DNA of 64,000 bases from positions 3,534,001 through 3,598,000 of the forward strand of contig NZ_CP032382.1 in assembly GCF_003589925.1 (NCBI RefSeq), written 5' to 3'. Within the stretch, counting starts at the first letter, position 1, and the number at the start of each line of letters is the position of its first letter. The position numbers were made by a program, and so were the translations under genes. Of this stretch, positions 1 to 64,000 are shown in pieces. Origin of the DNA: Chryseolinea soli. GTDB lineage: Bacteria; Bacteroidota; Bacteroidia; Cytophagales; Cyclobacteriaceae. The notes beneath the pieces were generated by a model, which saw nothing but the letters and a program-made list of their open reading frames with translations, was not told the origin of the DNA and did not search any database.

Positions 1-27
1 GGGTTGGTTTGGGATGAGCGCTGCCCT

Positions 28-366
28 TCATAGCTTTGCGGTTTCCCACACAACCTTAGGGATCTCCTTCCACATGGCGTTGCGCAATTCCTTGGCCTCT
101 TGTAAAGCCTTTTTGCCACCTTGGGTGAGGGTGTACAAACGCTTGTCTCTTCCGCCGCGTTGTTGCGTGCCACCGCCCATATGCGATTTGAGATAACCCT
201 TTTCTTCCAGGCGCACCAGCGTCTTGTGTACAGAGCTGATCATGATGTTGCGACCCGTTTTCTTTTCCAATTCGTCGATGATGGCCAATCCATAAGCATC
301 GCCAAAAAGAATGCCTACGGCCAATAAGACCAGTTCTTCAAATTCACCTAAATAGGTTCCTTTCAT
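28..366 (-). CDS. PadR family transcriptional regulator
   Basis: 112-residue winged-helix regulator of the PadR family. The N-terminus (MKGTYLGEFEELVL) and the middle part (SSVHKTLVRLEEKGYL, GGRDKRLYTLT) are the usual PadR recognition helix and wing, followed by a short C-terminal helix. I place the start at the ATG at 366 because it gives the same N-terminus as the second PadR protein of this window (9780-10109); a GTG five codons upstream is the alternative. PadR proteins of this size usually repress neighbouring transport or stress genes. The target is not evident here because the window ends just beyond its stop codon; in this phylum a permease often follows directly. Confidence 0.9.
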   Translation of the reverse strand: MKGTYLGEFEELVLLAVGILFGDAYGLAIIDELEKKTGRNIMISSVHKTLVRLEEKGYLKSHMGGGTQQRGGRDKRLYTLTQGGKKALQEAKELRNAMWKEIPKVVWETAKL

Positions 367-535
367 ATTTATATGTTTCACCTTTGCCTAAATATCAGCG
401 TAAAACAGAAAGGTTACAATTTTTGTGAAGGAATTTTTTTGGAACCCTATAGTCGACGCGTTCGGCCTGGTGTCGAAGTGTGCGTTTTTGGGATGGATCG
501 TTCTTGTGGCCGAGTGAAGTTGATTGACTTGAGGA

Positions 536-985
536 CTAGGAAGTCTTTTTTTCCACGATCGCTTTCAACCCGTTCAGAACATTATCCCACCCCTGCACAG
601 ACTTTTCATACCTTTCCTCGGCGCCGGCTCCTGCGCCGACGTCGTCTGTGATGGAAACAACGGTTTCGCCGTTCGCGTATGCTAAGCGGTCCGTTACCGT
701 CGAGGTGCTGTCCGGATGCTTGTCTTCGGAATTCTTCAACGTGTATTTTAAAAGTCTCTCGGGCTCGATGGCGATGATCTCGCCACGCAATTCGATTTTT
801 TTCGACATGACGTGCCCCTTAAAGGTGATGGCACGGCCTACTTTCCAATCGGAGATCACTTCGCAGTTAAAAAAATATTCCTTTGTTTTTTCAGGATTGG
901 TCAGCGCATCCCAAACCTGCGCGGGGGTTCCTTTTATGCGAATGCTTTTGTTGACAACATGGTTGTCGGTGATGTCGGTTTTCAT
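536..985 (-). CDS. SRPBCC (AHSA1-like) domain protein
   Basis: 149-residue protein of the START/Bet v1-like SRPBCC fold, AHSA1 subgroup. The pattern is typical: an N-terminal strand (KSIRIKGTPAQVWDALTNPE), a middle block around YFFNCEVISDWKVG and a C-terminal helix (SVQGWDNVLNGLKAIVE). Such proteins bind hydrophobic ligands in a cavity; many small bacterial members sit in operons with ArsR regulators or VOC proteins. Here the nearest upstream gene on the same strand is a double VOC protein, but a terminator lies between them, so this gene probably has its own promoter in 986-1084. The ligand is unknown. Confidence 0.85.
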   Translation of the reverse strand: MKTDITDNHVVNKSIRIKGTPAQVWDALTNPEKTKEYFFNCEVISDWKVGRAITFKGHVMSKKIELRGEIIAIEPERLLKYTLKNSEDKHPDSTSTVTDRLAYANGETVVSITDDVGAGAGAEERYEKSVQGWDNVLNGLKAIVEKKTS

Positions 986-1086
986 AGGCTTTTTAAGATG
1001 GTTAATTCACTGTTCACATCTTCACACAGCATCTAACAATCTGCGTGCAGCAATGTTTTGCCGAGCCTGGGTTGATAAATAAGTAG

Positions 1087-1132
1087 AAAAAAACGCCGCA
1101 GATAAGCAAAGTTTTTGCTTGCCCTGCGGCGT
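1087..1132 (-). terminator. Rho-independent terminator of the double VOC gene
   Basis: On the minus strand a 9-bp GC-rich stem (ACGCCGCAG at 1093-1101 pairing with CTGCGGCGT at 1124-1132) encloses a second 7-bp stem (AAGCAAA/TTTGCTT, 1104-1120) and is followed by seven T residues (1087-1093 read in reverse). It lies 40 bases after the stop codon of the VOC gene. Confidence 0.85.
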
Positions 1133-1171
1133 AAATTTTATAAATGCAACATCTTCGTTCGGGGATCCATT

Positions 1172-2083
1172 TTATCCCGCATACTCTTTCTCCAGCGTAG
1201 CCAGATCGTATTTCCTCATTTTTAAAAAGGCATTCATGACCCTTCCCTTTTTCTTCGGATCGGGATCAACAAGCATCTCACCGAGCTGTACGGGGGCAAC
1301 CTCCCACGACAAACCGAATTTATCCTTCAGCCATCCGCACATGCTTTCCTGTCCGCCGGCCGTGAGTTTCTTCCAGTAATTGTCGATCTCGGTTTGTGTT
1401 TCACAGTTCACGACCAGCGCGATGCCCTCATTGAATTCGAAGTCATGCTGCAAGCCGCCGTCCATGGCCATAAACGTTTGGCCGGCCAGTTTGAAACGAG
1501 CATGCATTACTTTGCCTTCGTGACCCTCGATCTCCGGGCCGTAACGATGAACGGCTTCGATGGAGGAATTTTCAAACACGGTGGTGTAGAACTTGACGGC
1601 TTCTTCCGCTCTTCCAAATTGATTTCCGACATACATCACCATGGGTGTTATTCTTTGACCGACTTCTTGGACGCTACCCAGGTTGAGTTGCCACGACAGT
1701 CCATAGCGGTCGCTGACCCAGCCGTACTTTTCGCTCCAGTCATATTTGTCCAGTGGCATCATCACGTTTCCATCCTTTGAAAGCGCCTTCCAGAGTTTTG
1801 TGATTTCCGCTTCCGTCTCGCAAACCGTGAATAAGGAGATGGTCGGATTCATTTTGAAGATCGGCCCCCCGTTGGTACCCATGAATTCCTGGCCGTCCAG
1901 GTTGAAGGTTACGGTGAGCACCTGTCCCTCAGGTTGGTGGTGAACCTCATAGCCTTCTTTGCCATAGCGTGCAATAACTCCGACGTGCGAGTTGGGAAAA
2001 AGCGACGTGTAAAATTTTGCGGCTTCTTCGGCCTGGGTGTCGAACCACAACCCCGTGGCGATTCGTTTGGTGATTTTTGTCAT
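1172..2083 (-). CDS. Double-domain VOC (PhnB/3-dmu-9_3-mt-like) protein
   Basis: 303-residue protein made of two vicinal-oxygen-chelate domains of the PhnB / '3-demethylubiquinone-9 3-methyltransferase' type. Domain 1 (about 5-125) has LWFDTQAEEAAKFYTSLF, GQEFMGTNGG and YGWVSDRYGLSWQ; domain 2 (about 145-280) repeats this with NQFGRAEEAVKFYTTVFENS, GQTFMAMDGG and CGWLKDKFGLSWEV. The family name is historical and most members have no demonstrated reaction. The product is cytoplasmic (no signal peptide). It ends in a strong terminator and appears to be monocistronic. Two further single-domain VOC genes lie at 37484 and 43612; the first is clearly the closer relative, sharing the CGWLKDKFG block. 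Confidence 0.88.
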   Translation of the reverse strand: MTKITKRIATGLWFDTQAEEAAKFYTSLFPNSHVGVIARYGKEGYEVHHQPEGQVLTVTFNLDGQEFMGTNGGPIFKMNPTISLFTVCETEAEITKLWKALSKDGNVMMPLDKYDWSEKYGWVSDRYGLSWQLNLGSVQEVGQRITPMVMYVGNQFGRAEEAVKFYTTVFENSSIEAVHRYGPEIEGHEGKVMHARFKLAGQTFMAMDGGLQHDFEFNEGIALVVNCETQTEIDNYWKKLTAGGQESMCGWLKDKFGLSWEVAPVQLGEMLVDPDPKKKGRVMNAFLKMRKYDLATLEKEYAG

Positions 2084-2324
2084 GGTTAAAGTTGTTTTTT
2101 TATGAATGATATAATGTAATGGCCATGCTAAACCGATACGTCCGAACCGTTTGGTGATTCAAAGCCCGCATCGTTGCGCAATTCAAAGGTAAAGTAGAGG
2201 ACGGTTTTGGCGACGTGCTGAAAACGTCAACTTTCGGGGGCAGATGCGTCAGAAAAATTGTCGCACCGCTGCCGGAAATGTAATAACCCAACAATCATAC
2301 CTGGAAACTGTTTAATTTCCCTCC

Positions 2325-3602
2325 ATGAACCTCGTGAGACTCCTCCCCCTGCTCTTCCTCGCCTTGATGGCATGCAAGCGCCCCGAACAAACAAACCAAT
2401 CGTTCACCGCCTACACCGGCGCCACCATCATCGATGGCAATGGTTCCAACCCGATCCGGGATGGCGTGCTCCTTATTTCCAACGGGCGCGTAGTGGCAGT
2501 TGGCACGAAAGAAAGTGTAAAGATCCCCGAGCATGCTACCGTGCACGATGTGGTGGGCAAGACCATTATCCCCGGCTTGATCAATGCCCATGGCCATGTG
2601 GGCGATGTGAAAGGCATTGACGGCGGTCATTATTCGCGCGAAAATATCATCGATAACTTATCGATCTATGCGCGTTATGGCATCACCACGGTGGTGAGCC
2701 TGGGCGGCGATAAACCCGACGCGGAATCCCTGCGCGCCGTGAAAGATACCGTCAACACGCAGCACGCACGCTTGTTCATCGCCGGCGAAATCATTAATGG
2801 GAAAACCCCCGAAGAAGCGATGGCCGTGGCCGACAGCAACCACCACATGGGCGTCGACATCATGAAGATCAGGGTGGACGATAATCTCGGGACTTCTCCG
2901 AAAATGCCTGAAGAAATTTATCGCGCCGCCATCAAACGCGCACACGAACTCGGCTATAAAATGGCCACCCACATGTATTACCTCGACGATGCCCACAAAC
3001 TGCTCGACGCCGGCTCCGACATGATGGCCCACAGCGTTCGCGACCTCCCTGTAGACGACGCCTTCATTCAACTGATCAAACAAAAGAAAGCAAGCTACTG
3101 CCCAACCCTAACCCGCGAGCTCTCCACCTTTGTTTATGAAGATACGGCTGAATTTTTCTCCGATCCGTTCTTCACACGCGAATACGACACGGCCATCATC
3201 AAACCCCTGCTGGATCCTGCTCGTCAGCAAAAGATGCGCGAAAGCAAAAGCGCACAAACCTATAAGAAGCAATTGCCGGTAGCGAAGGCTAACCTCAAGA
3301 CCCTTTGCAACCAGGGCGTCCCGATTGTTTTTGGCACCGACAGTGGCGTGCCCACGCGTTTTATCGGTTACTTCGAACATGTCGAAATGAGCATGATGGC
3401 CGACGCAGGCCTCACACCGGAACAAATCCTCTTGTCGGCGACAAAGAACCCTGCAGAATACCTGGGTTTGAAAGATGTGGGCACGCTTGTTCCAGGTCAT
3501 TGGGCCGATTTCATAGTGTTGGATGCTGATCCGTTGAGCGATATAAAGAATGTAAGAAAAATAAATGCTGTTTTTATCGGTGGACACGAGGTGAAACGAT
3601 AA
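2325..3602 (+). CDS. Lipoprotein amidohydrolase (imidazolonepropionase-like)
   Basis: 425-residue metal-dependent amidohydrolase. Residues 1-17 form a lipoprotein signal (LFLALMAC, lipidated Cys17), so it acts on the periplasmic side of a membrane. The metal-binding HxH is at 89-91 (INAHGHVGD), followed by further ligands in KMATHMYYL and DMMAHSVRD and the late Asp in VFGTDSGVP; the C-terminal beta-sandwich closes with NPAEYLGL and GHWADFIVLDADP. The family includes imidazolonepropionase-, aryldialkylphosphatase- and prolidase-like enzymes, and substrate cannot be read from the sequence. No partner gene is close on the same strand; the next gene begins 230 bases later. Confidence 0.9.
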   Translation: MNLVRLLPLLFLALMACKRPEQTNQSFTAYTGATIIDGNGSNPIRDGVLLISNGRVVAVGTKESVKIPEHATVHDVVGKTIIPGLINAHGHVGDVKGIDGGHYSRENIIDNLSIYARYGITTVVSLGGDKPDAESLRAVKDTVNTQHARLFIAGEIINGKTPEEAMAVADSNHHMGVDIMKIRVDDNLGTSPKMPEEIYRAAIKRAHELGYKMATHMYYLDDAHKLLDAGSDMMAHSVRDLPVDDAFIQLIKQKKASYCPTLTRELSTFVYEDTAEFFSDPFFTREYDTAIIKPLLDPARQQKMRESKSAQTYKKQLPVAKANLKTLCNQGVPIVFGTDSGVPTRFIGYFEHVEMSMMADAGLTPEQILLSATKNPAEYLGLKDVGTLVPGHWADFIVLDADPLSDIKNVRKINAVFIGGHEVKR

Positions 3603-3841
3603 AAAAAAGGTCCCCGAAATCGCAACGGCGGTGAACATATTGTTCGCGACGATGAGCAGCGTCTATGCTTCTTTTAACGGACGAACAGGATTGCGTTAAG
3701 ATGGTTATCATTGTGAGTTTTTGGTGCGTGTACATCGTAGGTGCCAAGCGTTGAATGCATATCGCTTGGATACATTTCTACCGAAAGGTGTATACATAGC
3801 ATGCACGCACGAAAGCTTAACCCTGACAAACAATGACTATT

Positions 3842-4615
3842 ATGAAAAAGCTATTTCAGATATTTTCTGTTTTGCTGATCGCGACCGCTTGTAGCAATTC
3901 CGACAACAACGAAAATGCACAACTCGAGATTCGATTGACCGACGCCCCGGGCGACTATGAAGAAGTAAACATCGACATCCAATCCGTCGAGATCAACGCC
4001 AGCGAGACGGACTCAGATTCGGGATGGAAAACGATTGATATCCACGGTGGCGTTTACAACCTCCTGAAGCTTACCAATGGTTTGGACACCGTATTGAGCC
4101 ATGTGGAACTTCCCGCCGGACATATCTCCCAGATCAGACTGATCCTGGGTGAAAATAACAGCGTGAAGAAGAACGGCATATTAACGCCTTTGAAAACGCC
4201 CAGCGCTCAGCAGTCGGGTTTAAAAGTAAAGGTGAATGCCGACCTTACACCGGGGATTACCTACACCATTCTACTGGACTTCGATGCGGCTCGTTCGATT
4301 GTTGAAAAGGGCAATGGAGGCTTCAATCTTAAGCCGGTGATTCGCGGCGTGAGCGAGGCGACCAGTGGTGCCATTAAGGGAGTGATTGTGCCGGCCGCTT
4401 CAAAACCCGCGATCTTCGCCGTGAACATGAGCGGCGACACGGTGGCCACAACCTACAGCGATACCACTTCGGGTAAATTCTTGTTGCGCGGCATCGATCC
4501 GGGCATGTATACCGTGAAGGTCAGCCCTAAACCGAACTATCAACCTACCGAGAAAACAGCTGTATCCGTGTCGCTGGGTGTGGTGACGGATGTCGGCGTG
4601 GTGAATGTTCCTTGA
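3842..4615 (+). CDS. DUF4382 domain lipoprotein
   Basis: 257 residues from the ATG at 3842 (MKKLFQIF); an ATG three codons earlier (3833) is also possible. A lipoprotein signal ends at LIATACSN. Residues about 25-170 match DUF4382 (LEIRLTDAPGDYEEVNIDI, a conserved Asp-Ala-Pro-Gly start, then LLDFDAARSIV). The C-terminal 80 residues form a carboxypeptidase-regulatory-like beta-sandwich (SGKFLLRGIDPGMYTVKV). DUF4382 lipoproteins are common in Bacteroidota and have no assigned function; the fold suggests a surface or periplasmic binding protein. The gene stands alone and is followed by a strong terminator. Confidence 0.88.
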   Translation: MKKLFQIFSVLLIATACSNSDNNENAQLEIRLTDAPGDYEEVNIDIQSVEINASETDSDSGWKTIDIHGGVYNLLKLTNGLDTVLSHVELPAGHISQIRLILGENNSVKKNGILTPLKTPSAQQSGLKVKVNADLTPGITYTILLDFDAARSIVEKGNGGFNLKPVIRGVSEATSGAIKGVIVPAASKPAIFAVNMSGDTVATTYSDTTSGKFLLRGIDPGMYTVKVSPKPNYQPTEKTAVSVSLGVVTDVGVVNVP

Positions 4616-4642
4616 TTTAAAAAGATAGATGTAAACGCAAAG

Positions 4643-4673
4643 AGGACTGCATAACAAAATGCAGTCCTTTTTT
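4643..4673 (+). terminator. Rho-independent terminator
   Basis: A perfect 10-bp stem (AGGACTGCAT / ATGCAGTCCT, loop AACAAA) followed by a run of T. It lies 28 bases after the DUF4382 gene stop and separates it from the convergent DUF4242 gene. Confidence 0.92.
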
Positions 4674-4716
4674 ACTATTAACAATTCACTTCAATTGAAG
4701 TCTATCGATTCCGCGC

Positions 4717-5331
4717 TCAATTCCCCTGTTTCACCAAATGTACTTCGTCGGGGATCAGACCGTGCGCTTCTTTGTGTGTGTTCACCATCGCTGCCGAGTC
4801 GGGTGCTTCGGCCAGGCACATCACCACGCCGGCTTTCTCATCTACCCAATAGTTGATCAGGTTCACATCGTATTTGCCTTGAACAGCCAGGTCTTTCACG
4901 TGCGCGTCGGCGACTGCCTTCGCGGTAACATTGCCGGCACCCAGGTGGTGAACATCCAGAAAGAGGGCGCCACGCGACTGGGAGGCTGCAGCCGTACCGC
5001 TCGTAACGAGTTCGATCAGGTCGGGTACAAGGCCATGCGCCTGTTGATGGGTCTTATAAATAGAAGAATCGTCGGGCGATTCGGAGAGGCAATACACTTT
5101 GCCTTTCATTTCATCCACCCAATAGGTTAGAAAACTCACACCAAATTTGCCTTGGGTGGCCAGATCTTTCTGGTGGGCACCGGCCACGTCGGCGGCCGTT
5201 ACTTTACCGGGTTCCAGGTTGTGTACATCGATGTAAAGCTGTCGTTCGACTGGTTTAGGCTGTTGGACGTTCGTGGAACAAGCGGCCAAAACCAGGGCCA
5301 GGGAGAGGAAAACAATACAGGTCTTTTTCAT
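4717..5331 (-). CDS. Double DUF4242 lipoprotein
   Basis: 204 residues from ATG 5331 (MKKTCIVFLSLALVLAACS), a clear lipoprotein signal; a longer reading from 5388 would bury this signal and is rejected. Two DUF4242 repeats follow, the first with YIDVHNL, DLATQGKFGV and THQQAHGLVPD, the second with FLDVHHL, DLAVQGKYDV and THKEAHGLIPD. DUF4242 is a ferredoxin-like fold; a Streptomyces member (SCO4226) is a nickel-binding protein, which is the basis for the frequent name 'nickel-binding protein'. The conserved His pairs (DVHxL and AHGL) would fit a metal site. The gene is divergent from the large LuxR regulator, which is flanked on its other side by a second DUF4242 gene. Confidence 0.88.
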   Translation of the reverse strand: MKKTCIVFLSLALVLAACSTNVQQPKPVERQLYIDVHNLEPGKVTAADVAGAHQKDLATQGKFGVSFLTYWVDEMKGKVYCLSESPDDSSIYKTHQQAHGLVPDLIELVTSGTAAASQSRGALFLDVHHLGAGNVTAKAVADAHVKDLAVQGKYDVNLINYWVDEKAGVVMCLAEAPDSAAMVNTHKEAHGLIPDEVHLVKQGN

Positions 5332-5417
5332 TTTTCGTGATTTAGTTTTAACTAGGACAAAGGAAATCCAAGGGAAATCAAATCTCATCGGAGGTTTTCC
5401 CCGTTTTAGTATTCCGG

Positions 5418-5428
5418 TTCCCTATTTT
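5418..5428. promoter_or_regulatory. Possible regulator box shared by the DUF4242/LuxR locus
   Basis: TTCCCTATTTT lies in the 119-base divergent region between the DUF4242 lipoprotein (minus) and the LuxR regulator (plus), 22 bases before the regulator's ATG. Its reverse complement AAAATAGGGAA recurs exactly at 8074-8084 and with one change at 8051-8061, in front of the second DUF4242 gene. Binding by the LuxR protein is an inference. Confidence 0.35.
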
Positions 5429-5450
5429 TACTAAACCCTCTCTTGCAAAA

Positions 5451-8057
5451 ATGGAATTGGTCGAGCGCGATGCATACCTGGATGTGCTTGCAGAACATTA
5501 TCAGCGCCTCGTCAATGGCGTGGGGCATACCGTGTTTTTGGGAGGCGAGGCTGGCGTGGGCAAAACCTCGCTCGTCAATCGTTTTCTCGACGGCATAGCA
5601 GGCAAGGCCAAGATCTATACCGGTGCCTGTGATTCGCTGTTCACCCCGCGACCGCTCGGTCCTCTCTATGATATTGCCGGGCAATTGGGAAAACCCTTGC
5701 TGGAACTGCTGCGCAATGAAAAAGACCGGGCCCTCATCTTTACTTCTTTTCTGCAAGCGCTGTCGATCCCCGAGGCTCCGGTCGTCCTTGTATTCGAAGA
5801 CATTCACTGGGCCGATGAAGCCACGATCGACTTTATAAAATTCCTGGCCCGTCGCATCGCTCGTATTCCGTGTTTGTTTCTGCTGACGTACCGCGATGAA
5901 GAAGCCAACTTTTATATTCCCCTGAAAGCCTTGTTCGGTGAACTGCCGGCGGGGCTGTTCACCAAGCTCATGGTGCAAAGACTTTCGCGCGAAGCCGTGG
6001 ACCGCATGGCGCTGGAGAAAGGCTACGCCTCGGGCAAGGAAGTATACGCCCTCACCTCGGGGAATCCGTTTTACGTGACGGAGATCCTCGCCAGCTATAG
6101 CCCCGGGATTCCCGAAAAAGTGAAGGATGCGATCCTCACCGTCTTTCATACGCGTGACGAAACCACCCAAGCGCTATGGGAATTTTTGTCCATCCTGCCC
6201 TCGGGCATTGACTACAAAAAGGCGGAACAGATCGATTCTAACTTTCCCGCGGGACTGGAGCATTGCATGCGATCGGGCATCATCGTAAACAAAAATGATT
6301 TCCTGTACTTCAAGCACGAACTCTACCGCATCGCCATTGAAGAGTCGATGACGCCGTATCGACGCAAGAGTTTGCACCACCGGATCCTCCAGATCATGTT
6401 GGACTGCCCCGTAGAGTTCAATAACCTCTCGGAGGTTGTGCACCACGCCAGGCTAGCCGACGACCGCGCGACCGTAGCGCGTCTGGCACCACAAGCCGCA
6501 AAAGAGGCCGCTGGTTTGGGAGCTCACCTCCAGGCGTCCAAGCTCTATCTGACCGCCATCGAATACACCGACCCCAGCGATCCCGCGTTGGTGGAGCTCT
6601 ATGAGCGTCATGCCTACGAATGCTACCTCACCAACCAGATCGCACCGGCCATCGCCTCTCAACAAACTGTGTTGGCGATGTGGCGTGAACGGAAAGTAAA
6701 ATTGAGGGAAGGCGACACCCTTCGCTTTTTGTCGAGACTATGGTGGTTTAGCGGTCATCGCGAACAATCCATCGCACTGGCGCGTGAAGCGATCGAAGTT
6801 CTGGAGAACGGTTTCCCTACGCGCGAGCGCGCGTTAGCCTATAGCAACCTGGCACAACTCAGCATGCTGGCCGACGATCCGGAGAACACGTTGCTCTGGG
6901 GAAACAAAGCCATCGACCTGGCCCAGCGCATGGACGACCAGGAGATCCTTTCACATGCGCTCAACAACGTGGGCGCGGTACAAGTAAAATTCAGTCACGA
7001 TGCAACGGAGGGAACAGCGAAGCTTCAGGAGAGCCTCGCCATTGCGCTAAAGAATGGCTTGCACGAACACGCGGCCCGGGCCTATACCAATCTTTCCTAT
7101 TCTTATGTGTTGATCCGGCAGTATAAGAAAGCGGCTGCAATTTTTGATGAAGGACTGAAGTACTGTGAAGAACGCGACTTGAAATCGTGGTCATATTATA
7201 TGGAGAGCGAAAGGGTGAAGATCCTGTTGGATACAGGCGCCTGGCCCGAAGCCGAAGCACTGGCCCTGTCGTTGTTGAGCAATGCCTTGCAACCGATCAC
7301 CACGAAGATCGGCGCCATCGTTACCCTGGCGCGCCTGAAGACACGGCGCGGCGCGTTTGAGGAAGCGCGACAATTCATCGATGAGGGAAAAAGGATCGCC
7401 CCTCAAACCAGCGAAGCCCAGCGCATCGTTCCCGTGCTGACCGCCGCGATGGAATTTAGCTGGATCACCGGAGAACCGCTTCCCCTCGAAGAATTGAAAG
7501 CAGCGGAAGAGTCCTTGTTCTTTCAAAAGGATACTTCCTGGCATTATACCGCCTTGGCCTACTGGATGCACAAATGCGGACTCTCATTAAACGACAAAAC
7601 CAAGATCGAATTTGTGGGCCCCTTCCGTTTAGAAATTGAAGGCGACTGGAAAGCCGCCGCAGACGAATGGGAGCAAGCCGGGTGCCGCTATGAACACGCA
7701 TTGGCCTTGCTGGCCGGCGACGAGAAACATCAAAAGCAAGGCATCCTCTTGCTCGACGAGATGGGCGCCACTGCCACCAGCGAAATGCTAAAGCTGAAAT
7801 TAAAAGGACTGGGTGTGCGAAACATTCCGAGAGGCCCGCGCGAAAGCACGCGGAACAATCCAGCCCAACTCACCGGCCGCCAGATCGAGATCCTGACCCT
7901 GTTGCAAGGCGGCGCACCCAACAAAGAGATAGCCGACAAGTTGTTCATCTCGCCCAAAACTGTAGACCATCATATCTCGGCCATCCTCTCGAAGCTGGAG
8001 GTGAGCTCGCGCGCGAAGGCCGTGCTGGAGGCGCAAAAGCTGGGCATTTTAAAATAG
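5451..8057 (+). CDS. STAND-type ATPase with LuxR HTH (MalT-like regulator)
   Basis: 868-residue transcriptional regulator. The N-terminus is a P-loop ATPase: Walker A GGEAGVGKTSL at 31-41, Walker B VVLVFEDIHWAD at 111-122. It continues through an Arc/STAND helical region into roughly 400 residues of TPR-like helices (for example AHLQASKLYLTAIEY, RALAYSNLAQLSML, ARAYTNLSYSYVL), and ends in a LuxR-type HTH (TGRQIEILTLLQGG, NKEIADKLFISPKTVDHHIS) at about 805-868. Such proteins bind a small ligand in the TPR part, oligomerise with ATP and activate transcription. The gene lies between two DUF4242 genes, one divergent and one 89 bases downstream, which makes these the likely targets. The signal is unknown. 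Confidence 0.92.
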   Translation: MELVERDAYLDVLAEHYQRLVNGVGHTVFLGGEAGVGKTSLVNRFLDGIAGKAKIYTGACDSLFTPRPLGPLYDIAGQLGKPLLELLRNEKDRALIFTSFLQALSIPEAPVVLVFEDIHWADEATIDFIKFLARRIARIPCLFLLTYRDEEANFYIPLKALFGELPAGLFTKLMVQRLSREAVDRMALEKGYASGKEVYALTSGNPFYVTEILASYSPGIPEKVKDAILTVFHTRDETTQALWEFLSILPSGIDYKKAEQIDSNFPAGLEHCMRSGIIVNKNDFLYFKHELYRIAIEESMTPYRRKSLHHRILQIMLDCPVEFNNLSEVVHHARLADDRATVARLAPQAAKEAAGLGAHLQASKLYLTAIEYTDPSDPALVELYERHAYECYLTNQIAPAIASQQTVLAMWRERKVKLREGDTLRFLSRLWWFSGHREQSIALAREAIEVLENGFPTRERALAYSNLAQLSMLADDPENTLLWGNKAIDLAQRMDDQEILSHALNNVGAVQVKFSHDATEGTAKLQESLAIALKNGLHEHAARAYTNLSYSYVLIRQYKKAAAIFDEGLKYCEERDLKSWSYYMESERVKILLDTGAWPEAEALALSLLSNALQPITTKIGAIVTLARLKTRRGAFEEARQFIDEGKRIAPQTSEAQRIVPVLTAAMEFSWITGEPLPLEELKAAEESLFFQKDTSWHYTALAYWMHKCGLSLNDKTKIEFVGPFRLEIEGDWKAAADEWEQAGCRYEHALALLAGDEKHQKQGILLLDEMGATATSEMLKLKLKGLGVRNIPRGPRESTRNNPAQLTGRQIEILTLLQGGAPNKEIADKLFISPKTVDHHISAILSKLEVSSRAKAVLEAQKLGILK

Positions 8058-8084
8058 GGGAGACCCGAGGGGTAAAATAGGGAA
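8051..8084. promoter_or_regulatory. Two AAAATAGGG boxes upstream of the second DUF4242 gene
   Basis: AAAATAGGGGA (8051-8061, overlapping the LuxR stop codon) and AAAATAGGGAA (8074-8084) are direct repeats 23 bases apart, about two helical turns. The second box is the exact reverse complement of the box at 5418-5428. The spacing suits a dimeric activator; this is inferred from pattern only. Confidence 0.4.
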
Positions 8085-8146
8085 TTCCCCTGGCGCACAA
8101 CCGCCCATCCTAAACCAGCTTTGCAGAAGCATTAAACAAACGCTTC

Positions 8147-8419
8147 ATGAAAAAATTCATCATCGAACGCGAGCTGCCGGGAGCCGGCAAGCTCACCCCC
8201 TCCGAACTGAAGGCCATTGCCACCAAATCGTGCGACGTAGTCGACAACCTGGAGGCACCGTATCACTGGATCCAGACCTTCGTGACCGACAACAAACTCT
8301 ATTGCGTCCACATCGCGCCCGACCGTGAAACGGTTTTGGAGCATGCCCGCCAGGGAGGCTTCCCCGCCGACAAAGTATCGGAAGTGAGAAGCATTATGGA
8401 TCCGACCACCAGCGCTTAA
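8147..8419 (+). CDS. Single-domain DUF4242 protein
   Basis: 90-residue cytoplasmic protein of the DUF4242 (SCO4226-like, putative nickel-binding) family without a signal peptide: MKKFIIERELPGAGKLT opens the first strand, DNLEAPYHWIQTFVTDN the second half, and CVHIAPDRETVLEHARQGGF holds the conserved His-containing segment. It follows the LuxR-type regulator by 89 bases on the same strand. It is a cytoplasmic counterpart of the double-domain lipoprotein on the other side of that regulator. Function is unproven; a role in binding a metal or small molecule is inferred from the family. Confidence 0.85.
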   Translation: MKKFIIERELPGAGKLTPSELKAIATKSCDVVDNLEAPYHWIQTFVTDNKLYCVHIAPDRETVLEHARQGGFPADKVSEVRSIMDPTTSA

Positions 8420-8475
8420 AAAATAAGAGAAGATAATAGTATCTTAGTTGAATAGGACTCCAACCCATTCTCCCC

Positions 8476-9681
8476 ATGAATCCTTCTCCCAACATCGGTG
8501 GACCTTCTCGCATACAGTCGGTGGACTTCCTGCGAGGAGCTGTCATGATCATTATGGCCATTGACCACGTGCGTGTCTACTCCGGCATTCCCGCCGGGGG
8601 ACCGACCGCCGATGTTTTCTTTACCCGTTGGATCACCCACTACTGCGCACCGACATTTGTTTTCTTCGCGGGCACCAGCGCGTTCCTGTATTTTCAGAAG
8701 ACCGGGGATAAGGGAGCCGTTGCAAAATTCTTGCTCACCCGCGGCCTGCTGCTGGTGTTCTTGGAAATGACGGTGATCCGTTTTTTCTGGATGTTCAATT
8801 TCGATTATGCCACGTTCACCTTCACCGGCGTGATCTGGATGCTGGGATGGTGCATGGTGCTGATGGCGGCGCTGGTCAACCTGCGTCCGTCAACGCTAGG
8901 CATAGCGGGTTTGGTCATCATTTTTGGTCAACAGGTTTTTCAGTTTGTGCCGCAGCTTTTTCCAGCGTCCCTGCAAGGATCAGTAGCAAAACTGTGGGGC
9001 TTCTTCTATCCACCGGCCATGGAAGGGTTGGCTGGCGCGGGAAATCTTTCCGGCACGTCGGGCATGGACAAACCGTTTGGCCTCAGCATTTTCTATGTGA
9101 TCATCCCTTGGATTGGGGTGATGATGGCGGGATACGGTTTTGGGACGTTGCTGCTCCGCCCGTCAGCTGAAGTGAGAAAGCTCTGTTGGCAAATCGGCAT
9201 CGGAGCCGTAGTTCTTTTTTTCGTCGGCGGGATCGCCATGACGATATTGAACACCATTCCCGATGACACTACACCTTTCCTGTTCCGGTTTCTCGGTCAA
9301 AAAAAATATCCGCCTTCTCAACTCTTCCTGCTGATGACCCTCGGTCCCATCATTGCGTTGGTGCCCTGGGCTGAGAAAACACGCGGCCGCCTGGCCGACG
9401 CAGTGAAGATCATCGGGCGCGTACCCATGTTTTATTACCTCCTGCATTTGTTGCTCATCCACCTTTCTGCGTTCATCGTGAATCTTTTGTTATATGGGGA
9501 AATACATCAAGACTGGTACACGAATGCACCGTTTGTGGGCATGGCCGAAGATCAGCGATGGGGCCTGCCGTTGTTGTACCTGGTGTGGGCCATCGATGTG
9601 GTGATCCTCTATTATGTCTGCCGGTGGTATGCCCGGTATAAGGCCGATCATCCGGAAATAGCATGGATGAAATACATATGA
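8476..9681 (+). CDS. DUF1624 / heparan-alpha-glucosaminide N-acetyltransferase-like membrane protein
   Basis: 401-residue integral membrane protein. The N-terminus shows the family signature: SVDFLRGAVMIIMAIDHVR at about 14-32, followed by FFTRWITHYCAPTFVFFAG. About ten hydrophobic segments follow, including a late pair around MFYYLLHLLLIHLSAFIV. The family (HGSNAT/YeiB-like acyltransferases) transfers acyl groups across membranes to sugars in characterised members; bacterial DUF1624 proteins are mostly uncharacterised. The gene follows the DUF4242 gene by 56 bases and may be co-transcribed with it. There is no glycan gene nearby that would indicate a substrate. Confidence 0.85.
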   Translation: MNPSPNIGGPSRIQSVDFLRGAVMIIMAIDHVRVYSGIPAGGPTADVFFTRWITHYCAPTFVFFAGTSAFLYFQKTGDKGAVAKFLLTRGLLLVFLEMTVIRFFWMFNFDYATFTFTGVIWMLGWCMVLMAALVNLRPSTLGIAGLVIIFGQQVFQFVPQLFPASLQGSVAKLWGFFYPPAMEGLAGAGNLSGTSGMDKPFGLSIFYVIIPWIGVMMAGYGFGTLLLRPSAEVRKLCWQIGIGAVVLFFVGGIAMTILNTIPDDTTPFLFRFLGQKKYPPSQLFLLMTLGPIIALVPWAEKTRGRLADAVKIIGRVPMFYYLLHLLLIHLSAFIVNLLLYGEIHQDWYTNAPFVGMAEDQRWGLPLLYLVWAIDVVILYYVCRWYARYKADHPEIAWMKYI

Positions 9682-9748
9682 CACCCCGACAATTGCATGG
9701 GTGAAATAAAAAGCATCTAATTATATCTGAAAAGTAGAAACATATCAT

Positions 9749-9772
9749 TAGCTTTGTTTACAACAAACAAAG
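9749..9772 (+). promoter_or_regulatory. Promoter -7 element overlapped by an inverted repeat (probable PadR operator)
   Basis: TAGCTTTG (9749-9756) matches the Bacteroidota -7 consensus TAnnTTTG exactly. It is overlapped by a perfect 8-bp inverted repeat, CTTTGTTT (9752-9759) and AAACAAAG (9765-9772), with a 5-base spacer. The ATG of the PadR gene lies 8 bases further. The arrangement suggests that PadR represses its own operon by covering the promoter; repression is inferred. Confidence 0.6.
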
Positions 9773-9779
9773 TTTGTGA

Positions 9780-10109
9780 ATGAAAGGCTACATTGGCGAA
9801 TTTGAAGAGCTGGTACTGATCACCATCGCAAGCCTGGGCGAAAATGCTTACGGCGTAGCGATCAAAGAAGACATTGAAATGCGGGCCGGCCGCGACATCA
9901 GTCTGGGAGCGTTGCATTCCACCATCACGCGGCTGGGAGAAAAAAAATTTATTCAATCGTGGCTTGGCGAACCCACGCAAGAGCGGGGAGGGAGACGAAA
10001 GCGCTTCTTTGAACTCACTCACCAGGGAAAGGTCGCGCTGCACGATATCAAAGCATTGCGCGATGAACTTTGGAAACTTTCAAAAGCCACCCTTACGCTC
10101 GCCAAATGA
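9780..10109 (+). CDS. PadR family transcriptional regulator of a permease operon
   Basis: 109 residues; N-terminus MKGYIGEFEELVLITIASLGENAYG, recognition helix region SLGALHSTITRLGEKKFI and wing GGRRKRFFELT are typical PadR. The stop codon overlaps the start of the following permease gene by the sequence ATGA (10106-10109), so the two are translationally coupled. In Bacteroidota a PadR gene directly before a large FtsX-type permease with a 'permease prefix' domain is a recurrent pair. A perfect palindrome over the promoter immediately upstream suggests autoregulation. Confidence 0.93.
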   Translation: MKGYIGEFEELVLITIASLGENAYGVAIKEDIEMRAGRDISLGALHSTITRLGEKKFIQSWLGEPTQERGGRRKRFFELTHQGKVALHDIKALRDELWKLSKATLTLAK

Positions 10110-12785
10110 AAACAAAACCCTCCGTTAAACCCCCACACCTGGCCGACCGGCTTTTTGAATGGTACTGCAGCAACGCTTCTATTGAGGATTTGCATGGCGA
10201 CTTGGAAGAATTGTTTTTCAGAAACCTGGAGAGAATGTCGGTACGCCGCGCCAAGTGGAGGTACTGGCAACAGGTGCTATCACTGATTTTTTCCTATGCC
10301 CTTCGGCGAAGAAAAGAAACGGCTGCGTTTCATCCCTATTCGAGCTCGTCCGCACAAACGGCAATGCTTCTCAGTTACTTAAAGATTGGATTCCGGAACC
10401 TGGTCAAAAATAAAGGCTACGCAATGGTGAACATCGGCGGGTTGGCCATTTCCGGTGCCGTCGGTCTTATCATCGTATTGTTCATTGCACATGAACTGAG
10501 CTATGACCGTTACAATGCCAAAGCCGCCCCGCATTTATCGGCTGAACTTTGAACATCGTTTCGGAGAGAACCATGCGCATATGGCCACCACACCAGCGAT
10601 GGCCGCCACCGCCTTGCAACAAGAATTTCCCGAAATTGAATCGACCACGCGGTTCCTCGACTATGGTACGTATTTGGTTAGAACGGCCGAAGCCAAGGAA
10701 AGCGTCAAGGAATACCATGTGCTGTGGACCGACAGTACGGTCTTTAAAATTTTTTCGTTCCATGTGCTCGAAGGCAATGCCAACAACGCCTTGGCTGATC
10801 CCTACGGCGTGGCGATCAGCAAGCGCACGGCTGTGAAATATTTTGGCAATGCCAGCGCACTGGGAAAATCCCTTGTGCTCGACAACCGCATCCACACCCA
10901 GGTCACCGCTGTTTTTGAAGATCTCCCTGCGGCATCTCACTTCCATGCCGACATGCTCATCTCGTTGGCGGGCGATTGGCCCGCGGCGCGTGAGGCAAGG
11001 TTCAATGGATTTTCCAACAACAACTTCAATAGCTATGTTTTGCTTCGGCCTGAAGCCGATGCGCAAAGACTGGAAGCCAAACTACCTTCATTCGTGGAGA
11101 AGTACAATGGCCCATCCAAAGGCGGCGATTTTGCCCGGCTTGAACTGATGCCCCTGCTGGACATCCATTTGCATTCGCAGCTCCGAGGCGAGCTGGAAAC
11201 AAATGGCGACATCATCTATGTCTATTTGTTTTTTACGGTGGCAGTATTTGTTCTCATCATCGCTTGCATCAATTTCATGAACCTGGCCACCGCGCAATCC
11301 ACACAGCGTGCAAAAGAAGTCGGCATCCGGAAAGTGTTAGGGTCACAGCGCGGACACCTGGTCCGGCAATTTTTGCTGGAGTCTTTCATCATTACGGGAG
11401 TGGGTTTCGCAGCCGCCGTGGGCCTGGCGTATTTGCTGACGAGCATGTTCTCCAATATCCTTCAGAAACCACTGCAGCTTCCGCTAACGGAGCCGTGGTT
11501 CTACGCAGCGCTGTGCGTCGCCACATTCATCGTGAGCTTCCTGGCAGGGGCATATCCTTCTCTTTTCTTGTCGGCCTTTAAACCCGTGGATGTTTTGAAA
11601 GGACAAACCCCCTTGCGTTCCAGAGGTGTTTTGCGCAGCGGCCTGGTGGTGTTTCAATTTGTGGTTTCTATTTTTCTCATTGTAGGGGCCCTCACGGTAA
11701 ACCAACAGGTGGCGTATATTCAGAACAAGAAACTCGGTTTCGAAAAGGATCACGTGTTGCTCGTGAAAGACGCCTACGCCCTTCGTCCCAATAGCGGCGC
11801 GTATAAAACAGAGGCGGCGAAGATCCCTGCCGTGCGCAGCACCACCGTGTCGGGATTTATTCCCGTTGAAGGTGGTTCGGACTTTCCCCGGCGCGATCGC
11901 TCATTTTGGAGAGAAGGGACTCAGCCCTCGTCGGATAACTTGGTCAACATCCAGCAATGGAGTGTGGATTTTGACTACATCACAACGCTAGGGCTAGAAG
12001 TAGTCGACGGGCGGGGCTTTTCAGAGGACTTCCCATCGGACTCCGTCGGTGTGGTCTTGAATAAAACTGCCGCCGATCACTTTGGCCTGGGTCCCGATCC
12101 CATTGGCAAGCGGATCGCTACATTTGGCGGCGGCCGTGTCCCCGATTTTGATCATCCGTTGTTCTATACCGTGGTCGGCGTCGTGGACGATTTTCATTTT
12201 TCTTCATTGAAAGAGAACATCGGGCCACTGGCACTTTTCCTGGGCAGGAGTGACGGGTTTGTCAGCATTCGGTTTGACGGCGATCCTCGGCGCGTCATTG
12301 AGGGATTGGAAGCCGCGTGGAAACGCATGGCGCCCGGTCAGCCTTTTCAATATTCCTTTCTCGACCAGGAATTCGGGCGGATGTATGCCGGCGAGCAGCG
12401 TCTGGCAAAATTGTTCGGCATCTTTGCTGCCTTTGCCGTCATCATTGCCTGCGTCGGATTGTTTGCCCTGACAGCCTACACGTCGCGACAGCGCACAAAA
12501 GAGATCGGTATCCGAAAGGTTTTGGGGGCTTCCGTGGCAAGCATTGTCTTTTTGTTGTCGGGTGAGTTTACAAAATTGATTGTTATTGCTTTTGTCATCG
12601 CCGTGCCGTTGGCTTGGGCTGGGGTGCAATGGTGGTTGGAGAGCTTTACATATAAGGCGGAAGTTGGACTCGTGGTGTATGCTGCGGCGGGGATCTTGGT
12701 TTTAGTGATTGCCTGGTTGACGACGTGGTATCATTCGTATCGCGCGGCTTCGGCTGATCCGGTGAAGTCTATTCGCACGGAGTAG
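10106..12785 (+). pseudogene. MacB/FtsX-like ABC permease with permease-prefix domain, frameshifted
   Basis: The gene starts at ATG 10106 with a prefix domain (LADRLFEWYCSNASIEDLHG, FRNLERMSVRRAKWRYWQQV), then the first membrane helix (YAMVNIGGLAISGAVGLIIV). The frame is lost at 10527-10530: the first frame reads HELSYDRYNAKAAPHLSAEL and stops at 10552, while the +1 frame continues IYRLNFEHRFGENHAHM. Removing one C from the CCCC run restores a continuous product of 892 residues, the usual length of this family. The remainder is intact: a MacB periplasmic domain, FtsX helices (EVGIRKVLGSQRGHLVRQFL), a second periplasmic domain and a second FtsX half (EIGIRKVLGASVASIVFLLS). No ATPase gene lies nearby. 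The frameshift could be a real mutation or a sequencing error; all else looks under selection. Confidence 0.88.
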
Positions 12786-13087
12786 GGTGGGCGTGATTTT
12801 TTTCGCTGAAGCTCGTGTCTTCGCTGAAGCAAGTCGGCGACTAAAGAAAGGCAATAACGGGCGTTAGCTAGTCGTATTTATTCTGCAATTGAGTGTTTCG
12901 ATCTTTGGTTTCTGGCCGGAGCGGTCTTACCTTTAGGGCTCCTGAACGCAGAAAACCTGCATTTCCCGCAATTTTCGAAGAAAAACAGTCTAAACGCGGT
13001 CAATGTTTGTGTCTTATGCGCTACTAATTCGATAGAGTAAATAATAAAAATAGACTTTAGAACATGTTTTTGACCAACCAGAATACG

Positions 13088-13552
13088 ATGGACAGCCACG
13101 TGAGAAGCGTCGTGAAGGGCGTGAGCTGGCGGATCGTGGGAACCATCGACACCATCATCCTGTCCTTTATCGTTACAGGAAACATCGGCAACGCGCTCAA
13201 AATCGGGTTCACGGAAGTGTTCACGAAGATATTTTTATACTATCTCCACGAACGGATCTGGAACACGACATCCTTTGGCCGGACCCGCGACAAAAAACCT
13301 TCGCACTTGCGCAGCTTGTTGAAAGGCGTTTCGTGGCGTGCAGTGGGTACGTTGGACACCATGTTCATCGCCTATTTTATTACCGGGGTTCCCCTCGACG
13401 CGCTTAAGATCGGCGGCTTTGAAGTATTTACGAAGGTGGCGTTCTTCTATATCCACGAACGCATCTGGAGTGGAATAAAGTGGGGACGTGGCGCGGTCAT
13501 CGCCCAGCCCGAAGAAGTGGTGGCGGCCCAAGAGACCACGCTGCAATCCTGA
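13088..13552 (+). CDS. Tandem DUF2061 membrane protein
   Basis: 154 residues from ATG 13088 (MDSHVRSVVKGVSWR); an in-frame ATG at 13064 is less likely. The protein consists of two copies of DUF2061: copy 1 has VVKGVSWRIVGTIDTIILSF, ALKIGFTEVFTKIFLYYLHE and RIW; copy 2 has LLKGVSWRAVGTLDTMFIAY, ALKIGGFEVFTKVAFFYIHE and RIW. Each copy has two predicted membrane helices. DUF2061 proteins are small membrane proteins of unknown function, in Bacteroidota sometimes encoded with sulfate-assimilation genes; none lie here. An internal duplication is evident. The upstream 278 bases hold only a short direct repeat (TTCGCTGAAGC at 12802 and 12820). Confidence 0.85.
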   Translation: MDSHVRSVVKGVSWRIVGTIDTIILSFIVTGNIGNALKIGFTEVFTKIFLYYLHERIWNTTSFGRTRDKKPSHLRSLLKGVSWRAVGTLDTMFIAYFITGVPLDALKIGGFEVFTKVAFFYIHERIWSGIKWGRGAVIAQPEEVVAAQETTLQS

Positions 13553-13577
13553 TTTTCGGTACAACGGAATACTACAT

Positions 13578-13625
13578 AACGGAAGCGAGTCTGCACAAAA
13601 GCATGCATTCGCTTCCGTTATTTCT
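13578..13625 (+). terminator. Hairpin between convergent genes
   Basis: An 11-bp perfect stem (AACGGAAGCGA 13578-13588 / TCGCTTCCGTT 13609-13619, 20-base loop) lies 25 bases after the DUF2061 stop and overlaps the last codon of the convergent DUF1801 gene. On the plus strand it is followed by ATTTCTTTTT, so it probably terminates the DUF2061 transcript. Confidence 0.65.
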
Positions 13626-14004
13626 TTTTAGCCTTCATTTTCTCGGCATTACGTTTTGCGTTGAATTTTACAATCTTGCTGATCAGTGTTAAAGGCATGG
13701 GCTTATCCAACGGAAGCTGTAAAGAGCCTTTGCCGGTCACGTAAGGCGCCAGTGCCTCATCCCAACCCGGCACACCCATCGGCACGGGGTAGATTCCAAT
13801 ATGTTTTTGATACGCCGCAAAGTGGATGAGATTTCCGTCGAGCGTAAAGGTGGGCATCGCATATTTTATGGTCTCTTCTGCCCGTGGCGCGGCCTTGCGA
13901 ATAGTGGTCCGGATGGTCTTCAGCATTTTTCGAATGTTCAAGGGAAAGTCCGCGATGTAGGCATCGATGCTTTCGGCGGGAGGGTTTGTCATGGTCTTTG
14001 CCAT
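13618..14004 (-). CDS. DUF1801 (YdhG/YjhB-like) protein
   Basis: 128 residues from ATG 14004 (MAKTMTNPPAESIDAYIADF); the reading frame extends upstream, but that stretch overlaps the AraC gene and lacks family similarity. The DUF1801 pattern is clear: IDAYIADFPLNIRKMLKTIR, EETIKYAMPTFTLDGNLIHF and HIGIYPVP, ending in a Lys-rich tail. The fold is that of YdhG-like proteins; Bacillus FraJ/YdhG has been called an iron chaperone, which is why this label is often used. Its role here is unknown. It lies 133 bases downstream of an AraC regulator on the same strand. Confidence 0.85.
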   Translation of the reverse strand: MAKTMTNPPAESIDAYIADFPLNIRKMLKTIRTTIRKAAPRAEETIKYAMPTFTLDGNLIHFAAYQKHIGIYPVPMGVPGWDEALAPYVTGKGSLQLPLDKPMPLTLISKIVKFNAKRNAEKMKAKKK

Positions 14005-14137
14005 TGTCTGCAGGATTTTGATGATAGCACAATCTAGCGATACGAATGAAAACAACGGCTGTATGAAAACGACAATAAGCAGGGCCGAAAGCGGCAAAGT
14101 GATGGGCTTGGTTTCGGCTGATGCTGCGGGACAACTC

Positions 14138-14986
14138 CTACGATGGGCCAGACATTTGTAGTTTTCTGAACTGCAATGGCGAAGTGTTCTTGTATTTTTT
14201 AAACTGCCGGTAAAAAAAGGGAAGGCTTTCAAAACCAGTGCCGTATCCTACCTGTGCCACGGGTGTGGAGCCCTCCGCCAAAAGCCGCGCGGCCACCTGT
14301 ACGCGGTATTCGTTCAGGTAGCTGAAAAAAGGCTTTCGCATGGCATTGCTAAAGAAGCGCGAGAACGATTGCTCCGTCATAGACACCTGCGAAGCCATTT
14401 CGGCAAGCGTGATGCGGCGCGTATAATTTTCGTGTACGTATTCCTGTACGCACTTCAACCGGTCGTGCACATCGTGCGAAAGTGTGAAGGTATGATCGGG
14501 TGTGGAAAGGAATGCGACCTTTTTTTGATGCGTCAATTCTTCCAACAAAGCGAGCAGCTGCAGGTAACGATTCACGCCCTTGCTGTCGATGATTTCCTGC
14601 AGCTTACTTTTTACGCGACGGGCAAAGACGTTATCGAATTTGATGCCGCGTTCTGCGCGTTTCAACAGCGACGCGATGGCCGCAAATTCTTTCAGGGGCT
14701 GTATGATCTCGTCGTTCCACTGGATCACCAGCGACCGTGCAACGGTTGTTTTGGTCTTGTCGCTTTTCCAATAGTGGGGCACGTTCGAACCGATGAGCAC
14801 CAGGTCGTCTTCAGCAAACGGCGAGATGTGATTGCCCACATAGCGAATGCCTTTGCTCTTGACGATGTAGGTCAATTCATATTCGGGATGAAAATGAAAC
14901 GGGGCGTCGAACACCGGTCCCTGGTAATCGAACGCGGTCACCGAGCTCTCTTCATGCGCCCTTACTTTTTCAAAGACGGCTTTCAT
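14138..14986 (-). CDS. AraC family regulator with cupin sensor, divergent to a dioxygenase
   Basis: 282 residues. The N-terminal half is a cupin (FHFHPEYELTYIVKSKGIRY, EDDLVLIGSNVPHYWKSD); the C-terminal half contains two HTH motifs (ITLAEMASQVSMTEQSFSRF and TPVAQVGYGTGFESLPFFYR). It is transcribed divergently from the phytanoyl-CoA dioxygenase-like gene across 137 bases, the classic arrangement for an activator and its target. It is clearly paralogous to the AraC regulator at 16476-17351 (shared HFHPEYEL and DLxLIGxNxPH). Such cupins usually bind sugars or aromatic compounds; the ligand is unknown. Confidence 0.92.
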   Translation of the reverse strand: MKAVFEKVRAHEESSVTAFDYQGPVFDAPFHFHPEYELTYIVKSKGIRYVGNHISPFAEDDLVLIGSNVPHYWKSDKTKTTVARSLVIQWNDEIIQPLKEFAAIASLLKRAERGIKFDNVFARRVKSKLQEIIDSKGVNRYLQLLALLEELTHQKKVAFLSTPDHTFTLSHDVHDRLKCVQEYVHENYTRRITLAEMASQVSMTEQSFSRFFSNAMRKPFFSYLNEYRVQVAARLLAEGSTPVAQVGYGTGFESLPFFYRQFKKYKNTSPLQFRKLQMSGPS

Positions 14987-15123
14987 TTATCCTGTATTTT
15001 GTATGAGATAATGAGTTTTATTCCACTGTGAACTACAAAATAGTGTATTTTTTTGTTAAAATAAAGGAAGAACTGAGCCCCGTTGTTTTTGCTACTTTGT
15101 CTCATCCCAAACCCGGAAGAACT

Positions 15124-16017
15124 ATGGACATGTACAGCGACCTTTCAGAGCATCATTATTTGCTGGGTTCGATGTTTCCCGAAGCCAACACACGCGAACT
15201 TTGGGAGGCCTATAAATTGTCGGACGACCAACTTGCGTTTTTTGAAGAGAACGGATACCTGGCCAACATCAAATTGTTGGAACATGACCAGATAGATCAG
15301 CTCAACCGGGAGTTGGCCGAGATCATGGACCCCACGCATCCGTTGCATCATTTGTTTTACGAATTCCATTCCAACGAATCGGAGGATGCAAATTCCGTCT
15401 TGTTCCACTCCCTGGGGCACTGGCGCATCACACCGGGCTTTCATGATATTTTGTGGAATCCGCGGTTTGTGATTCCGGCGTCACAATTGTTGGGAAATCG
15501 CGCCGTACGTTTTTGGCACGATCAACTGTTTTGCAAACCTGCACACCACGGCGGCGTTGTGGCATGGCACCAAGACTATAGCTATTGGACACGCACCACA
15601 CCGATGCAACACCTCACCTGTTGGGTGGCGTTGGATGATGCCTCGAGCGAAAATGGTTGCTTGCAATACGTTCCCAAAAGTCACCGCTGGGATTTGCTGG
15701 ACAGAACCAGCCTGGCCGGCGACATGGAAGGACTGGAAAGATTTCTAACCGGAGAACAGAAAAAACAATTTGCCAACAAAGTGGCCATCGAAATGCCGCG
15801 AGGCTACGCCACGTTCCATCATCCGCTCATGGTGCACGGCTCCTATGAGAACCGCTCGCCCCGCTCGCGCCGTGCATTTGTATTGAATGTATTTGCCGAC
15901 GGCACGGTGTCGAATACCGATGAGGCAGTCTTGACGGGCGTGCCGGCCATTGCCACGGGTAATAAAATGCAAGGACAATTTTTTCCGTTGCTCTTCGATC
16001 CGGCGACGATCCGATGA
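15124..16017 (+). CDS. Phytanoyl-CoA dioxygenase family protein
   Basis: 297 residues from ATG 15124 (MDMYSDLSEHHY). Fe(II)/2-oxoglutarate-dependent dioxygenase of the PhyH family: the iron ligands are probably the HxD in VVAWHQDYSYW and the distal His in FHHPLMVHGSYENRS, with the 2-oxoglutarate-binding Arg after NRSPRSRR. QLAFFEENGYLANIKLL is the usual N-terminal motif. Family members hydroxylate or halogenate lipids and small natural products. Since two AraC regulators flank it, with the nearer one divergent, it is probably induced by a small substrate. The protein has no signal peptide. Confidence 0.88.
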   Translation: MDMYSDLSEHHYLLGSMFPEANTRELWEAYKLSDDQLAFFEENGYLANIKLLEHDQIDQLNRELAEIMDPTHPLHHLFYEFHSNESEDANSVLFHSLGHWRITPGFHDILWNPRFVIPASQLLGNRAVRFWHDQLFCKPAHHGGVVAWHQDYSYWTRTTPMQHLTCWVALDDASSENGCLQYVPKSHRWDLLDRTSLAGDMEGLERFLTGEQKKQFANKVAIEMPRGYATFHHPLMVHGSYENRSPRSRRAFVLNVFADGTVSNTDEAVLTGVPAIATGNKMQGQFFPLLFDPATIR

Positions 16018-16061
16018 TCGCAGTCCGCGCAACGTTCGGTTGACTCAGATTCCGTGGCGTG

Positions 16062-16463
16062 CTATCGCGACGAAATGTCCGGCTTGATATCGATCACCGG
16101 CGTGCCATCGAGCGCTTCCAGGGGATGTACTTTCAATTTGCCCGGTAACACTTCAATGACCTTCACGCGATGCAGGCCGACAGGATTAGGTCGGTCGGGA
16201 GAACGCGTCGTGAACACGCCAATTTCCGGCGCGGTGGTCTCCCGCCGCGGATAACATTTTAGAACACGGCGATCGGCAAGGTGGAACCAGGTGAGCAACA
16301 CCAGGGGAGCTCCTACCCGGATGCCTTCAATACCTTCGGTGTACGCCGCATCGATTTCGATCACGGCCTCCGGTGCCCCTTCACTTTCCTGTAAAGGACA
16401 ATCTTCCAAAGTCTTTAGCGATGAACGTATATAGCCAATGGGTTGTAATGCAAATTTTTCCAT
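16062..16463 (-). CDS. trmO: tRNA (N6-threonylcarbamoyladenosine37-N6)-methyltransferase TrmO
   Basis: 133-residue protein of the TsaA/TrmO (UPF0066) family, which uses S-adenosylmethionine to methylate t6A37 of tRNA-Thr. LQPIGYIRSSL opens the domain; GVFTTRSPDRPNPVGLHRVK holds the signature RPNPVG, and ALDGTPVIDIKPDI closes the beta-barrel. The length suits the single-domain short form, without the C-terminal extension of the E. coli enzyme. It begins 12 bases after the AraC gene at 16476 and is probably co-transcribed with it. Some TsaA-family members in such contexts act on other substrates, so the tRNA role is probable rather than certain. Confidence 0.85.
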   Translation of the reverse strand: MEKFALQPIGYIRSSLKTLEDCPLQESEGAPEAVIEIDAAYTEGIEGIRVGAPLVLLTWFHLADRRVLKCYPRRETTAPEIGVFTTRSPDRPNPVGLHRVKVIEVLPGKLKVHPLEALDGTPVIDIKPDISSR

Positions 16464-16475
16464 AGCACGGATAGT

Positions 16476-17351
16476 TTACTTCATGATCTTTTTCCAATAC
16501 TCCTGCCGGAACACCAGCGGACTGACTTTATATACCTTTTTAAATTGCCGGTTGAAATTGGAGAGATTGTTGAACCCGCAGGCAAAACAAACTTCCGAGA
16601 CACTCTTGTCCTGGCTGATCAGCAGTTTGGTGGCTTGCCCCAGGCGCACTTCGTTCAGAAAAGATGTAAAGGTTTTGCGTGTGCGCTGGCTAAAAAACCT
16701 GGAGAAAGAATTCACGGCCAGGTTGGTCAGCGAAGCCACTTCCTCCAGGCGGATCTCGCGGTGATAGTTGTTGAAAACAAAGTCGAACACTTCGTTCATG
16801 CGCGACGACTCCACAGCGTTCACGCCTTTCACCGGTTCGTTGGAGATGTAACGATAGTCGCGCGACTCCGAAAGTTCCTGCAGGACATCCAGCAGTTTGA
16901 GCATGCGGGGAAATCCTTTCAGCGAGCAGAGCTCGAACATTTTTTTGCGGATGCTCTCATTGGTCTTTCCCAAAATATCAAGGCCGCGAGTGCTGCGGGT
17001 GAGCAGGCTTTTAATTTTTCGGGATTCTGGTAGCGCAAGAAAGTCGGCGCCAAAGGAATGTTCGAGAAAGTGAACCACGATGGACTGCGCGCGGAGCTTG
17101 CTTTTAGAACGATAATACTCGGCCCCATTTTTATAGAGGTGCGGCAGATTGGGACCGATAAGCGCCAGGTCGTTTTCATGAAAGGTCCGGATGTTGTCTC
17201 CAATAAAGCGCTGCCCTGTGCTGGCGGTGACCAGCACCAGTTCGTATTCGGGATGAAAATGCCACGGGGTAGGGTAGTAGCGATAGTCGAAATACTTCAC
17301 CACAAAGGATTCCTCCGATTTTATTGGCAATCTTTCGAGTACGGGTTGCAT
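16476..17351 (-). CDS. AraC family regulator with cupin sensor
   Basis: 291 residues. Cupin domain with PWHFHPEYELVLVTASTGQR and NDLALIGPNLPHLYKNG; C-terminal double HTH with IRLEEVASLTNLAVNSFSRF and KSVSEVCFACGFNNLSNFNR, ending FRQEYWKKIMK. It is a paralogue of the regulator at 14138-14986. TrmO follows after 12 bases. Upstream (17352-17636) there is no gene but a structured element. The ligand is unknown; sugars are commonest among cupin-AraC proteins of this phylum. Confidence 0.92.
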   Translation of the reverse strand: MQPVLERLPIKSEESFVVKYFDYRYYPTPWHFHPEYELVLVTASTGQRFIGDNIRTFHENDLALIGPNLPHLYKNGAEYYRSKSKLRAQSIVVHFLEHSFGADFLALPESRKIKSLLTRSTRGLDILGKTNESIRKKMFELCSLKGFPRMLKLLDVLQELSESRDYRYISNEPVKGVNAVESSRMNEVFDFVFNNYHREIRLEEVASLTNLAVNSFSRFFSQRTRKTFTSFLNEVRLGQATKLLISQDKSVSEVCFACGFNNLSNFNRQFKKVYKVSPLVFRQEYWKKIMK

Positions 17352-17518
17352 GATGATGTTTTGCTGGGTCTAAACTAACGGATATTTCGATGTTAAAAAA
17401 GTATCAGTTCTGTTCCGGATGCCGGGAAACACGTTAGCGATGCAGGCGGATGCATGGTGAAAAAAGGAAGGTACTACGGGGGAGGTGATTTTTTTTATGC
17501 GGCCCCCCTCGGAGACCT

Positions 17519-17604
17519 CGGGGCCGGGCTATCCGTTCCAAGTCCGCCCAACACACAAAGCCAACGCACTTCGGGCTTTCCACTGCTATCCCTGGCCGGC
17601 CCCG
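17519..17604. repeat. Structured intergenic element, possible dispersed repeat
   Basis: CGGGGCCGG (17519-17527) pairs perfectly with CCGGCCCCG (17596-17604), enclosing about 68 bases. The inner part contains GGGCTATCC (17525-17533) and the related CTGCTATCC (17583-17591). The block is strongly GC-rich and abuts the AT-rich Imm49 island. Its make-up resembles short dispersed intergenic repeats seen in Bacteroidota genomes, from memory. The overlapping short reading frames in this stretch show no coding character. Confidence 0.4.
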
Positions 17605-17636
17605 GAAATAAGCATTCGGCCTCTGCGGAGAAAAAA

Positions 17637-18494
17637 TTATTTTATATTTAGTTCGCAATCTTTAAAATCACCTTCAAATAACCATCGAGGTATATAGTCA
17701 CTTTCTACAGTAATAGAAATTCCGTTATCATAGGCATAGGAGCAAATCATAAGGAGTGGAAAGGAAACCCAACCCCAGAAATCAGCCGCTCTATCTTTCT
17801 TACTAAAATATTCTTTATGTTTATTCAAAGCTTTTTCAAGAAGATCATTAAAACCAAATGCATCTTTTTGAAGAACTGATTTACATAACATTATAACCGG
17901 AGTTCCCTGATTGTCAATCCAATTTCTTGATGGATTAGTTTTACTAAACTCTTTTTCTTTTAACTCATAAATCTCAATAGCTTTCTCTAAATACTTAGAA
18001 TCTTCAAAAAGAACTTTATAAACTTCGACTTCGGCTATTCTTACATCGTCAAAAGAAACGTTTCCTTGTTTCATAAACCTGTTCTCAAGACCTGTTAAAA
18101 AATCAATAGCTTTTTTATCCCTTAAAATAATGGCTGTATAAAACACTGTCATCCATGTTCCGAAATCAATATAATCTCTAGTCTCCTTTCCAACCGTTTT
18201 GATTGTTGTCTTTCCTACTTGGATTTCTCTTTCTTTGTTTGGGTTAGAAGCCAACTTGAAATGATTCAACCCAAATTGAAGAGCGTAAAAAAAGCTCTGA
18301 AAAATTTCATCTTTATCGCAGTTTAAAACAATCGAGTATCCAATGTCATTTATTATGCTTGTATAAAAGGAAATTATGTCTCGCGATCTAAAATCTATTT
18401 TTAATGCCTCTACATAAGATGATAACCTTACTTTGAATTTTTCATGGTAAGTTTCTATCCTATCAATTTGAAACCCTATGTCGTGTCTATCCAT
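17637..18494 (-). CDS. Imm49-family immunity protein
   Basis: 285 residues from ATG 18494 (MDRHDIGFQIDRIETYHEKF); a TTG two codons upstream is possible. The protein is all-helical, with features I associate with immunity protein 49: SFFYALQFGLNHFKLAS in the middle, TWMTVFYTAIILRDKKAIDF, and a C-terminal RAADFWGWVSFPLLMICSYA. Imm49 proteins protect against toxins of polymorphic toxin systems. No toxin gene is adjacent. The gene is strongly AT-rich compared with everything around it and begins two bases after the stop of a truncated serine-hydrolase gene, so the island was probably acquired horizontally. It may be an orphan immunity gene against toxins of competitors. Confidence 0.75.
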   Translation of the reverse strand: MDRHDIGFQIDRIETYHEKFKVRLSSYVEALKIDFRSRDIISFYTSIINDIGYSIVLNCDKDEIFQSFFYALQFGLNHFKLASNPNKEREIQVGKTTIKTVGKETRDYIDFGTWMTVFYTAIILRDKKAIDFLTGLENRFMKQGNVSFDDVRIAEVEVYKVLFEDSKYLEKAIEIYELKEKEFSKTNPSRNWIDNQGTPVIMLCKSVLQKDAFGFNDLLEKALNKHKEYFSKKDRAADFWGWVSFPLLMICSYAYDNGISITVESDYIPRWLFEGDFKDCELNIK

Positions 18495-18496
18495 TT

Positions 18497-18794
18497 TCAA
18501 TTTGAAAATTCTTTAATAATTAAGCCACCTAATTCTCCTTTCGAATATTTCTCCAGAACAAGTTTATTGTTTTTGTATATAAGCAGACTGTGTCTGTTGG
18601 GATAAAAACCCGAATCAATGTCTTCAATGATTTGTTTAATTACTGCTCTATTCATTCCTACATCTTCCAATGTAGAAGTCGTAATGCCGTCATGTAGGTC
18701 ATCGGGTCTTTTTGAATCACCCTGGGTTGTTTGTCCAAACCCACAATTGTAAATGAGGAAACTGAAAATCAGAAGAGCTAATCGTTTTTTTCAT
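18497..18794 (-). pseudogene. Truncated serine hydrolase (beta-lactamase-related) fragment
   Basis: Reading the minus strand from 18790, an open frame of 97 codons begins KKRLALLIFSFLIYNCGFGQ (a lipoprotein or secretion signal) and continues with LHDGITTSTLEDVGM and NRHSLLIYKNNKLVLEKY, the typical N-terminus of exported class C beta-lactamase-related hydrolases. It then ends in GELGGLIIKEFSN and a stop, before the catalytic SxxK motif. The only suitable ATG (18794-18792) is out of frame by one base: the run after it has seven A, six would restore the frame. So it appears both frameshifted and truncated. It is AT-rich like the Imm49 gene that starts two bases after its stop. Confidence 0.7.
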
Positions 18795-18822
18795 GTTATT
18801 TTATTAGTCTAATGGCTTGCCG

Positions 18823-18881
18823 CCAACTAGCGAATATATGCCATTAGTGGCATATACCGGTATTTTGCAGCGCGAAGTTGG
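18823..18881. repeat. Cruciform-like element at the edge of the AT-rich island
   Basis: TATATGCCA (18835-18843) and TGGCATATA (18848-18856) form a perfect 9-bp hairpin with a TTAG loop. It lies inside an outer pair, CCAACT (18823-18828) with AGTTGG (18876-18881). An imperfect outer core around an inner hairpin resembles integron attC folding, but the core sites deviate from the GTTRRRY consensus, so this is only a candidate recombination site. Confidence 0.4.
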
Positions 18882-18967
18882 GGGAGTTTAGCAGGAAAGG
18901 ACAAAAACCATATTACATACACTGTGGTGACCGGAAACTGATCTACCCGCTTACTATAAGACCGTCT

Positions 18968-19639
18968 CTAAAATTGTTCAACAATAACTTTTGAGGATGC
19001 TGCTCCCAGCGAGATCAGTGTTTTTTGCAAAGCGAGCACCATGGGGTCAGGGCCGCAAAGATAAAAATAGGAAGAGAAGGTAGGCAACTTTTCTTTCAGG
19101 TAAACCGCATCGATCATGCGATGATCAAATGATTTTGTCTCTTCCTGCGTAAGCGTGTTGATAAAATTCTTGCCAAGCATTTGCGTGAACTCTTCGCGCA
19201 GGATGATATCCTTTTCGGTGTTGTTGGAAAAGATCAGCGTGTTGTTGCCCAGTTTCCCCTCTTTTTTCAATTGCCGGAAGATGGCGATAAACGGGGTTAC
19301 CCCTGCACCACCTGCAATGAAAACACCTTCGCCATAGTAGTGGATGGCACCGAACACATCATGGATGATCAATTGATCGCCGGCTTTCAACTTGCCCAGG
19401 TGATTGGTGACGCCGTTGTGATCCGTATAGATCTTAATGGTGAATTCCAGGTGATCCCACTCCGTCAGCCCGGTGAAGGTGAAGGGTCTTTTCTCATCCT
19501 TCATTTCCGGCGTGTTGATGGAAATGTCGGCTGCTTGGCCGGGCACGAAGGTAAGGCCTTTAGGTCTTTCCAACGTGAATCGCCTGACGTTGTGCGTAAC
19601 CGGTTCAACTTTCAATATGTTGACGATGGCAGGTTCCAT
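18968..19639 (-). CDS. FAD/NAD(P)-binding flavodoxin/ferredoxin reductase-like oxidoreductase
   Basis: 223 residues. FAD-binding barrel with KRPFTFTGL (the RxYS/T-like motif), NAD(P)-binding lobe with FIAGGAGVTPFIAIFRQL, FYLCGPDPMV, and a typical C-terminal VEQF. There is no 2Fe-2S domain, so it must use a separate electron acceptor or donor. Many related Bacteroidota proteins are annotated as flavodoxin reductases. It is divergent from a membrane-bound AraC regulator (55 bases between starts), which suggests regulation by it, and a DoxX-like membrane protein lies beyond that regulator. Confidence 0.87.
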   Translation of the reverse strand: MEPAIVNILKVEPVTHNVRRFTLERPKGLTFVPGQAADISINTPEMKDEKRPFTFTGLTEWDHLEFTIKIYTDHNGVTNHLGKLKAGDQLIIHDVFGAIHYYGEGVFIAGGAGVTPFIAIFRQLKKEGKLGNNTLIFSNNTEKDIILREEFTQMLGKNFINTLTQEETKSFDHRMIDAVYLKEKLPTFSSYFYLCGPDPMVLALQKTLISLGAASSKVIVEQF

Positions 19640-19694
19640 AACGAAAGATAGTTATAAATAATAATTAAATATCTTGCATCGAACAATCTCGTGC

Positions 19695-20858
19695 ATGCAA
19701 GAACTTACACTTTACACCCTCGCTGCCGGCAGTGTTTTTTTACTGGCCTTTCTGTCCGTCGCAAATCCAAAGGGAACAAACGACGCGGCAAATAAATGGC
19801 TGGGAGTTTTTCTGTTTTCGTTTGGTTGTGCGTTGCTGGAGCGGGCTTTGTTGTCGAGTCCACCGACTAGACCACCCGAGGCATTCATCGTGATGACGGA
19901 GCTGTCCAGGTTTGCCCTTGCACCGGCGTTGTACCTGAGCGTATTGAATTTTACATCACCGGGGCGAAAGTTCAAAAAGGCCGAGTATCTTCATTTTTTG
20001 CCGTTCCTTCTTTTCGCCTTGTGTTCGCTCATCACTTTCTTTTTGTCGCCGCACGCATCGCCGATACTCCCACCCGCCTTGGGAAAAATGCTGGGAGTGG
20101 TTGTGTTCCTGAGTGTGAAAATTCAGGTGGTGGTCTATTGGCTGTTGAGCTACGGCAAGCTCGTCCGGCACCAACGCAACATCCGGTTATTTGCCTCTGC
20201 AACGGGAAGTATTGACCTCCGCTGGTTGCAATATTTTCTCTGGGCGCTGGTGTTCATGATCTTTCTCTGGTTCAACGAGTTGTTCTTTGACATCACCATC
20301 ATTAAAGACCTGGCCCCGTTCGGATACCTGGTGGCCGTTTATTTCCTCGGCTACTTTTCGCTCCGGCAGCAAGAAATATTCCGCTTTGAGAAACAAGAGG
20401 TGGAAGCGATTCGCGAAATATTGGAAGAAGACCCGGTCTTCACCACGAAAGCGCCCCGTCTTTCCGGCGAAGCGGTAGCGGCGTTGAAGGAGAAAATGAG
20501 ATCGATCATGGAACACGATAAAGCGTTCCTGGACCAGGAATTGGATTTGCCGCAGTTGGCCCGACGCATGCACATTTCCTCACATGATCTTTCCTACCTG
20601 CTCAATGCCGGGTTTGGAGAAAGTTTTTTCCAGTTTGTCAACCGTTACCGTGTAGAGGAAGCAAAAACACTTTTACTTTCTCCCAAACATCGCCATCTCA
20701 ACGTGCTGGGCGTCGCCTACGAGGCGGGGTTCAGTTCCAAAACCACCTTCAATACAACGTTCAAGAAGTTTACCGGCCAATCGCCCACCCAATTCCAACG
20801 GAACGCATTGGCGGAAGTCCGGTCTTCGCCGCCGGCACATCCCGGGAAGGCCGGATGA
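19695..20858 (+). CDS. Membrane-bound AraC family regulator
   Basis: 387 residues from ATG 19695 (MQELTLYTLAAGSVFLLAFL); a TTG at 19674 is less likely. The N-terminal 215 residues contain about seven hydrophobic segments, including KAEYLHFLPFLLFALCSLIT and WLQYFLWALVFMIFLWF. The C-terminal part (about 265-370) is a double AraC HTH with LPQLARRMHISSHDLSYLL and LNVLGVAYEAGFSSKTTFNT, then FKKFTGQSPTQFQR. This is a common Bacteroidota type in which a membrane domain senses an unknown signal. It stands between a divergent flavin reductase and a downstream DoxX-like gene, both plausible targets. Confidence 0.9.
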   Translation: MQELTLYTLAAGSVFLLAFLSVANPKGTNDAANKWLGVFLFSFGCALLERALLSSPPTRPPEAFIVMTELSRFALAPALYLSVLNFTSPGRKFKKAEYLHFLPFLLFALCSLITFFLSPHASPILPPALGKMLGVVVFLSVKIQVVVYWLLSYGKLVRHQRNIRLFASATGSIDLRWLQYFLWALVFMIFLWFNELFFDITIIKDLAPFGYLVAVYFLGYFSLRQQEIFRFEKQEVEAIREILEEDPVFTTKAPRLSGEAVAALKEKMRSIMEHDKAFLDQELDLPQLARRMHISSHDLSYLLNAGFGESFFQFVNRYRVEEAKTLLLSPKHRHLNVLGVAYEAGFSSKTTFNTTFKKFTGQSPTQFQRNALAEVRSSPPAHPGKAG

Positions 20859-20992
20859 ACACACACGGATAAAAGCAATTTTTGGTTAGATCCACGAAAA
20901 AAGGAATGGAAAGGGGTTCGGGTGGTTCCATCGGAACATCCCGGCGACCGGAGCTGCCTACTTTTAGCGCTCATCCTAAATCAAAAATCAAA

Positions 20993-22084
20993 ATGAACGC
21001 CCGTTCCTTTCTTCAAAAATTTGTCGCCTGCTTTCTGGCCGGCCTGTCCGTTATGGCCGCCACGCTAAGAATCGGCCGAAGATTTATTTCTCCTTGGATT
21101 CCCCTTCCGGTCATCGCGGCCTTTGCGTTTATCTTTTTTGTATCTGCTATAGTTCTCGCCGTGGTATGGCATAGACGAGAGAAAGCCAAAGCTCCGGACG
21201 CATCTTCGCCCCTCTGGATGCAGTTGAATTTTTGGCAGGCCCTGCTTCGCTATGCCGTTGCGCTCGACCTCTCGATGTTCGGTTGGCAAAAGATCTTCCA
21301 CCTTCAGATGGTGTCACCGTTGGGCTTGCTCGACCTGCCCTTCAGCAGCCTTTCCGGCGAGGACCTTACGTGGAGTTACTTCGGACATTCCTATCCCATG
21401 GTGGTGGCGATCGGTAGCCTGCAGATCCTGGGGTCGTTCCTGTTGCTTTTTAACCGCACGCGTCTGTTGGCGTTGTTCACTTTGTTGCCGGTACTGCTCA
21501 ACATCGTGTTGATCGATTTCTTTTATGGGTTGGATTGGGGTGAACGGCTCTATGCTTCTGTCATTTTCGGGGAACTGCTCTATCTCCTGTTGTCGGAATA
21601 TGACCGGCTGGTGGAATTCTTTTTTAAAGCGCAGACCGCCATGCCTTCCGTTGTCTTTAAAAACATGCACATCAAAAAAGGCATGCGTTTGTCGGTTATC
21701 GGTATTCCCCTCCTCCTTATTGCAGCCTATGAAAATCCGGATAAACATCCTTCGCTGACAGGCAAATACAACGTGACGAAACTGCAATTGAACCACGCAA
21801 CGTTGAAGCCCGGCACTTGCCAGGACAGCGTATTGACTACGGTATATCTCGATGTCGGAAACGACGTGGTGTTTGAATTTAACAACCCGGAAAGACGCCT
21901 GATCGGTCACTACACCTACGCGGAACAAACCGGAAAGCTAGACGCTGCGTGGCATTATCCGCCAACGTTCCATACGCCGTTGCAGGCGATACTGACTTCA
22001 CAAAACGATTCGGATCTAACCTTAACGGGAACGATGGGGGAGGACCAAATAATCATCGAAATGCACAAGATTCGAGGAAGATAA
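20993..22084 (+). CDS. DoxX-like integral membrane protein
   Basis: 363 residues from ATG 20993 (MNARSFLQKFVACF). The first 240 residues hold about seven hydrophobic segments in a DoxX-like arrangement (LRYAVALDLSMFGWQKIFHL, YPMVVAIGSLQILGSFLLLF, LALFTLLPVLLNIVLIDFFY). The last 95 residues are soluble, probably beta-rich (LTGKYNVTKLQLNH, DLTLTGTMGEDQIIIEMHK). DoxX-family proteins are often tied to thiol redox or respiration, but this longer subgroup is uncharacterised. It follows the membrane-bound AraC gene after 134 bases, and the flavin reductase lies on the other side of that regulator; a shared redox role is a guess. Confidence 0.7.
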   Translation: MNARSFLQKFVACFLAGLSVMAATLRIGRRFISPWIPLPVIAAFAFIFFVSAIVLAVVWHRREKAKAPDASSPLWMQLNFWQALLRYAVALDLSMFGWQKIFHLQMVSPLGLLDLPFSSLSGEDLTWSYFGHSYPMVVAIGSLQILGSFLLLFNRTRLLALFTLLPVLLNIVLIDFFYGLDWGERLYASVIFGELLYLLLSEYDRLVEFFFKAQTAMPSVVFKNMHIKKGMRLSVIGIPLLLIAAYENPDKHPSLTGKYNVTKLQLNHATLKPGTCQDSVLTTVYLDVGNDVVFEFNNPERRLIGHYTYAEQTGKLDAAWHYPPTFHTPLQAILTSQNDSDLTLTGTMGEDQIIIEMHKIRGR

Positions 22085-22402
22085 AGCATCAAAAAATGAA
22101 CAGAAAACAACGACCAAGTTGAGAGTGATTTTTGCACGAGAGATGCCCGGTTAATGGCATCAATGCCCACCCTAAGCCTGATGGCGAGCCGCATTTATGG
22201 GAAAAACGAGTTCCATTTTGGGCTTTTGTTCGCGTGGATGCCAGGTCTTTAGGCTTTGGTTTTTACATGAAAGGCTGCAAATCCCCCTTTTCTGAGCGAA
22301 TTTAAAGGGTTACCTTTACCCCAGAGTAAGGGTATATACCACGGTATACAATTTGATATCCCCCCGTTAGATTTAAGCGTTCCCTAACAACCCTTTCGTT
22401 TT
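22085..22402. other. Intergenic region with the first esterase promoter
   Basis: 318 bases without a convincing gene. The only clear signal is the box at 22342-22359 near the end. There is an imperfect repeat of GGTATA (22331 and 22343) and no visible terminator for the DoxX-like gene. Confidence 0.6.
22342..22359 (+). promoter_or_regulatory. Conserved box before esterase 1
   Basis: CGGTATACAATTTGATAT ends 43 bases before the ATG of the first esterase. An 18-base box differing at only two positions (CGGTATGCAATTTGATAC, 23483-23500) ends 44 bases before the second esterase. ATACAATTTG resembles a Bacteroidota -7 element with one extra spacer base. Confidence 0.6.
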
Positions 22403-23305
22403 ATGAAAAACAAGATCTCTATCCTGTTGGCCTTCGGGTTAATTGTGCTAGGATGTACCAAAGATCCCGTGCAACCCGTTACCCCTAACACCGATCCCAG
22501 CAATCCAAACACTCCCGGAGACACCACCCGTACGAACCCGGGAGACACCACAAACACAAATCCTGTTACCGAAGACAAAGGCATACTAAAAGCCATGCCA
22601 CGCGGTACCGACGATGCTCCTTACGGGTATTATGTCTATACCCCGGAAGCTTACACTACAGACACCTTGAAGTATCCACTGCTGATCTACTTGCACGGTT
22701 CCGATGAAACCGGCGATAGCCAGGGTTCCCCTACCGAATTGGAAAAAGTCCTGGGCGCCGGTCCCCCGAAAATGATCGACACCAAACACTGGGCACCGCT
22801 GCACCCTATGGTCGTGGTTGCGCCGCAGTGTCATGAAGGATGGTGGGATCGCGAACATGTGCGCACGTTCATCCGGTTCATCAGCACCACGTATCGCGTT
22901 GACACCACACGCATTTACCTCACCGGTATGAGTATGGGCGGCAACGCTACCATCGATCAATTGAATTCTTACGACAACAATCAGATTGCTGCAGCAGTGC
23001 CCATCGCAGCGGGTGGCGTGATGAACGATTTGTTTACGCAACGCATGGCCGCCGTGCCCTTGTGGTTCTTTCATGGCGAACAGGACGAAACGGTTCTTCC
23101 TGAGTACGTCATGGCCGTTGCACCCGCTATAAATGCCCTGTCGCCCACCGTCCGCGCCAAGCTGACTTTATACCCTGGGGTGGCCCATGAATGCGGGGAA
23201 ATGACCTATACGGGCTCAGGCATGGGCAAAGAAGACCCTTCTTTCAGCGCCTTCAATATGGACGTCTTCACGTGGATGTATCAATACACCAAGCCAAGTC
23301 ATTAG
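22403..23305 (+). CDS. Lipoprotein alpha/beta hydrolase (carboxylesterase-like), copy 1
   Basis: 300 residues. Lipoprotein signal ending LIVLGCTKD (Cys18), then a Thr/Pro/Asn-rich linker with the repeated unit NPGDTT (about 25-55). The hydrolase domain has the oxyanion strand LLIYLHGSDETG, the nucleophile elbow LTGMSMGGNA (Ser), the acid in HGEQDETVLP and the His in PGVAHECGE. This is the PHB-depolymerase / prolyl-oligopeptidase-like family of secreted esterases, often linked to polysaccharide deacetylation or feruloyl ester cleavage. It has a close paralogue directly downstream and is followed by a strong terminator. Confidence 0.9.
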   Translation: MKNKISILLAFGLIVLGCTKDPVQPVTPNTDPSNPNTPGDTTRTNPGDTTNTNPVTEDKGILKAMPRGTDDAPYGYYVYTPEAYTTDTLKYPLLIYLHGSDETGDSQGSPTELEKVLGAGPPKMIDTKHWAPLHPMVVVAPQCHEGWWDREHVRTFIRFISTTYRVDTTRIYLTGMSMGGNATIDQLNSYDNNQIAAAVPIAAGGVMNDLFTQRMAAVPLWFFHGEQDETVLPEYVMAVAPAINALSPTVRAKLTLYPGVAHECGEMTYTGSGMGKEDPSFSAFNMDVFTWMYQYTKPSH

Positions 23306-23363
23306 CATCCCGACAAGGACCGCCTGTTGAATTTGTGGTTTAGTATGGGGGCTTATAACACAG

Positions 23364-23391
23364 AGGTGCCGGTTGTTCCGGCACCTTTTTT
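23364..23391 (+). terminator. Rho-independent terminator between the two esterases
   Basis: Perfect 9-bp stem AGGTGCCGG / CCGGCACCT with loop TTGTT, followed by TTTTT, 58 bases after the stop codon of esterase 1. It shows that the two esterases are separate transcription units. Confidence 0.92.
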
Positions 23392-23482
23392 ATTGCTACC
23401 CGGCGGCACTCAACGGCCCAGCCCTGCGTTCAACGCGAAATTCTGGGCTCCATCCCAACCCAACGGCCAGGGCCGGTTTTAG

Positions 23483-23500
23483 CGGTATGCAATTTGATAC
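23483..23500 (+). promoter_or_regulatory. Conserved box before esterase 2
   Basis: CGGTATGCAATTTGATAC, 16 of 18 bases identical to the box at 22342-22359 and at almost the same distance from the start codon. The duplication that made the two esterases therefore included the promoter, which has been retained while flanking bases diverged. Confidence 0.6.
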
Positions 23501-23544
23501 CTTTGAGGTCGTTAAAAAGTTTGACCTCTCAACCTCAGTAAATC

Positions 23545-24411
23545 ATGAAAAACACAATGGTAAACGTGCTGGCGGCGGCTTTGATTTTGCTGGGATGCTC
23601 GAAAGATCCTATTCAACAAATTTCGCCCGAACCGGAAACGTCCAACCCGGCGGACACGGCGACCAACAATAAACCCACACCCGATACGGGGGGTACGCAC
23701 AAGGCCATGCTCTTGGGCTCGGATGCAGCGCCCTATGGATATTATGTCTACACGCCATCCAGTTATAAAAAAGACGGCCCTGCATTTCCGTTGCTCATTT
23801 TTCTTCACGGCGCAGGCGAAACAGGCAACAGCAAAACTTCGCCGGCCGAATTGGAGAAGGTGTTAGTGAACGGTCCGCCAAACATGATCAAAAATAAAAC
23901 CTGGGCACCCACACATCCCATGATCGTGGTGTCGCCGCAGTGTCATGAAGGATGGTGGGACCGCGATCACGTACGGCAGTTTATTAAATTCATCAGCACC
24001 ACATATCGCGTAGATCAAAAACGCATTTACCTCACGGGACTGAGCATGGGCGGGTATGGCACATTTGATCAGCTCAACTCTTATGATGACAATCAGATCG
24101 CAGCGGCCGTGCCCATCGCCGGCAGTGGCATCGTGAACGCTTTGTTCACACAACGAATTTCCAAAGTGCCGATCTGGGTCTTTCACGGAGAGGCCGACAA
24201 GATCGTGCCTCCGGATTTTTCAAAGGCCATCGTTCCCGCGATAAATGCCCTGAATCCCAAGGTCCGCGCAAAACTAACCCTGTACCCGGGTGTAGAACAC
24301 AACAGTTGGAAAATGACCTATACAGGTTCGGGCATGGGCAAGGAAGATCCGGCCTATGATCCCTTCGCAATGGACATTTACGATTGGATGTACCAATACA
24401 CAAAGCCCTAG
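23545..24411 (+). CDS. Lipoprotein alpha/beta hydrolase (carboxylesterase-like), copy 2
   Basis: 288 residues, highly similar to copy 1 over the whole hydrolase domain. Lipoprotein signal ending LILLGCSKDP; a shorter linker than copy 1; LLIFLHGAGETG; nucleophile in LTGLSMGGYG; acid in HGEADKIVPP; His in PGVEHNSWK. Copy 2 has the standard GAGETG after the oxyanion His-Gly, whereas copy 1 has GSDETG, and the residue after the catalytic His differs (NSW against ECG), so the substrate pockets probably differ. It faces the convergent MacB-like gene with only 58 bases between. Confidence 0.9.
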   Translation: MKNTMVNVLAAALILLGCSKDPIQQISPEPETSNPADTATNNKPTPDTGGTHKAMLLGSDAAPYGYYVYTPSSYKKDGPAFPLLIFLHGAGETGNSKTSPAELEKVLVNGPPNMIKNKTWAPTHPMIVVSPQCHEGWWDRDHVRQFIKFISTTYRVDQKRIYLTGLSMGGYGTFDQLNSYDDNQIAAAVPIAGSGIVNALFTQRISKVPIWVFHGEADKIVPPDFSKAIVPAINALNPKVRAKLTLYPGVEHNSWKMTYTGSGMGKEDPAYDPFAMDIYDWMYQYTKP

Positions 24412-24469
24412 CGTCGATTTTATTTGAAAGATTTAACGCTTTGAAATGATGGGGGCCAAAGTGCTTCGC

Positions 24470-26899
24470 TTATTCATTGCGCAGCGCTTCCACCGGATTG
24501 CGAAGGGCCGCTCGAATAGATTCAAAGCTCACCGTGATCAGCGCGATAGCAAGCGCGATTGATCCGCCGGTAACAAAGACCATGATGTTTATCGAAGTCT
24601 TATAGGCGAATCCTTCCAGCCAAAGCACCATTCCATACCACGCCAACGGGATGGCAATGACGATGGCGATGCAAACCAGTTTAGCAAATTCCGACGACAT
24701 GAGCCGCACGATTTGTTGTACGGAGGCGCCCATCACTTTGCGCACACCAATCTCCTTCACGCGGCGTTCGGCGGTGTAGGAAGACAATCCATATAACCCG
24801 AGGCAGCAAAGCACCAGGGCAATACAGGTGAAGGTAACGATGATGCTGGAGGCTTTTTGATCTTCACGATACAGTTTCCCGATGTTTTCATCGAGGAAAG
24901 AATAATCAAAGGGCGTGTCGCTAACAATTTTCTTCCAGCTCTTTTCCAGATTTGCCGTCACGTCAGGAAGCGCGCCGGGGCCAATGTCCACCACCAGGTT
25001 TTCGAAGGCTTCACCACGCTCGACCCTGGGGAGTTTCAGGAAGGCGGGCTCTATAGGTTCGTGCAAGGACATGCGATGAAAGTCCTGCATCACCCCGATG
25101 ATCTCGAACCTCACCAGCGTGCCGTCGGCCTGCTGAAAGAAACTTTGCTCGACTTGTTGGCCGATGGCCTGCGCGGGCGTGAACCCGAGGGCCTTTGCAG
25201 AAGCTTCATTGATGATGATTTTATTTTGATCGCTGGCCAGGTTCGCCGTGAAGGGCCGGCCGGCGACCAGCTTGATGTTCAGCACGTCGTTGAAGTCGTA
25301 GGCTACATCGTTCATGAAATGACCGACGCCTTCTTCACGGGTTTTGCCGGGCCTGAAGAGCACGATGTCGTTCCAATACATGCCCGGGAGATAATCGGCA
25401 CCCGAAACCTTCCGTACCGCGGGCTGCTGCTGATAATTTTGCTTTAGGGCGGCGTATGCCTTGCGGGCGGACTCGGTGCGCAGCGGCACGACAAGTTTTG
25501 CTTTCGTGTCGAAGCCCAGGTTCTTGTTGCGAATGAAAGCCAGTTGCTGCGACACCATGATCATGCCGCATACCAACACGATGGCGATGACGAATTGAAA
25601 TACAACCAAGGCTTTGCGCAGTCCGCCGGAACCGCCGGTGGAGAACCTGTTTTTCAACACGGTTGCGGGTTGAAAGGCCGTGAGATAAAAGGCAGGGTAA
25701 CTCCCTGCCAACAAACCTGTGAGCAGGGTGATGCCCAGCAAGGTGAACAAGAACGACAGTGAAGGCATGGTGTGCAAGGTGATGGACTTACCCACCAGGG
25801 TATTGAACCAGGGGAGGGCTACTTCGATCATGACCAGGCTGATGAGCACCGCCGTGATCACCACAAGCATCGCCTCACCGAGGATCTGGCGGATCAATAC
25901 GCCCCGGAAGGCACCCATCACTTTGCGTACACCAATCTCGGTTGCCCGGCGTGTAGCCCTGGCCGTTGTCAGGTTAATGAAGTTAATACAGGCGATCAGC
26001 AGGACGAAGGCGGCGATAGCGGCGACGATATACACGTACACGATGCGTGGATTTTTATCGACGGACGATCGCAGGTAGATGTCTTTCACAGGCTCCAGGC
26101 TCAGGGTTTTACTAAAACCAAAGGCTTTCATGGCTTCGGCGCCATGACGTGCGAGGACATCATTCATTTTTTTCTCGACGGCGGCAATTTGGCTTCCCGT
26201 CTGAAGCTTCACATACGAAGGCACAAAGTTTTGCCCGGCCCATTCGGGAGAGGTGCGGATAAATTCTGTCCAGCCGCCGCGACTGGACAGTGAAATGATG
26301 AAGTTGGCTTTGATGTGGCTATGTTCCATCTCCTTGACAACGCCCGTGATCCTGTAGTCGCCGCTGGGGCCGCCTTGCGTGATGTTGATCACTTTATCGA
26401 GTGCGCTGCTTTGACCAAAAAGTTTAGCGGCTATTTTTTCGGTGATGACCACCGTGTTGGGGCGGGTCAATGCGTTGCTGGGTGTGCCTTCCACAAAGGT
26501 GAAAGAAAAGAAATCAAACAGCGTCGAGTCGGCCATGTAGCCATCGGTTTCATAGAACGTCTGGTTCTCGAAGCGGATCAGGTTCTCGGTCACGCCTGGG
26601 CTGCTCACGAAACGCAGGCCTTTCTGCACTTCGGGGATCTCGTCGGCCATCGCCATGGCGGTGGGAGGTGAACAAACGCCAAGATCTTCGCTTTGCGCAT
26701 CGCGGGTCAGGTGGCTGACGATGCGGTAGAGCGATTGGACGTCTTTATGTTGTTGGTCATAACGCATTTCATCCTGGATAAAAAGCACCAGCAGCAGACA
26801 GCAGGCCACGCCCACCGCGAGACCGAAGATGGTGATGAACGAATAGGACTTGTGGCGGACCAAATTCCGGAAGGCGAGGAGAAGATGATTCTTTAACAT
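24470..26899 (-). CDS. MacB/FtsX-like ABC transporter permease
   Basis: 809 residues in the usual two-half arrangement: N-terminal helix (FITIFGLAVGVACCLLLVLF) with QDEMRYDQQHKD, periplasmic MacB domain, FtsX helices (EIGVRKVMGAFRGVLIRQIL), second periplasmic domain (KLVVPLRTESARKAY onwards), and the C-terminal FtsX unit (EIGVRKVMGASVQQIVRLMS). Unlike the frameshifted permease at 10106 it has no prefix domain; otherwise they are homologous. The ATPase is not encoded nearby, as is usual for these permeases in Bacteroidota. Substrate unknown; family members export lipoproteins, peptides or drugs, or act as mechanotransmitters. Confidence 0.92.
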   Translation of the reverse strand: MLKNHLLLAFRNLVRHKSYSFITIFGLAVGVACCLLLVLFIQDEMRYDQQHKDVQSLYRIVSHLTRDAQSEDLGVCSPPTAMAMADEIPEVQKGLRFVSSPGVTENLIRFENQTFYETDGYMADSTLFDFFSFTFVEGTPSNALTRPNTVVITEKIAAKLFGQSSALDKVINITQGGPSGDYRITGVVKEMEHSHIKANFIISLSSRGGWTEFIRTSPEWAGQNFVPSYVKLQTGSQIAAVEKKMNDVLARHGAEAMKAFGFSKTLSLEPVKDIYLRSSVDKNPRIVYVYIVAAIAAFVLLIACINFINLTTARATRRATEIGVRKVMGAFRGVLIRQILGEAMLVVITAVLISLVMIEVALPWFNTLVGKSITLHTMPSLSFLFTLLGITLLTGLLAGSYPAFYLTAFQPATVLKNRFSTGGSGGLRKALVVFQFVIAIVLVCGMIMVSQQLAFIRNKNLGFDTKAKLVVPLRTESARKAYAALKQNYQQQPAVRKVSGADYLPGMYWNDIVLFRPGKTREEGVGHFMNDVAYDFNDVLNIKLVAGRPFTANLASDQNKIIINEASAKALGFTPAQAIGQQVEQSFFQQADGTLVRFEIIGVMQDFHRMSLHEPIEPAFLKLPRVERGEAFENLVVDIGPGALPDVTANLEKSWKKIVSDTPFDYSFLDENIGKLYREDQKASSIIVTFTCIALVLCCLGLYGLSSYTAERRVKEIGVRKVMGASVQQIVRLMSSEFAKLVCIAIVIAIPLAWYGMVLWLEGFAYKTSINIMVFVTGGSIALAIALITVSFESIRAALRNPVEALRNE

Positions 26900-27184
26900 A
26901 TGTACGAGGTTGAACTTGCCCCTTCCAATTATGAGGCCAGGAAATTTCGCTCAGGGTAGGCTGGAATCAAAGCCTTCCTATTTCGACGTGATCAATAGCG
27001 GACGACGGTTGTTCGGAAAAAAGGCATTCGGAAACAGGATCCCGTCAAAAAGAATTCGCTAAAACACAGATAAATACTGGCCCCGCTGCAGGTGCTTGCC
27101 CTTTGGTTAATTTAATTTAACAGCGATATTGTACCGCGTTAAAAAAACGCGCTCCAACATCAACCAAAAACCCGATTCAAAACA

Positions 27185-28597
27185 ATGCAAGGCAACGCAT
27201 ACATTTTAGGCATGGTAGGCCTCGGAACCATGGGCCGCAACCTGCTGCTCAACATGGCCGACCACGGTTTCAAAGTGGCAGGCTATGATAAAGACGCCAC
27301 CAAAGTAGAGCTTCTGGGCAAAGAAGCTGTCCAGGGCGACGTGAAGGGATTCACTTCCCTGACCGACTTCATCCAAAACCTGCAGCGTCCCCGCGCGGTC
27401 ATGCTGCTGGTTCCGGCCGGTAAGATCGTTGACAGCGCCATTGCCGACCTCGCGCCGTTGCTGGACAAGGGTGACCTCATCATCGACGGTGGTAACTCTC
27501 ATTTTTCAGATACAAACCGTAGGGCCGAAGAACTCAAAGCGAAGGGACTTCACTTTTTTGGTATGGGCGTTTCCGGCGGCGAAGAAGGTGCGCGCAAAGG
27601 ACCCAGCATGATGCCCGGCGGCGACCCGCAGGCCTATAAAGTGGTGCAACCCATTTTCGAGGCCATTGCCGCAAAAGTGAAAGGCGAACCCTGTGTGACC
27701 TATATCGGTCCCGGATCGGCCGGACATTTTGTGAAAATGGTTCACAACGGCATTGAATATGCGCTCATGCAATTGATCGCGGAAACGTATGAAGTGATGC
27801 AAAAGGGAATAGGCCTGTCCGGCGAAGAAATTCACGCCACCTTCAAAAAATGGAACGCAGGCCGTCTCCAGTCTTTTCTCATCGAGATCACCCGCGACAT
27901 TTTTGCATTCCGCGAGCCTGGGGTGGACCACTTACTGCTCGAAGACATCAAGGACGAAGCGCGCTCCAAAGGCACGGGCAAATGGACCTCGCAGGTCGCC
28001 ATGGACTTGCAGCTTCCTATTCCCACCATCGACACCGCCGTGGCCATGCGCGACCTCTCCAAATACAAGACCATGCGTGTAGCCGCCTCGCGTGTTTATA
28101 AGGACCCGAAGCGCAACGAAGCGCACATCCAAAAAAGTCTCACGGCGCTGGAAGAAGCCTTATATTTTAGCACGGTCATCGCCTATGCGCAAGGCATGCA
28201 TTTGCTTTCGCAAGCGTCCAAGGAATTTGGCTATGCGCTGCAGATGGAAAAGATCGCGTTGATCTGGCGTGGAGGCTGCATCATCCGCTCTACTTTCCTG
28301 GAGGACATTTACCAGGCCTATAAAAAGAACAACGCCCTGGAGCACCTGTTGCTGGACGCCGGCATCGCCAAAAAAGTGAACGGGGCCACGGCCGGTATGC
28401 GTAGCGTTGTTTCTTCCGCGGCCGCCGCCGGCATCGCCGCCCCCGCCTATGCCGCATCGCTCAGCTATTTCGACACCTTCCGCAGCGCCCGCATGCCGTC
28501 CAACCTGATCCAGGCGCAACGGGATTATTTTGGAGCCCACACCTACGAACGAAACGGCAAGGAAGGCGTGTTTCATACCCAGTGGTTCAAGAAGTAA
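27185..28597 (+). CDS. gnd: 6-phosphogluconate dehydrogenase (NADP, decarboxylating)
   Basis: 470 residues, full length for the dimeric enzyme. It converts 6-phosphogluconate to ribulose 5-phosphate with NADP reduction. NADP-binding GLGTMGRNLLLNMADHGFKV at about 12-31; substrate motif GVSGGEEGARKGPSMMPGG; catalytic Lys and Asn in HFVKMVHNGIEYALMQLIAE; C-terminal QRDYFGAHTYER. It is the first gene of an oxidative pentose phosphate operon: zwf begins 40 bases later and pgl overlaps zwf. Upstream a short hairpin (CGCGTT / AACGCG, 27135-27151) lies in the leader. Confidence 0.97.
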   Translation: MQGNAYILGMVGLGTMGRNLLLNMADHGFKVAGYDKDATKVELLGKEAVQGDVKGFTSLTDFIQNLQRPRAVMLLVPAGKIVDSAIADLAPLLDKGDLIIDGGNSHFSDTNRRAEELKAKGLHFFGMGVSGGEEGARKGPSMMPGGDPQAYKVVQPIFEAIAAKVKGEPCVTYIGPGSAGHFVKMVHNGIEYALMQLIAETYEVMQKGIGLSGEEIHATFKKWNAGRLQSFLIEITRDIFAFREPGVDHLLLEDIKDEARSKGTGKWTSQVAMDLQLPIPTIDTAVAMRDLSKYKTMRVAASRVYKDPKRNEAHIQKSLTALEEALYFSTVIAYAQGMHLLSQASKEFGYALQMEKIALIWRGGCIIRSTFLEDIYQAYKKNNALEHLLLDAGIAKKVNGATAGMRSVVSSAAAAGIAAPAYAASLSYFDTFRSARMPSNLIQAQRDYFGAHTYERNGKEGVFHTQWFKK

Positions 28598-28637
28598 GAC
28601 GATCCTTGTTATTGAAGACCCAACCCATACTATTCGC

Positions 28638-30170
28638 ATGAGTGCAACCGCAGATTCATCCAAAACACATCCTACCATCTTTTTTATTTTCGGCGGCACA
28701 GGCGACCTCACGTCGCGCAAGCTGGTGCCGGCCTTGTTCAATCTTTTCCTGGATGGCTGGATGCCCAAGCACCTCGCCATCGTGGCCATGGGGCGCACCG
28801 CATTCACCGACGACCAATTCCGGGAAGAGCTCTTGAAAGACATCAACCAATTCTCGCGCCGCGGCAAAGCCGACAAAGCGAAGTGGGATGCTTTTTCGAA
28901 GAGTGTATATTTCCAGGTGTCCGACATAAACAATACCGCCACCTACGAAGAGCAGGCCGCGCGCATTGCCAAGTTTACCCAGGAAGCGGGTGTGGCACCC
29001 AATGTGATCTACTACCTGGCCGTGGCCCCGCGTTTCTTTAGCACCATCACGGAAAATCTTTCCCGCCATAAGTTGGCGGCCGACGCCGAGCGAACACGGA
29101 TCGTTATTGAGAAACCGTTTGGTCACGACCTGGAATCCGCAAAGGAATTGAATAAGCAATTGTGCAGCATTTTTTCCGAGCGGCAGATCTATCGCATCGA
29201 TCATTACCTCGGAAAAGAAACCGTACAAAATATTCTGGCCTTCCGCTTTGCCAACTCCATCTTCGAGCCGCTGTGGAACCGGAACAACATCGACCACGTG
29301 CAGATCTCCGTCACCGAACAACTCGGTATGGGGAACCGCGGCGGATACTATGATGAAGCCGGCGCCATGCGCGACATGATCCAGAACCACATTCTCCAAC
29401 TGTTGTGTCTGGTGGCCATGGAGCCACCGGTTAGCTTCCAGGCCGACGAGGTGCGAAACCGGAAAGTAGATGTGTTGAACTCCGTTCGGAAATTTTCACC
29501 GGAAGACATCCAGCGCAATACGGTGCGTGGACAGTATAGCAAAGGATGGATCGAAGGCAAGGAAGTGCCCGGCTATCGCGAGGAGCAAGGTGTGAACCCG
29601 CAATCCAATACCGAGACCTTCGCGGCGATTAAATTCTTTGTAGACAACTGGCGCTGGCATGGCGTGCCGTTCTATTTGCGGACGGGAAAACGAATGCATC
29701 AGTCATCGTCGGTGATCACCATTCAGTTTAAGGATGTGCCCCACATGATCTTTCCGTCTGAAGCGGTGGAAGGATGGCAGCAGAACCGGCTCATCATCAG
29801 CATCCAACCGGAAATGAGTGTTCGTCTGCAAGTGCAGGCCAAACGCCCGGGTTTGGAGATGGCGCTGAATCCGGTTGATATGATCTTTGATTACAACGGT
29901 ACGTATACTGGCGACACACCGGAAGCCTACGAAACTTTGTTGCTGGATACCATGCTGGGCGATCAAACCTTGTTCATGCGAGGCGACCAGGTGGAAGCCG
30001 CGTGGGATTTGCTGATGCCTATACTGAATGCGTGGTCGGGCAAAAAGAGTCTCAGCTTCCCGAACTATTCCGCCGACTCGTGGGGACCGGAAACAGCCGA
30101 AGCCCTCATTGCACGGGATGGATTCCATTGGTTCACGCTGCCGTTGAAAAATAATGGTCATCATGGATAG
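28638..30170 (+). CDS. zwf: Glucose-6-phosphate 1-dehydrogenase
   Basis: 510 residues from ATG 28638 (MSATADSSKTHP); the frame extends further upstream but that part overlaps gnd. It oxidises glucose 6-phosphate to 6-phosphogluconolactone with NADP. Nucleotide-binding IFGGTGDLTSRKLVPALF, the signature RIDHYLGKETVQNILAFRF containing the catalytic His, and VIEKPFGHD. The length is normal. It is the middle gene of the gnd-zwf-pgl operon and overlaps the start of pgl by eight bases, suggesting coupled translation. Confidence 0.97.
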   Translation: MSATADSSKTHPTIFFIFGGTGDLTSRKLVPALFNLFLDGWMPKHLAIVAMGRTAFTDDQFREELLKDINQFSRRGKADKAKWDAFSKSVYFQVSDINNTATYEEQAARIAKFTQEAGVAPNVIYYLAVAPRFFSTITENLSRHKLAADAERTRIVIEKPFGHDLESAKELNKQLCSIFSERQIYRIDHYLGKETVQNILAFRFANSIFEPLWNRNNIDHVQISVTEQLGMGNRGGYYDEAGAMRDMIQNHILQLLCLVAMEPPVSFQADEVRNRKVDVLNSVRKFSPEDIQRNTVRGQYSKGWIEGKEVPGYREEQGVNPQSNTETFAAIKFFVDNWRWHGVPFYLRTGKRMHQSSSVITIQFKDVPHMIFPSEAVEGWQQNRLIISIQPEMSVRLQVQAKRPGLEMALNPVDMIFDYNGTYTGDTPEAYETLLLDTMLGDQTLFMRGDQVEAAWDLLMPILNAWSGKKSLSFPNYSADSWGPETAEALIARDGFHWFTLPLKNNGHHG

Positions 30171-30897
30171 GCATACCCTGCGCATCCTGAAAACCCCAGA
30201 CCTGGTCATCGAGGCGCTGGCCGAGTTTGTGGTGGAAGAAGCGCGCCGCGCGATTCGTGAACACGGAAGATTTTCGCTGGTGTTGTCGGGCGGAAGCTCA
30301 CCAAAAAAATTGTTCGCGCTCCTGGCTTCGGCCGCCTACCGCGACCGGTTGGAATGGGATAGATTGTTTTTCTTTTTTGGAGACGAGCGCTACGTCCCCG
30401 CCGATCATGCCGACAGCAACTATCGCATGGCGCGCGAAACGCTTTTTGACCCGATGAAGACCACCCCAGGCCAGGTATTCCGGATGAATACCGACCTCTC
30501 CCCCGTGGAGGCCGCGCTGGCCTATGAACGCGATCTGCGGGCGTACTTCGGTGACCGCCCCATGCGTTTCGACCTGGTGCTATTGGGGTTGGGAGATGAT
30601 GCGCACACAGCTTCCTTGTTTCCCCACACGAAGGTGTTGCACGAAAAAGAAGCTCTGGTGAAGGAAGTATATGTCGAGAAGGTAAAAATGTTTCGTCTCA
30701 CCTTGACGGCACGCGCCATCAACTGCGCCAGCAACGTGGCGTTCCTGGTGTTTGGCGAAAGCAAAGCCAACGCGCTGTATCACGTCCTGAAGGGAGAGCG
30801 GAATGTGGATGAATATCCCGCGCAAAGCATACAACCCGAGCAAGGCAGGCTATTTTGGTTTTTGGATGAGGCCGCCGCAGCGAAGCTAAACGCTTGA
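30163..30897 (+). CDS. pgl: 6-phosphogluconolactonase
   Basis: 244 residues from ATG 30163 (MDRHTLRILKTPDLVIE); an ATG three codons earlier (30154) is also in frame. DevB/SOL-type lactonase of the glucosamine-6-phosphate isomerase fold. Motifs: LVLSGGSSPKKLFALLAS, FFFGDERYVPADHADSNYRM and LGLGDDAHTASLFP. It hydrolyses 6-phosphogluconolactone and so completes the oxidative branch together with zwf and gnd encoded directly upstream. The start overlaps the last eight bases of zwf. Confidence 0.95.
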   Translation: MDRHTLRILKTPDLVIEALAEFVVEEARRAIREHGRFSLVLSGGSSPKKLFALLASAAYRDRLEWDRLFFFFGDERYVPADHADSNYRMARETLFDPMKTTPGQVFRMNTDLSPVEAALAYERDLRAYFGDRPMRFDLVLLGLGDDAHTASLFPHTKVLHEKEALVKEVYVEKVKMFRLTLTARAINCASNVAFLVFGESKANALYHVLKGERNVDEYPAQSIQPEQGRLFWFLDEAAAAKLNA

Positions 30898-31037
30898 CGA
30901 GGCGTGTTAGGATCATTTCTCAATTGATTAGTAGACTCATTTCATTTATTTGCCTGAGCAACCTAATCCATCCCGTTGCGTGACGTAAAGGGAGGATTTC
31001 CAGAATCATCATCTTGTACCCATAATCACCCTGGATA

Positions 31038-31940
31038 ATGAAGAGCGCCCTGGCATTAACAGCAACAATTTTTTTATCGACGTTGATGGCACACGATGTC
31101 GATGCCCAAAATGCGCGTCTAAGAGACGAAATAGCACGCATAACCGCATCCGTTTCAGCAGATGTGGGTGTAGCCGTGCTGAACATGGACACGGGCGACA
31201 CACTGACCTTGCATGGCCGGGGCCATTTCCCAATGCAGAGCGTTTTCAAGTTCCCACTGGCCATCATGGTTTTGCACGAGGTCGACAAAGGAACGTTGGC
31301 GCTCGATCAGAAGATCCACCTGCGGAAGGAAGATATGCTGCTCAACACCTGGAGCCCGATGGCGGAGAAATACCCGGAGGGCAATGTGGATCTCGCCCTT
31401 TCGGAGATTCTTCGCTACACCGTTTCGCAAAGCGACAACAGCGGATGCGATGTGTTGTTTCGTCTGATGGGAGGCCCAAAAAAGGTGAATGACTTCCTTC
31501 GTGGTCTCGGGATAACACAGATCACTATTGCCGCCACGGAGACAGAAATGCATCAGGCCTGGCCGGTGCAATTCACGAATTGGTGCGAACCCGTTGCGAT
31601 GGTGGCGTTGCTAAAACAATTTGACCGGGGAAACATTTTGTCGCCCACCAGTCGCGAGTTTCTTTGGAAAATTATGGTGGAAACTTCTACCGGCCCCAAG
31701 CGTATAAAAGGTTTGTTACCTGAAGGAACGGTGGTGGCTCATAAAACAGGTACAGGAGACTACAACGCGGAGGGCGTACTGGGTGCTATGAACGATGCCG
31801 GCATCATCGTGCTTCCGGGTGGATCGCACGTGGCGGTCGTTGTTTATATTTCACAGACGAAAGAAAAGGACATACCCAGACTGGAGTTGGTCATCGCACA
31901 AATTTCACGCGTCGTATACGACCAGTACACAAAACAGTAA
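31038..31940 (+). CDS. Class A beta-lactamase (subclass A2-like)
   Basis: 300 residues with a signal peptide (SALALTATIFLSTLMAHDVD). Active-site motifs are all present: S68-V-F-K71, S132-D-N134, the Glu in ATETEMHQ (E168, corresponding to Ambler Glu166) and K236-T-G. The His two residues after E170 position fits the PER/CblA/CepA-like A2 group found in Bacteroidota, where Ambler 170 is His rather than Asn. The enzyme hydrolyses beta-lactams in the periplasm; its spectrum cannot be read off. It stands 140 bases after the pentose phosphate operon and 20 bases before a methyltransferase gene, probably as an intrinsic chromosomal gene; no mobility genes are adjacent. Confidence 0.93.
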   Translation: MKSALALTATIFLSTLMAHDVDAQNARLRDEIARITASVSADVGVAVLNMDTGDTLTLHGRGHFPMQSVFKFPLAIMVLHEVDKGTLALDQKIHLRKEDMLLNTWSPMAEKYPEGNVDLALSEILRYTVSQSDNSGCDVLFRLMGGPKKVNDFLRGLGITQITIAATETEMHQAWPVQFTNWCEPVAMVALLKQFDRGNILSPTSREFLWKIMVETSTGPKRIKGLLPEGTVVAHKTGTGDYNAEGVLGAMNDAGIIVLPGGSHVAVVVYISQTKEKDIPRLELVIAQISRVVYDQYTKQ

Positions 31941-31960
31941 AACGATCAAGATTCAAAATC

Positions 31961-32587
31961 ATGAATACACAGCAAGCCTACAACCAGTGGGCCTCTCAAT
32001 ACGACACCAACCTAAACCGGACCCGCGACCTGGAAGGAAAAGCCCTGCGCGAGATGCTGTCGCAGTTTTCGATAGAGCAGTGCCTGGAGATCGGTTGTGG
32101 CACGGGAAAGAATACGGAATGGCTGATCAAAAAAGCAAAACACATCACCGCCGTCGACCTTTCCGAAAACATGCTGGCAAAAGCAAAGGAGAAGATCACC
32201 TCCAACAGCGTCCGGTTTTTGCAGGCCGACATTACGAAGCCCTGGGGCTTCGGCAGTGGATCGTACGACCTGGTAACCTTCAGCCTCGTGTTGGAACATA
32301 TTCACCAGCTCGATTTCGTCTTTCAAGAAACAGCGGCTGCGCTGAAGACGGGTGGATACGTGTACATTGGCGAACTTCATCCCTTCAAACAATATTCCGG
32401 AAGCAAAGCGCGCTTTGAAACCGAGCAAGGACTGCAGGTGGTGGAATGTTTCAATCATCACGTTTCCGATTTCATTCAAGGTGCCAAACGATATGGACTC
32501 ACCACGGTGGAGTTGAATGAGTATTTCGATGACGACAACCGGGACGAACTGCCAAGGATCTTGACGCTTTTATTGAGAAAGAATTAA
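31961..32587 (+). CDS. Class I SAM-dependent methyltransferase
   Basis: 208 residues. Rossmann-fold methyltransferase of the UbiE/BioC-like group: motif I CLEIGCGTGKNTEWLI at about 41-56, ITAVDLSENMLAKAKEKI (motif post-I), YDLVTFSLVLEHIHQLDFVF (motif II region) and GGYVYIGELHPFKQYS (motif III). N-terminal YNQWASQYDTNLNR is typical. Substrate unknown. It begins 20 bases after the beta-lactamase stop, so the two are probably co-transcribed; a functional link is not apparent. Confidence 0.9.
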   Translation: MNTQQAYNQWASQYDTNLNRTRDLEGKALREMLSQFSIEQCLEIGCGTGKNTEWLIKKAKHITAVDLSENMLAKAKEKITSNSVRFLQADITKPWGFGSGSYDLVTFSLVLEHIHQLDFVFQETAAALKTGGYVYIGELHPFKQYSGSKARFETEQGLQVVECFNHHVSDFIQGAKRYGLTTVELNEYFDDDNRDELPRILTLLLRKN

Positions 32588-32800
32588 GACAGTCTGGCGG
32601 AGCCACAGGAGCTGACGCGAGCGTTTCTTTTTAACCGGATCGTCTGTTAGGGTGACCGCTAACGCACACCCTTAATCGCAATTGTGGACATGCTGCGAGT
32701 ATCCCAGCCCTTGAATTGGGGTGGACGGCCCGTTTTTTTGGGTGGCATGCCGATTGTCATATCCCCGCTGTTCATCAACCTAACGATCCCGTTTACGCTT

Positions 32801-33769
32801 ATGAAACTCTCCCTACCCCTCATCACGGCCTGTCTGTTCGCGGTCTCCGTTTGCATGGCACAAGACCCCGAATATTCTTTCAAGGAAATTTATAAAGTAT
32901 CCACCCCAGCCCAGCTCTCCATTTCCTCTTCCGATGGCAATATCGAAGTGCTGCCATCGCAAGGAAACGCCATTGAAGTGTTTTTCCAGGTGAAGAAAGG
33001 CAACAATGTGCTCAAGATCTCAAAGGCGGAGTTGAGCAAGGAATTGAAATTGACGATCGAGACCACCGCCAACAGCGTCGCCATCGACGTAGAATACCCG
33101 CCCAGCACATGGACCTTTGGTTTCAACGACCGCATGCGCGTGAACTTCAGGGTGCTGGTGCCCACACAAACCGCCTGTGACTTGCGTTCATCAGACGGGA
33201 ACATTGCATTGTCGGGTGTGACGGCCAACCAGAGATGCAAAACCAGCGACGGCGACATTCGCGTGAGCTCCATTAAAGGCGATGTGTTCGGAAGAACTTC
33301 CGACGGCAACATCCACGTGACCCAGGTGACCGGCGCCATCGATATGAAAACCAGCGACGGCAATATCCGCCTGGAAAACATCGCCGGCAATGCCACCGTG
33401 GGTACCAGCGACGGCAACATCAGCATCACAAAAGCCAAGGGCGAAATTTCCACCAGCACCTCCGACGGCGATATTTCTTTCCGGGAGATCGCCGGCTCAT
33501 TTAGTGGTTCCACATCCGACGGCAATGTGAAGGGAGATATGATCGAACTGCAAAAGAGTCTCACCGTGCGCACCAGCGACGGCAACATCGATATCAGCAT
33601 CCCGGATCATCTCGGTCTCGACCTCGACGTGAAAGGCGAGTCGCTGCATGTGCCCTTGACAAACTTCTCGGGAACATCTGATGAAAAAGTGATCCGTGGT
33701 AAATCCAACGGAGGCGGTATTGCTGTCAACCTGTCGTCTAACGGTGGAGTTTCGTTAACCTATCGATAG
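32801..33769 (+). CDS. DUF4097 beta-solenoid exported protein
   Basis: 322 residues from ATG 32801 (MKLSLPLITACLFAVSVCMA, signal peptide); the upstream in-frame stretch lacks coding character. The mature protein belongs to the DUF4097 (putative adhesin) family. From about residue 42 it contains nine SDGN/D units: SSSDGNIEV, RSSDGNIAL, KTSDGDIRV, RTSDGNIHV, KTSDGNIRL, GTSDGNISI, STSDGDISF, STSDGNVKG, RTSDGNIDI. The central units recur every 18 residues, as expected for a right-handed beta-helix with one Asp-Gly-Asn turn per coil. The family is common in bacteria, often near anti-sigma or stress genes, with no proven activity. A strong terminator follows. Confidence 0.9.
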   Translation: MKLSLPLITACLFAVSVCMAQDPEYSFKEIYKVSTPAQLSISSSDGNIEVLPSQGNAIEVFFQVKKGNNVLKISKAELSKELKLTIETTANSVAIDVEYPPSTWTFGFNDRMRVNFRVLVPTQTACDLRSSDGNIALSGVTANQRCKTSDGDIRVSSIKGDVFGRTSDGNIHVTQVTGAIDMKTSDGNIRLENIAGNATVGTSDGNISITKAKGEISTSTSDGDISFREIAGSFSGSTSDGNVKGDMIELQKSLTVRTSDGNIDISIPDHLGLDLDVKGESLHVPLTNFSGTSDEKVIRGKSNGGGIAVNLSSNGGVSLTYR

Positions 33770-33845
33770 GGAAGTTATTCAAGAAGGAATGCCAGCCTCG
33801 GCGGTTGTGCCGTCGTCGGTGTTCTTTACAAACATGCTCCTCACG

Positions 33846-33879
33846 CCTGTTGGTGTTCTTCGCCAACAGGTTTTTTTTT
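33846..33879 (+). terminator. Rho-independent terminator
   Basis: 8-bp perfect stem CCTGTTGG / CCAACAGG, nine-base loop, then nine T residues; 76 bases after the DUF4097 stop. Confidence 0.93.
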
Positions 33880-33920
33880 CTCCGTACCGATGGGTTTTCT
33901 TCACCTGCGGGTTTCTTCCA

Positions 33921-34532
33921 CTACTCATCAAAGGCATGCTCATTGATCTCATGGATCACGGCATCCAGCTTGATGACGGCGCGCTTTAAACAATCGATGA
34001 GCTCTTTCGCATGCGCCCCGTCGAAGCCATCATGCTCGATGAGCTGAACGAGCCCGAGGATGGAGGCCACCGGGCCGCGGAGGTCATGGCTATTTTTAAA
34101 GGAAATGAGATCCAGTTTATTCACCTGCCGTTCAATTCGCTCCTTAAGCGCAACCACCTCTTCCACATTTGTGGCAATGGAGAGTACAGTTTTTGGTTTT
34201 TTGAATTCGTCCCGCGCCAGAACGGCCAACCGGATCTGAAGGTGTTCATAGACTCCGTTTTTCTTGAGCACGCGGATCGTATATTCCTGGAAGGGCGTGT
34301 CAGGTTGCTCAAACACCGATTGGTAGGCCTTCAGTTGGATCGGGCGGTCATCGGGGTGCACAAGCTTTTCAAACAGGTTATGGCTCAAGGTGAAGAATTC
34401 CTCCTCGGTATAGCCCAGTTGCTCGGTGGACCATTCGCAGTTGCAGATGAGTTCGCGATTCTTAATATCGACGATCCTGATACTGACCGGCGATACTTTG
34501 CAGATGGTCCGAAGCAACAGTTCGTCTTTCAT
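33921..34532 (-). CDS. PAS domain protein with HisKA phosphoacceptor domain only
   Basis: 203 residues. A PAS fold (about 10-125) with LGYTEEEFFTLSHNLFEKLV and HPDDRPIQLKAYQSVF is followed by a coiled helix and a kinase dimerisation/phosphoacceptor domain: SFKNSHDLRGPVASILGLVQ, with the phospho-His at 149, and the second helix LKRAVIKLDAVIHEINEHAF. The protein then stops: N, G1, F and G2 boxes of the ATPase domain are missing, and no ATPase fragment follows in 33770-33920. It could be phosphorylated by another kinase or modulate one by heterodimerisation. A related kinase stub ends the protein at 59931-60968. Confidence 0.85.
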   Translation of the reverse strand: MKDELLLRTICKVSPVSIRIVDIKNRELICNCEWSTEQLGYTEEEFFTLSHNLFEKLVHPDDRPIQLKAYQSVFEQPDTPFQEYTIRVLKKNGVYEHLQIRLAVLARDEFKKPKTVLSIATNVEEVVALKERIERQVNKLDLISFKNSHDLRGPVASILGLVQLIEHDGFDGAHAKELIDCLKRAVIKLDAVIHEINEHAFDE

Positions 34533-34661
34533 GCGGAAATAGATTAAGGAAGTGGGATAACTTAAATTTAACTTTTATTTTAAGACTTTGAACCCGCTCG
34601 CGGCCGATTATTTCACGCGTTTTGAGAAGCCTATGAGCGACCCATTTTCTCCCCGACTTCA

Positions 34662-36593
34662 ATGAAAAAGAACAAGCAACGATGGATCATGTGCGGATTA
34701 TGGGCCTTGCTCGCGAGTTACCCGGCGATTGGCCAGCTCAGACTTCCGCGGCTGATCGGCGAGGGTATGGTGCTGCAACGCGACACCGAACTCACCCTTT
34801 GGGGATGGGCTGCCGGCGGTGAGGCCGTGACGGTCGTGTTTTCCGGCAAAAAATATCCAACCAAAGCCAACGCCGATGGAAAATGGACGGTGAAGCTCCC
34901 TCCCCAGAAAACCGGTGGCCCGTTCACGATGGACATTCTGGCCACCGACTCCATCACGCTGAAAAATATACTGGTGGGCGACGTCTGGCTTTGCTCCGGT
35001 CAATCAAACATGGTGTTGCCTATGGAACGGGTGAAGGAGCGGTATGCAAAACAAATCGCCGAGGCCGGTAACCCGTTTATCCGGCAATTCCTTATTCCCA
35101 CCACCTTCGATTTTGCGCACCCCAAAGACGATGTTACCGGTTCCTGGCAAGCCGCAACGCCCGCGAATGTGCTAAGTTTTTCGGCTACCGCATATTTTTT
35201 TGCCCGCGACCTCTATGAAAAATATCACATGCCCATCGGGTTGATCAACGCCAGTGTTGGCGGGTCCCCGGCCGAAGCGTGGTTAAGCGGCGACGCCTTG
35301 AAAGCTTTTCCGGAATACCTACAGCGCACACAAAAATTTCAGAACGCGGCCTACACCGACAGCATCCGGCAGACAGAGGGCGCCATGGTAAAAGCATGGT
35401 ACGGCGCACTTCGGAAAAAGGATGAAGGCATGAAAGGGGTGCCGTGGTATGCAGCGGATCTCGACGTAGCGGCGTGGCCAACCCTGCAAATCCCCGGCTA
35501 CTGGACCGACCAGGGTTTGAAGGATGTGCACGGCGTAGTCTGGTTTCGGAAGGACATTGAGGTACCGGCTTCTTTCGCGGGCAAACCAGCAAAACTTCTG
35601 CTGGGAAGAATTGTGGACAGCGACTCGGTGTATGTGAACGGAACGTTCGTCGGCACGACAGGCTATCAATACCCGCCCAGAAGATACACGCTTCCCGACA
35701 CGATCTTGAAAGCAGGGAAGAACACGATCGTCATCCGCGTTATCAATACATCCGAACGAGGAGGATTTATCACAGACAAGCCCTACACACTTTCGGCTGG
35801 AGGAGAAACGCTGGACCTGAAAGGAGCCTGGCATTATAAAATCGGCGCGGTATCCGACACATTGGCACCGGTGACTTTTTTTCAATATACGCCCGGGGGA
35901 TTGTTCAACGGCATGATCGCACCCGTGACCAACTTTGCCATCAAAGGTGTCATTTGGTATCAGGGTGAATCCAATACGATGCAAGCCGCAAAATATCATG
36001 ACGTGTTCAGCGCGGTGATCGCCGATTGGCGCAAGCAGTGGAAGCAAGGTGACTTTCCGTTTTTGTATGTGCAGCTGGCAAACTATGTTCCCGTAAAGAG
36101 TTCGGAAAAAGGATGGCCCGAGCTTCGCGAAGCGCAACGCAAAACACTGCGCGTCCCGAACACCGGCATGGCCGTAACCATCGACATCGGCGAATGGAAT
36201 GACCTGCATCCGTTAGATAAGGAAGATGTAGGAAAACGGCTGGCACGGGCAGCTCAACATTTCGCCTATCACGACAAAAAGGTGGTCTACACCGGGCCAA
36301 CGTTTTTGTCCATGAGAACAGAAGGAAATAAGGTCATCCTCACTTTCGCCAATACGGGAACGGGACTTTCCTCCAAAGGCGAAGCGCTAAAACATTTCAC
36401 GATCGCGGGAGCGGATAAGAATTTTGTCGAAGCGCAAGCCGTCATTCGCGGCGGCGAGGTCGTGGCGTGGAGCGATGGCGTGTCCCATCCGGTTGCCGTG
36501 CGTTACGGTTGGGAAGACAATCCCCAAGGAGGAAATTTATTCAACAAAGAAGGCCTTCCCGCTTCTCCTTTTCGAACCGACGATACGCCTTAA
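34662..36593 (+). CDS. Sialate O-acetylesterase
   Basis: 643 residues with a signal peptide (WIMCGLWALLASYPAIGQLR). SGNH-type esterase of the DUF303/SASA family: nucleophile Ser115 in WLCSGQSNMVLPM, catalytic Asp/His block WNDLHPLDKEDVGKRLA late in the protein. A beta-sandwich insertion (about 250-400, with PGYWTDQGLKDVHGVVWFRK) is normal for the long bacterial form. It removes O-acetyl groups from sialic acids or other acetylated sugars in the periplasm. No sialic-acid catabolic genes are adjacent; a BNR-repeat protein lies 11 kb away, which need not be related. Confidence 0.92.
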   Translation: MKKNKQRWIMCGLWALLASYPAIGQLRLPRLIGEGMVLQRDTELTLWGWAAGGEAVTVVFSGKKYPTKANADGKWTVKLPPQKTGGPFTMDILATDSITLKNILVGDVWLCSGQSNMVLPMERVKERYAKQIAEAGNPFIRQFLIPTTFDFAHPKDDVTGSWQAATPANVLSFSATAYFFARDLYEKYHMPIGLINASVGGSPAEAWLSGDALKAFPEYLQRTQKFQNAAYTDSIRQTEGAMVKAWYGALRKKDEGMKGVPWYAADLDVAAWPTLQIPGYWTDQGLKDVHGVVWFRKDIEVPASFAGKPAKLLLGRIVDSDSVYVNGTFVGTTGYQYPPRRYTLPDTILKAGKNTIVIRVINTSERGGFITDKPYTLSAGGETLDLKGAWHYKIGAVSDTLAPVTFFQYTPGGLFNGMIAPVTNFAIKGVIWYQGESNTMQAAKYHDVFSAVIADWRKQWKQGDFPFLYVQLANYVPVKSSEKGWPELREAQRKTLRVPNTGMAVTIDIGEWNDLHPLDKEDVGKRLARAAQHFAYHDKKVVYTGPTFLSMRTEGNKVILTFANTGTGLSSKGEALKHFTIAGADKNFVEAQAVIRGGEVVAWSDGVSHPVAVRYGWEDNPQGGNLFNKEGLPASPFRTDDTP

Positions 36594-36654
36594 GAAGTAA
36601 AGGGCCACTCCATAGATTGATCATGGAGCAGACTTTATCACGAGGAAATCAACC

Positions 36655-37461
36655 CTACAACTTTGCCAGGCTCAGGTAATGAGCCCGTCTCTTTTTATCC
36701 AGGCGTTCCGTGGCATACCGGAGCGTGGTGCGAGGCATGGTGGAGGCATATTTGTCCAGGAATTCATAGAGTCGTGCTGGCGCCTTTCCGCCGGCGGCGC
36801 GGAGCCATCCGCCGGTAGCTTTTTGAACGAGGTCTTCTTTGTCGCGAAGCAAAATCTCGGCGATCTTGAACGTATCGTCTACATCGCCTTGACGAATGAA
36901 AAAGAACGTGCTCACAATGGCCGTGCGCCGCTCCCACATATTCTTTGAGCGGGCAAGTTTGTAGAGCACATCACGGGACTTGTCATGCAAGTATCCCCCC
37001 ACGACATAGGGGGCGGAGCGATCAACCAAATCCCAATTGTTGATGCAGTCGTGGCGGTCGATATAAAGATCATACAATGCTTTGCGGCGACTTGCCGGAA
37101 TTTTTCGCGAACGGGCTTGAAAATCCATAATGCTTACCGCACCGGCCCGCGCTTCATGAATGGGATTCTCCAACAATTTTTCAATTTCCGCAGGTTCCAT
37201 GTCCATGAACGTTTTGGCAAGTGCAAACAACTGCCCCATGCGAACACCGATGAACTTATCGCCCGCGCCATATTGACCTTCACCCGATTTGAAATAGCGT
37301 TGTATCTTTCTCAATTCGTCATCCGACTGGAGCGCCATGAGTTGTTTTAAAAAATCTTTGGCCAGGAGAGAAGAAGGCGAAGCATCGGGCTTCGCTTTCT
37401 TCTGAACCGTTGTCTTTGCAACGGTTTTCACGACTTTTTTTGGGGGACTGCTTTTTGCCAT
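36655..37461 (-). CDS. AlkD-like DNA alkylation repair protein
   Basis: 268 residues. After a Lys-rich N-terminus (SPPKKVVKTVAKTTVQKKAK) a HEAT-repeat alkylpurine glycosylase-like domain follows: FIGVRMGQLFALAKTF, IHEARAGAVSIMDFQ, LYDLYIDRHDCINNWDLVDR and WERRTAIVSTFFFIRQGD, with KEDLVQKATGGWLRAAG near the end. The family removes alkylated bases without base flipping. The basic N-terminal tail could help DNA contact. The next gene upstream on this strand (VOC protein, 37484) ends 22 bases before this start, so the two are probably co-transcribed. Confidence 0.9.
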   Translation of the reverse strand: MAKSSPPKKVVKTVAKTTVQKKAKPDASPSSLLAKDFLKQLMALQSDDELRKIQRYFKSGEGQYGAGDKFIGVRMGQLFALAKTFMDMEPAEIEKLLENPIHEARAGAVSIMDFQARSRKIPASRRKALYDLYIDRHDCINNWDLVDRSAPYVVGGYLHDKSRDVLYKLARSKNMWERRTAIVSTFFFIRQGDVDDTFKIAEILLRDKEDLVQKATGGWLRAAGGKAPARLYEFLDKYASTMPRTTLRYATERLDKKRRAHYLSLAKL

Positions 37462-37483
37462 GGTTTGGGTTGAGGCACGGATT

Positions 37484-37957
37484 TTATTTTTGATCGTAGG
37501 CCTGCTTCAATTTTTTGATGTCGATCTTGTCCATCTGCATCATGGCTTGCATGACGCGTTGCGCCCGTTGTGGATCTTTGTCTTGCAGCATTTCACCCAA
37601 GATCGGGGGTATGATCTGCCAGCTCACGCCGAACTTATCTTTCAGCCACCCACACCGGTCTTTTTTTCCTCCAGCCGAGAGCTTCTCCCACAACGTGTCG
37701 ATCTCTTCTTGTGTTTCGCATTTTACAAAGAACGAGATCGCCGGCGAAAAAGTAAACATTGGGCCACCGTTTAAGGCCATGAATTCTTGTCCTTCCAAAA
37801 TAAATGTGGCCGACATCACGGTGCCCTTGGGGACAGGTGCTCCCTCGCCATAGCGACTCATGCTCACGATGCGCGAGTTTTTTAACGTTGAGGTGTAAAA
37901 GTTAACGGCTTCTTCCGCGTTGCCGTCGAACCATAGAAAAGGCGTGATTTTTTGCAT
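37484..37957 (-). CDS. Single-domain VOC (PhnB-like) protein
   Basis: 157 residues from ATG 37957 (MQKITPFLWFDGNAEEAVNF); the frame extends upstream without family similarity. Motifs FYTSTLKNSRIVSMSRYGEG, FILEGQEFMALNGGP, ISFFVKCETQEEIDTLW and CGWLKDKFGVSWQIIPP place it in the PhnB / 3-demethylubiquinone methyltransferase-like VOC family, and close to the second half of the double-domain protein at 1172-2083. Reaction unknown. It is likely co-transcribed with the AlkD-like gene 22 bases downstream. Confidence 0.87.
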   Translation of the reverse strand: MQKITPFLWFDGNAEEAVNFYTSTLKNSRIVSMSRYGEGAPVPKGTVMSATFILEGQEFMALNGGPMFTFSPAISFFVKCETQEEIDTLWEKLSAGGKKDRCGWLKDKFGVSWQIIPPILGEMLQDKDPQRAQRVMQAMMQMDKIDIKKLKQAYDQK

Positions 37958-38103
37958 GTTGTTGTTTTTGGGTTGATATAGGTTGAGTACTGGAGAGAAA
38001 GTCAATGCATAGCCTTCCCTCATCGCGAGGGCGACGTTTTATGAAAGGTGAAGAAAATTTTGATGTAGGCGACCAGCCTTTTGCCGCAAAGTGGGTTAGC
38101 GCT

Positions 38104-38562
38104 TCAAGGCTCCAGCGTGAATTGTGCTTGCAGCGTGTGAGGATTGAAAGGAACGGATCCGTGCTCGTGGACGATTTTCCATTTTCCTTGTATTTTTTTG
38201 AAGCCCGTTGTGGTGCGCATCCAAGTTTGTGCCGCCGGGTGATCTTTTTCGGTGCCGATCAAACGAAAGAGATAGTGTGATAGCGCGACGTCGGTGCCGG
38301 CATGTATGACGAGGTCTTTGATCTCCACCTGAAAGGAGGGAGGGAAAAACGGCAGGCAAGCTTCCCATACGTGCCGCCACGCAATGGCGCCACGAACCTG
38401 AAACGGTGGCTTCGCATCGTACAGGACGGCGTCGGGCGCATAATGCGACATCATGCTCTTCACGTCCTTGCTGCAAAGGGCTGCCATGAAATTGTCGATC
38501 ACTTTCCGGACCGCCGCTTTGTTGTTCACCTTCGTTTTCGGGGCGGCTATTTTTTGTACCAT
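38104..38562 (-). CDS. NTF2-like (SnoaL/YybH-type) protein
   Basis: 152 residues from ATG 38562 (MVQKIAAPKTKVNNKAAVRK). Cone-shaped NTF2 fold: VIDNFMAALCSKDVKSMMSH, YAPDAVLYDAKPPFQVRG, WMRTTTGFKKIQGKWKIVHE, HGSVPF. Related proteins (YybH, SgcJ) are of unknown activity or act as isomerases. It is divergent from the GlxA-type regulator at 38685 with 122 bases between start codons, so it may be controlled by it. Confidence 0.82.
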   Translation of the reverse strand: MVQKIAAPKTKVNNKAAVRKVIDNFMAALCSKDVKSMMSHYAPDAVLYDAKPPFQVRGAIAWRHVWEACLPFFPPSFQVEIKDLVIHAGTDVALSHYLFRLIGTEKDHPAAQTWMRTTTGFKKIQGKWKIVHEHGSVPFNPHTLQAQFTLEP

Positions 38563-38684
38563 GCCTGTTGCTATTTTGTGGTTAACAAAGATAGCACGAC
38601 CGGGTGAGCAGTGGTGTAAAAAAAGCGCCAACTTTAGGGGCATTCCGGACAAAGCCTTAAATTCGCTGCATACGCTCTCCCCCC

Positions 38685-39656
38685 ATGAAACGGATCGGAC
38701 TTTTGTTGCCGTACGACTACCAGCTCTTCAGCATTGCCACCATCCTCGACGTGCTGGGTACGGCGAACGCTATTTGCGAGCGACAAAAGAAACAAGCTCC
38801 TTTTGCCATCACCCTCGTGCAACTACCTGAGCAGATCTTGCAGCACGGCTCCAGTTTTCACGGTCATCCCGTGAAGTCGATACACGCCCGCACACCCTAC
38901 GACATTGTACTGATCCCGGCGATCAACCTGCACGACAAAGCTGCCACGAAACAAAAGAACATGCCGTTTGTTCCGTGGCTTCAAAAACAGTTTAAGACCG
39001 GCGCCGAGATGGCCAGTGTGTGCACAGGTGCCGATTTGTTTGCCGCGACGGGTCTGCTCAACGGCAAGCTGGCCACAACGCACATGGACGCCTGTCCCGA
39101 CTTCATCGTCGATTATCCGTCCGTGTATGTAAAACCCGGACGAACCATCACCATCGACGAGCGTTGTTACACCAGTGGTGGAGCCACATCGTCGTTTCAC
39201 TTGCTGATCTTTCTCATCCAAAAGTATGGGGGAAACGAATTGGCCGTGCGGGTCTCCAAGATCTTTTGCATCGATCTCAACCGCTCACAACAAAGCTACT
39301 TCAGCACCTTCCGGCCCGACTATTCGCATAATGACGAATTGGTAAAGAAGATCCAACGCAACATGGAAGAAAATTATTTGCACATCACCACGGTGGAGGA
39401 GATCACAAAAGACCTTCCGGCCAGTCGCAGAAATATCGTGCGCCGTTTCAAGCAGGCCACGGGCGTGCCGCCGATCGAGTACCTTCAGCATATTCGCATC
39501 GAGAAAGCCAAACGACAATTGGAGCTTTCTGACCTCAACATTTCCGAAATCATCAACGAGACGGGCTATACCGACCCCAAATCGTTTCGCAAGATCTTTG
39601 TGAAACTGGTGGGGATGACAGCCTCAGAGTACCGCAATAAACTGGGTATTAAATAA
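38685..39656 (+). CDS. GlxA family transcriptional regulator (DJ-1/PfpI + AraC HTH)
   Basis: 323 residues. Residues about 1-180 form a class I glutamine amidotransferase-like (DJ-1/PfpI) domain: IGLLLPYDYQLFSIATILDV, DIVLIPAINL, and the elbow MASVCTGADLFAATGLLNG with Cys at about 108. The C-terminal AraC domain carries VEEITKDLPASRRNIVRRFK and LNISEIINETGYTDPKSFRK. Members sense small amines or aldehydes. The divergent NTF2-like gene is the nearest candidate target. Confidence 0.92.
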   Translation: MKRIGLLLPYDYQLFSIATILDVLGTANAICERQKKQAPFAITLVQLPEQILQHGSSFHGHPVKSIHARTPYDIVLIPAINLHDKAATKQKNMPFVPWLQKQFKTGAEMASVCTGADLFAATGLLNGKLATTHMDACPDFIVDYPSVYVKPGRTITIDERCYTSGGATSSFHLLIFLIQKYGGNELAVRVSKIFCIDLNRSQQSYFSTFRPDYSHNDELVKKIQRNMEENYLHITTVEEITKDLPASRRNIVRRFKQATGVPPIEYLQHIRIEKAKRQLELSDLNISEIINETGYTDPKSFRKIFVKLVGMTASEYRNKLGIK

Positions 39657-39894
39657 CCCATTTCTCTTTTCCCGCTCGAAAGCATTTCCCCATCTCCAAC
39701 GCTTTGTCGCCATACAAAACGACTCATCGACAATCCTATGGTATCCCTCTGTTCCGGCATAAAAAATGACTGTTTAGGTCGTTAGTAGTCTTAAACCTCC
39801 GGGGTTTGAGTGCATCTAACGCAAGATTGCTTGGCATGACCACGGAATGACCTGTCGATGACCTGCAAATCTTACCCTCTAAACAACGAATGAC

Positions 39895-40158
39895 ATGCAG
39901 AGAACATTTATAGCCGCTTTCATCGCACTGGCCAGCGCGTGTTTTTTTTGCTGCTCCAGCCACGACAACCTCACCCGGGCCGAACGGATCCAAACACAAG
40001 CCGTGTCACGCTCCTCCAAATATGTGTATCACAGTGGGCACGTTGGCTGGTCAAAGGGTTATAATCCTGTCCCGCCTAGTAATCGAACCATTTGGGTGCC
40101 GGGCAAATGGTATAAAACTTCGCAAGGGAAGATCTGGATTCCGGGTTACCGCAAGTGA
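39895..40158 (+). CDS. Small W-x-P-G motif lipoprotein
   Basis: 87 residues. Signal with several Cys (ALASACFFCCSSHD), then a short mature domain ending in TIWVPGKWYKTSQGKIWIPG. The repeated W(V/I)PG(K)(W/Y) resembles YXWGXW-type repeats found in small exported proteins. No function is known. It is isolated, with 238 bases upstream and 165 bases downstream. The short length makes it easy to miss, but signal peptide and motif repetition support it. Confidence 0.65.
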   Translation: MQRTFIAAFIALASACFFCCSSHDNLTRAERIQTQAVSRSSKYVYHSGHVGWSKGYNPVPPSNRTIWVPGKWYKTSQGKIWIPGYRK

Positions 40159-40323
40159 TCTCTCTTTTTAATTCCTGTCCACACCATACAGCCTAACACA
40201 TTTCGGGTTATACGTTATGAACCGCGGTTGATTTTTTTGTGTGCATGGAATTTTACAGGACTGGAAAAAGATTTTGAGTTATATTACAAGGTCACTCTAT
40301 GCTGCAGTTGAGTGAGCCTTGTC

Positions 40324-42558
40324 ATGCGCGAACCATATTTTCACTTCAGCACCCTTCATCGTAGCAAATCAGCAGGACAAGACGGCTATCCATCCCTGCG
40401 TTTCAGGGCGACCATGCTTTGTGCTATGTTTATTTTTAACGGGATGTGTTGCGCTGCCCAGGCACAATCCCGTGACGTATCGCTGCCGCTGATTTCAGAT
40501 CTGAAAATATACCAAGACGTTCCCGCGTTATCGCTGGCGGATTCTGTTCGCACAAGAACGGCGAGTACAAATCGCGCAGCTGATGATTCCCATTCTCCCG
40601 AAGTGGGCTATACGTTCAGCATGACGTTGACTCCCGACAACGCGGGCGTTTGGAAACGCTACAGACCCGACTACGATACCTGGGTACTAAAAGTCAACTC
40701 ACCCGGAGCCTATGGTATGGCTGCACTATTGACGGATGTGAAATTGCTTCCCGGGGAGAAACTATACGTCTATAACCTGAACAGTATGCGTACGTTGGTA
40801 AGCGACGATGTATCGGACACCGGTGTGTGGCTTACCAATTTCCTGAAAGGCGATGAGATCGTTATCGAATTTGATGTGCCGGTGAGCAACGCCAAACGGG
40901 GCGCCTTTACCATCGCCGGTATCTCGCATGCTTATCGCGACGTTTTTACAGCACCGGCCACCCCAAACCAATCCATTTCAAGAACGCAGCAGGAAGATAC
41001 TTGCTATCCTTGCGTGGAGGGAACGTTCTGGCAGGACGACCGGCGAGCCGTGATCCGCATCATGGTCTTTCGGAGCAATGCGGCCGTGGTCTGCACGGGC
41101 GCCCTGATCAACAACGCCGAGCGCAACCAGCGGCCCTATGTGCTGACGGCACAACATTGCATCGGAAGTCAGTTCGACGCCAGCAGGTCCATTTTCACGT
41201 TCAACTATGATGACTTGCTTTGCGACGGCAGTACGGTCACGGAAGACAATGCGCTGGTGGGTGCCAATTATAAGGCTTCGTTATATGAACATGATTTTTC
41301 TTTGGTAGAACTGTATACCGTGCCGCCGCTGGGTTTTAAGCCCTATTACTCGGGCTGGGACATCTCCGATACGGGATTGGATCACGTGAGCTGCATCCAT
41401 CACCCGATGGGAACGCCGCGAAAAATTTCGCTCAGCAATGACGCGGTGACGCCAAGCGATTTCGAAGTGCCGTCCGGGCAACCGCGTGCGCCCGATGCGT
41501 TTTGGCGTGTAACCAAATGGGATTTGGGCGTAACCAACGGGGGCTCGTCGGGTGCGCCGCTGTTTAATCTGGATCATCACATCATCGGCAGCCTGGCAGG
41601 CGGAGGCTCTACGTGCAGCTTTCCCTTTAATGATTTCTTTCAACGCTTGTCGCAAAGCTGGACGCCTGCGCCAGAACTGGACCAACAATTGAAATACTGG
41701 CTCGACCCGCGCTCATCGGGCATCCAAACGCTGGATGGGTTCGACCCCTATGAAACACTGAACGTCAGTTGTGACACGGCTGCAAATTTTTCGGCCGCGG
41801 AGCCGATGAACCTGATTCCATACGCGTCAGGCAAGGGTTATTTTTCGGGTTATAATTCCGACGGCATCGCCTCGTATGCCGAACGGTTTTCCAGCGATGG
41901 AAAAAAACTTTTGACCGGCATCACCTTGCTCACCAGCAGTCTCAATGTGCATGCTCCGGGTGGTCTTGTCGTTTCTGTTAACTCGGGTAAAAACGGTTTG
42001 CCGGAGGGCACGGATCTTTTTCAAACCTATATTCCCTACATTCAAATGTCACAAGAGGTGAACTATGTGGGCCTTCATCCCTATTTGGAAGTGGAAGGCG
42101 ATTACTTCATTACCTACACGATGACCTATTCCGAAGAAGACACGTTCGCGCTTGCCCAGGCACCCTGGCGTGCACCAGCCACCAACACCGCTTACGTGAA
42201 GCTTGGTTCGGGATGGGCGCCCATGACACAAATTAGTCCGGGTGGAATGGGCACATCGCTCGGCATCGAAGCCATGGTGTGTTCGGTGTTGCCTTCCGGT
42301 CCCCCAGCCGCCACGGCCACGGAAATTGATCTCTATCCCAATCCAACTACGGCGACGATCATTGCCCGGCTTCCCTTGCACGGCGACGTGCCGTTTGATG
42401 CGGCCGTGTATAACCCCCAGGGCAGGCTGGTCGCCAGCTACACGCGGTCGTTCGACAACAACCTGATCATCTCCACCGAAGGCTGGAGCGGCGGACTCTA
42501 CATTCTCAGAGTGTCTACGTCGTCTCAAACCTATTCGGCCCGGTTTGTGAAAAATTGA
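40324..42558 (+). CDS. Secreted trypsin-like serine protease with type IX sorting domain
   Basis: 744 residues from ATG 40324 (MREPYFHF); a GTG four codons upstream is possible. After an unusually long N-terminal segment the hydrophobic signal is at LCAMFIFNGMCCAAQAQS. A trypsin-like domain lies in the middle: His in YVLTAQHCIG, Asp in EHDFSLVELY, Ser in TNGGSSGAPLFN. Its closest known relatives are lysyl endopeptidase-like proteases. The C-terminal 80 residues are a type IX secretion sorting domain (EIDLYPNPTTATIIARLP, GLYILRVSTSSQTYSARF). The protein is expected to be exported through the type IX system, processed and attached to the cell surface or released. Confidence 0.92.
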   Translation: MREPYFHFSTLHRSKSAGQDGYPSLRFRATMLCAMFIFNGMCCAAQAQSRDVSLPLISDLKIYQDVPALSLADSVRTRTASTNRAADDSHSPEVGYTFSMTLTPDNAGVWKRYRPDYDTWVLKVNSPGAYGMAALLTDVKLLPGEKLYVYNLNSMRTLVSDDVSDTGVWLTNFLKGDEIVIEFDVPVSNAKRGAFTIAGISHAYRDVFTAPATPNQSISRTQQEDTCYPCVEGTFWQDDRRAVIRIMVFRSNAAVVCTGALINNAERNQRPYVLTAQHCIGSQFDASRSIFTFNYDDLLCDGSTVTEDNALVGANYKASLYEHDFSLVELYTVPPLGFKPYYSGWDISDTGLDHVSCIHHPMGTPRKISLSNDAVTPSDFEVPSGQPRAPDAFWRVTKWDLGVTNGGSSGAPLFNLDHHIIGSLAGGGSTCSFPFNDFFQRLSQSWTPAPELDQQLKYWLDPRSSGIQTLDGFDPYETLNVSCDTAANFSAAEPMNLIPYASGKGYFSGYNSDGIASYAERFSSDGKKLLTGITLLTSSLNVHAPGGLVVSVNSGKNGLPEGTDLFQTYIPYIQMSQEVNYVGLHPYLEVEGDYFITYTMTYSEEDTFALAQAPWRAPATNTAYVKLGSGWAPMTQISPGGMGTSLGIEAMVCSVLPSGPPAATATEIDLYPNPTTATIIARLPLHGDVPFDAAVYNPQGRLVASYTRSFDNNLIISTEGWSGGLYILRVSTSSQTYSARFVKN

Positions 42559-42597
42559 AGGCGTCTGTGTTATTGCCGCGCTTTGTCCAGCAAATAG

Positions 42598-43440
42598 TTA
42601 ATGACCGGCAAGAAACGAATCCAATATTTGGTTGAAGGCTTCGGGTTGATCCAGTTGCGTCCAGTGACCGGCGTGATCGATCACCTTAAAGTCAGCGTTC
42701 GGAAGCTGAGATTGCAGGGTGCCGGGTTGTTTGCTTTCGGCACCGGAGACGACGAGCAGCAAGGGTCCTTTGTATTTGTCAATCTTGGGAAGCGGGTCAA
42801 ACTCGAACAGGCCTTTGATGATGCTGATCGTTTCATCTTTTGGGATAGCTTGAAAATCTTTGATCAAGACCTCAGCGATTTCAGGACGTGACTCCGTCAA
42901 CAATTGATGCATATAGTCGTCCATGACTTTCTGATAGGCCGGTGACTCCAAAGCGGCGGTCACTTGTTTGGAAATTTCGGCGGGTGTTTTGCCGGGAGTT
43001 CCCGATAAAAGCAAGGCGGAAACACGTTCGGGATGTTGACTTGCATAGGCCACGGCGGCATGTCCACCCATGCTGTGTGCCACGAGGATGAAGTGATCTA
43101 ACTGAAGATCATCCACGACGGCTGCAATGTCCTGGGCAAGATCTTCGGGTGTATACTTCAGTTCGCGGGGACGTTCGGATTGACCGTGACCTCTGAAATC
43201 CAAAGCGATGGCCCGGTAGTTTGCGCGAACGTGGTCGAGTTGTTTTCTCCAGTGTTCCGTGCTTCCACCGAATGAATGAACGAATACGATAGCGATTTCG
43301 CCTTTCCCGCCGTCATCGATGTGCAATGTTCCGGCGGGTCCCTGAAGTTGATGATCCGGTTTTGTGGTTTTTGTTTTCCGGACATTCCGCTCCTGCTTTT
43401 TTGGAGTGCTTGTTGATTTATTTTTTCCGAGCGTCTGCAT
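42598..43440 (-). CDS. Alpha/beta fold hydrolase
   Basis: 280 residues. A basic, Thr-rich N-terminus of about 30 residues (KNKSTSTPKKQERNVRKTKT) precedes a canonical fold: oxyanion region VFVHSFGGSTEHW, DFRGHGQSERP, nucleophile elbow LVAHSMGGHAAVAYA, and His in DHAGHWTQLDQPEAF. The position of the acid in LLLVVSGAESKQPG carries Glu or Ser rather than the usual Asp, so the charge relay may be atypical. Family: haloperoxidase/epoxide hydrolase/esterase-like. No signal peptide; the basic tail is odd. Confidence 0.88.
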   Translation of the reverse strand: MQTLGKNKSTSTPKKQERNVRKTKTTKPDHQLQGPAGTLHIDDGGKGEIAIVFVHSFGGSTEHWRKQLDHVRANYRAIALDFRGHGQSERPRELKYTPEDLAQDIAAVVDDLQLDHFILVAHSMGGHAAVAYASQHPERVSALLLSGTPGKTPAEISKQVTAALESPAYQKVMDDYMHQLLTESRPEIAEVLIKDFQAIPKDETISIIKGLFEFDPLPKIDKYKGPLLLVVSGAESKQPGTLQSQLPNADFKVIDHAGHWTQLDQPEAFNQILDSFLAGH

Positions 43441-43611
43441 AAATTTTTCTTTTGTTCATTTTTCTGAGGAATCAAAACAATAGCGTGCCATAGTAATTCT
43501 GATGGCCAGGTTCTTCCAGTGAAGGAAGGCGTGGGGCTTTATTTTTTTAACAGCAGTGTCTGTAAATTGTTCTGCACGACGGGTCTATGATAAATGTCCA
43601 TCCTAGTCCAT

Positions 43612-44082
43612 CTAAGGAGCCTTGTACGTGACGATGTCGATACCCACACCGTTAGGGTCCACCACCGCAAAATGACGGTCTCCCCAAGGCTCGTCGCGGA
43701 GTTCGATCGCAATGGGGACGCCCAGCGACTTGATCCGCTTGAATTCCGCATCGACATCCGTGACTTCAATGGTAAAGAACATGCCGGTTCCCTGAAATGC
43801 CGTTTGAAAAACCGGTTGTTGTGTGGGGTGGTTCGGGAGCAGGAACGCGACTGCCGGCGTGTTGTCGGGTGCGTGCATCAGTATATAAAACTCGTTCTCA
43901 AAAGCAACGCTGTATTTCAGCACGTTGGCGTAGAAATCCTTCGACTCCTTCAGTTTTGGCGTAATGATGCCGGCGTTCACTTTCATTGTGTTGGGGTTTT
44001 TGGGTTGGCCTTGCGTGGAGAGGGCGGCGAGCATTCCGAGGATACCGACCAGCACACCTACGAGCAGAATTAGCTTTTTCAT
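43612..44082 (-). CDS. Exported VOC/glyoxalase-like protein
   Basis: 156 residues from ATG 44082 (MKKLILLVGVLVGILGMLAA), a signal peptide; longer readings bury it. One VOC domain follows: VNAGIITPKLKESKDFYANV, FYILMHAPDNTPAVAFLLPN, GMFFTIEVTDVDAEFKRIKS and DRHFAVVDPNGVGIDIV. It resembles glyoxalase/bleomycin-resistance proteins, but export is uncommon in this family. Metal and substrate unknown. It is divergent from the AhpD-like gene at 44301. Confidence 0.85.
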   Translation of the reverse strand: MKKLILLVGVLVGILGMLAALSTQGQPKNPNTMKVNAGIITPKLKESKDFYANVLKYSVAFENEFYILMHAPDNTPAVAFLLPNHPTQQPVFQTAFQGTGMFFTIEVTDVDAEFKRIKSLGVPIAIELRDEPWGDRHFAVVDPNGVGIDIVTYKAP

Positions 44083-44300
44083 GGCAATTGATCTTTTTTG
44101 TCCGATTTGTTCCATAAAGAAACAAAGCCTGTATGACAGCGGTATGTCAGTAGCATTTTTGAAACAGCGATCTTTTTGATCTTTTTTCGAGAAACGCCTT
44201 TCTGGGGAGTCAAGTCCGTGGGGTTTCACAAATCGAGTGATGAGCGGGTTCCGGTTTCGTTGGGATTTTCCTATTTTAGGCGTGTTCAAAATGTCAATTT

Positions 44301-44858
44301 ATGCCGCACATCGATCTGCCAAAAGAATATCCCGGGGTACGGAGTTTGTTTGTTTACCGTCCAGAGACCGCTGCCCCGCTCAATGCGCTCGTGCAAACCC
44401 TGCTTCACAATCCCCATCCCAGCCTGAGTCCCGGTGAACGGGAACTGATTGCTACCTACGTTTCCAGCCTAAACACCTGCAAATACTGCGCAACCGTACA
44501 TGGCGCTATCGCCAAGCATCACCTGAAGAATGCCGACATCGTTTCGGCTGTAAAAATCGACCCCGACCAAGCCGACATCAGCGACAAATTGAAAGCCTTG
44601 CTGAAGATTGCCGCCAAAGTTCAATTGGGTGGAAAAGAAGTCAAACCTTCCGATGTTGATGCCGCGCGAAAAGAAGGTGCCACCGATATCGAGATCCATG
44701 ATACCGTGCTTATTGCGGCCACGTTTTGCATGTTCAACCGGTATGTCGATGGCCTGGCCACCTGGGCGCCCGACGACCCGGAAGTGTACGATCGGATGGG
44801 CAAGCAACGTGCGGAGGAAGGATACCTTACGCCTCCTTTCAAAGTCCAGCCTAATTAG
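44301..44858 (+). CDS. AhpD-like carboxymuconolactone decarboxylase family protein
   Basis: 185 residues. Peroxidase-related (AhpD/CMD) alkylhydroperoxidase fold; the catalytic signature is SLNTCKYCATVHGAIAKHH, with the CxxC pair and the following His, plus Glu in SPGERELIATYV. C-terminal NRYVDGLATWAPDDPEVYDR is typical of the 'peroxidase-related enzyme' subgroup. It would reduce peroxides or nitrogen species using thiol electrons. No partner is adjacent; the divergent neighbour is an exported VOC protein. Confidence 0.9.
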   Translation: MPHIDLPKEYPGVRSLFVYRPETAAPLNALVQTLLHNPHPSLSPGERELIATYVSSLNTCKYCATVHGAIAKHHLKNADIVSAVKIDPDQADISDKLKALLKIAAKVQLGGKEVKPSDVDAARKEGATDIEIHDTVLIAATFCMFNRYVDGLATWAPDDPEVYDRMGKQRAEEGYLTPPFKVQPN

Positions 44859-44913
44859 TTGTATAGGGATATTCTCATCTACGCAAACCCTTTCGCTCTG
44901 GGTGGATTGTGTG

Positions 44914-45378
44914 TCAATGTTTTCGCTGTCGTCCCACGTAGTGATCGTCGGCTTTTCCGTCCGCATCAAAATCAAGCATGCCGTCGAACTCGGCCAGGTT
45001 GTTTTTAATGGTTGTACGAAGTTTGTAGGTGACACCATCCGATTCGTTCATGATCAGCGTGTCGTTAGAAACGTGCCACGTGCCGGCTGATTTCCGGAAC
45101 AGGCTATCGTTCAGGGTGTAGTATTCCGAGCGATAGGTTCCATCCTTATTAAAAAAAGTATGGATCGGTTTGATGTGAAGCATGGCTTCCCAGTTGGAGC
45201 TGTCGCATACAGTGGTCATGGAGGAGTCGCTGCTGCCCACGGTGGGCATGGTGACGTTGAGATAGACATTCCTCCATTCCCCGACGAGATCGTCTGCCAG
45301 GGTACTTTTGGTTTCTTTCGACGTGCAGGAAGAAAGCACGAAGAGTGTGAGTAGGACAAGAACGTTTAAAGCTCTCAT
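44914..45378 (-). CDS. Small lipocalin-like lipoprotein
   Basis: 154 residues. Lipoprotein signal VLVLLTLFVLSSCTSK (Cys19). The mature part has a pattern of beta strands typical of lipocalin-like Bacteroidota proteins: LVGEWRNVYLNVTMP near the start, FFNKDGTYRSEYYTLND, SAGTWHVSNDTLIMNE and MLDFDADGKADDHYVG at the end. I do not recognise a specific family beyond this. The DFDADGKADD stretch could bind calcium. It converges with the AhpD-like gene. The 229 bases upstream hold only a short 8-bp hairpin (45445-45470). Confidence 0.7.
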   Translation of the reverse strand: MRALNVLVLLTLFVLSSCTSKETKSTLADDLVGEWRNVYLNVTMPTVGSSDSSMTTVCDSSNWEAMLHIKPIHTFFNKDGTYRSEYYTLNDSLFRKSAGTWHVSNDTLIMNESDGVTYKLRTTIKNNLAEFDGMLDFDADGKADDHYVGRQRKH

Positions 45379-45607
45379 AGGTTTTAACAGGTTGATCAGA
45401 CATTTCGATTACTGAAAATACAAACTTTGAAGATGGGTATACCGGGAATCTTACTGAACCGGAAGATTCCTGTTCCTAACCTGCCCATGACCGTCCCTAA
45501 CCGACGGCTGATCAAACCTTCAATCGCCGGTGGAAAGGGCATAGTTGTAGGACTTGTCGCTAGAAACTTGTTGAAAGGATTGGATAGCGATCTGCCGTGG
45601 CTTATAC

Positions 45608-46909
45608 CTAATGTTTGATCACCGCGGGCTGCTGTTGTGTCGAACAATGCATTCCGCCGCCTGCCCAATTCAAAGGCAAGGCATCGATGAAAACGATTTC
45701 CCTCCCCGGAAACTGCTCTTCAAATATTTTGCGAACGCGTTCTTCTTTTTCATGGGACGAGCCCGTGCCGGTGTAAGTCGGCAGGAGTACCACGCCGTTA
45801 GTGACTAGGTAGTTCATATAACTTGATGCGGGCACGCGGAGCAAGGTGTCGCCGGCCTGGGGCGCTTCTGATGGTTTGAAGGCACGGGGTCGTACATCGA
45901 GGGATGTTTGCCAATCGTCGAGGTGCACACGGGCTACGATCTTTCGCGCTGCGAGATCGGGCAGGGGTACTTTGATGATGGTGAACGGCGCTCCGTCCTG
46001 GTCGCGGGCGGCTTCGAGGATCTTCAGATTTTCGGACATGCGCTCATAGTTCATTTTGTTGATGGGATTCAAATCCTTTTCGCGCTCGTCCACCCAGGCC
46101 AGCATGATGGTGTGTGGATTAGCAAAGCGGACAAACTCGTCGGTGTGGCCCCCCGTTCCACCACCAACATAATTATCCACGATCCTCCGGAAGAAATGCT
46201 TGGGATCGTCGGCCAGGCCTTTTTTCATCCAGATGATATTTTCTACGCCCAACACTCTTTTGAACTCGGGCTCCAGCTCTTCTTTGTTTTTGCCCGGGTT
46301 GCGATCGAAGACCGTGGCCTCACAGAGGATCAGCGTACCCTTCCCATTCACTTCAATCGCACCGCCTTCGTGGACCACCCACGTGGTTAGCCGCGTGGCA
46401 TGTTCGGCGACGGCCATGAGGCTATCGACCTGGCCGATCTTTTTGGTCCGGTCGGGCTTGAAATATTTTTTGACGCTGTCCATGTTGTTGTCAAATTTTT
46501 CTTGCAACCAATACGGAAAGCCATAGCTGTTCCAGGAAAAATCGGCCACGCCCAGTTCGCCTTTGCTATTGACGAGGTAGGCTGCGCCGTGATCGCGAAT
46601 CCAATAACGCTCGCCTGGCATCACATAAAATTTAATGCGCGTGGTGTCGATGGACTGTTCGGATACGATCCGCTTTGCTACACGCAGCAGGCTGTCGGAT
46701 TCGACGCCAATTTTCACCTGCACGTGGGGCATCAGGGTTTTGATCATCTTGAAAACCACGGGGTGATAAGTGAGGTATTCATCTTCCCACCCCAACCATA
46801 CGGCATCGTGTGGTTCCCATTCGGCGGGCATGTAGAAGTTTGTTTTCTCGGGCTTTGCGCACGACGAAAGAATGCACAATAAAAGGAAATAGCGTAGGGG
46901 TTGATGCAT
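45608..46909 (-). CDS. Lipoprotein agmatine deiminase-like / peptidylarginine deiminase-family protein
   Basis: 433 residues. Lipoprotein signal LLLCILSSCAKPE. The rest belongs to the guanidino-modifying PAD_porph / agmatine deiminase family: PAEWEPHDAVWLGWEDEYLT, RYWIRDHGAAYLVNS, VHEGGAIEVNGKGTLI, GGGTGGHTDEFVRFANP and the C-terminal catalytic Cys in NWAGGGMHCSTQQQPA. The residues that bind the guanidinium (Asp/Glu, His, Cys) appear present. Cytoplasmic relatives hydrolyse agmatine to N-carbamoylputrescine; a lipid-anchored periplasmic form suggests action on external agmatine or arginine residues of peptides, as in Porphyromonas, but this is inferred. Confidence 0.9.
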   Translation of the reverse strand: MHQPLRYFLLLCILSSCAKPEKTNFYMPAEWEPHDAVWLGWEDEYLTYHPVVFKMIKTLMPHVQVKIGVESDSLLRVAKRIVSEQSIDTTRIKFYVMPGERYWIRDHGAAYLVNSKGELGVADFSWNSYGFPYWLQEKFDNNMDSVKKYFKPDRTKKIGQVDSLMAVAEHATRLTTWVVHEGGAIEVNGKGTLILCEATVFDRNPGKNKEELEPEFKRVLGVENIIWMKKGLADDPKHFFRRIVDNYVGGGTGGHTDEFVRFANPHTIMLAWVDEREKDLNPINKMNYERMSENLKILEAARDQDGAPFTIIKVPLPDLAARKIVARVHLDDWQTSLDVRPRAFKPSEAPQAGDTLLRVPASSYMNYLVTNGVVLLPTYTGTGSSHEKEERVRKIFEEQFPGREIVFIDALPLNWAGGGMHCSTQQQPAVIKH

Positions 46910-47053
46910 GACAAGAGGAGAGGTTATTTTAAAGATACGATCCAGTCTCTAAAAATAATATCCCTGTTTTCCTTCCGCTCATCCTGTGCCGGGAGTTTAC
47001 AAAAATGCTTTGGCCCTTTGGGTTAGGGTGATCGCTACTCCCGATCGCTAAGT

Positions 47054-48094
47054 TTATATTCGTTTGAACACCACTTGATCATCTTTTTCCCAAACCGCGA
47101 GTATGGATCTATCCGTAAATTCATACACTTTGAGTGCAGTGCCTTCGCCGATTTTTTGCGGGGTTCCGTTCAGGGGTTTCACAAACAGATCCGAGCCTTT
47201 TTCCCAGGTCAATAAGTTTCCGCTCATGCCAACGCTTCTCCCTTCGCCGATGATCCGTTCCGGCTGACCGGGCTGGGCGTAATAAATTTGACCGTCGCGC
47301 TGCCAGGCGGTGTGGATATTGTTCTTGAGATCGACTGTCAATCCGCCACCGTCCATGGGGCAACCTTTTAGCGGCCAGGTGCCGTTCCCAAGCTTCTGAC
47401 CCTCCGAAAACGTTTCGCCGCCGTTGGAAGAGGTGATGAGATAAAGATCTCTCGAGCCCTTTAGCCAGTTCCTGAACATAATCGAAACCCCGTTGTCTTT
47501 CACGGCGATAGAAGGCTTGCAACATTCACAAACATGACCTTCCGGCGAACGGTAAACCAATTTGTTTTTCGACCAGGTCGAATTTTCTTTTAATGTAGCA
47601 AAGCAAATGTTGTTGTTATTATTATCGCGCAGGTCCAGCCAGACGGCATAAAAATTATTTTTAGCATCGGCAGCGATGCTCATCAATCCTTCCGGCGCGG
47701 AAGCTTCGACGTCATTTGCGTTTTTGATCTTTTCCCATGCACCGGTTTTATGCGTTAACCGGAAGGAATGGATCGTTCCCTTTTTGTCGATGGCAGTGAC
47801 CACGGAATAGTCTTTTGAGGTGGCCAGTTGCGGACCCCTGGTCATTCCCAAATGCATCTCCTTGACCTCGCCCACAAAAACGGGTTTGGAAAACGTGCTC
47901 CCTTTGTCGTTGGATACGGAATAGAAGATCTTGTCTTTTTCGCCGAAGACCAATCGCACCGTTCCTTTGCTGTCGACCGTCATCTGAGGTTGCTCGCCTG
48001 GCGCAAGGCTCGTTTGGGCAACCGCATGTTGTTGCACAGATGCGAGGAAAATCAAAAATGGGAGTAGCGATAATTTCAGGCTGGTATTTCTCAT
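47054..48094 (-). CDS. Exported BNR/Asp-box repeat protein (sialidase-like propeller)
   Basis: 346 residues with a signal peptide (LSLLPFLIFLASVQQHAVAQ). At least two Asp-box motifs are visible: SVSNDKGSTFSKP and LITSSNGGETFSEG, characteristic of six-bladed sialidase-type propellers. The conserved block EGHVCECCKPSIAV with three Cys within four residues lies in the middle, and DGQIYYAQPGQPERI near the end. The catalytic residues of sialidases are not evident, so it is more likely a binding or non-sialidase propeller. It is isolated. Confidence 0.8.
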   Translation of the reverse strand: MRNTSLKLSLLPFLIFLASVQQHAVAQTSLAPGEQPQMTVDSKGTVRLVFGEKDKIFYSVSNDKGSTFSKPVFVGEVKEMHLGMTRGPQLATSKDYSVVTAIDKKGTIHSFRLTHKTGAWEKIKNANDVEASAPEGLMSIAADAKNNFYAVWLDLRDNNNNNICFATLKENSTWSKNKLVYRSPEGHVCECCKPSIAVKDNGVSIMFRNWLKGSRDLYLITSSNGGETFSEGQKLGNGTWPLKGCPMDGGGLTVDLKNNIHTAWQRDGQIYYAQPGQPERIIGEGRSVGMSGNLLTWEKGSDLFVKPLNGTPQKIGEGTALKVYEFTDRSILAVWEKDDQVVFKRI

Positions 48095-48178
48095 GGGCAG
48101 TGCTCAGGGGAATAAATATAACGATATATACCAAGACCCTGGTTCTGCTTGTGCCCATCTTATGAAAGATGGAGTGGC

Positions 48179-48949
48179 TTATTTTTCGTGCCCGGAAAGA
48201 AACGGTTTTAAGAGGTCGATAGGGACTGGGAAAATGGTGGTGGAATTCTTTTCGGTTGCAATTTCGCGAAGGGTTTGCAAGTAACGCAGGGTGAGTGCGC
48301 TGGGTTCTTCGCTTAGGATCTTGGCTGCGTCGGCCAATCGTTTGGAGGCCTGGAACTCGCCTTCTGCGGCGATGATCTTCGATCGTCTTTCGCGCTCGGC
48401 TTCGGCTTGTTTGGCCATGGCCCGCTGCATTTCCTGGGGTAAATCAATTTGCTTTACCTCGACATTGGAGACTTTGATTCCCCAGGGACCGGTGTGGGCG
48501 TCGATGATCTGTTGCAGCTTTTGATTTATTTTTTCGCGCTGCGAGAGCAGGTCGTCGAGTTCGGATTGGCCCAGGACGCTCCTCAATGTGGTTTGTGAGA
48601 TCTGGGAGGTGGCGAAAAGAAAATTTTCCACTTCGACGATGGCTTTTTGCGGGGCGATCACGCGGAAGTAAACTACGGCGTTCACTTTGATCGAGACGTT
48701 GTCTTGTGTGATAACGTCCTGCGGGGGAACATCCATGACCACCGTGCGCAAGCTGACCTTTACCATCCGGTCGATCACGGGCACCAGAATGATCAAGCCC
48801 GGTCCGCGGGCACCGCCGGCAGCCAACCGACCGAGACGAAAGACCACACCCCGTTCGTATTCCCGCAATATGCGTATGGAATTGGCGAGAATGATAATGC
48901 TGAACACGACGATCAGTACGACTTCCAGTGCAAATATTTTCATAACCAT
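48179..48949 (-). CDS. SPFH domain slipin (stomatin-like) membrane protein
   Basis: 256 residues from ATG 48949 ([20 protein letters not shown]), eight bases after the stop of the NfeD gene; a reading from 49240 overlaps NfeD and is rejected. One membrane helix, then the SPFH domain: [60 protein letters not shown], and [20 protein letters not shown]; a helical region with [20 protein letters not shown] follows. Slipins form oligomers in membrane microdomains and are classically encoded next to an NfeD protease, as here. Confidence 0.95.
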
Positions 48950-48957
48950 GGCGATGT

Positions 48958-50235
48958 TTATTCTACTGCGATTTCTACAAAAAGAAGGAGGTCTTTTATT
49001 CCGGCAATGCGGATCCGTGCGCCTTTTTTTATGGGGCCCGTAAGCGATTCGGCCTGCCACATTTCGCCGTGTACGCGGACTGTGCCCACGGGGTTGAGCA
49101 TTTCGAGCGATTCGCCGATCTCGCCGATCATTCCTTCCACACCGGTCACAGGTTTCAGCCGTTGTGCCCGTATGCCCATGCCCAGCACGAATATGAAGAA
49201 CAGTGCAGAAAATCCCACCGACGAAATGATCACGCCCCACGACAGGTGTTGAAATGCTATTTCCGAATCGGGCCGGATCAACATCATCGACCCGAGCAGC
49301 AGCGAAACAATGCCGCCAAGGGTGAGCATGCCGTGGCTTACGATCTTGATTTCAAGCAGAAAGAGGATGACCCCGAAAATGATCAGCATCAACCCGGCGT
49401 AGTTCACCGGCAAGGTATGCATGGAATAAAAGGCCAGCGTCAGACAAATGATGCCGACGATGCCGGGCAGAATGGCACCCGGATTATAAAGTTCGAGGAG
49501 CATGCCGTAGAGTCCGAGCAATAGGAAAATGTAGGCGACGTTGGGATCGCTGATCAAATCGAGAATTCTTTCAAAGGCTCCCATTTCAACCGTTTCGATT
49601 TTGGCATCGCGGGTCTCGAGCGTCTTTGTTTTTGAACTCAGGGCGACCGTCTTGCCATCGATTTGATCCAGCAGGGTTTCGGTGTTTTCCGCAATGAGAT
49701 CGATCACGTCTTTTTTCAGCGCTTCCTTCTCGGTGATCGAAATACTTTTGCGTACCGATTCTTCGGCCCATTTGATGTTGCGTTTTCGCTTTTCGGCAAT
49801 GGAGCGGATAAATGCCGCGGCATCGTTGGTAACTTTTTCACTCATCACCGTATCGAGCTTTCCTTGCAGATCGACCGGGTGGGCCGCGCCAATGTTTGTT
49901 CCGGGGGCCATGGCGGCAATATGCGCAGAGAGTGTGATGAAAACTCCCGCAGAGCCGGCGTGCGCTCCGCCGGGAGAAACAAAGACAACAATGGGTACAG
50001 GCGATTCCAAAATATCACTGACAATGACGCGCGTCGACTTCAACAGTCCTCCGGGTGTATTCAACTGGATGACGAGGCATTCTGCGTTTTCTTTGCCGGC
50101 TTTTTCGATGCTGCGTTGAATAAAGGCCGCCGATGCCGGGTTGATGGTCCCATCAATTTGTATGGACACTACTTTTTTCTGTGCCAAAAGCAGGGATGGG
50201 ATAAGCACGATGAGAACCGAAAGCCGGGTCTTCAT
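48958..50235 (-). CDS. NfeD family membrane serine protease (ClpP-class domain + OB domain)
   Basis: 425 residues, the long NfeD1b form. Signal peptide ([11 protein letters not shown]), a ClpP-like domain with nucleophile Ser in [20 protein letters not shown] and Lys in the following [17 protein letters not shown] helix, four membrane helices ([20 protein letters not shown] and onwards), and a C-terminal OB-fold ([17 protein letters not shown]). In characterised archaeal pairs the protease cleaves the C-terminus of the partner stomatin, which is encoded directly downstream. It lies 20 bases after a TPR protein of the sdh cluster, suggesting one transcription unit. Confidence 0.95.
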
Positions 50236-50255
50236 AAAAAGGAATTTTAGTCGAA

Positions 50256-50789
50256 CTATTCCAGTGCGGGAAGCAGATCATCCAACGGCCTTTGCCGGAG
50301 ATGATTTTCGGAGATGATACGGACACACGTATTCCAACGCAGGATCGGGTCATCGTTTTTGGAGTTTGGATTGATCGCATCGGCTTTTTCGTAGTACTCC
50401 ATTGCTTCCGTATACCATTCATAGGCATCGAAGTCGGAGCCGTGCGTGCGCGCGTTCAGGGAGGCGCTGCCCTGGCGTTCGTGAATGATGCCCGTATAAT
50501 ACAACCGGTCGTATTCGTCCGATAAACTATTGGCGATGTCTTTGGCCTGGGTGGCTGTTTTGGCAGACGATTGTCCAAACTGGTCGGTCAGGGCCAGCAA
50601 TAAAACAACAGACGCTTTTTGATGACCCGGCTCGACGGCCAGGATATCCAGGCAGATGCTTTCAGCCAATCGCGGTTGGTTGAGAAGCCGGTATTGTTCG
50701 GCTTTTTCCAGGGCGGCGTCGATTCCGCTTTTTGAAAGTGGCTTTAACGCAAACTCTCTTTTTTCGGTCGTCTGTGCTTGTGGGATCAT
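50256..50789 (-). CDS. TPR-like protein downstream of sdhB
   Basis: 177 residues, no signal peptide. Helical repeats are visible: ALEKAEQYRLLNQPRLAESI, LAVEPGHQKASVVLLLALTD, YTGIIHERQGSASLNARTHG and WYTEAMEYYEKADAINPNSK. It starts 11 bases after the sdhB stop and is probably part of the sdh transcript. No function is known; a cytosolic assembly or scaffold role for succinate dehydrogenase is a guess from position only. Confidence 0.75.
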   Translation of the reverse strand: MIPQAQTTEKREFALKPLSKSGIDAALEKAEQYRLLNQPRLAESICLDILAVEPGHQKASVVLLLALTDQFGQSSAKTATQAKDIANSLSDEYDRLYYTGIIHERQGSASLNARTHGSDFDAYEWYTEAMEYYEKADAINPNSKNDDPILRWNTCVRIISENHLRQRPLDDLLPALE

Positions 50790-50800
50790 GGCATTGGGAC

Positions 50801-51556
50801 TTAATGGTTGTTTTTTTTCTTACTGAACAAATGGAGCAGCCGCATCAGGGGATCATAGAACCTGTCGGCTACACGCTCTTTCAAGGGGATGATCGCGTTG
50901 TCCGTGATCGTGATATGCTCCGGGCATACCGTCGTGCAACATTTGGTGATGTTGCAAAAACCGATGCCGCCCGTATCTTTTAGTTGTTCCCTCCGGTCTT
51001 CCACATCGAGGGGATGCATTTCCAGGGCTGCTGTATAGACCATGTGGCGCGGGCCGACAAATTCTTCGTGAAGCTGGTGTTCGCGCAACACATGACAAAC
51101 ATCCTGGCAAAGAAAACATTCGATACACTTTCGAAACTCCTGGATCCGGTCGATATCGGCCTGCGCCATGCGCCACGTGCCGTCCGGTGCATCCGGTGGT
51201 CTCGGCTTGAATTTTTTTATTTTCTTTTTCATGCGATAGTTGACCGACACATCCGTAACCAGGTCCCGGATCACAGGGAACGCTTTCATCGGGTGGATGG
51301 TGATGGGTTTGTCCTGGGGCATATCGCTCATGCGGGTCATGCACATCAGTTTCGGGTGGCCATTGATTTCGGCCGAACACGAACCGCACTTGCCCGCCTT
51401 ACAATTCCAGCGCACTGCCATGTCGTTGGCTTGCTCGGCCTGGATCTGGTGGACGGCATCCAACACGACCATGCCTTCGGAAATTTCAGTTTTATATTCC
51501 TGAAGCTGCCCACCGGTTCCATGCGTACGCCAGATTTGAAAGGTTACAGAGGCCAT
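50801..51556 (-). CDS. sdhB: Succinate dehydrogenase/fumarate reductase iron-sulfur subunit
   Basis: 251 residues from ATG 51556 (MASVTFQIWRTHG); a GTG two codons earlier is possible. N-terminal 2Fe-2S domain with CKAGKCGSCSAEINGHPKLM; C-terminal part with CIECFLCQDVCHVL for the [4Fe-4S] cluster and NITKCCTTVCPEHITIT for the [3Fe-4S] cluster. It transfers electrons from the flavoprotein to the membrane anchor. The gene follows sdhA after 41 bases in the same direction. Confidence 0.95.
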   Translation of the reverse strand: MASVTFQIWRTHGTGGQLQEYKTEISEGMVVLDAVHQIQAEQANDMAVRWNCKAGKCGSCSAEINGHPKLMCMTRMSDMPQDKPITIHPMKAFPVIRDLVTDVSVNYRMKKKIKKFKPRPPDAPDGTWRMAQADIDRIQEFRKCIECFLCQDVCHVLREHQLHEEFVGPRHMVYTAALEMHPLDVEDRREQLKDTGGIGFCNITKCCTTVCPEHITITDNAIIPLKERVADRFYDPLMRLLHLFSKKKNNH

Positions 51557-51597
51557 AGGCACTATCGTTTAGGTCATGATGTTATTTCTGTTGCGGA

Positions 51598-53418
51598 TCA
51601 TTTCATTTCATTGACAATTTGCTGCAGGTCGTCGCGCATTTTTGGTTTTGTCACCTGGGTGACGGTCATGTCACCTTTGTCGTCCTTTTTGATGGCGATG
51701 TTTACTTTCCCAAAGGCATCGCTCTTTTCGGGAAAATCTTCACGGTAGTGGCCGCCACGACTTTCTTTGCGTTGGAGTGCTGCCCTCGCAATGGCTTCGG
51801 CCACCGTGATCATATGGGTTAGCTCCAAAGCCGTATGCCACCCCGGATTGTATCCGCGGTTTCCGCTGCAAGCCACGTGACTGATTTTTTCCTTGAATTG
51901 AACGATATGCTCAATGGCCGCTTCCAATTCTTTCCCTGTCCGAACAATACCCACCAGGTCTTGCATCCGGTCTTGCAACTTGGATTGAATCTGAAATGGA
52001 TTTTCTCCCTCAGCGCTCGATCCCCTTTCAAAAGGAGCGAGTGCCGCCGTGGCAATCTCTTGAACTTCTTGCTCGTTGATTTTTCCGGCCGGCGTTTTCT
52101 TGGCATAGGCAGCCGCATATTCTCCGGCGCGTTTGCCAAATACCAATAGATCGGAAAGGGAATTGCCACCCAACCGGTTGGCGCCGTGCAAACCCGCCGC
52201 GCATTCGCCTGCGGCAAAGAGTCCGGGGGTGCTGGTCATTTGGCTATCTGCGTCGACTTTCACGCCGCCCATAATATAGTGCGTGGTCGGGCCCACCTCC
52301 ATGGCTTCTTTGGTGATGTCGACACCGGCAAGTTCTTTGAACTGGTGATACATGCTGGGCAGTTTCCGCCGGATGTGCTCCGTGGCATTCGGAATTTTTT
52401 CTTTTATCCAGGCGATGTCGAGGTATACGCCGCCGTGCGGAGAGCCGCGTCCTTCTTTTATTTCGCGCATGATGCAACGCGCCACATGGTCGCGGGTGAG
52501 CAGCTCGGGTGGCCGCTTTGCATTTTTGTCGCCTTGCGTATAGCGCCACCCCTCTTCCTCATCGGTCGATGTTTGGGCGCGATACGATTCGGGCACGTCG
52601 TCGAACATAAACCGGCGACCGGCATTGTTTCGCAGCACGCCGCCTTCGCCGCGTACGCCCTCCGTGATCAGCAGACCGCGAACGCTGGGAGGCCACACCA
52701 TCCCGGTAGGATGAAATTGGACAAACTCCATGTCGATAAGTTCGGCGCCGGCATGATAGGCCAACGAGATGCCGCTGCCCGTGCAATCCCAACTGTTGCT
52801 GGAGATCCGGTAAATTCTGCCCATGCCTCCCGTGGCGATGATGACTGCCTTGGCGTGAAACACTTTGAAGAGGCCCTTCTCCCGATCGTATCCAAACGCC
52901 CCGACAATTTTCTCTCCCTCTTTCAGCAGACTCACGATCGTAAACTCCTGGTAGATGTCCACGCCGAGGTGGATGGTGTAGTCTTGCAGGGTGCGGATCA
53001 TTTCAAGACCGGTCCGGTCGCCCACGTGCGCGAGGCGCGGATATTTGTGTCCTCCGAAATTGCGTTGCAGGATCCTGCCGTCATCGGTCCGGTCGAATAC
53101 GGCGCCCCAGGCTTCGAGTTCCCGCACGCGGTCGGGCGATTCCTTGGCGTGGAGTTCGGCCATGCGTTCGTTGTTCAGGTATTGTCCACCGCGGAGTGTA
53201 TCGGTAAAATGGACTTTCCAATTGTCACGGTCGTCCACGTTGCCCAACGCGGCCGCTACGCCGCCCTCGGCCATCACGGTATGTGCTTTTCCGAGCAACG
53301 ACCGGCAAACCACGGCCACCGAAACGCCGGCAGCCGAAGCTTCAATCGCGGCCCTCAACCCGGCGCCGCCGGAACCGATGACCAAGACATCGTGGTGATA
53401 TGTTTCGTAGTTTGTCAT
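51598..53418 (-). CDS. sdhA: Succinate dehydrogenase/fumarate reductase flavoprotein subunit
   Basis: 606 residues from ATG 53418 (MTNYETYHHDVLVIGSGGAG); its ATG shares one base with the sdhC stop (TAATG), so translation is probably coupled. FAD-binding GSGGAGLRAAIEASAAGVSV, the covalent FAD-binding His region LGKAHTVMAEGGVAAALGN, active-site region FVQFHPTGMVWP and EGGVLRNNAGRRFM, and the capping block GGVKVDADSQMTSTPGLFAA. It oxidises succinate to fumarate. Gene order is sdhC-A-B as usual in the single-anchor (B-type) enzymes. Confidence 0.96.
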   Translation of the reverse strand: MTNYETYHHDVLVIGSGGAGLRAAIEASAAGVSVAVVCRSLLGKAHTVMAEGGVAAALGNVDDRDNWKVHFTDTLRGGQYLNNERMAELHAKESPDRVRELEAWGAVFDRTDDGRILQRNFGGHKYPRLAHVGDRTGLEMIRTLQDYTIHLGVDIYQEFTIVSLLKEGEKIVGAFGYDREKGLFKVFHAKAVIIATGGMGRIYRISSNSWDCTGSGISLAYHAGAELIDMEFVQFHPTGMVWPPSVRGLLITEGVRGEGGVLRNNAGRRFMFDDVPESYRAQTSTDEEEGWRYTQGDKNAKRPPELLTRDHVARCIMREIKEGRGSPHGGVYLDIAWIKEKIPNATEHIRRKLPSMYHQFKELAGVDITKEAMEVGPTTHYIMGGVKVDADSQMTSTPGLFAAGECAAGLHGANRLGGNSLSDLLVFGKRAGEYAAAYAKKTPAGKINEQEVQEIATAALAPFERGSSAEGENPFQIQSKLQDRMQDLVGIVRTGKELEAAIEHIVQFKEKISHVACSGNRGYNPGWHTALELTHMITVAEAIARAALQRKESRGGHYREDFPEKSDAFGKVNIAIKKDDKGDMTVTQVTKPKMRDDLQQIVNEMK

Positions 53419-54194
53419 TAGAAGATCCTCCAATCTGTCCAGATGCCCATGGAACAAAGGCGTACATAGATATCGGCAAAGGCAACGCCGAAGAGGCTAC
53501 ACCATGCCCAGTTCATGTGTCGTTTGTTTAGACAACTGGCACAATTGTAAACCTTTCGTTGTACCGGCGACCTCGAAAGCTGATCCTTGAACCCGCCCAC
53601 CAGGTGGCGGAACGAATGACAACCGAACGTATAGCCACCCAGTAGGGTAGCATTCAGCGTGAGCACGATCGTGCCCACTCCAATACCAAAATGTTCCTGG
53701 CCCGTGGCGGGATCAACGAACCACAAAGCTTTCCAGGCATCATAGAAAAGAACGATGACAAAGAGGATGGCCAGGTATAAAAAGTAGCGGTGGACGTTTT
53801 GCAGAATCAGTGGTAAAGAATTTTCACCGCGGTAGGTTTTGCGCGGCTCCGACACGGCACACGCCGGGGGATCGGCCCAAAACGATTTGTAGTAGGCACC
53901 CCGGTAGTAGTAACAGGTAAGCCGCATTCCACCCGGTGCCCAGAGGATGAGCAGGGCCGGTGAAAAGCCCAACACTGCCGGCCACCAGGAAGGCTTGGGA
54001 CCAAACCAGCTATGGGGGGAGTTGCCAAAAATTTCGGGTGAGTAGAAGGGAGAAATATAGGGGCCGATCGCGTAGTGTTCGCCTTGAAAGGCCGCCCAGG
54101 TGGCATAGACGATGAATGAGAAAAGACCAATAAAGACCATCAGCGGGCGTACCCACCAGAGATCTTTTCGCGCGGTTTGGCCAAAACGATTCAC
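53418..54194 (-). CDS. Succinate dehydrogenase membrane anchor (SdhC-like)
   Basis: 258 residues with five hydrophobic segments, the expected number for a single-subunit anchor (PLMVFIGLFSFIVYATWAAF, AVLGFSPALLILWAPGG, RYFLYLAILFVIVLFYDAW, GTIVLTLNATLLGGYTFGCH and the C-terminal helix). His in NVHRYFLYL and GCHSFRHLVGG could bind haem. Unusual for b558-type anchors is a Cys-rich loop, VYNCASCLNKRHMNWAW, near the C-terminus. The gene overlaps the sdhA start by one base. The subgroup is known from Actinobacteria and Bacteroidota; the role of the CxxC motif is not known to me. Confidence 0.85.
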   Translation of the reverse strand: MNRFGQTARKDLWWVRPLMVFIGLFSFIVYATWAAFQGEHYAIGPYISPFYSPEIFGNSPHSWFGPKPSWWPAVLGFSPALLILWAPGGMRLTCYYYRGAYYKSFWADPPACAVSEPRKTYRGENSLPLILQNVHRYFLYLAILFVIVLFYDAWKALWFVDPATGQEHFGIGVGTIVLTLNATLLGGYTFGCHSFRHLVGGFKDQLSRSPVQRKVYNCASCLNKRHMNWAWCSLFGVAFADIYVRLCSMGIWTDWRIF

Positions 54195-54687
54195 GGCCAG
54201 TGGTTTTTAAGTCTTTTTCCTTCCTAATGCATTACATTTTCGGTATTTGATGAGAAATGGATTCAGGCGTTGCGAAATCGTGTTTGTTTTTCTCCACGAT
54301 CCAAGCCTGCGAGATGTTTTAAGGCGCTTCGACGCCCCTTGAAAGGCGTCGAATTCTTGTATGATGTTAGTTAAAAATAATGCTAAAAACAAACTGAAAT
54401 GAGCGTTGTAAAGCCTTTTCTGAAAGGCGACGCGCAAAGAACCTTAGAAGGCTTTTAAAGAGGTCTATTGGAAATCAAACTTTAAAAATTCAATCCTAAA
54501 GCCAGGTTCAATCAGCAAGGTCTCCTAGTACATCCGTTGTGTGCTAAGAGACGATGATAAAGTTAAGATTCGTTCAAGGTTAAGAATTCCCTCTTGAAGC
54601 ATGAAAAAACCTTAAACCGGACAGGTCTCAACGTGTGTCCAGTTTTTTGAGGGCGATGTCAGGGGAAACGACGTTGCGTCCGGAACT
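54195..54687. other. Intergenic region upstream of the sdh operon
   Basis: 493 AT-rich bases without a convincing gene. Two hairpins are visible: TTCGACGCC / GGCGTCGAA at 54328-54353 (9 bp, 8-base loop) about 135 bases before sdhC, and AAACCGGACA / TGTCCAGTTT at 54614-54645 (one mismatch) close to the sensor gene. The sdh promoter must lie here. The first hairpin could act in the untranslated leader. Confidence 0.6.
54614..54648. terminator. Possible terminator after sensor A
   Basis: 10-bp stem with one mismatch (AAACCGGACA 54614-54623 / TGTCCAGTTT 54636-54645, 12-base loop), followed on the plus strand by T residues and preceded by an A-run, so weakly bidirectional. It lies 43 bases after the stop of the gene at 54688. 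Confidence 0.45.
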
Positions 54688-55443
54688 TTAAGCCCTTTTA
54701 AGTTTGCTTTGCAACTCCACCAAAACGGCGGCAAAGGGATCGTTGCTGTCGACCTCGGTGGTCTGGTCGTAAACGCCATGGGCAAGCATGTTGGCAAACT
54801 CGAGATTCTTTGAAAAATTGGACGACATTTCCTCGATCGCGATGATATTTTTAGCGTTTTCTGAAGTTCTTTTTTTCATATCGATAGCCCACAAGCAGCA
54901 AATGGTCAGGATGATCACGGCCAGAAAACAATGGATGATAAAGGTTTGCAAGTCCATATAATTCAATTGCGTGAAATACACCCGGGCATCGGTGTTTTGG
55001 AGGAAGCTCTTGTATTGCAGGTATCCAAAAAGCGCGTGGTGCAAAACGATGACAATGGCCAGCGGAATCTGGACTTTCCAATTCTGGTAGGTGATGAGGA
55101 GTGTGGCACCGATGAATGCAAAAAAATGCATCTCGAACAAACCATGCGTTTGATAAATGAACTGCCCCATGTAAACACCCACCACAGCGCTGGCAACAAA
55201 CTGATTGACGTTTCCGTCGGGGAACAATTTCTTTGACAGAAAATAAATAGCGAGTAGTATTCCTCCTACCGCGATGGCAATAAACCAGGTATCGTACAGC
55301 GCGGCGATGACTACTCCAAACAGAAAATAGCCGATCAGAAAAATTTCAATGAGTTTATCGGAGCGTTTGTTGATTTCGCGGGTGAGCCGATCCAGGTAGT
55401 TGTCCTGAAGGGCTTGCATGTCGGTGGTAGCGGTACTGGTCAT
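54688..55443 (-). CDS. Six-helix polyhistidine membrane sensor, short form (module A)
   Basis: 251 residues from ATG 55443 (MTSTATTDMQALQDNYLDRL); a longer frame overlaps the preceding gene. Six membrane helices (about 32-50, 53-70, 80-98, 106-118, 125-142, 165-187). Within them are five His shared with the paralogue at 59931: H100 in YQTHGLFEMHFF, H106 in the same motif, H135-H136 in VLHHALFGYLQ and H171. The pattern HG..EMHF, then YQNW, then HH..F.YLQ recalls the membrane domain at the N-terminus of many proteobacterial chemoreceptors. After the last helix come 60 residues of helix and a C-terminal end NDPFAAVLVELQSKLKR, like the tail of a HAMP-type linker; no output domain follows. It starts 11 bases after the thioredoxin-like gene. 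Confidence 0.75.
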   Translation of the reverse strand: MTSTATTDMQALQDNYLDRLTREINKRSDKLIEIFLIGYFLFGVVIAALYDTWFIAIAVGGILLAIYFLSKKLFPDGNVNQFVASAVVGVYMGQFIYQTHGLFEMHFFAFIGATLLITYQNWKVQIPLAIVIVLHHALFGYLQYKSFLQNTDARVYFTQLNYMDLQTFIIHCFLAVIILTICCLWAIDMKKRTSENAKNIIAIEEMSSNFSKNLEFANMLAHGVYDQTTEVDSNDPFAAVLVELQSKLKRA

Positions 55444-55454
55444 ATAGGTATCAT

Positions 55455-56093
55455 TTAGAAAAAACTTGAAATTTCGAACGACTGATCTGGATCGTCGGAA
55501 GGAAGGGTGCAGCCATAGGGCAGTGTCAATTCCGTGGTGACCCACAGTGGCAGCGCCTCACCTTTCAGGAGGTGATCCATCGCTATTTCCGCGAAGCTGG
55601 TTTCTTTGCGTGTGCAATAGCGTGCGACATTGTAGTTGCCTTTAAAATAAAGTTTTGATTCTTTGTCCAGCACGACACTTTGCGGCGTCGAATAAATGCC
55701 ACACCGGTCGGAGATAGCGCCGTCGTGATCCAGCAGGATGGGGAGGTTCAGGTCATACTTTCTTCTGAAAGTTTCCACATCCTCTTCATCGGTTGATTGT
55801 AAGACCACGTAAACGTCTGCCTGATCCCGGTATTTGGATGCGATGCGTTCGAACTCCATCATATTAAAGCGCGAACACGGGCAATCGGGATTAAAAAAAT
55901 GCAGCATGGTGATACGCCCCGGCGCGACGTGATACAGGGAGAGGTCGATGCTCGCCCCGAACTTTACATCTTTAAATTGGGGTGGCACGGGCGTAGGTAA
56001 AATATACTTTGCCTCTTGTTCCCAGAAGATCCATCCCATCGATATCACGGCAAGAAGGGCGGATATAGAAAAAATGGTGATGCGTCCTTTCAT
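55455..56093 (-). CDS. Membrane-anchored thioredoxin-like protein with CPC motif (module A)
   Basis: 212 residues. N-terminal membrane anchor (IFSISALLAVISMGWIFW), then PTPVP and a thioredoxin-like fold facing the periplasm: LHFFNPDCPCSRFN (Cys71 and Cys73, C-P-C instead of CxxC), CGIYSTPQ (Cys131, with the cis-Pro-like TPQ), GNYNVARYCTRKETSF (Cys160) and LPYGCTLP (Cys195). All five Cys align with the paralogue at 59323. The first ATG overlaps the stop of the small upstream gene (ATGA). The CPC spacing is not that of typical oxidoreductases and may favour metal binding or an unusual disulfide. It is probably the extracytoplasmic partner of the sensor protein encoded directly downstream. Confidence 0.8.
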   Translation of the reverse strand: MKGRITIFSISALLAVISMGWIFWEQEAKYILPTPVPPQFKDVKFGASIDLSLYHVAPGRITMLHFFNPDCPCSRFNMMEFERIASKYRDQADVYVVLQSTDEEDVETFRRKYDLNLPILLDHDGAISDRCGIYSTPQSVVLDKESKLYFKGNYNVARYCTRKETSFAEIAMDHLLKGEALPLWVTTELTLPYGCTLPSDDPDQSFEISSFF

Positions 56094-56314
56094 TTTATCC
56101 AGTGGTTGGGCAACTCTTTTTGATATCGCTGCCTGATCGAACTGTTGATACCGATCATGACCTCCGTATTGAACTGGGTAGTGTCATCTATTTTGGAGGG
56201 ATAGATCTTGTTCTTTGACATGACTTTCATGTTTTCCATGGTAATGATTCGCCAACTTAATGGAGGTAGGTTTTCATTTACCCAACTGATGACCTGATTT
56301 GCCGGAGTTTCCAC
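56090..56314 (-). CDS. Small protein at the head of module A
   Basis: 74 residues if started at the GTG at 56314; the first ATG (codon 26) would leave 49 residues. No signal peptide, no recognised domain: INSSIRQRYQKELPNHW and NENLPPLSWRIITMEN are the notable stretches, with W and charged residues. Its stop overlaps the thioredoxin-like gene by ATGA. A weak AGAAGAG precedes the GTG. No counterpart precedes the second module at 59323. Translation is likely from the overlap but not certain. Confidence 0.5.
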   Translation of the reverse strand: METPANQVISWVNENLPPLSWRIITMENMKVMSKNKIYPSKIDDTTQFNTEVMIGINSSIRQRYQKELPNHWIK

Positions 56315-56719
56315 GTCTACTCTTCTTTATTTCTAATGTTGCACAAAAAGCTGAGGGTTAGGAAATATATCCAATTTCATTTAAGAATGATACTTTATGT
56401 AAGATTTGGGATGATTTCGCTAAAAATTTATCCCGCTGTTGTTGCCACTCCAAAATTTTATTGCGGACGCAAGCCGAGTAAAATGATCATCGTGAGACGA
56501 GGGATTGCTATTTAGCAGCACCCTGTTCTGTCTTCAGTGCAAGGGATAATATATTGGAGGAATCGGATAAAAGTCACGAGCTGCGAATAGAAGAAAGTTC
56601 AGTCAGCAGAATCCGATTAAATACTTTTTTTTGTTTTCAACGGAGTACAACAAAAAGAGCCTCGGTTTTTTCGAGGCTCTTTTGTGGCCGATGCGATCAT
56701 GATGGCGTGAAAAAAATAC
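56315..56719. other. Intergenic region upstream of module A
   Basis: 405 AT-rich bases. It must hold the module A promoter in 56315-56450 and contains the terminator at 56653-56683. A 68-codon plus-strand frame at 56554-56760 has no coding character. Confidence 0.6.
56653..56683 (-). terminator. Rho-independent terminator
   Basis: 12-bp stem AAAAGAGCCTCG (56653-56664) / CGAGGCTCTTTT (56672-56683) with a 7-base loop. Read on the minus strand it follows the YD-like lipoprotein gene by 36 bases and ends in TTTTTG; A and T runs on both sides would let it work in either direction. Confidence 0.85.
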
Positions 56720-57805
56720 TTACTGACAGCCCTTGTACTCAAACGTTGTGCCTGCCGTAGAAACCTCTACCCCTGTTTTATCAAGTGTCTTGCTTGTATA
56801 GCTGATGGGGAAATCTTTTGCATTGTAGTCATAAACGTAGGTCGTGGAGCTGTTGGGTTCAAAGCCGGTCATGGCGGCATTTGACGAGAGGTAATTTAGC
56901 CGGGTGATGTTGCGCTTGTAGCTGAAGTTAGCTCTCGTGGAGGGAACCACGGGATATCCCTTTTGACGCCCATAAACATAAGCATTCGGATTTTCCTTTG
57001 CGTCGTATTCGTAAACCGTCGCCGACGATGGCTTTCCATTGAGATAGCGCTCCTCGCGGGCCACTAACCCTTCTGTGGTGTATTCATAGCGATATTCTTC
57101 GGTATACCCTCCATCCGTTTCGATCGACTTGGTGAGTAAGCCCTTTTGGTTATACTCCAGAAATGGGGACGTGGTATTTCCTACGCCATCGGTTTTTGTG
57201 ATCTTCAAAACGACATTGCCGTTGTATTCGATTTTGATGGAAGAGTTGTTATAGGTATTGGAGTATTTGGTCAGCTTCCCGCTGTCGTCATATTCATACT
57301 GTGTCACATAGCTGGTGACTTTGCCGTCGCGGGTATAGGAATAAGATTCTTTGGTCAGGCGATCATTCGCATAAGTGAAGTCTCCGTTGGAGGTTTCAAA
57401 AGTTGATTTGCCGTCTCTGTCTGTGGAATTATATTGTCCTATCCGTCTCAATACAAATCCTTTGTCGTCATATTGAAAACTGGTGGTGGATGTCGAACTG
57501 CTGGTCTTTCCGTCGCTGTAGGTATAATCGTACTTATAGGACTGTTGGGTCTGATTTCCGGCATCATCATACGAAAAGCCGTACACGGATTTGTAGGTAT
57601 AGGTGATGGTTGCGTCATACTTACCCGTACCCGTGTTGGTTTGGGTGACGAGCTGACAGGCTGCATTGGAACCGCTGGGAGATGGCGCATCGTCATCGTT
57701 GTTGCAGGACGTGACCAATAGAATAGCCACGACAAAAAGCGTTGAAAAGCCCCGCGTGAAAGTGCCGGGCATTCTTAGAGTGGGATGGATCAGATTTTTT
57801 TTCAT
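56720..57805 (-). CDS. YD-repeat-like lipoprotein
   Basis: 361 residues from ATG 57805 (MKKNLIHPTLRMPGTFTRGF). Lipoprotein signal VVAILLVTSCNNDDD. The mature protein consists of repeated Tyr/Asp-rich hairpins resembling YD/RHS strands: YGFSYDDAGNQTQQSYKY, TSFQYDDKGFVLRRIGQYN, TQYEYDDSGKLTKYSNTYN, LLTKSIETDGGYTEEYRYEY, TVYEYDAKENPNAYVYG and TYVYDYNAKDFPISYTS. There is no toxin domain at the C-terminus; it ends TAGTTFEYKGCQ. Such short YD-like lipoproteins are frequent in Bacteroidota and probably have a structural or binding role. It lies between the two sensor modules with its own terminator. Confidence 0.85.
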   Translation of the reverse strand: MKKNLIHPTLRMPGTFTRGFSTLFVVAILLVTSCNNDDDAPSPSGSNAACQLVTQTNTGTGKYDATITYTYKSVYGFSYDDAGNQTQQSYKYDYTYSDGKTSSSTSTTSFQYDDKGFVLRRIGQYNSTDRDGKSTFETSNGDFTYANDRLTKESYSYTRDGKVTSYVTQYEYDDSGKLTKYSNTYNNSSIKIEYNGNVVLKITKTDGVGNTTSPFLEYNQKGLLTKSIETDGGYTEEYRYEYTTEGLVAREERYLNGKPSSATVYEYDAKENPNAYVYGRQKGYPVVPSTRANFSYKRNITRLNYLSSNAAMTGFEPNSSTTYVYDYNAKDFPISYTSKTLDKTGVEVSTAGTTFEYKGCQ

Positions 57806-57964
57806 AACCAACTTTTTTTGACGAAGCAAAGGTATTGGTCAGAGCGATGGCTGTCTATCACCTTTTTGGGTCATAGCGTGCTATTCGACCCGCTAATCGG
57901 GGAGCGGATAAAACGTGATTCGCATGATTTATGGTTGCATTGAAGGAAAAGTGATGGGAGGATG

Positions 57965-58441
57965 TTAAATCCAGCGTCTCACCGTTTTGCAGTATTCCTG
58001 ATAGCTTGTTCCGAAGTCTTTTTTCAGACGCGGTTCTTCCCGGAACACAATAAACAGGTTGAAAGCCGTGAAGACTCCGATGCCATACACGAATAAGTTA
58101 GCCGATTGGGTAAAAATTGCCTCACCGACAAGCATCAGCATCACACCTACATACATCGGATTGCGGGAGAACTTATAAAGCCCCGAAATGACAAGGCGTT
58201 GGGTTGGATCGGCGGGAGAGAGCGTGCCGCGGCCATGGACGGCGAAATTTGCGATGCAATGAAGAGTTACGCCCATTCCCACCAGGCATACCAGCATGCC
58301 CCCGTAGTGATACATCTGGAGTGAACCGGCAAAGGCGTTCTCGAAATTTTTCCGGGCCAGCAGAAACGGAATCAGCCCCGCCACAACGCCGGGTTGCAGG
58401 ATGGTAAAGAATAGATTTCGCAGGAATAGCGACATACGCAT
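57965..58441 (-). CDS. Isoprenylcysteine carboxyl methyltransferase-like membrane protein
   Basis: 158 residues, with a second ATG two codons later. About four hydrophobic segments (FLRNLFFTILQPGVVAGLIP, MLVCLVGMGVTLHCIANFAV, YVGVMLMLVGEAIFTQSANL and FTAFNLFIVFREEP). The SAM-binding signature is clear: GLYKFSRNPMYVGVML and EEPRLKKDFGTSYQEYCKTV. It belongs to the ICMT/PEMT-like family of integral membrane methyltransferases, whose bacterial members methylate lipids or unknown acceptors. Neighbours give no clear hint, although it lies between the two redox sensor modules. Confidence 0.87.
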   Translation of the reverse strand: MRMSLFLRNLFFTILQPGVVAGLIPFLLARKNFENAFAGSLQMYHYGGMLVCLVGMGVTLHCIANFAVHGRGTLSPADPTQRLVISGLYKFSRNPMYVGVMLMLVGEAIFTQSANLFVYGIGVFTAFNLFIVFREEPRLKKDFGTSYQEYCKTVRRWI

Positions 58442-58528
58442 GGTTAAAATATTGAAAAAAAATCGCAGATGCTATTCCGGAGCTACGCGTGCAACGGCTG
58501 AGGGGACGCCATAGCGCCCGGCCGACCC

Positions 58529-58807
58529 CTACTTCCTCCTGCCGCTGATGCAAATGGTTACTTGATCGCCTGGTGCTTTGTTGATCGTTTTTTGCAGCTC
58601 GGATTTGATGGGCAATTTATGGGTGCCGTCGCCGAGTGCCATGAATGCGCTTTGGAACGGGTGCCCGTCGGCGGTGCCATTTATTTTGACCAGGCCTTTC
58701 GTTCCAAAAAAAGTTACGGATTCCGGCCACTTCACATAGGTCCATCCACCCTTCGAGGGACTTTTTTGAAGCACCGCCTTGAACGTTGCTAATGCTTTTT
58801 TTGTCAT
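58529..58807 (-). CDS. DUF1905 domain protein
   Basis: 92 residues from ATG 58807 ([14 protein letters not shown]). DUF1905 pattern: [69 protein letters not shown]. Family members form a small beta-barrel and are often fused to or encoded with YdeI/bacteriocin-protection-like proteins. Here it stands alone. Function unknown. Confidence 0.85.
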
Positions 58808-59322
58808 GGTTTTTTTGTTTGATTTTCTAAGGTAAAGTTGGCAAGAAAATCTGCCGCGCGGCGGTGTAGGAGGCGACAAACTACCGGGCCGATCGCGCCA
58901 AGGTCAGCCTATCGATATTCGATCGATTTGGGCCCTTTTTGGGTCTTTGAAAACCGCCCAAACGCAGGCCTCGTCTGAACCACGTAGGCCCACCGTTACC
59001 AAATTGAAATTTATCCGTCCCATTTTGACATTTCTTAAGGAATTGACCGGAACAATAACTTCACTTCTCTTAGAAAAATACCCCAAAAAACGCTGTTATG
59101 CAGGCCCTGGTTACCTAGGGTTCTCGTTAGGGTACTAAGGCACTATATTTGTGTATTTGACACTTATCCGATCTCAAATGGATGCTGTTTCAGGCGTCAT
59201 TTGATTGTTGTCTGCCACCACCTTACCGGACGAGACCATTTGAAGCTGGCACTGGGCCAGCAAGAAGGTCGCCCGTCCGGGTGCTGGCGGATCGCATTGA
59301 TTTTTTGAAAAAGAAGACCCCG
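58808..59322. other. Intergenic region with the module B promoter
   Basis: 515 bases without a convincing gene. Features: TATATTTG at 59144-59151, and several short frames lacking coding character. No terminator-like hairpin with a T-run is apparent. Confidence 0.55.
59144..59151 (+). promoter_or_regulatory. Candidate promoter -7 element of module B
   Basis: TATATTTG fits the Bacteroidota -7 consensus TAnnTTTG exactly, 171 bases before the ATG of the thioredoxin-like gene. No clear TTTG at the -33 position is present, so the assignment is weak. Confidence 0.4.
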
Positions 59323-59934
59323 ATGAAGAAAGTTGCGTTGATCATTATCCTGTCCGGCATTCTTGTGGCGATTGCCGGTGTCTTCTGGTATCAGGAGATG
59401 CGGTATCTGATGCCTACGCCGGTGCCGGTCGGCTACAAGGTGATCCACCCGGAAGAACTTATCCAGTACGATACCGTGCTCCTTCCGCAGCAACATAAAA
59501 AACCGAAGCTGCTGCACTTTTTCAGCCCTGAATGCCCCTGTTCCCGATTCAATCTGAAACATTTCCAGGCACTCCGCCGGGAATATGGTCAGGCGATCGA
59601 TTTCTACGTGGTGGTGGACAGTGAAGATAAGGTCGAGCCAGCAAAGGGTCTGATCAGCAGCGAGGTGACGATCGTAGTGGACGGCAACAGAAAATTGGCA
59701 AAGGCCTGTGGCGTTTATTCCACCCCCCAGGCCGCCATCATACAAACGTCGAATCGACTTTACTTTAGAGGAAATTATAACCGGTCAAGATACTGCACCA
59801 ACAAGGAAAGCAACTTTGTGCAAATGGCGCTTGACTCGTTGGTGGCCGACAAGAGACCGCCTCTTTTCAATGAACTCGCCATACAATCCTATGGCTGCAG
59901 CATCCCCACCACCGAAGCCCCGGAAATCCAATGA
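59323..59934 (+). CDS. Membrane-anchored thioredoxin-like protein with CPC motif (module B)
   Basis: 203 residues from ATG 59323 (MKKVALIIILSGILVAIAGV), a membrane anchor; the frame runs on upstream but lacks similarity. Paralogue of the protein at 55455: PTPVP, LHFFSPECPCSRFN (Cys71, Cys73), CGVYSTPQ (Cys129), GNYNRSRYCTNKESNF (Cys158) and SYGCSIP (Cys192). The spacing of all five Cys is conserved within three residues. The stop overlaps the start of the sensor gene (ATGA, 59931-59934), so synthesis is coupled. It faces the periplasm. The unusual CPC could be a redox or copper/haem-thiol handling site. Confidence 0.8.
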   Translation: MKKVALIIILSGILVAIAGVFWYQEMRYLMPTPVPVGYKVIHPEELIQYDTVLLPQQHKKPKLLHFFSPECPCSRFNLKHFQALRREYGQAIDFYVVVDSEDKVEPAKGLISSEVTIVVDGNRKLAKACGVYSTPQAAIIQTSNRLYFRGNYNRSRYCTNKESNFVQMALDSLVADKRPPLFNELAIQSYGCSIPTTEAPEIQ

Positions 59935-60968
59935 GCACATCAGCATTCTATACCGGGAAAATGTCAGGTAGCCAGGCACTCAGCGAAAGCGAGCTGAAGG
60001 AGATCAAGAAGGATATCTTTTTATTTGCCGACAAAGTGAATGAGGGGTTGCTCTTCGCCATGTTCATTTTCGGGATCTTCATTGCTTTTTTTTACGACAC
60101 GTGGCTGGTGGCTTTTGCCGTAGGGAGTCTGTGCCTGGCGGCCTATTATATTTCAAAAAAGATGTTGCCGGAGTCTGACATCTATCAATATGTATTGAGT
60201 GGTGTCTCGGCAATTTTTGCAGCACAATTTATCTACCAGATGCACGGCATGGCCGAAATGCACTTTTGGGTGTTCATCTGTTCTACCATTCTCATCATCT
60301 ATCAAAACTGGAAACTGCAAATCCCGTTGATCGCGATCGTCGTGGTTCACCATGCCTCCTTTGCCTATCTTCAATTCGTGGGATATAAAGAGATCTATTT
60401 CACCCAGCTGGACTATATGGATCTCACCACGTTCATATTCCACGGTGTGCTGGCGGCCTGCGTCTGCGCCGTAGCGGCCTACTGGAGTCATATCATCTAT
60501 AAACGCACCGTCCAGGACGCAGAGAATCTTAAACTACAGTTGCTGTTAAAGACCGAACTGCAGGAAAAAAACGAAGAGCTTACGGCCTCCGAGGAAGAGC
60601 TTCGCGCGTCACAGGAAGAACTCATGGCGTCGCAGGAAGAGTTGACGCAGATCAACGAGAATCTCAACGACCTGGTCAAGGAAAGAACGTTAACCATCAT
60701 CGATCAGAACAAGAAGTTTGTTCACCACGCCTTTATCAATGCACACAAAGTGAGAAGTCCGCTGGCGCGCATCCAGGGACTGGTCAACCTGCTGAGCTAC
60801 GAAACGCATCGGTTAAGCGACGACGCGCTGGAGATCCATCGCCTGTTGAAAGCATCGTCTATCGAACTGGATGATATTCTCCATGAAGTGAAGGTCAATC
60901 TCGATGCCGCGGAATACAAAGGGCTGCCGGAAGATCCTTTTAGTGATGATCTGGTAAAACAGGCTTAG
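59931..60968 (+). CDS. Six-helix polyhistidine membrane sensor with coiled coil and HisKA domain (module B)
   Basis: 345 residues. Six membrane helices (about 40-55, 57-75, 86-103, 110-124, 130-148, 165-187) with five His conserved in module A: H105 and H111 in YQMHGMAEMHFW, H140-H141 in VHHASFAYLQ, and H171. A coiled coil follows (about 195-255) with an eight-residue repeat near EELTASEEELRASQEELMAS. It leads into a kinase phosphoacceptor helix FINAHKVRSPLARIQGLVNL, phospho-His 272, and a second helix SSIELDDILHEVKVNLDAA. The protein ends there: no ATPase domain, and the next gene is on the opposite strand. A separate ATPase partner or phosphotransfer must exist if it signals. Confidence 0.8.
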   Translation: MSTSAFYTGKMSGSQALSESELKEIKKDIFLFADKVNEGLLFAMFIFGIFIAFFYDTWLVAFAVGSLCLAAYYISKKMLPESDIYQYVLSGVSAIFAAQFIYQMHGMAEMHFWVFICSTILIIYQNWKLQIPLIAIVVVHHASFAYLQFVGYKEIYFTQLDYMDLTTFIFHGVLAACVCAVAAYWSHIIYKRTVQDAENLKLQLLLKTELQEKNEELTASEEELRASQEELMASQEELTQINENLNDLVKERTLTIIDQNKKFVHHAFINAHKVRSPLARIQGLVNLLSYETHRLSDDALEIHRLLKASSIELDDILHEVKVNLDAAEYKGLPEDPFSDDLVKQA

Positions 60969-60980
60969 CGTCACGCATCG

Positions 60981-63011
60981 CTAATCCGTAATACAAGTCT
61001 TAAACAGATTTTTAACTTGTTTCATGCCTTGTTGTGCATTTGGCTTGATCAGATATTTGATCCCATCCGCTGTGCCATCATAAGCGCCGTCGTTCAGGAT
61101 CACGTAATCTTTATACCGGCTTGATGTAAAGATGCACCCCGTTTGTGCACCTGTTTTCAGGTCCCAGAGCTTGATTTCCCCGCTGTACGTTCCCATCAGC
61201 AGATACTTTCCATTCGGGGCGAAGGCCAGGCAACTGACGGTGCCAGCGCTTGGTGAGAATGATTTGGTCTCCTTGGTTTGGAGGTTGATCAACTCGATCT
61301 GATTGCTCCGCGGCTGGTATTGCAAGGCCAGCCGTGTCTTGTCGGGAGAAAGTTCTGCGACACCGGGTTCTTCGCTTACTTCACACAATTTTTTCAAATC
61401 GAATTTGGAGAGGTCCAAGGTGTAGAGTGCCTTGTCGGAGGGATGAAAGACAATACAATGGCCAGGCGTTTGTGTGTTGATGATCTTATAGCCCTTGATC
61501 TGCTTGACGTAAATCGCATCGCTGATCCTTCTCAGGCTGATCACCTGCGCTTCTGCGTCATATTCGTAAAAAAGACCGGAGCCTGGAATGAAATTTCTTT
61601 GCGGACTGGTCACATTAAAAAAGTCATCGCGATTGATGAGGCTCAGGATCTTTGAAGTGCTATCGACCGGTATCGTAAAATCGATGAGATGATCTTTCTC
61701 CCCCACCTTTAGCAGGTATTTGTTGGTTAGAATAAATGCACTTTTGTTGTCGTAGATGAAATCGCTTGAGAATCTTCGCTCCAAGAGTTCGCGCGGCATG
61801 CGGTAACCCGTGACTCCTCCCGACTTGAAATCGCACAAGAGAATTGAATCCGGGGTAGCGTCCGGTATTTTCTTCAGGCCAATTCCCATAAAAGCATCGT
61901 TTTTAAAAGGGAGATCGCTGGAATGTGCAAAAATTCTTTCATTGAAAACGACATTGCCGCTCTTGTCAATGCCCGTCACTTCGTTGTCCTGGGTGATGGC
62001 AAGATCACCCCGCTGCGTAAAATTCAGTTGCCATACCGGGTTGCTATGGAACGTGAACGCTCTTTCGGTTTTTGCTGAGGGGATATCAACTACATAAAGA
62101 TATCTTGACGCGGAGCCGGTATCGGCGATCCCATAGATAAGCTTTTGCCCATACATGACTACCGTCGGATTGTTGTACGGGTATGTGCTCAATTCGCTGG
62201 AAGGCTGCCCGCTGGCCGTTAGGAATTTAAGACTTGAGCGGAGCGCGAGAATCACGCGATCACCGGCCAGCGCGGCGCTTTCAATTTTGTTGTATTGTTG
62301 ACCCGTTCTGAATCGAATAGACTGATCGGCGACAGTCCACAAAATAGCTTCCTCATAATAGAGCTGGTGTTGAGGATCCATACCCGAAGAAGAAGCAAGG
62401 AGATTTCCGTCCGCAGAGAAGTTCATGGAGACGACCTTTGCGCCATGACCTTTTAAAGAACCCTGGGGCATTAGGGTTTGCTTCTTGTGAAGCAGGATCT
62501 CGCCACTTTGGAGGCCGAGCGCTACTTGCCGTGAGCTAAACGCAACGGAAGTTATTTTCTGTGGCGGGGAAATGGTTTGAACCGGTTGTGTGGTTGCGGC
62601 GGTATTCAAACGGAATATCATTAATTTTCCATCGACCGAAAGGGCATACAGCCGATCCGTTTCGGAATCATACTGGATGCCGGCAATCTCGGTATTTCCA
62701 TAGAGAAGGGTACTCTTACCTGACCGATCGGTACGATAAATTTTTCCCCGGCTTAACGTGATTATTTGGCCCTTCGTGGTCACCACCATCCCCGACAAAC
62801 CGCCTTCTGTTGGAATGGTTTCTTTTTGTCGTAGCGAGAGGAGATCAAAAACGGAAATGATCCCATCGCCGGCCACAAGCAGCTCCCGTGCTGCAGAGTC
62901 TATCGCCAGGGCTCTGACTGTTCCGAAACCGTTCGCGTTTATTTTACCTTGGAATTGCCCATGCACCGAACATGTGAAGGCGATAAGGATGACACTGAGC
63001 GTGATCTTCAT
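60981..63011 (-). CDS. Exported WD40-like beta-propeller protein
   Basis: 676 residues with a signal peptide (ITLSVILIAFTCSVHGQFQG). Repeated WD40/YVTN-like blades are visible: VRALAIDSAARELLVAGDGI, AKVVSMNFSADGNLLASSSG, AELSPDKTRLALQYQPRSNQ and SCLAFAPNGKYLLMGTYSG followed by EIKLWDLKTGAQTG. A short C-terminal tail follows. Proteins of this kind are common in Cytophagales, in some cases next to caspase-like domains, but none is fused here; the C-terminal stretch DYVILNDGAYDGTADGIKYL resembles the linker before such domains. Function is unknown, probably scaffold or binding. Confidence 0.82.
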   Translation of the reverse strand: MKITLSVILIAFTCSVHGQFQGKINANGFGTVRALAIDSAARELLVAGDGIISVFDLLSLRQKETIPTEGGLSGMVVTTKGQIITLSRGKIYRTDRSGKSTLLYGNTEIAGIQYDSETDRLYALSVDGKLMIFRLNTAATTQPVQTISPPQKITSVAFSSRQVALGLQSGEILLHKKQTLMPQGSLKGHGAKVVSMNFSADGNLLASSSGMDPQHQLYYEEAILWTVADQSIRFRTGQQYNKIESAALAGDRVILALRSSLKFLTASGQPSSELSTYPYNNPTVVMYGQKLIYGIADTGSASRYLYVVDIPSAKTERAFTFHSNPVWQLNFTQRGDLAITQDNEVTGIDKSGNVVFNERIFAHSSDLPFKNDAFMGIGLKKIPDATPDSILLCDFKSGGVTGYRMPRELLERRFSSDFIYDNKSAFILTNKYLLKVGEKDHLIDFTIPVDSTSKILSLINRDDFFNVTSPQRNFIPGSGLFYEYDAEAQVISLRRISDAIYVKQIKGYKIINTQTPGHCIVFHPSDKALYTLDLSKFDLKKLCEVSEEPGVAELSPDKTRLALQYQPRSNQIELINLQTKETKSFSPSAGTVSCLAFAPNGKYLLMGTYSGEIKLWDLKTGAQTGCIFTSSRYKDYVILNDGAYDGTADGIKYLIKPNAQQGMKQVKNLFKTCITD

Positions 63012-63138
63012 AATACATTATGCGCCAATGAATGGGCCAAATCAAATATCTAAAAAATCAAATCAAATAGAACGGCCGAACCGTGTTTTTTGTGGCGCAT
63101 AGTCGCCCGGTTGATCTTTATTGGGAATTCAACCTGAG

Positions 63139-64000
63139 TTAATTTCGGATCACCAGTTTCTCTCGGTATTCCAATTTCGAAGTTTTGATCTCAATCGTAT
63201 AGAGCCCATTGGCAAACGCATGGACGGGGAGGTCGGTAATGTCTGAGGCGATCGCGTCACGGAGAACCATCAGACGTCCGGTATTGTCATATAGCGCAAT
63301 GGTCTTAATGTGGCTGGTTCCTTGTTTAACATGGATGACACCCCCTTGTGTGGGGTTAGCATATACGGTCGGTGGAATTTCGTCCAGGGCCGGCTGAACC
63401 GAAGTAATTAACGAAATGGAAACCGGCGCCGAATAGGTGGTTACACCATCATTGTCGGTGATCCGCAACCGGTAATAGCTCAGGGTCTGAAGCGGTTCAG
63501 TGTCTTCATACGCATAGGTGTGGGTAAATCTTCCATTGCTGAGGGCCGCGACCGTATCGAGATCGGTGAAGTTCAACATATTGTCACTGCGTTCTAAAAC
63601 AAAGTTGTTGATGTTGGTCTCCAGTGTTGTAATCCATTCTAAAGCAACGGTTCTTGACAGGGTTGCCGATGCTGTGAAACTTTGAAGTTCAATGTCGAGA
63701 ATTCCGGAAAGAAGATAGTTGTCGACCAGGGCATTCGAGAGCTTGGTGTTATCATGACTGGTTATGGCAAGGCCTGCATAGATCGGCACGTCGCCAAAAC
63801 CGGCGTCCACCGGATTGCCTACTTTTGTCCATCCGATGCCATCCACCGAGCGGTATGCGGTGTAGACAGATCCGTTCTTCACGAGTTTGATCCATACCGG
63901 GGCACTGATTCCGGCCACTGTATTTTCCTCCTGGCTCGCGCCGTCGGTGACGATCCGGTTTTGAAACGTGACCCCGTTGCCACTGGTTAATGCCAGGAAG
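63139..64000 (-). CDS. Type IX-secreted protein, 3' part (truncated by the window edge)
   Basis: The frame is open to the window edge, so the N-terminus is missing; an internal GTG at 63918 is not a start. The visible 287 residues begin with a concanavalin-like beta-sandwich (FLALTSGNGVTFQNRIVTDG, APVWIKLVKNGSVYTAYRSV, YAGLAITSHDNTKLSNALVD), then a fibronectin-like linker (VALEWITTLETNINNFVLER, LSYYRLRITDNDGVTTYSAP) and end with a type IX sorting domain (PTVYANPTQGGVIHVKQG, NGLYTIEIKTSKLEYREKLV). The first domain is of the kind found in secreted glycan-active proteins. It is separated from the WD40 gene by 127 bases. Confidence 0.88.
   Translation of the reverse strand, partial: FLALTSGNGVTFQNRIVTDGASQEENTVAGISAPVWIKLVKNGSVYTAYRSVDGIGWTKVGNPVDAGFGDVPIYAGLAITSHDNTKLSNALVDNYLLSGILDIELQSFTASATLSRTVALEWITTLETNINNFVLERSDNMLNFTDLDTVAALSNGRFTHTYAYEDTEPLQTLSYYRLRITDNDGVTTYSAPVSISLITSVQPALDEIPPTVYANPTQGGVIHVKQGTSHIKTIALYDNTGRLMVLRDAIASDITDLPVHAFANGLYTIEIKTSKLEYREKLVIRN

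Follow-up and report, generated by a model that had tools for sequence, protein, structure and literature searches.

Chryseolinea soli encodes, twice within a short distance, a small membrane-anchored thioredoxin-like protein directly next to a six-helix membrane protein with five conserved His residues. Is this pairing an accident of one genome, and if it is not, what do the two proteins do for each other? The 64,000-nt stretch analysed here, referred to as the window, covers positions 3,534,001-3,598,000 of contig NZ_CP032382.1 (GCF_003589925.1), and all positions below are window coordinates. With its recurrent Cys and His residues and its phylum-wide linkage, the gene-pair pattern is far beyond chance. 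This linkage, the conserved residues, a sister branch whose partner gene is Sco instead of DUF6436, and the varied outputs of the membrane domain were all observed in this study; together they suggest an undescribed copper-containing sensor with a dedicated chaperone.

Two paralogous gene pairs in the window

The two pairs lie in opposite orientation and diverge, with 3.2 kb between them. The genes of pair 1 are separated by 11 bp, and those of pair 2 share an ATGA, as described in the first-pass annotation, whose numbering of the Cys and His residues also proved exact (Table 1). That annotation further regarded the module as duplicated. The pairs are indeed paralogous, but the duplication was not recent: the thioredoxin-like proteins share 33% identity and the membrane proteins 38% (46-47% across the membrane domain alone), and copy 1 groups with a Rhodocytophaga pair in both trees, with a support of 0.48 for the membrane protein and 0.91 for the thioredoxin. 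A recent tandem duplication was thus ruled out, and pairs 1 and 2 are old paralogues. In Chryseolinea serpens, no copy 1 was found within 6 kb of its pair 2.

Table 1. Positions of the two gene pairs and of their conserved residues in the window
Feature	Position	Strand	Description	Basis
DUF6436 thioredoxin-like protein, pair 1	55455..56093	-	212 aa; N-terminal membrane anchor	PF20029 41.1 bits (cut-off 27.3); AhpC-TSA 41.7 bits; Cys 71, 73, 131, 160, 195
CPC motif, pair 1	55875..55883	-	Cys71-Pro-Cys73	Read from sequence
Six-helix membrane protein, pair 1	54688..55443	-	251 aa; no catalytic output domain found	
Five conserved His, copy 1	54931..55146	-	His 100, 106, 135, 136, 171	Sequence and relatives' alignment
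DUF6436 thioredoxin-like protein, pair 2	59323..59934	+	203 aa; anchor helix 2-29	PF20029 52.6 bits (cut-off 27.3); AlphaFold2 pLDDT 94.2; Cys 71, 73, 129, 158, 192
CPC motif, pair 2	59533..59541	+	Cys71-Pro-Cys73	Read from sequence
Six-helix sensor, pair 2	59931..60968	+	345 aa; membrane domain about 18-200, coiled coil, HisKA-like helix pair	
Five conserved His, copy 2	60243..60443	+	His 105, 111, 140, 141, 171	Sequence and relatives' alignment

Both thioredoxin-like proteins passed the cut-off of PF20029 (DUF6436), and matches to AhpC-TSA and thioredoxin domains were also returned by the Pfam scan. In the AlphaFold2 structure predicted for the pair 2 protein, the N-terminal helix is followed by thioredoxin-like strands and helices; its top Foldseek matches were 2ywo, 2cvb, and 3u5r. 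The active site is a CxC: in the alignment of thioredoxin-like proteins, Cys71 was kept in 69 of 69 rows, Cys73 in 67, and both in 67, and the five Cys recurred in 67-69 rows, except for Cys129 (58/69). The CxxC site typical of Thioredoxin/TlpA/ResA oxidoreductases is absent in both copies, which carry CPC instead. PF20029 is distributed more widely than the module, being above cut-off in 36 of 395 Bacteroidota genomes, only 10 of which are module genomes; the remaining positive genomes had marginal scores, under 35 bits.

The five His of the membrane protein are near-invariant, each being found in 80-81 of 81 aligned rows. The AlphaFold2 model of copy 1 (pLDDT 91.5) contains helices at 3-50, 53-73, 79-98, 106-119, 122-148, 165-221, and 236-250, the C-terminus being a short helix; these boundaries would be compatible with all five His lying in the membrane's outer half. 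The sole Pfam row for copy 1 was DUF2975 (E 0.8, below cut-off). Copy 2 matched HisKA at 16.9 bits, below the cut-off of 26.9, and the Pfam scan gave it no HATPase row. Neither protein is a complete kinase; HATPase_c was matched in 41 of the 81 rows of relatives. No named membrane sensor domain was found above cut-off in either window protein (Pfam, NCBIfam) or in the scanned relatives (Pfam, at the limits used). The membrane profile, searched against PDB sequences, returned no chain at E <= 1, Foldseek with the membrane model gave nothing below E 0.1 among PDB and viral proteins, and none of the phage records matched. Residues 18-205 of copy 2 matched 1080 proteins at E <= 0.001, of which the best 120 were listed. 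The six-helix domain was found fused to histidine kinases, GAF proteins, and chemoreceptors.

Linkage of the two genes across phyla

The claim that the two genes form a linked pair was borne out in the window's order. There, the DUF6436 gene and the six-helix gene gave strong matches in the identical 39 of 118 genomes, under cut-offs picked after the gap in E-values had been seen; at E <= 0.001, 42 genomes contained the thioredoxin, 47 the membrane protein, and 39 both (Fisher 1e-19). In this sample, 36 six-helix genes had a thioredoxin gene immediately upstream, all on the same strand, and 7 strong thioredoxin genes stood alone. It is therefore not the case that the membrane proteins occur mostly without the thioredoxin-like gene in related genomes. 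In another sample, made up of 395 Bacteroidota genomes and overlapping the first by at least 3, the same 11 genomes carried both genes, adjacent in 11/11; these counts, obtained by scoring only the best few candidates per genome at E <= 1e-15, are lower bounds, and a later search added 8 genomes of the Sco branch described below. Adjacency was found in 67 of 80 named loci, plus locus L067, where the genes are adjacent across a run of N. A gene fusion at L067, suggested by one ORF that seemed to join both proteins, was rejected, the run of N lying between them. Besides the thioredoxin gene, the clearest neighbor to recur was a single-domain response regulator (13 of the 80 loci). Thus, the DUF6436 gene and the six-helix gene are a conserved two-gene module.

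The likeness to proteobacterial chemoreceptors noticed in the first reading of the window also held, as the domain occurs in chemoreceptors of Pseudoalteromonas, Marinobacter, Vibrio, and Rhizobium. In Pseudoalteromonas, the six-helix domain is part of a chemoreceptor whose gene overlaps the DUF6436 gene; all 8 plasmid records of this genus with the six-helix chemoreceptor (three of them opened) had a DUF6436 match overlapping or adjoining it. The linkage therefore holds even where phylum, gene order, and output differ, within a proteobacterial sampling made up almost wholly of plasmids. In alphaproteobacteria and Vibrio, the neighbor is a small Cys-containing protein without a recognised thioredoxin domain, and the haloarchaeal members and the Granulicella member had no annotated thioredoxin-like neighbor. 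In Halobaculum, a relative sits between norB and nirK. Denitrification context was rejected as support, this arrangement being found in one of six haloarchaeal records opened, from which the 5 others differ.

Histidine set and exchange of DUF6436 for Sco

The His set tends to accompany the partner. All 36 thioredoxin-adjacent membrane proteins kept at least four of the five His, and 34 kept all five, versus at least four in only 16 of 38 non-adjacent proteins and in 0 of 6 proteins from genomes without a strong thioredoxin. The association with an adjacent partner (Fisher p 7e-9) is confounded by clade, the His-poor proteins being the more distant ones. Fifteen five-His proteins had no adjacent thioredoxin; in their genomes, the thioredoxin was found elsewhere. 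A rule that the His set occurs only with DUF6436 was rejected, since five genomes keep His111, His140, and His141 without DUF6436.

Further examination of these five genomes led to a different partner, Sco, and to a different residue, His113. In all 13 strong members of this sister branch, a Sco-type gene lies directly upstream of the six-helix gene, and likewise on a Marinobacter plasmid. The sister-branch membrane proteins have His105 in 0/13 and His113 instead in 12/13. Their Sco proteins kept CxxxCP and HTDH, which we take to be the copper ligands, in 12/13, and PF02630 was passed by all seven Sco proteins scanned, including that of Marinobacter. Because Sco copper chaperones hold the gene position of DUF6436 in this branch, the mechanism narrows towards copper. 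Haem, copper, or a redox signal had been offered at first as what passes between the two proteins; the Sco exchange favors copper by inference, and haem and a thiol signal remain as rivals.

The DUF6436 proteins share with SCO1/SenC one N-terminal anchor and the thioredoxin fold. For SCO1/SenC PF02630, neither window protein gave a row at E <= 1, and the CxxxC and distal His of Sco are absent from both, which have CPC at 71-73 and Cys158 and Cys192 (pair 2 numbering) instead. Copper binding by DUF6436 is consequently proposed by analogy. Thiol-redox roles have also been proposed for Sco proteins, which counts against the copper model. So does the neighborhood in Bacteroidota: inspected by eye, the 25 neighbor families found at three or more of the 80 loci comprise neither copper nor oxidase genes.

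Candidate mechanism and related systems

We give an even chance to the reading, drawn by analogy with Sco, that each pair consists of a sensor and its own metallochaperone, which loads copper into the His site. In the topology that we infer, a single helix would tether the thioredoxin-fold protein on the periplasmic side of the membrane, where the CxC and the two further near-invariant Cys may serve to carry a soft metal (Cu(I) being the most likely) or to reduce it. The recipient of the metal would be a cluster of four to five His within the outer half of the six-helix domain. Once loaded, this cluster may respond to oxygen, to nitric oxide, to the redox state, or to the supply of copper at the periplasmic face. 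The change would then travel via the last helix into the coiled coil, which would drive the output: in the window a reduced one, elsewhere a kinase, a GAF protein, or a chemoreceptor.

The same facts would fit a module that measures periplasmic copper itself, its chaperone being a copper-binding sensor subunit whose loading or unloading of the His site would be nothing but the signal, with no gas or redox ligand; chemoreceptor outputs could then steer cells by copper. However, no copper efflux or resistance genes were seen by eye among the recurrent neighbor families, and the norB/nirK position in Halobaculum, from which the five other haloarchaeal records differ, points to nitrogen oxides or oxygen, so that we consider this version quite improbable. 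A metal-free relay, in which the periplasmic protein is the redox sensor, has somewhat better prospects but is still unlikely. The disulfide state of its CxC and the two extra Cys would respond to oxidant or disulfide stress, and the protein would dock on the six-helix protein, where His and Glu shape the docking or a proton-sensitive site. The thioredoxin fold, the four near-invariant Cys, and Pro135 after Thr134, as in a cis-Pro loop, agree with this relay, as do the closest solved relatives of the DUF6436 partner, which are thioredoxin-like and ResA/StoA-type redox proteins; the partners, too, vary by lineage, yet all are anchored Cys proteins. The relay nevertheless leaves five fixed His in membrane helices unexplained, and accounts neither for Sco as an alternative partner with copper ligands intact in 12/13 nor for the His set that accompanies the partner. 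Least probable among the readings considered is a haem sensor, in which at least two His ligate a b-type haem in the membrane and the partner keeps thiols reduced or aids haem insertion, like ResA/CcmG-type proteins for cytochrome c. Haem b is classically ligated by outer-side His of membrane helices, and the partner resembles ResA in sequence and fold; but the adjacent His140-His141 on one helix are unlike bis-His haem b pairs, CxxCH was absent by eye from both window membrane proteins, and the alternative partner is Sco, not ResA or a haem lyase.

The copper-loaded sensor resembles known systems in parts. PrrC/SenC (Sco) is likewise anchored, periplasmic, and of thioredoxin fold, and is encoded with the six-helix sensor kinase PrrB/RegB. 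The partner here, however, is DUF6436 (Sco in the sister branch), the quinone motif GGxxNPF of RegB/PrrB was not seen by eye in the window membrane proteins, and a complete kinase core is lacking in copy 1, which has no output domain, and in copy 2, which is HisKA-like only. To our knowledge, the five-His set is not part of RegB. The MHYT domain is a membrane sensor whose His are proposed to bind copper and to detect oxygen, CO, or NO; Pfam gave no MHYT match to the six-helix domain in the window proteins or in the 81 relatives scanned. Six-helix receptor domains of class III adenylyl cyclases (Rv1625c, AC8) are also among the closest known systems. In the account of cbb3 oxidase given in PMC7558416, Sco-type chaperones anchored by one helix help assemble the deeply membrane-buried CuB, into which copper is inserted from the periplasmic side; an anchored periplasmic thioredoxin-fold chaperone thus serves a site within membrane helices, although the target here would be a sensor, not oxidase subunit I. 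In ImcA-IsmP of Pseudomonas aeruginosa (PMC10904736), IsmP has CHASE4, PAS, GGDEF, and EAL domains and no thioredoxin fold.

By titles and abstract openings, no description of the DUF6436/six-helix pairing was found in the open literature, where DUF6436 was found only as an entry in one paper's domain list (subscription papers were outside the scope). The copper reading would assign a role to DUF6436, so far a domain of unknown function, and would bring many unnamed kinases and chemoreceptors under one biochemical logic. If true, it would be unusual for a sensor to come with its own metallochaperone, and this could explain receptors that are silent in standard ligand screens, where cofactor and partner would be missing. 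Since Sco stands in for DUF6436 in the sister branch, two genes would suffice for a direct test of the copper hypothesis. More tentatively, and less likely than not, the pairs may represent an unrecognised class of membrane-buried copper sensors, present in Bacteroidota and Pseudomonadota and with relatives in Acidobacteriota and haloarchaea, in which a dedicated but exchangeable periplasmic chaperone (DUF6436, Sco, or another CxC thioredoxin-like protein) fills the six-helix His cluster, the copper senses oxygen or nitric oxide as the CuB of oxidases binds it, and the outputs are histidine kinases, chemoreceptors, GAF, and GGDEF-EAL. PA2867, which appears with an unknown ligand domain in a list in PMC10653921, might, as a guess, be a further relative.

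The gene pairs and their conserved residues

The two-gene module is real and conserved, and no description of it was found in the literature searched. In the window it occurs as two divergent pairs, 3.2 kb apart, in a host genome of 8.24 Mb on one contig. The first-pass annotation had located the conserved Cys and His residues of both pairs, and a sequence check found all of its positions correct. The two thioredoxin-like proteins score above the DUF6436 (PF20029) cut-off in Pfam and are the only ones in the host genome to do so, a third match being under it; no above-cut-off Pfam or NCBIfam match was obtained for the window's membrane domain. The nearest named relative of pair 2 in a genome scan was that of Chryseolinea serpens (91% identity across the domain). 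Just downstream of pair 1, three genes by eye resemble the iron-sulfur, flavoprotein and cytochrome b subunits of fumarate reductase/succinate dehydrogenase; this set is absent from the recurrent neighbours of related loci.

Features of the window and of related loci
Feature	Position	Strand	Description
Pair 1 thioredoxin-like protein	55455-56093	minus	212 residues
Pair 1 six-helix protein	54688-55443	minus	251 residues, 11 bp after thioredoxin-like gene
Pair 2 thioredoxin-like protein	59323-59934	plus	203 residues
Pair 2 six-helix protein	59931-60968	plus	345 residues, ATGA shared with thioredoxin-like gene
Fumarate reductase/succinate dehydrogenase-like set	50801-54194	minus	three genes
CPC/CAC thioredoxin-like family, L271	2083-2820		upstream of more distant six-helix receptor
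CPC/CAC thioredoxin-like family, L278	2191-2847		upstream of more distant six-helix receptor
CPC/CAC thioredoxin-like family, L279	2201-2866		upstream of more distant six-helix receptor
Lone DUF6436-type gene, L213	435-3012		with ZnuA-type gene
Halobaculum chemoreceptor, L218	1298-6868		with flanking genes
Vibrio anchored protein, L161	5266-5691		
Vibrio anchored protein, L163	about 5287-5700		
Granulicella GGDEF-EAL protein, L164	4731-6659		

The best 80 of 370 confirmed named loci were retained. In an alignment of 81 membrane proteins, comprising 79 of these and the window's two (L067, with a run of N, was excluded), His105, 111, 140, 141 and 171 (copy 2 numbering) are present in 80, 81, 80, 81 and 81 rows, and Gln103, Gly106 and Glu109 are invariant. 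Cys71, 73, 129, 158 and 192 are present in 69, 67, 58, 67 and 67 of 69 thioredoxin rows. The C-terminus of copy 2 is a HisKA-like helix pair that lacks an ATPase domain; the His of its H-box (NAHKVRSP) is found in 106 of the 120 best-listed copy 2 homologues, the remaining 14 being off pattern. This pair 2 sensor may pair with a complete kinase, as its phosphotransfer or dominant partner. Copy 1 lacks an output domain. Among the 81 rows, the relatives carry HATPase_c (41), HisKA (39), GAF_2 (29), receiver (15) and SpoIIE (4) domains, and this variety indicates that the module is one input plugged into many outputs. Apart from the thioredoxin gene, the neighbour that recurs most clearly is a single-domain response regulator, found immediately downstream in 13 loci.

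Linkage of the two genes in Bacteroidota

Among 118 genomes of the window's order, the thioredoxin was found in 42, the membrane domain in 47 and both in 39 at E <= 0.001; after weak matches (thioredoxin E over 1e-15, membrane E over 1e-17) were dropped, the two sets were the same 39 genomes. The thioredoxin gene adjoins 36 membrane matches, on the same strand and first in every case. It lies just upstream in 67 of the 80 named loci and across the run of N in L067. All 12 genomes of the remaining loci have a strong match elsewhere (split over two frames in G513), and in nine of them the best thioredoxin adjoins a second six-helix protein. In Flavobacterium (L168-L175), the kinase version has no adjacent thioredoxin gene and a short six-helix protein stands beside one elsewhere, as if a single thioredoxin served both six-helix proteins.

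In a second sample of 395 Bacteroidota genomes, which overlaps the first by at least 3 genomes with matching coordinates, the thioredoxin occurs in 11 (with an internal stop in G340); the identical 11 have a strong membrane match (E <= 2e-61), adjacent in all. Counter-examples are seven strong thioredoxin genes of the order sample that stand alone; the five that were read have no six-helix gene within about 2.4 kb. PF20029 is also broader than the module, passing the cut-off in 36 of the 395 genomes, of which 10 are module genomes and the others marginal (under 35 bits). One lone DUF6436-type gene (L213) lies two genes past a ZnuA-type metal-binding protein.

The His set was compared with partner status in 74 of the 79 order-sample matches (four partial rows were dropped and the G117 match was not aligned). 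Of 36 membrane proteins adjacent to a thioredoxin, 34 have five His and two have four. Where the thioredoxin is elsewhere in the genome (n=32), 15 have five, one, from an interrupted gene, has four, and 16 have three or fewer, as do all six from genomes without a strong thioredoxin. At least four His are therefore kept in 36/36 adjacent and 16/38 non-adjacent proteins (Fisher p 7e-9), a link confounded by clade membership because it is the more distant proteins that are poor in His.

Sco exchange and a candidate role for copper

Five second-sample genomes with a weaker membrane match have no DUF6436, yet keep His111, 140 and 141 and, in the three with an alignment long enough to cover it, His171 as well. 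The gene directly upstream in all five is of the SCO1/SenC (Sco) copper chaperone type and matches PF02630. A search with one Sco-paired receptor returned 33 genomes at E <= 1e-6, 13 of them strong (E <= 1.7e-46); a same-strand Sco-type gene lies upstream in 13/13, by a profile from six sequences, five of them out of these 13 genomes. Twelve of the Sco proteins have CxxxCP and, about 90 residues later, HTDH; the atypical thirteenth (L270) still passes PF02630. The paired membrane domains have His105 in none of 13 and His113 in 12. A receptor on a Marinobacter plasmid shares the EMHFHIF pattern and likewise has a Sco gene. In a more distant receptor group, a CPC or CAC thioredoxin-like protein with at most a sub-threshold Pfam match stands upstream in three of nine loci read, and six are without.

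According to PMC7558416, Sco-type chaperones help to fill CuB, a site buried in the membrane, from the periplasm. With Sco in the place of DUF6436 beside a receptor of the same family, copper loading of the six-helix His site would be the simplest common account of both partners. The copper site may then read oxygen, NO, redox state or copper itself; the presence of a dedicated chaperone suggests that the cofactor is fixed and that free copper is not the switch. The module would work like the Sco-and-target or PrrC-PrrB arrangement; it is a member of neither Sco, two of whose defining features it lacks, nor RegB.

Related receptors in other phyla

Chemoreceptors on Pseudoalteromonas plasmids carry the six-helix domain (29-34% identity by tblastn), and DUF6436 overlaps or adjoins the receptor gene in 8/8 records. 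Three of these records were opened; there the two genes share 17 bases at the end of the receptor gene, so the gene order is reversed relative to Bacteroidota. On a Pseudomonas aeruginosa plasmid, DUF6436 lies just before a 315-residue six-helix gene without the chemoreceptor signalling domain; on an Alteromonas plasmid, it is transcribed divergently from a six-helix receptor gene that is interrupted. In the four gammaproteobacterial proteins of this kind that were aligned (L124, L125, L126, L128), the fifth His is at 100, not 105.

In Granulicella (Acidobacteriota), a related His-bearing membrane domain belongs to a GGDEF-EAL protein that has no annotated thioredoxin-like neighbour. A Halobaculum chemoreceptor with a related domain is flanked by a norB-like gene and nirK, a context absent from the other five haloarchaeal records opened. 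In five alphaproteobacterial records (L219-L222, L224), an anchored protein 98-122 residues long, with a Cys close to its end, comes before the receptor; the four scanned have no Pfam match, and a sixth record (L223) has no such protein. In Vibrio, an anchored protein of ~140 residues with conserved Cys overlaps the receptor, and that of L161 has no Pfam match.
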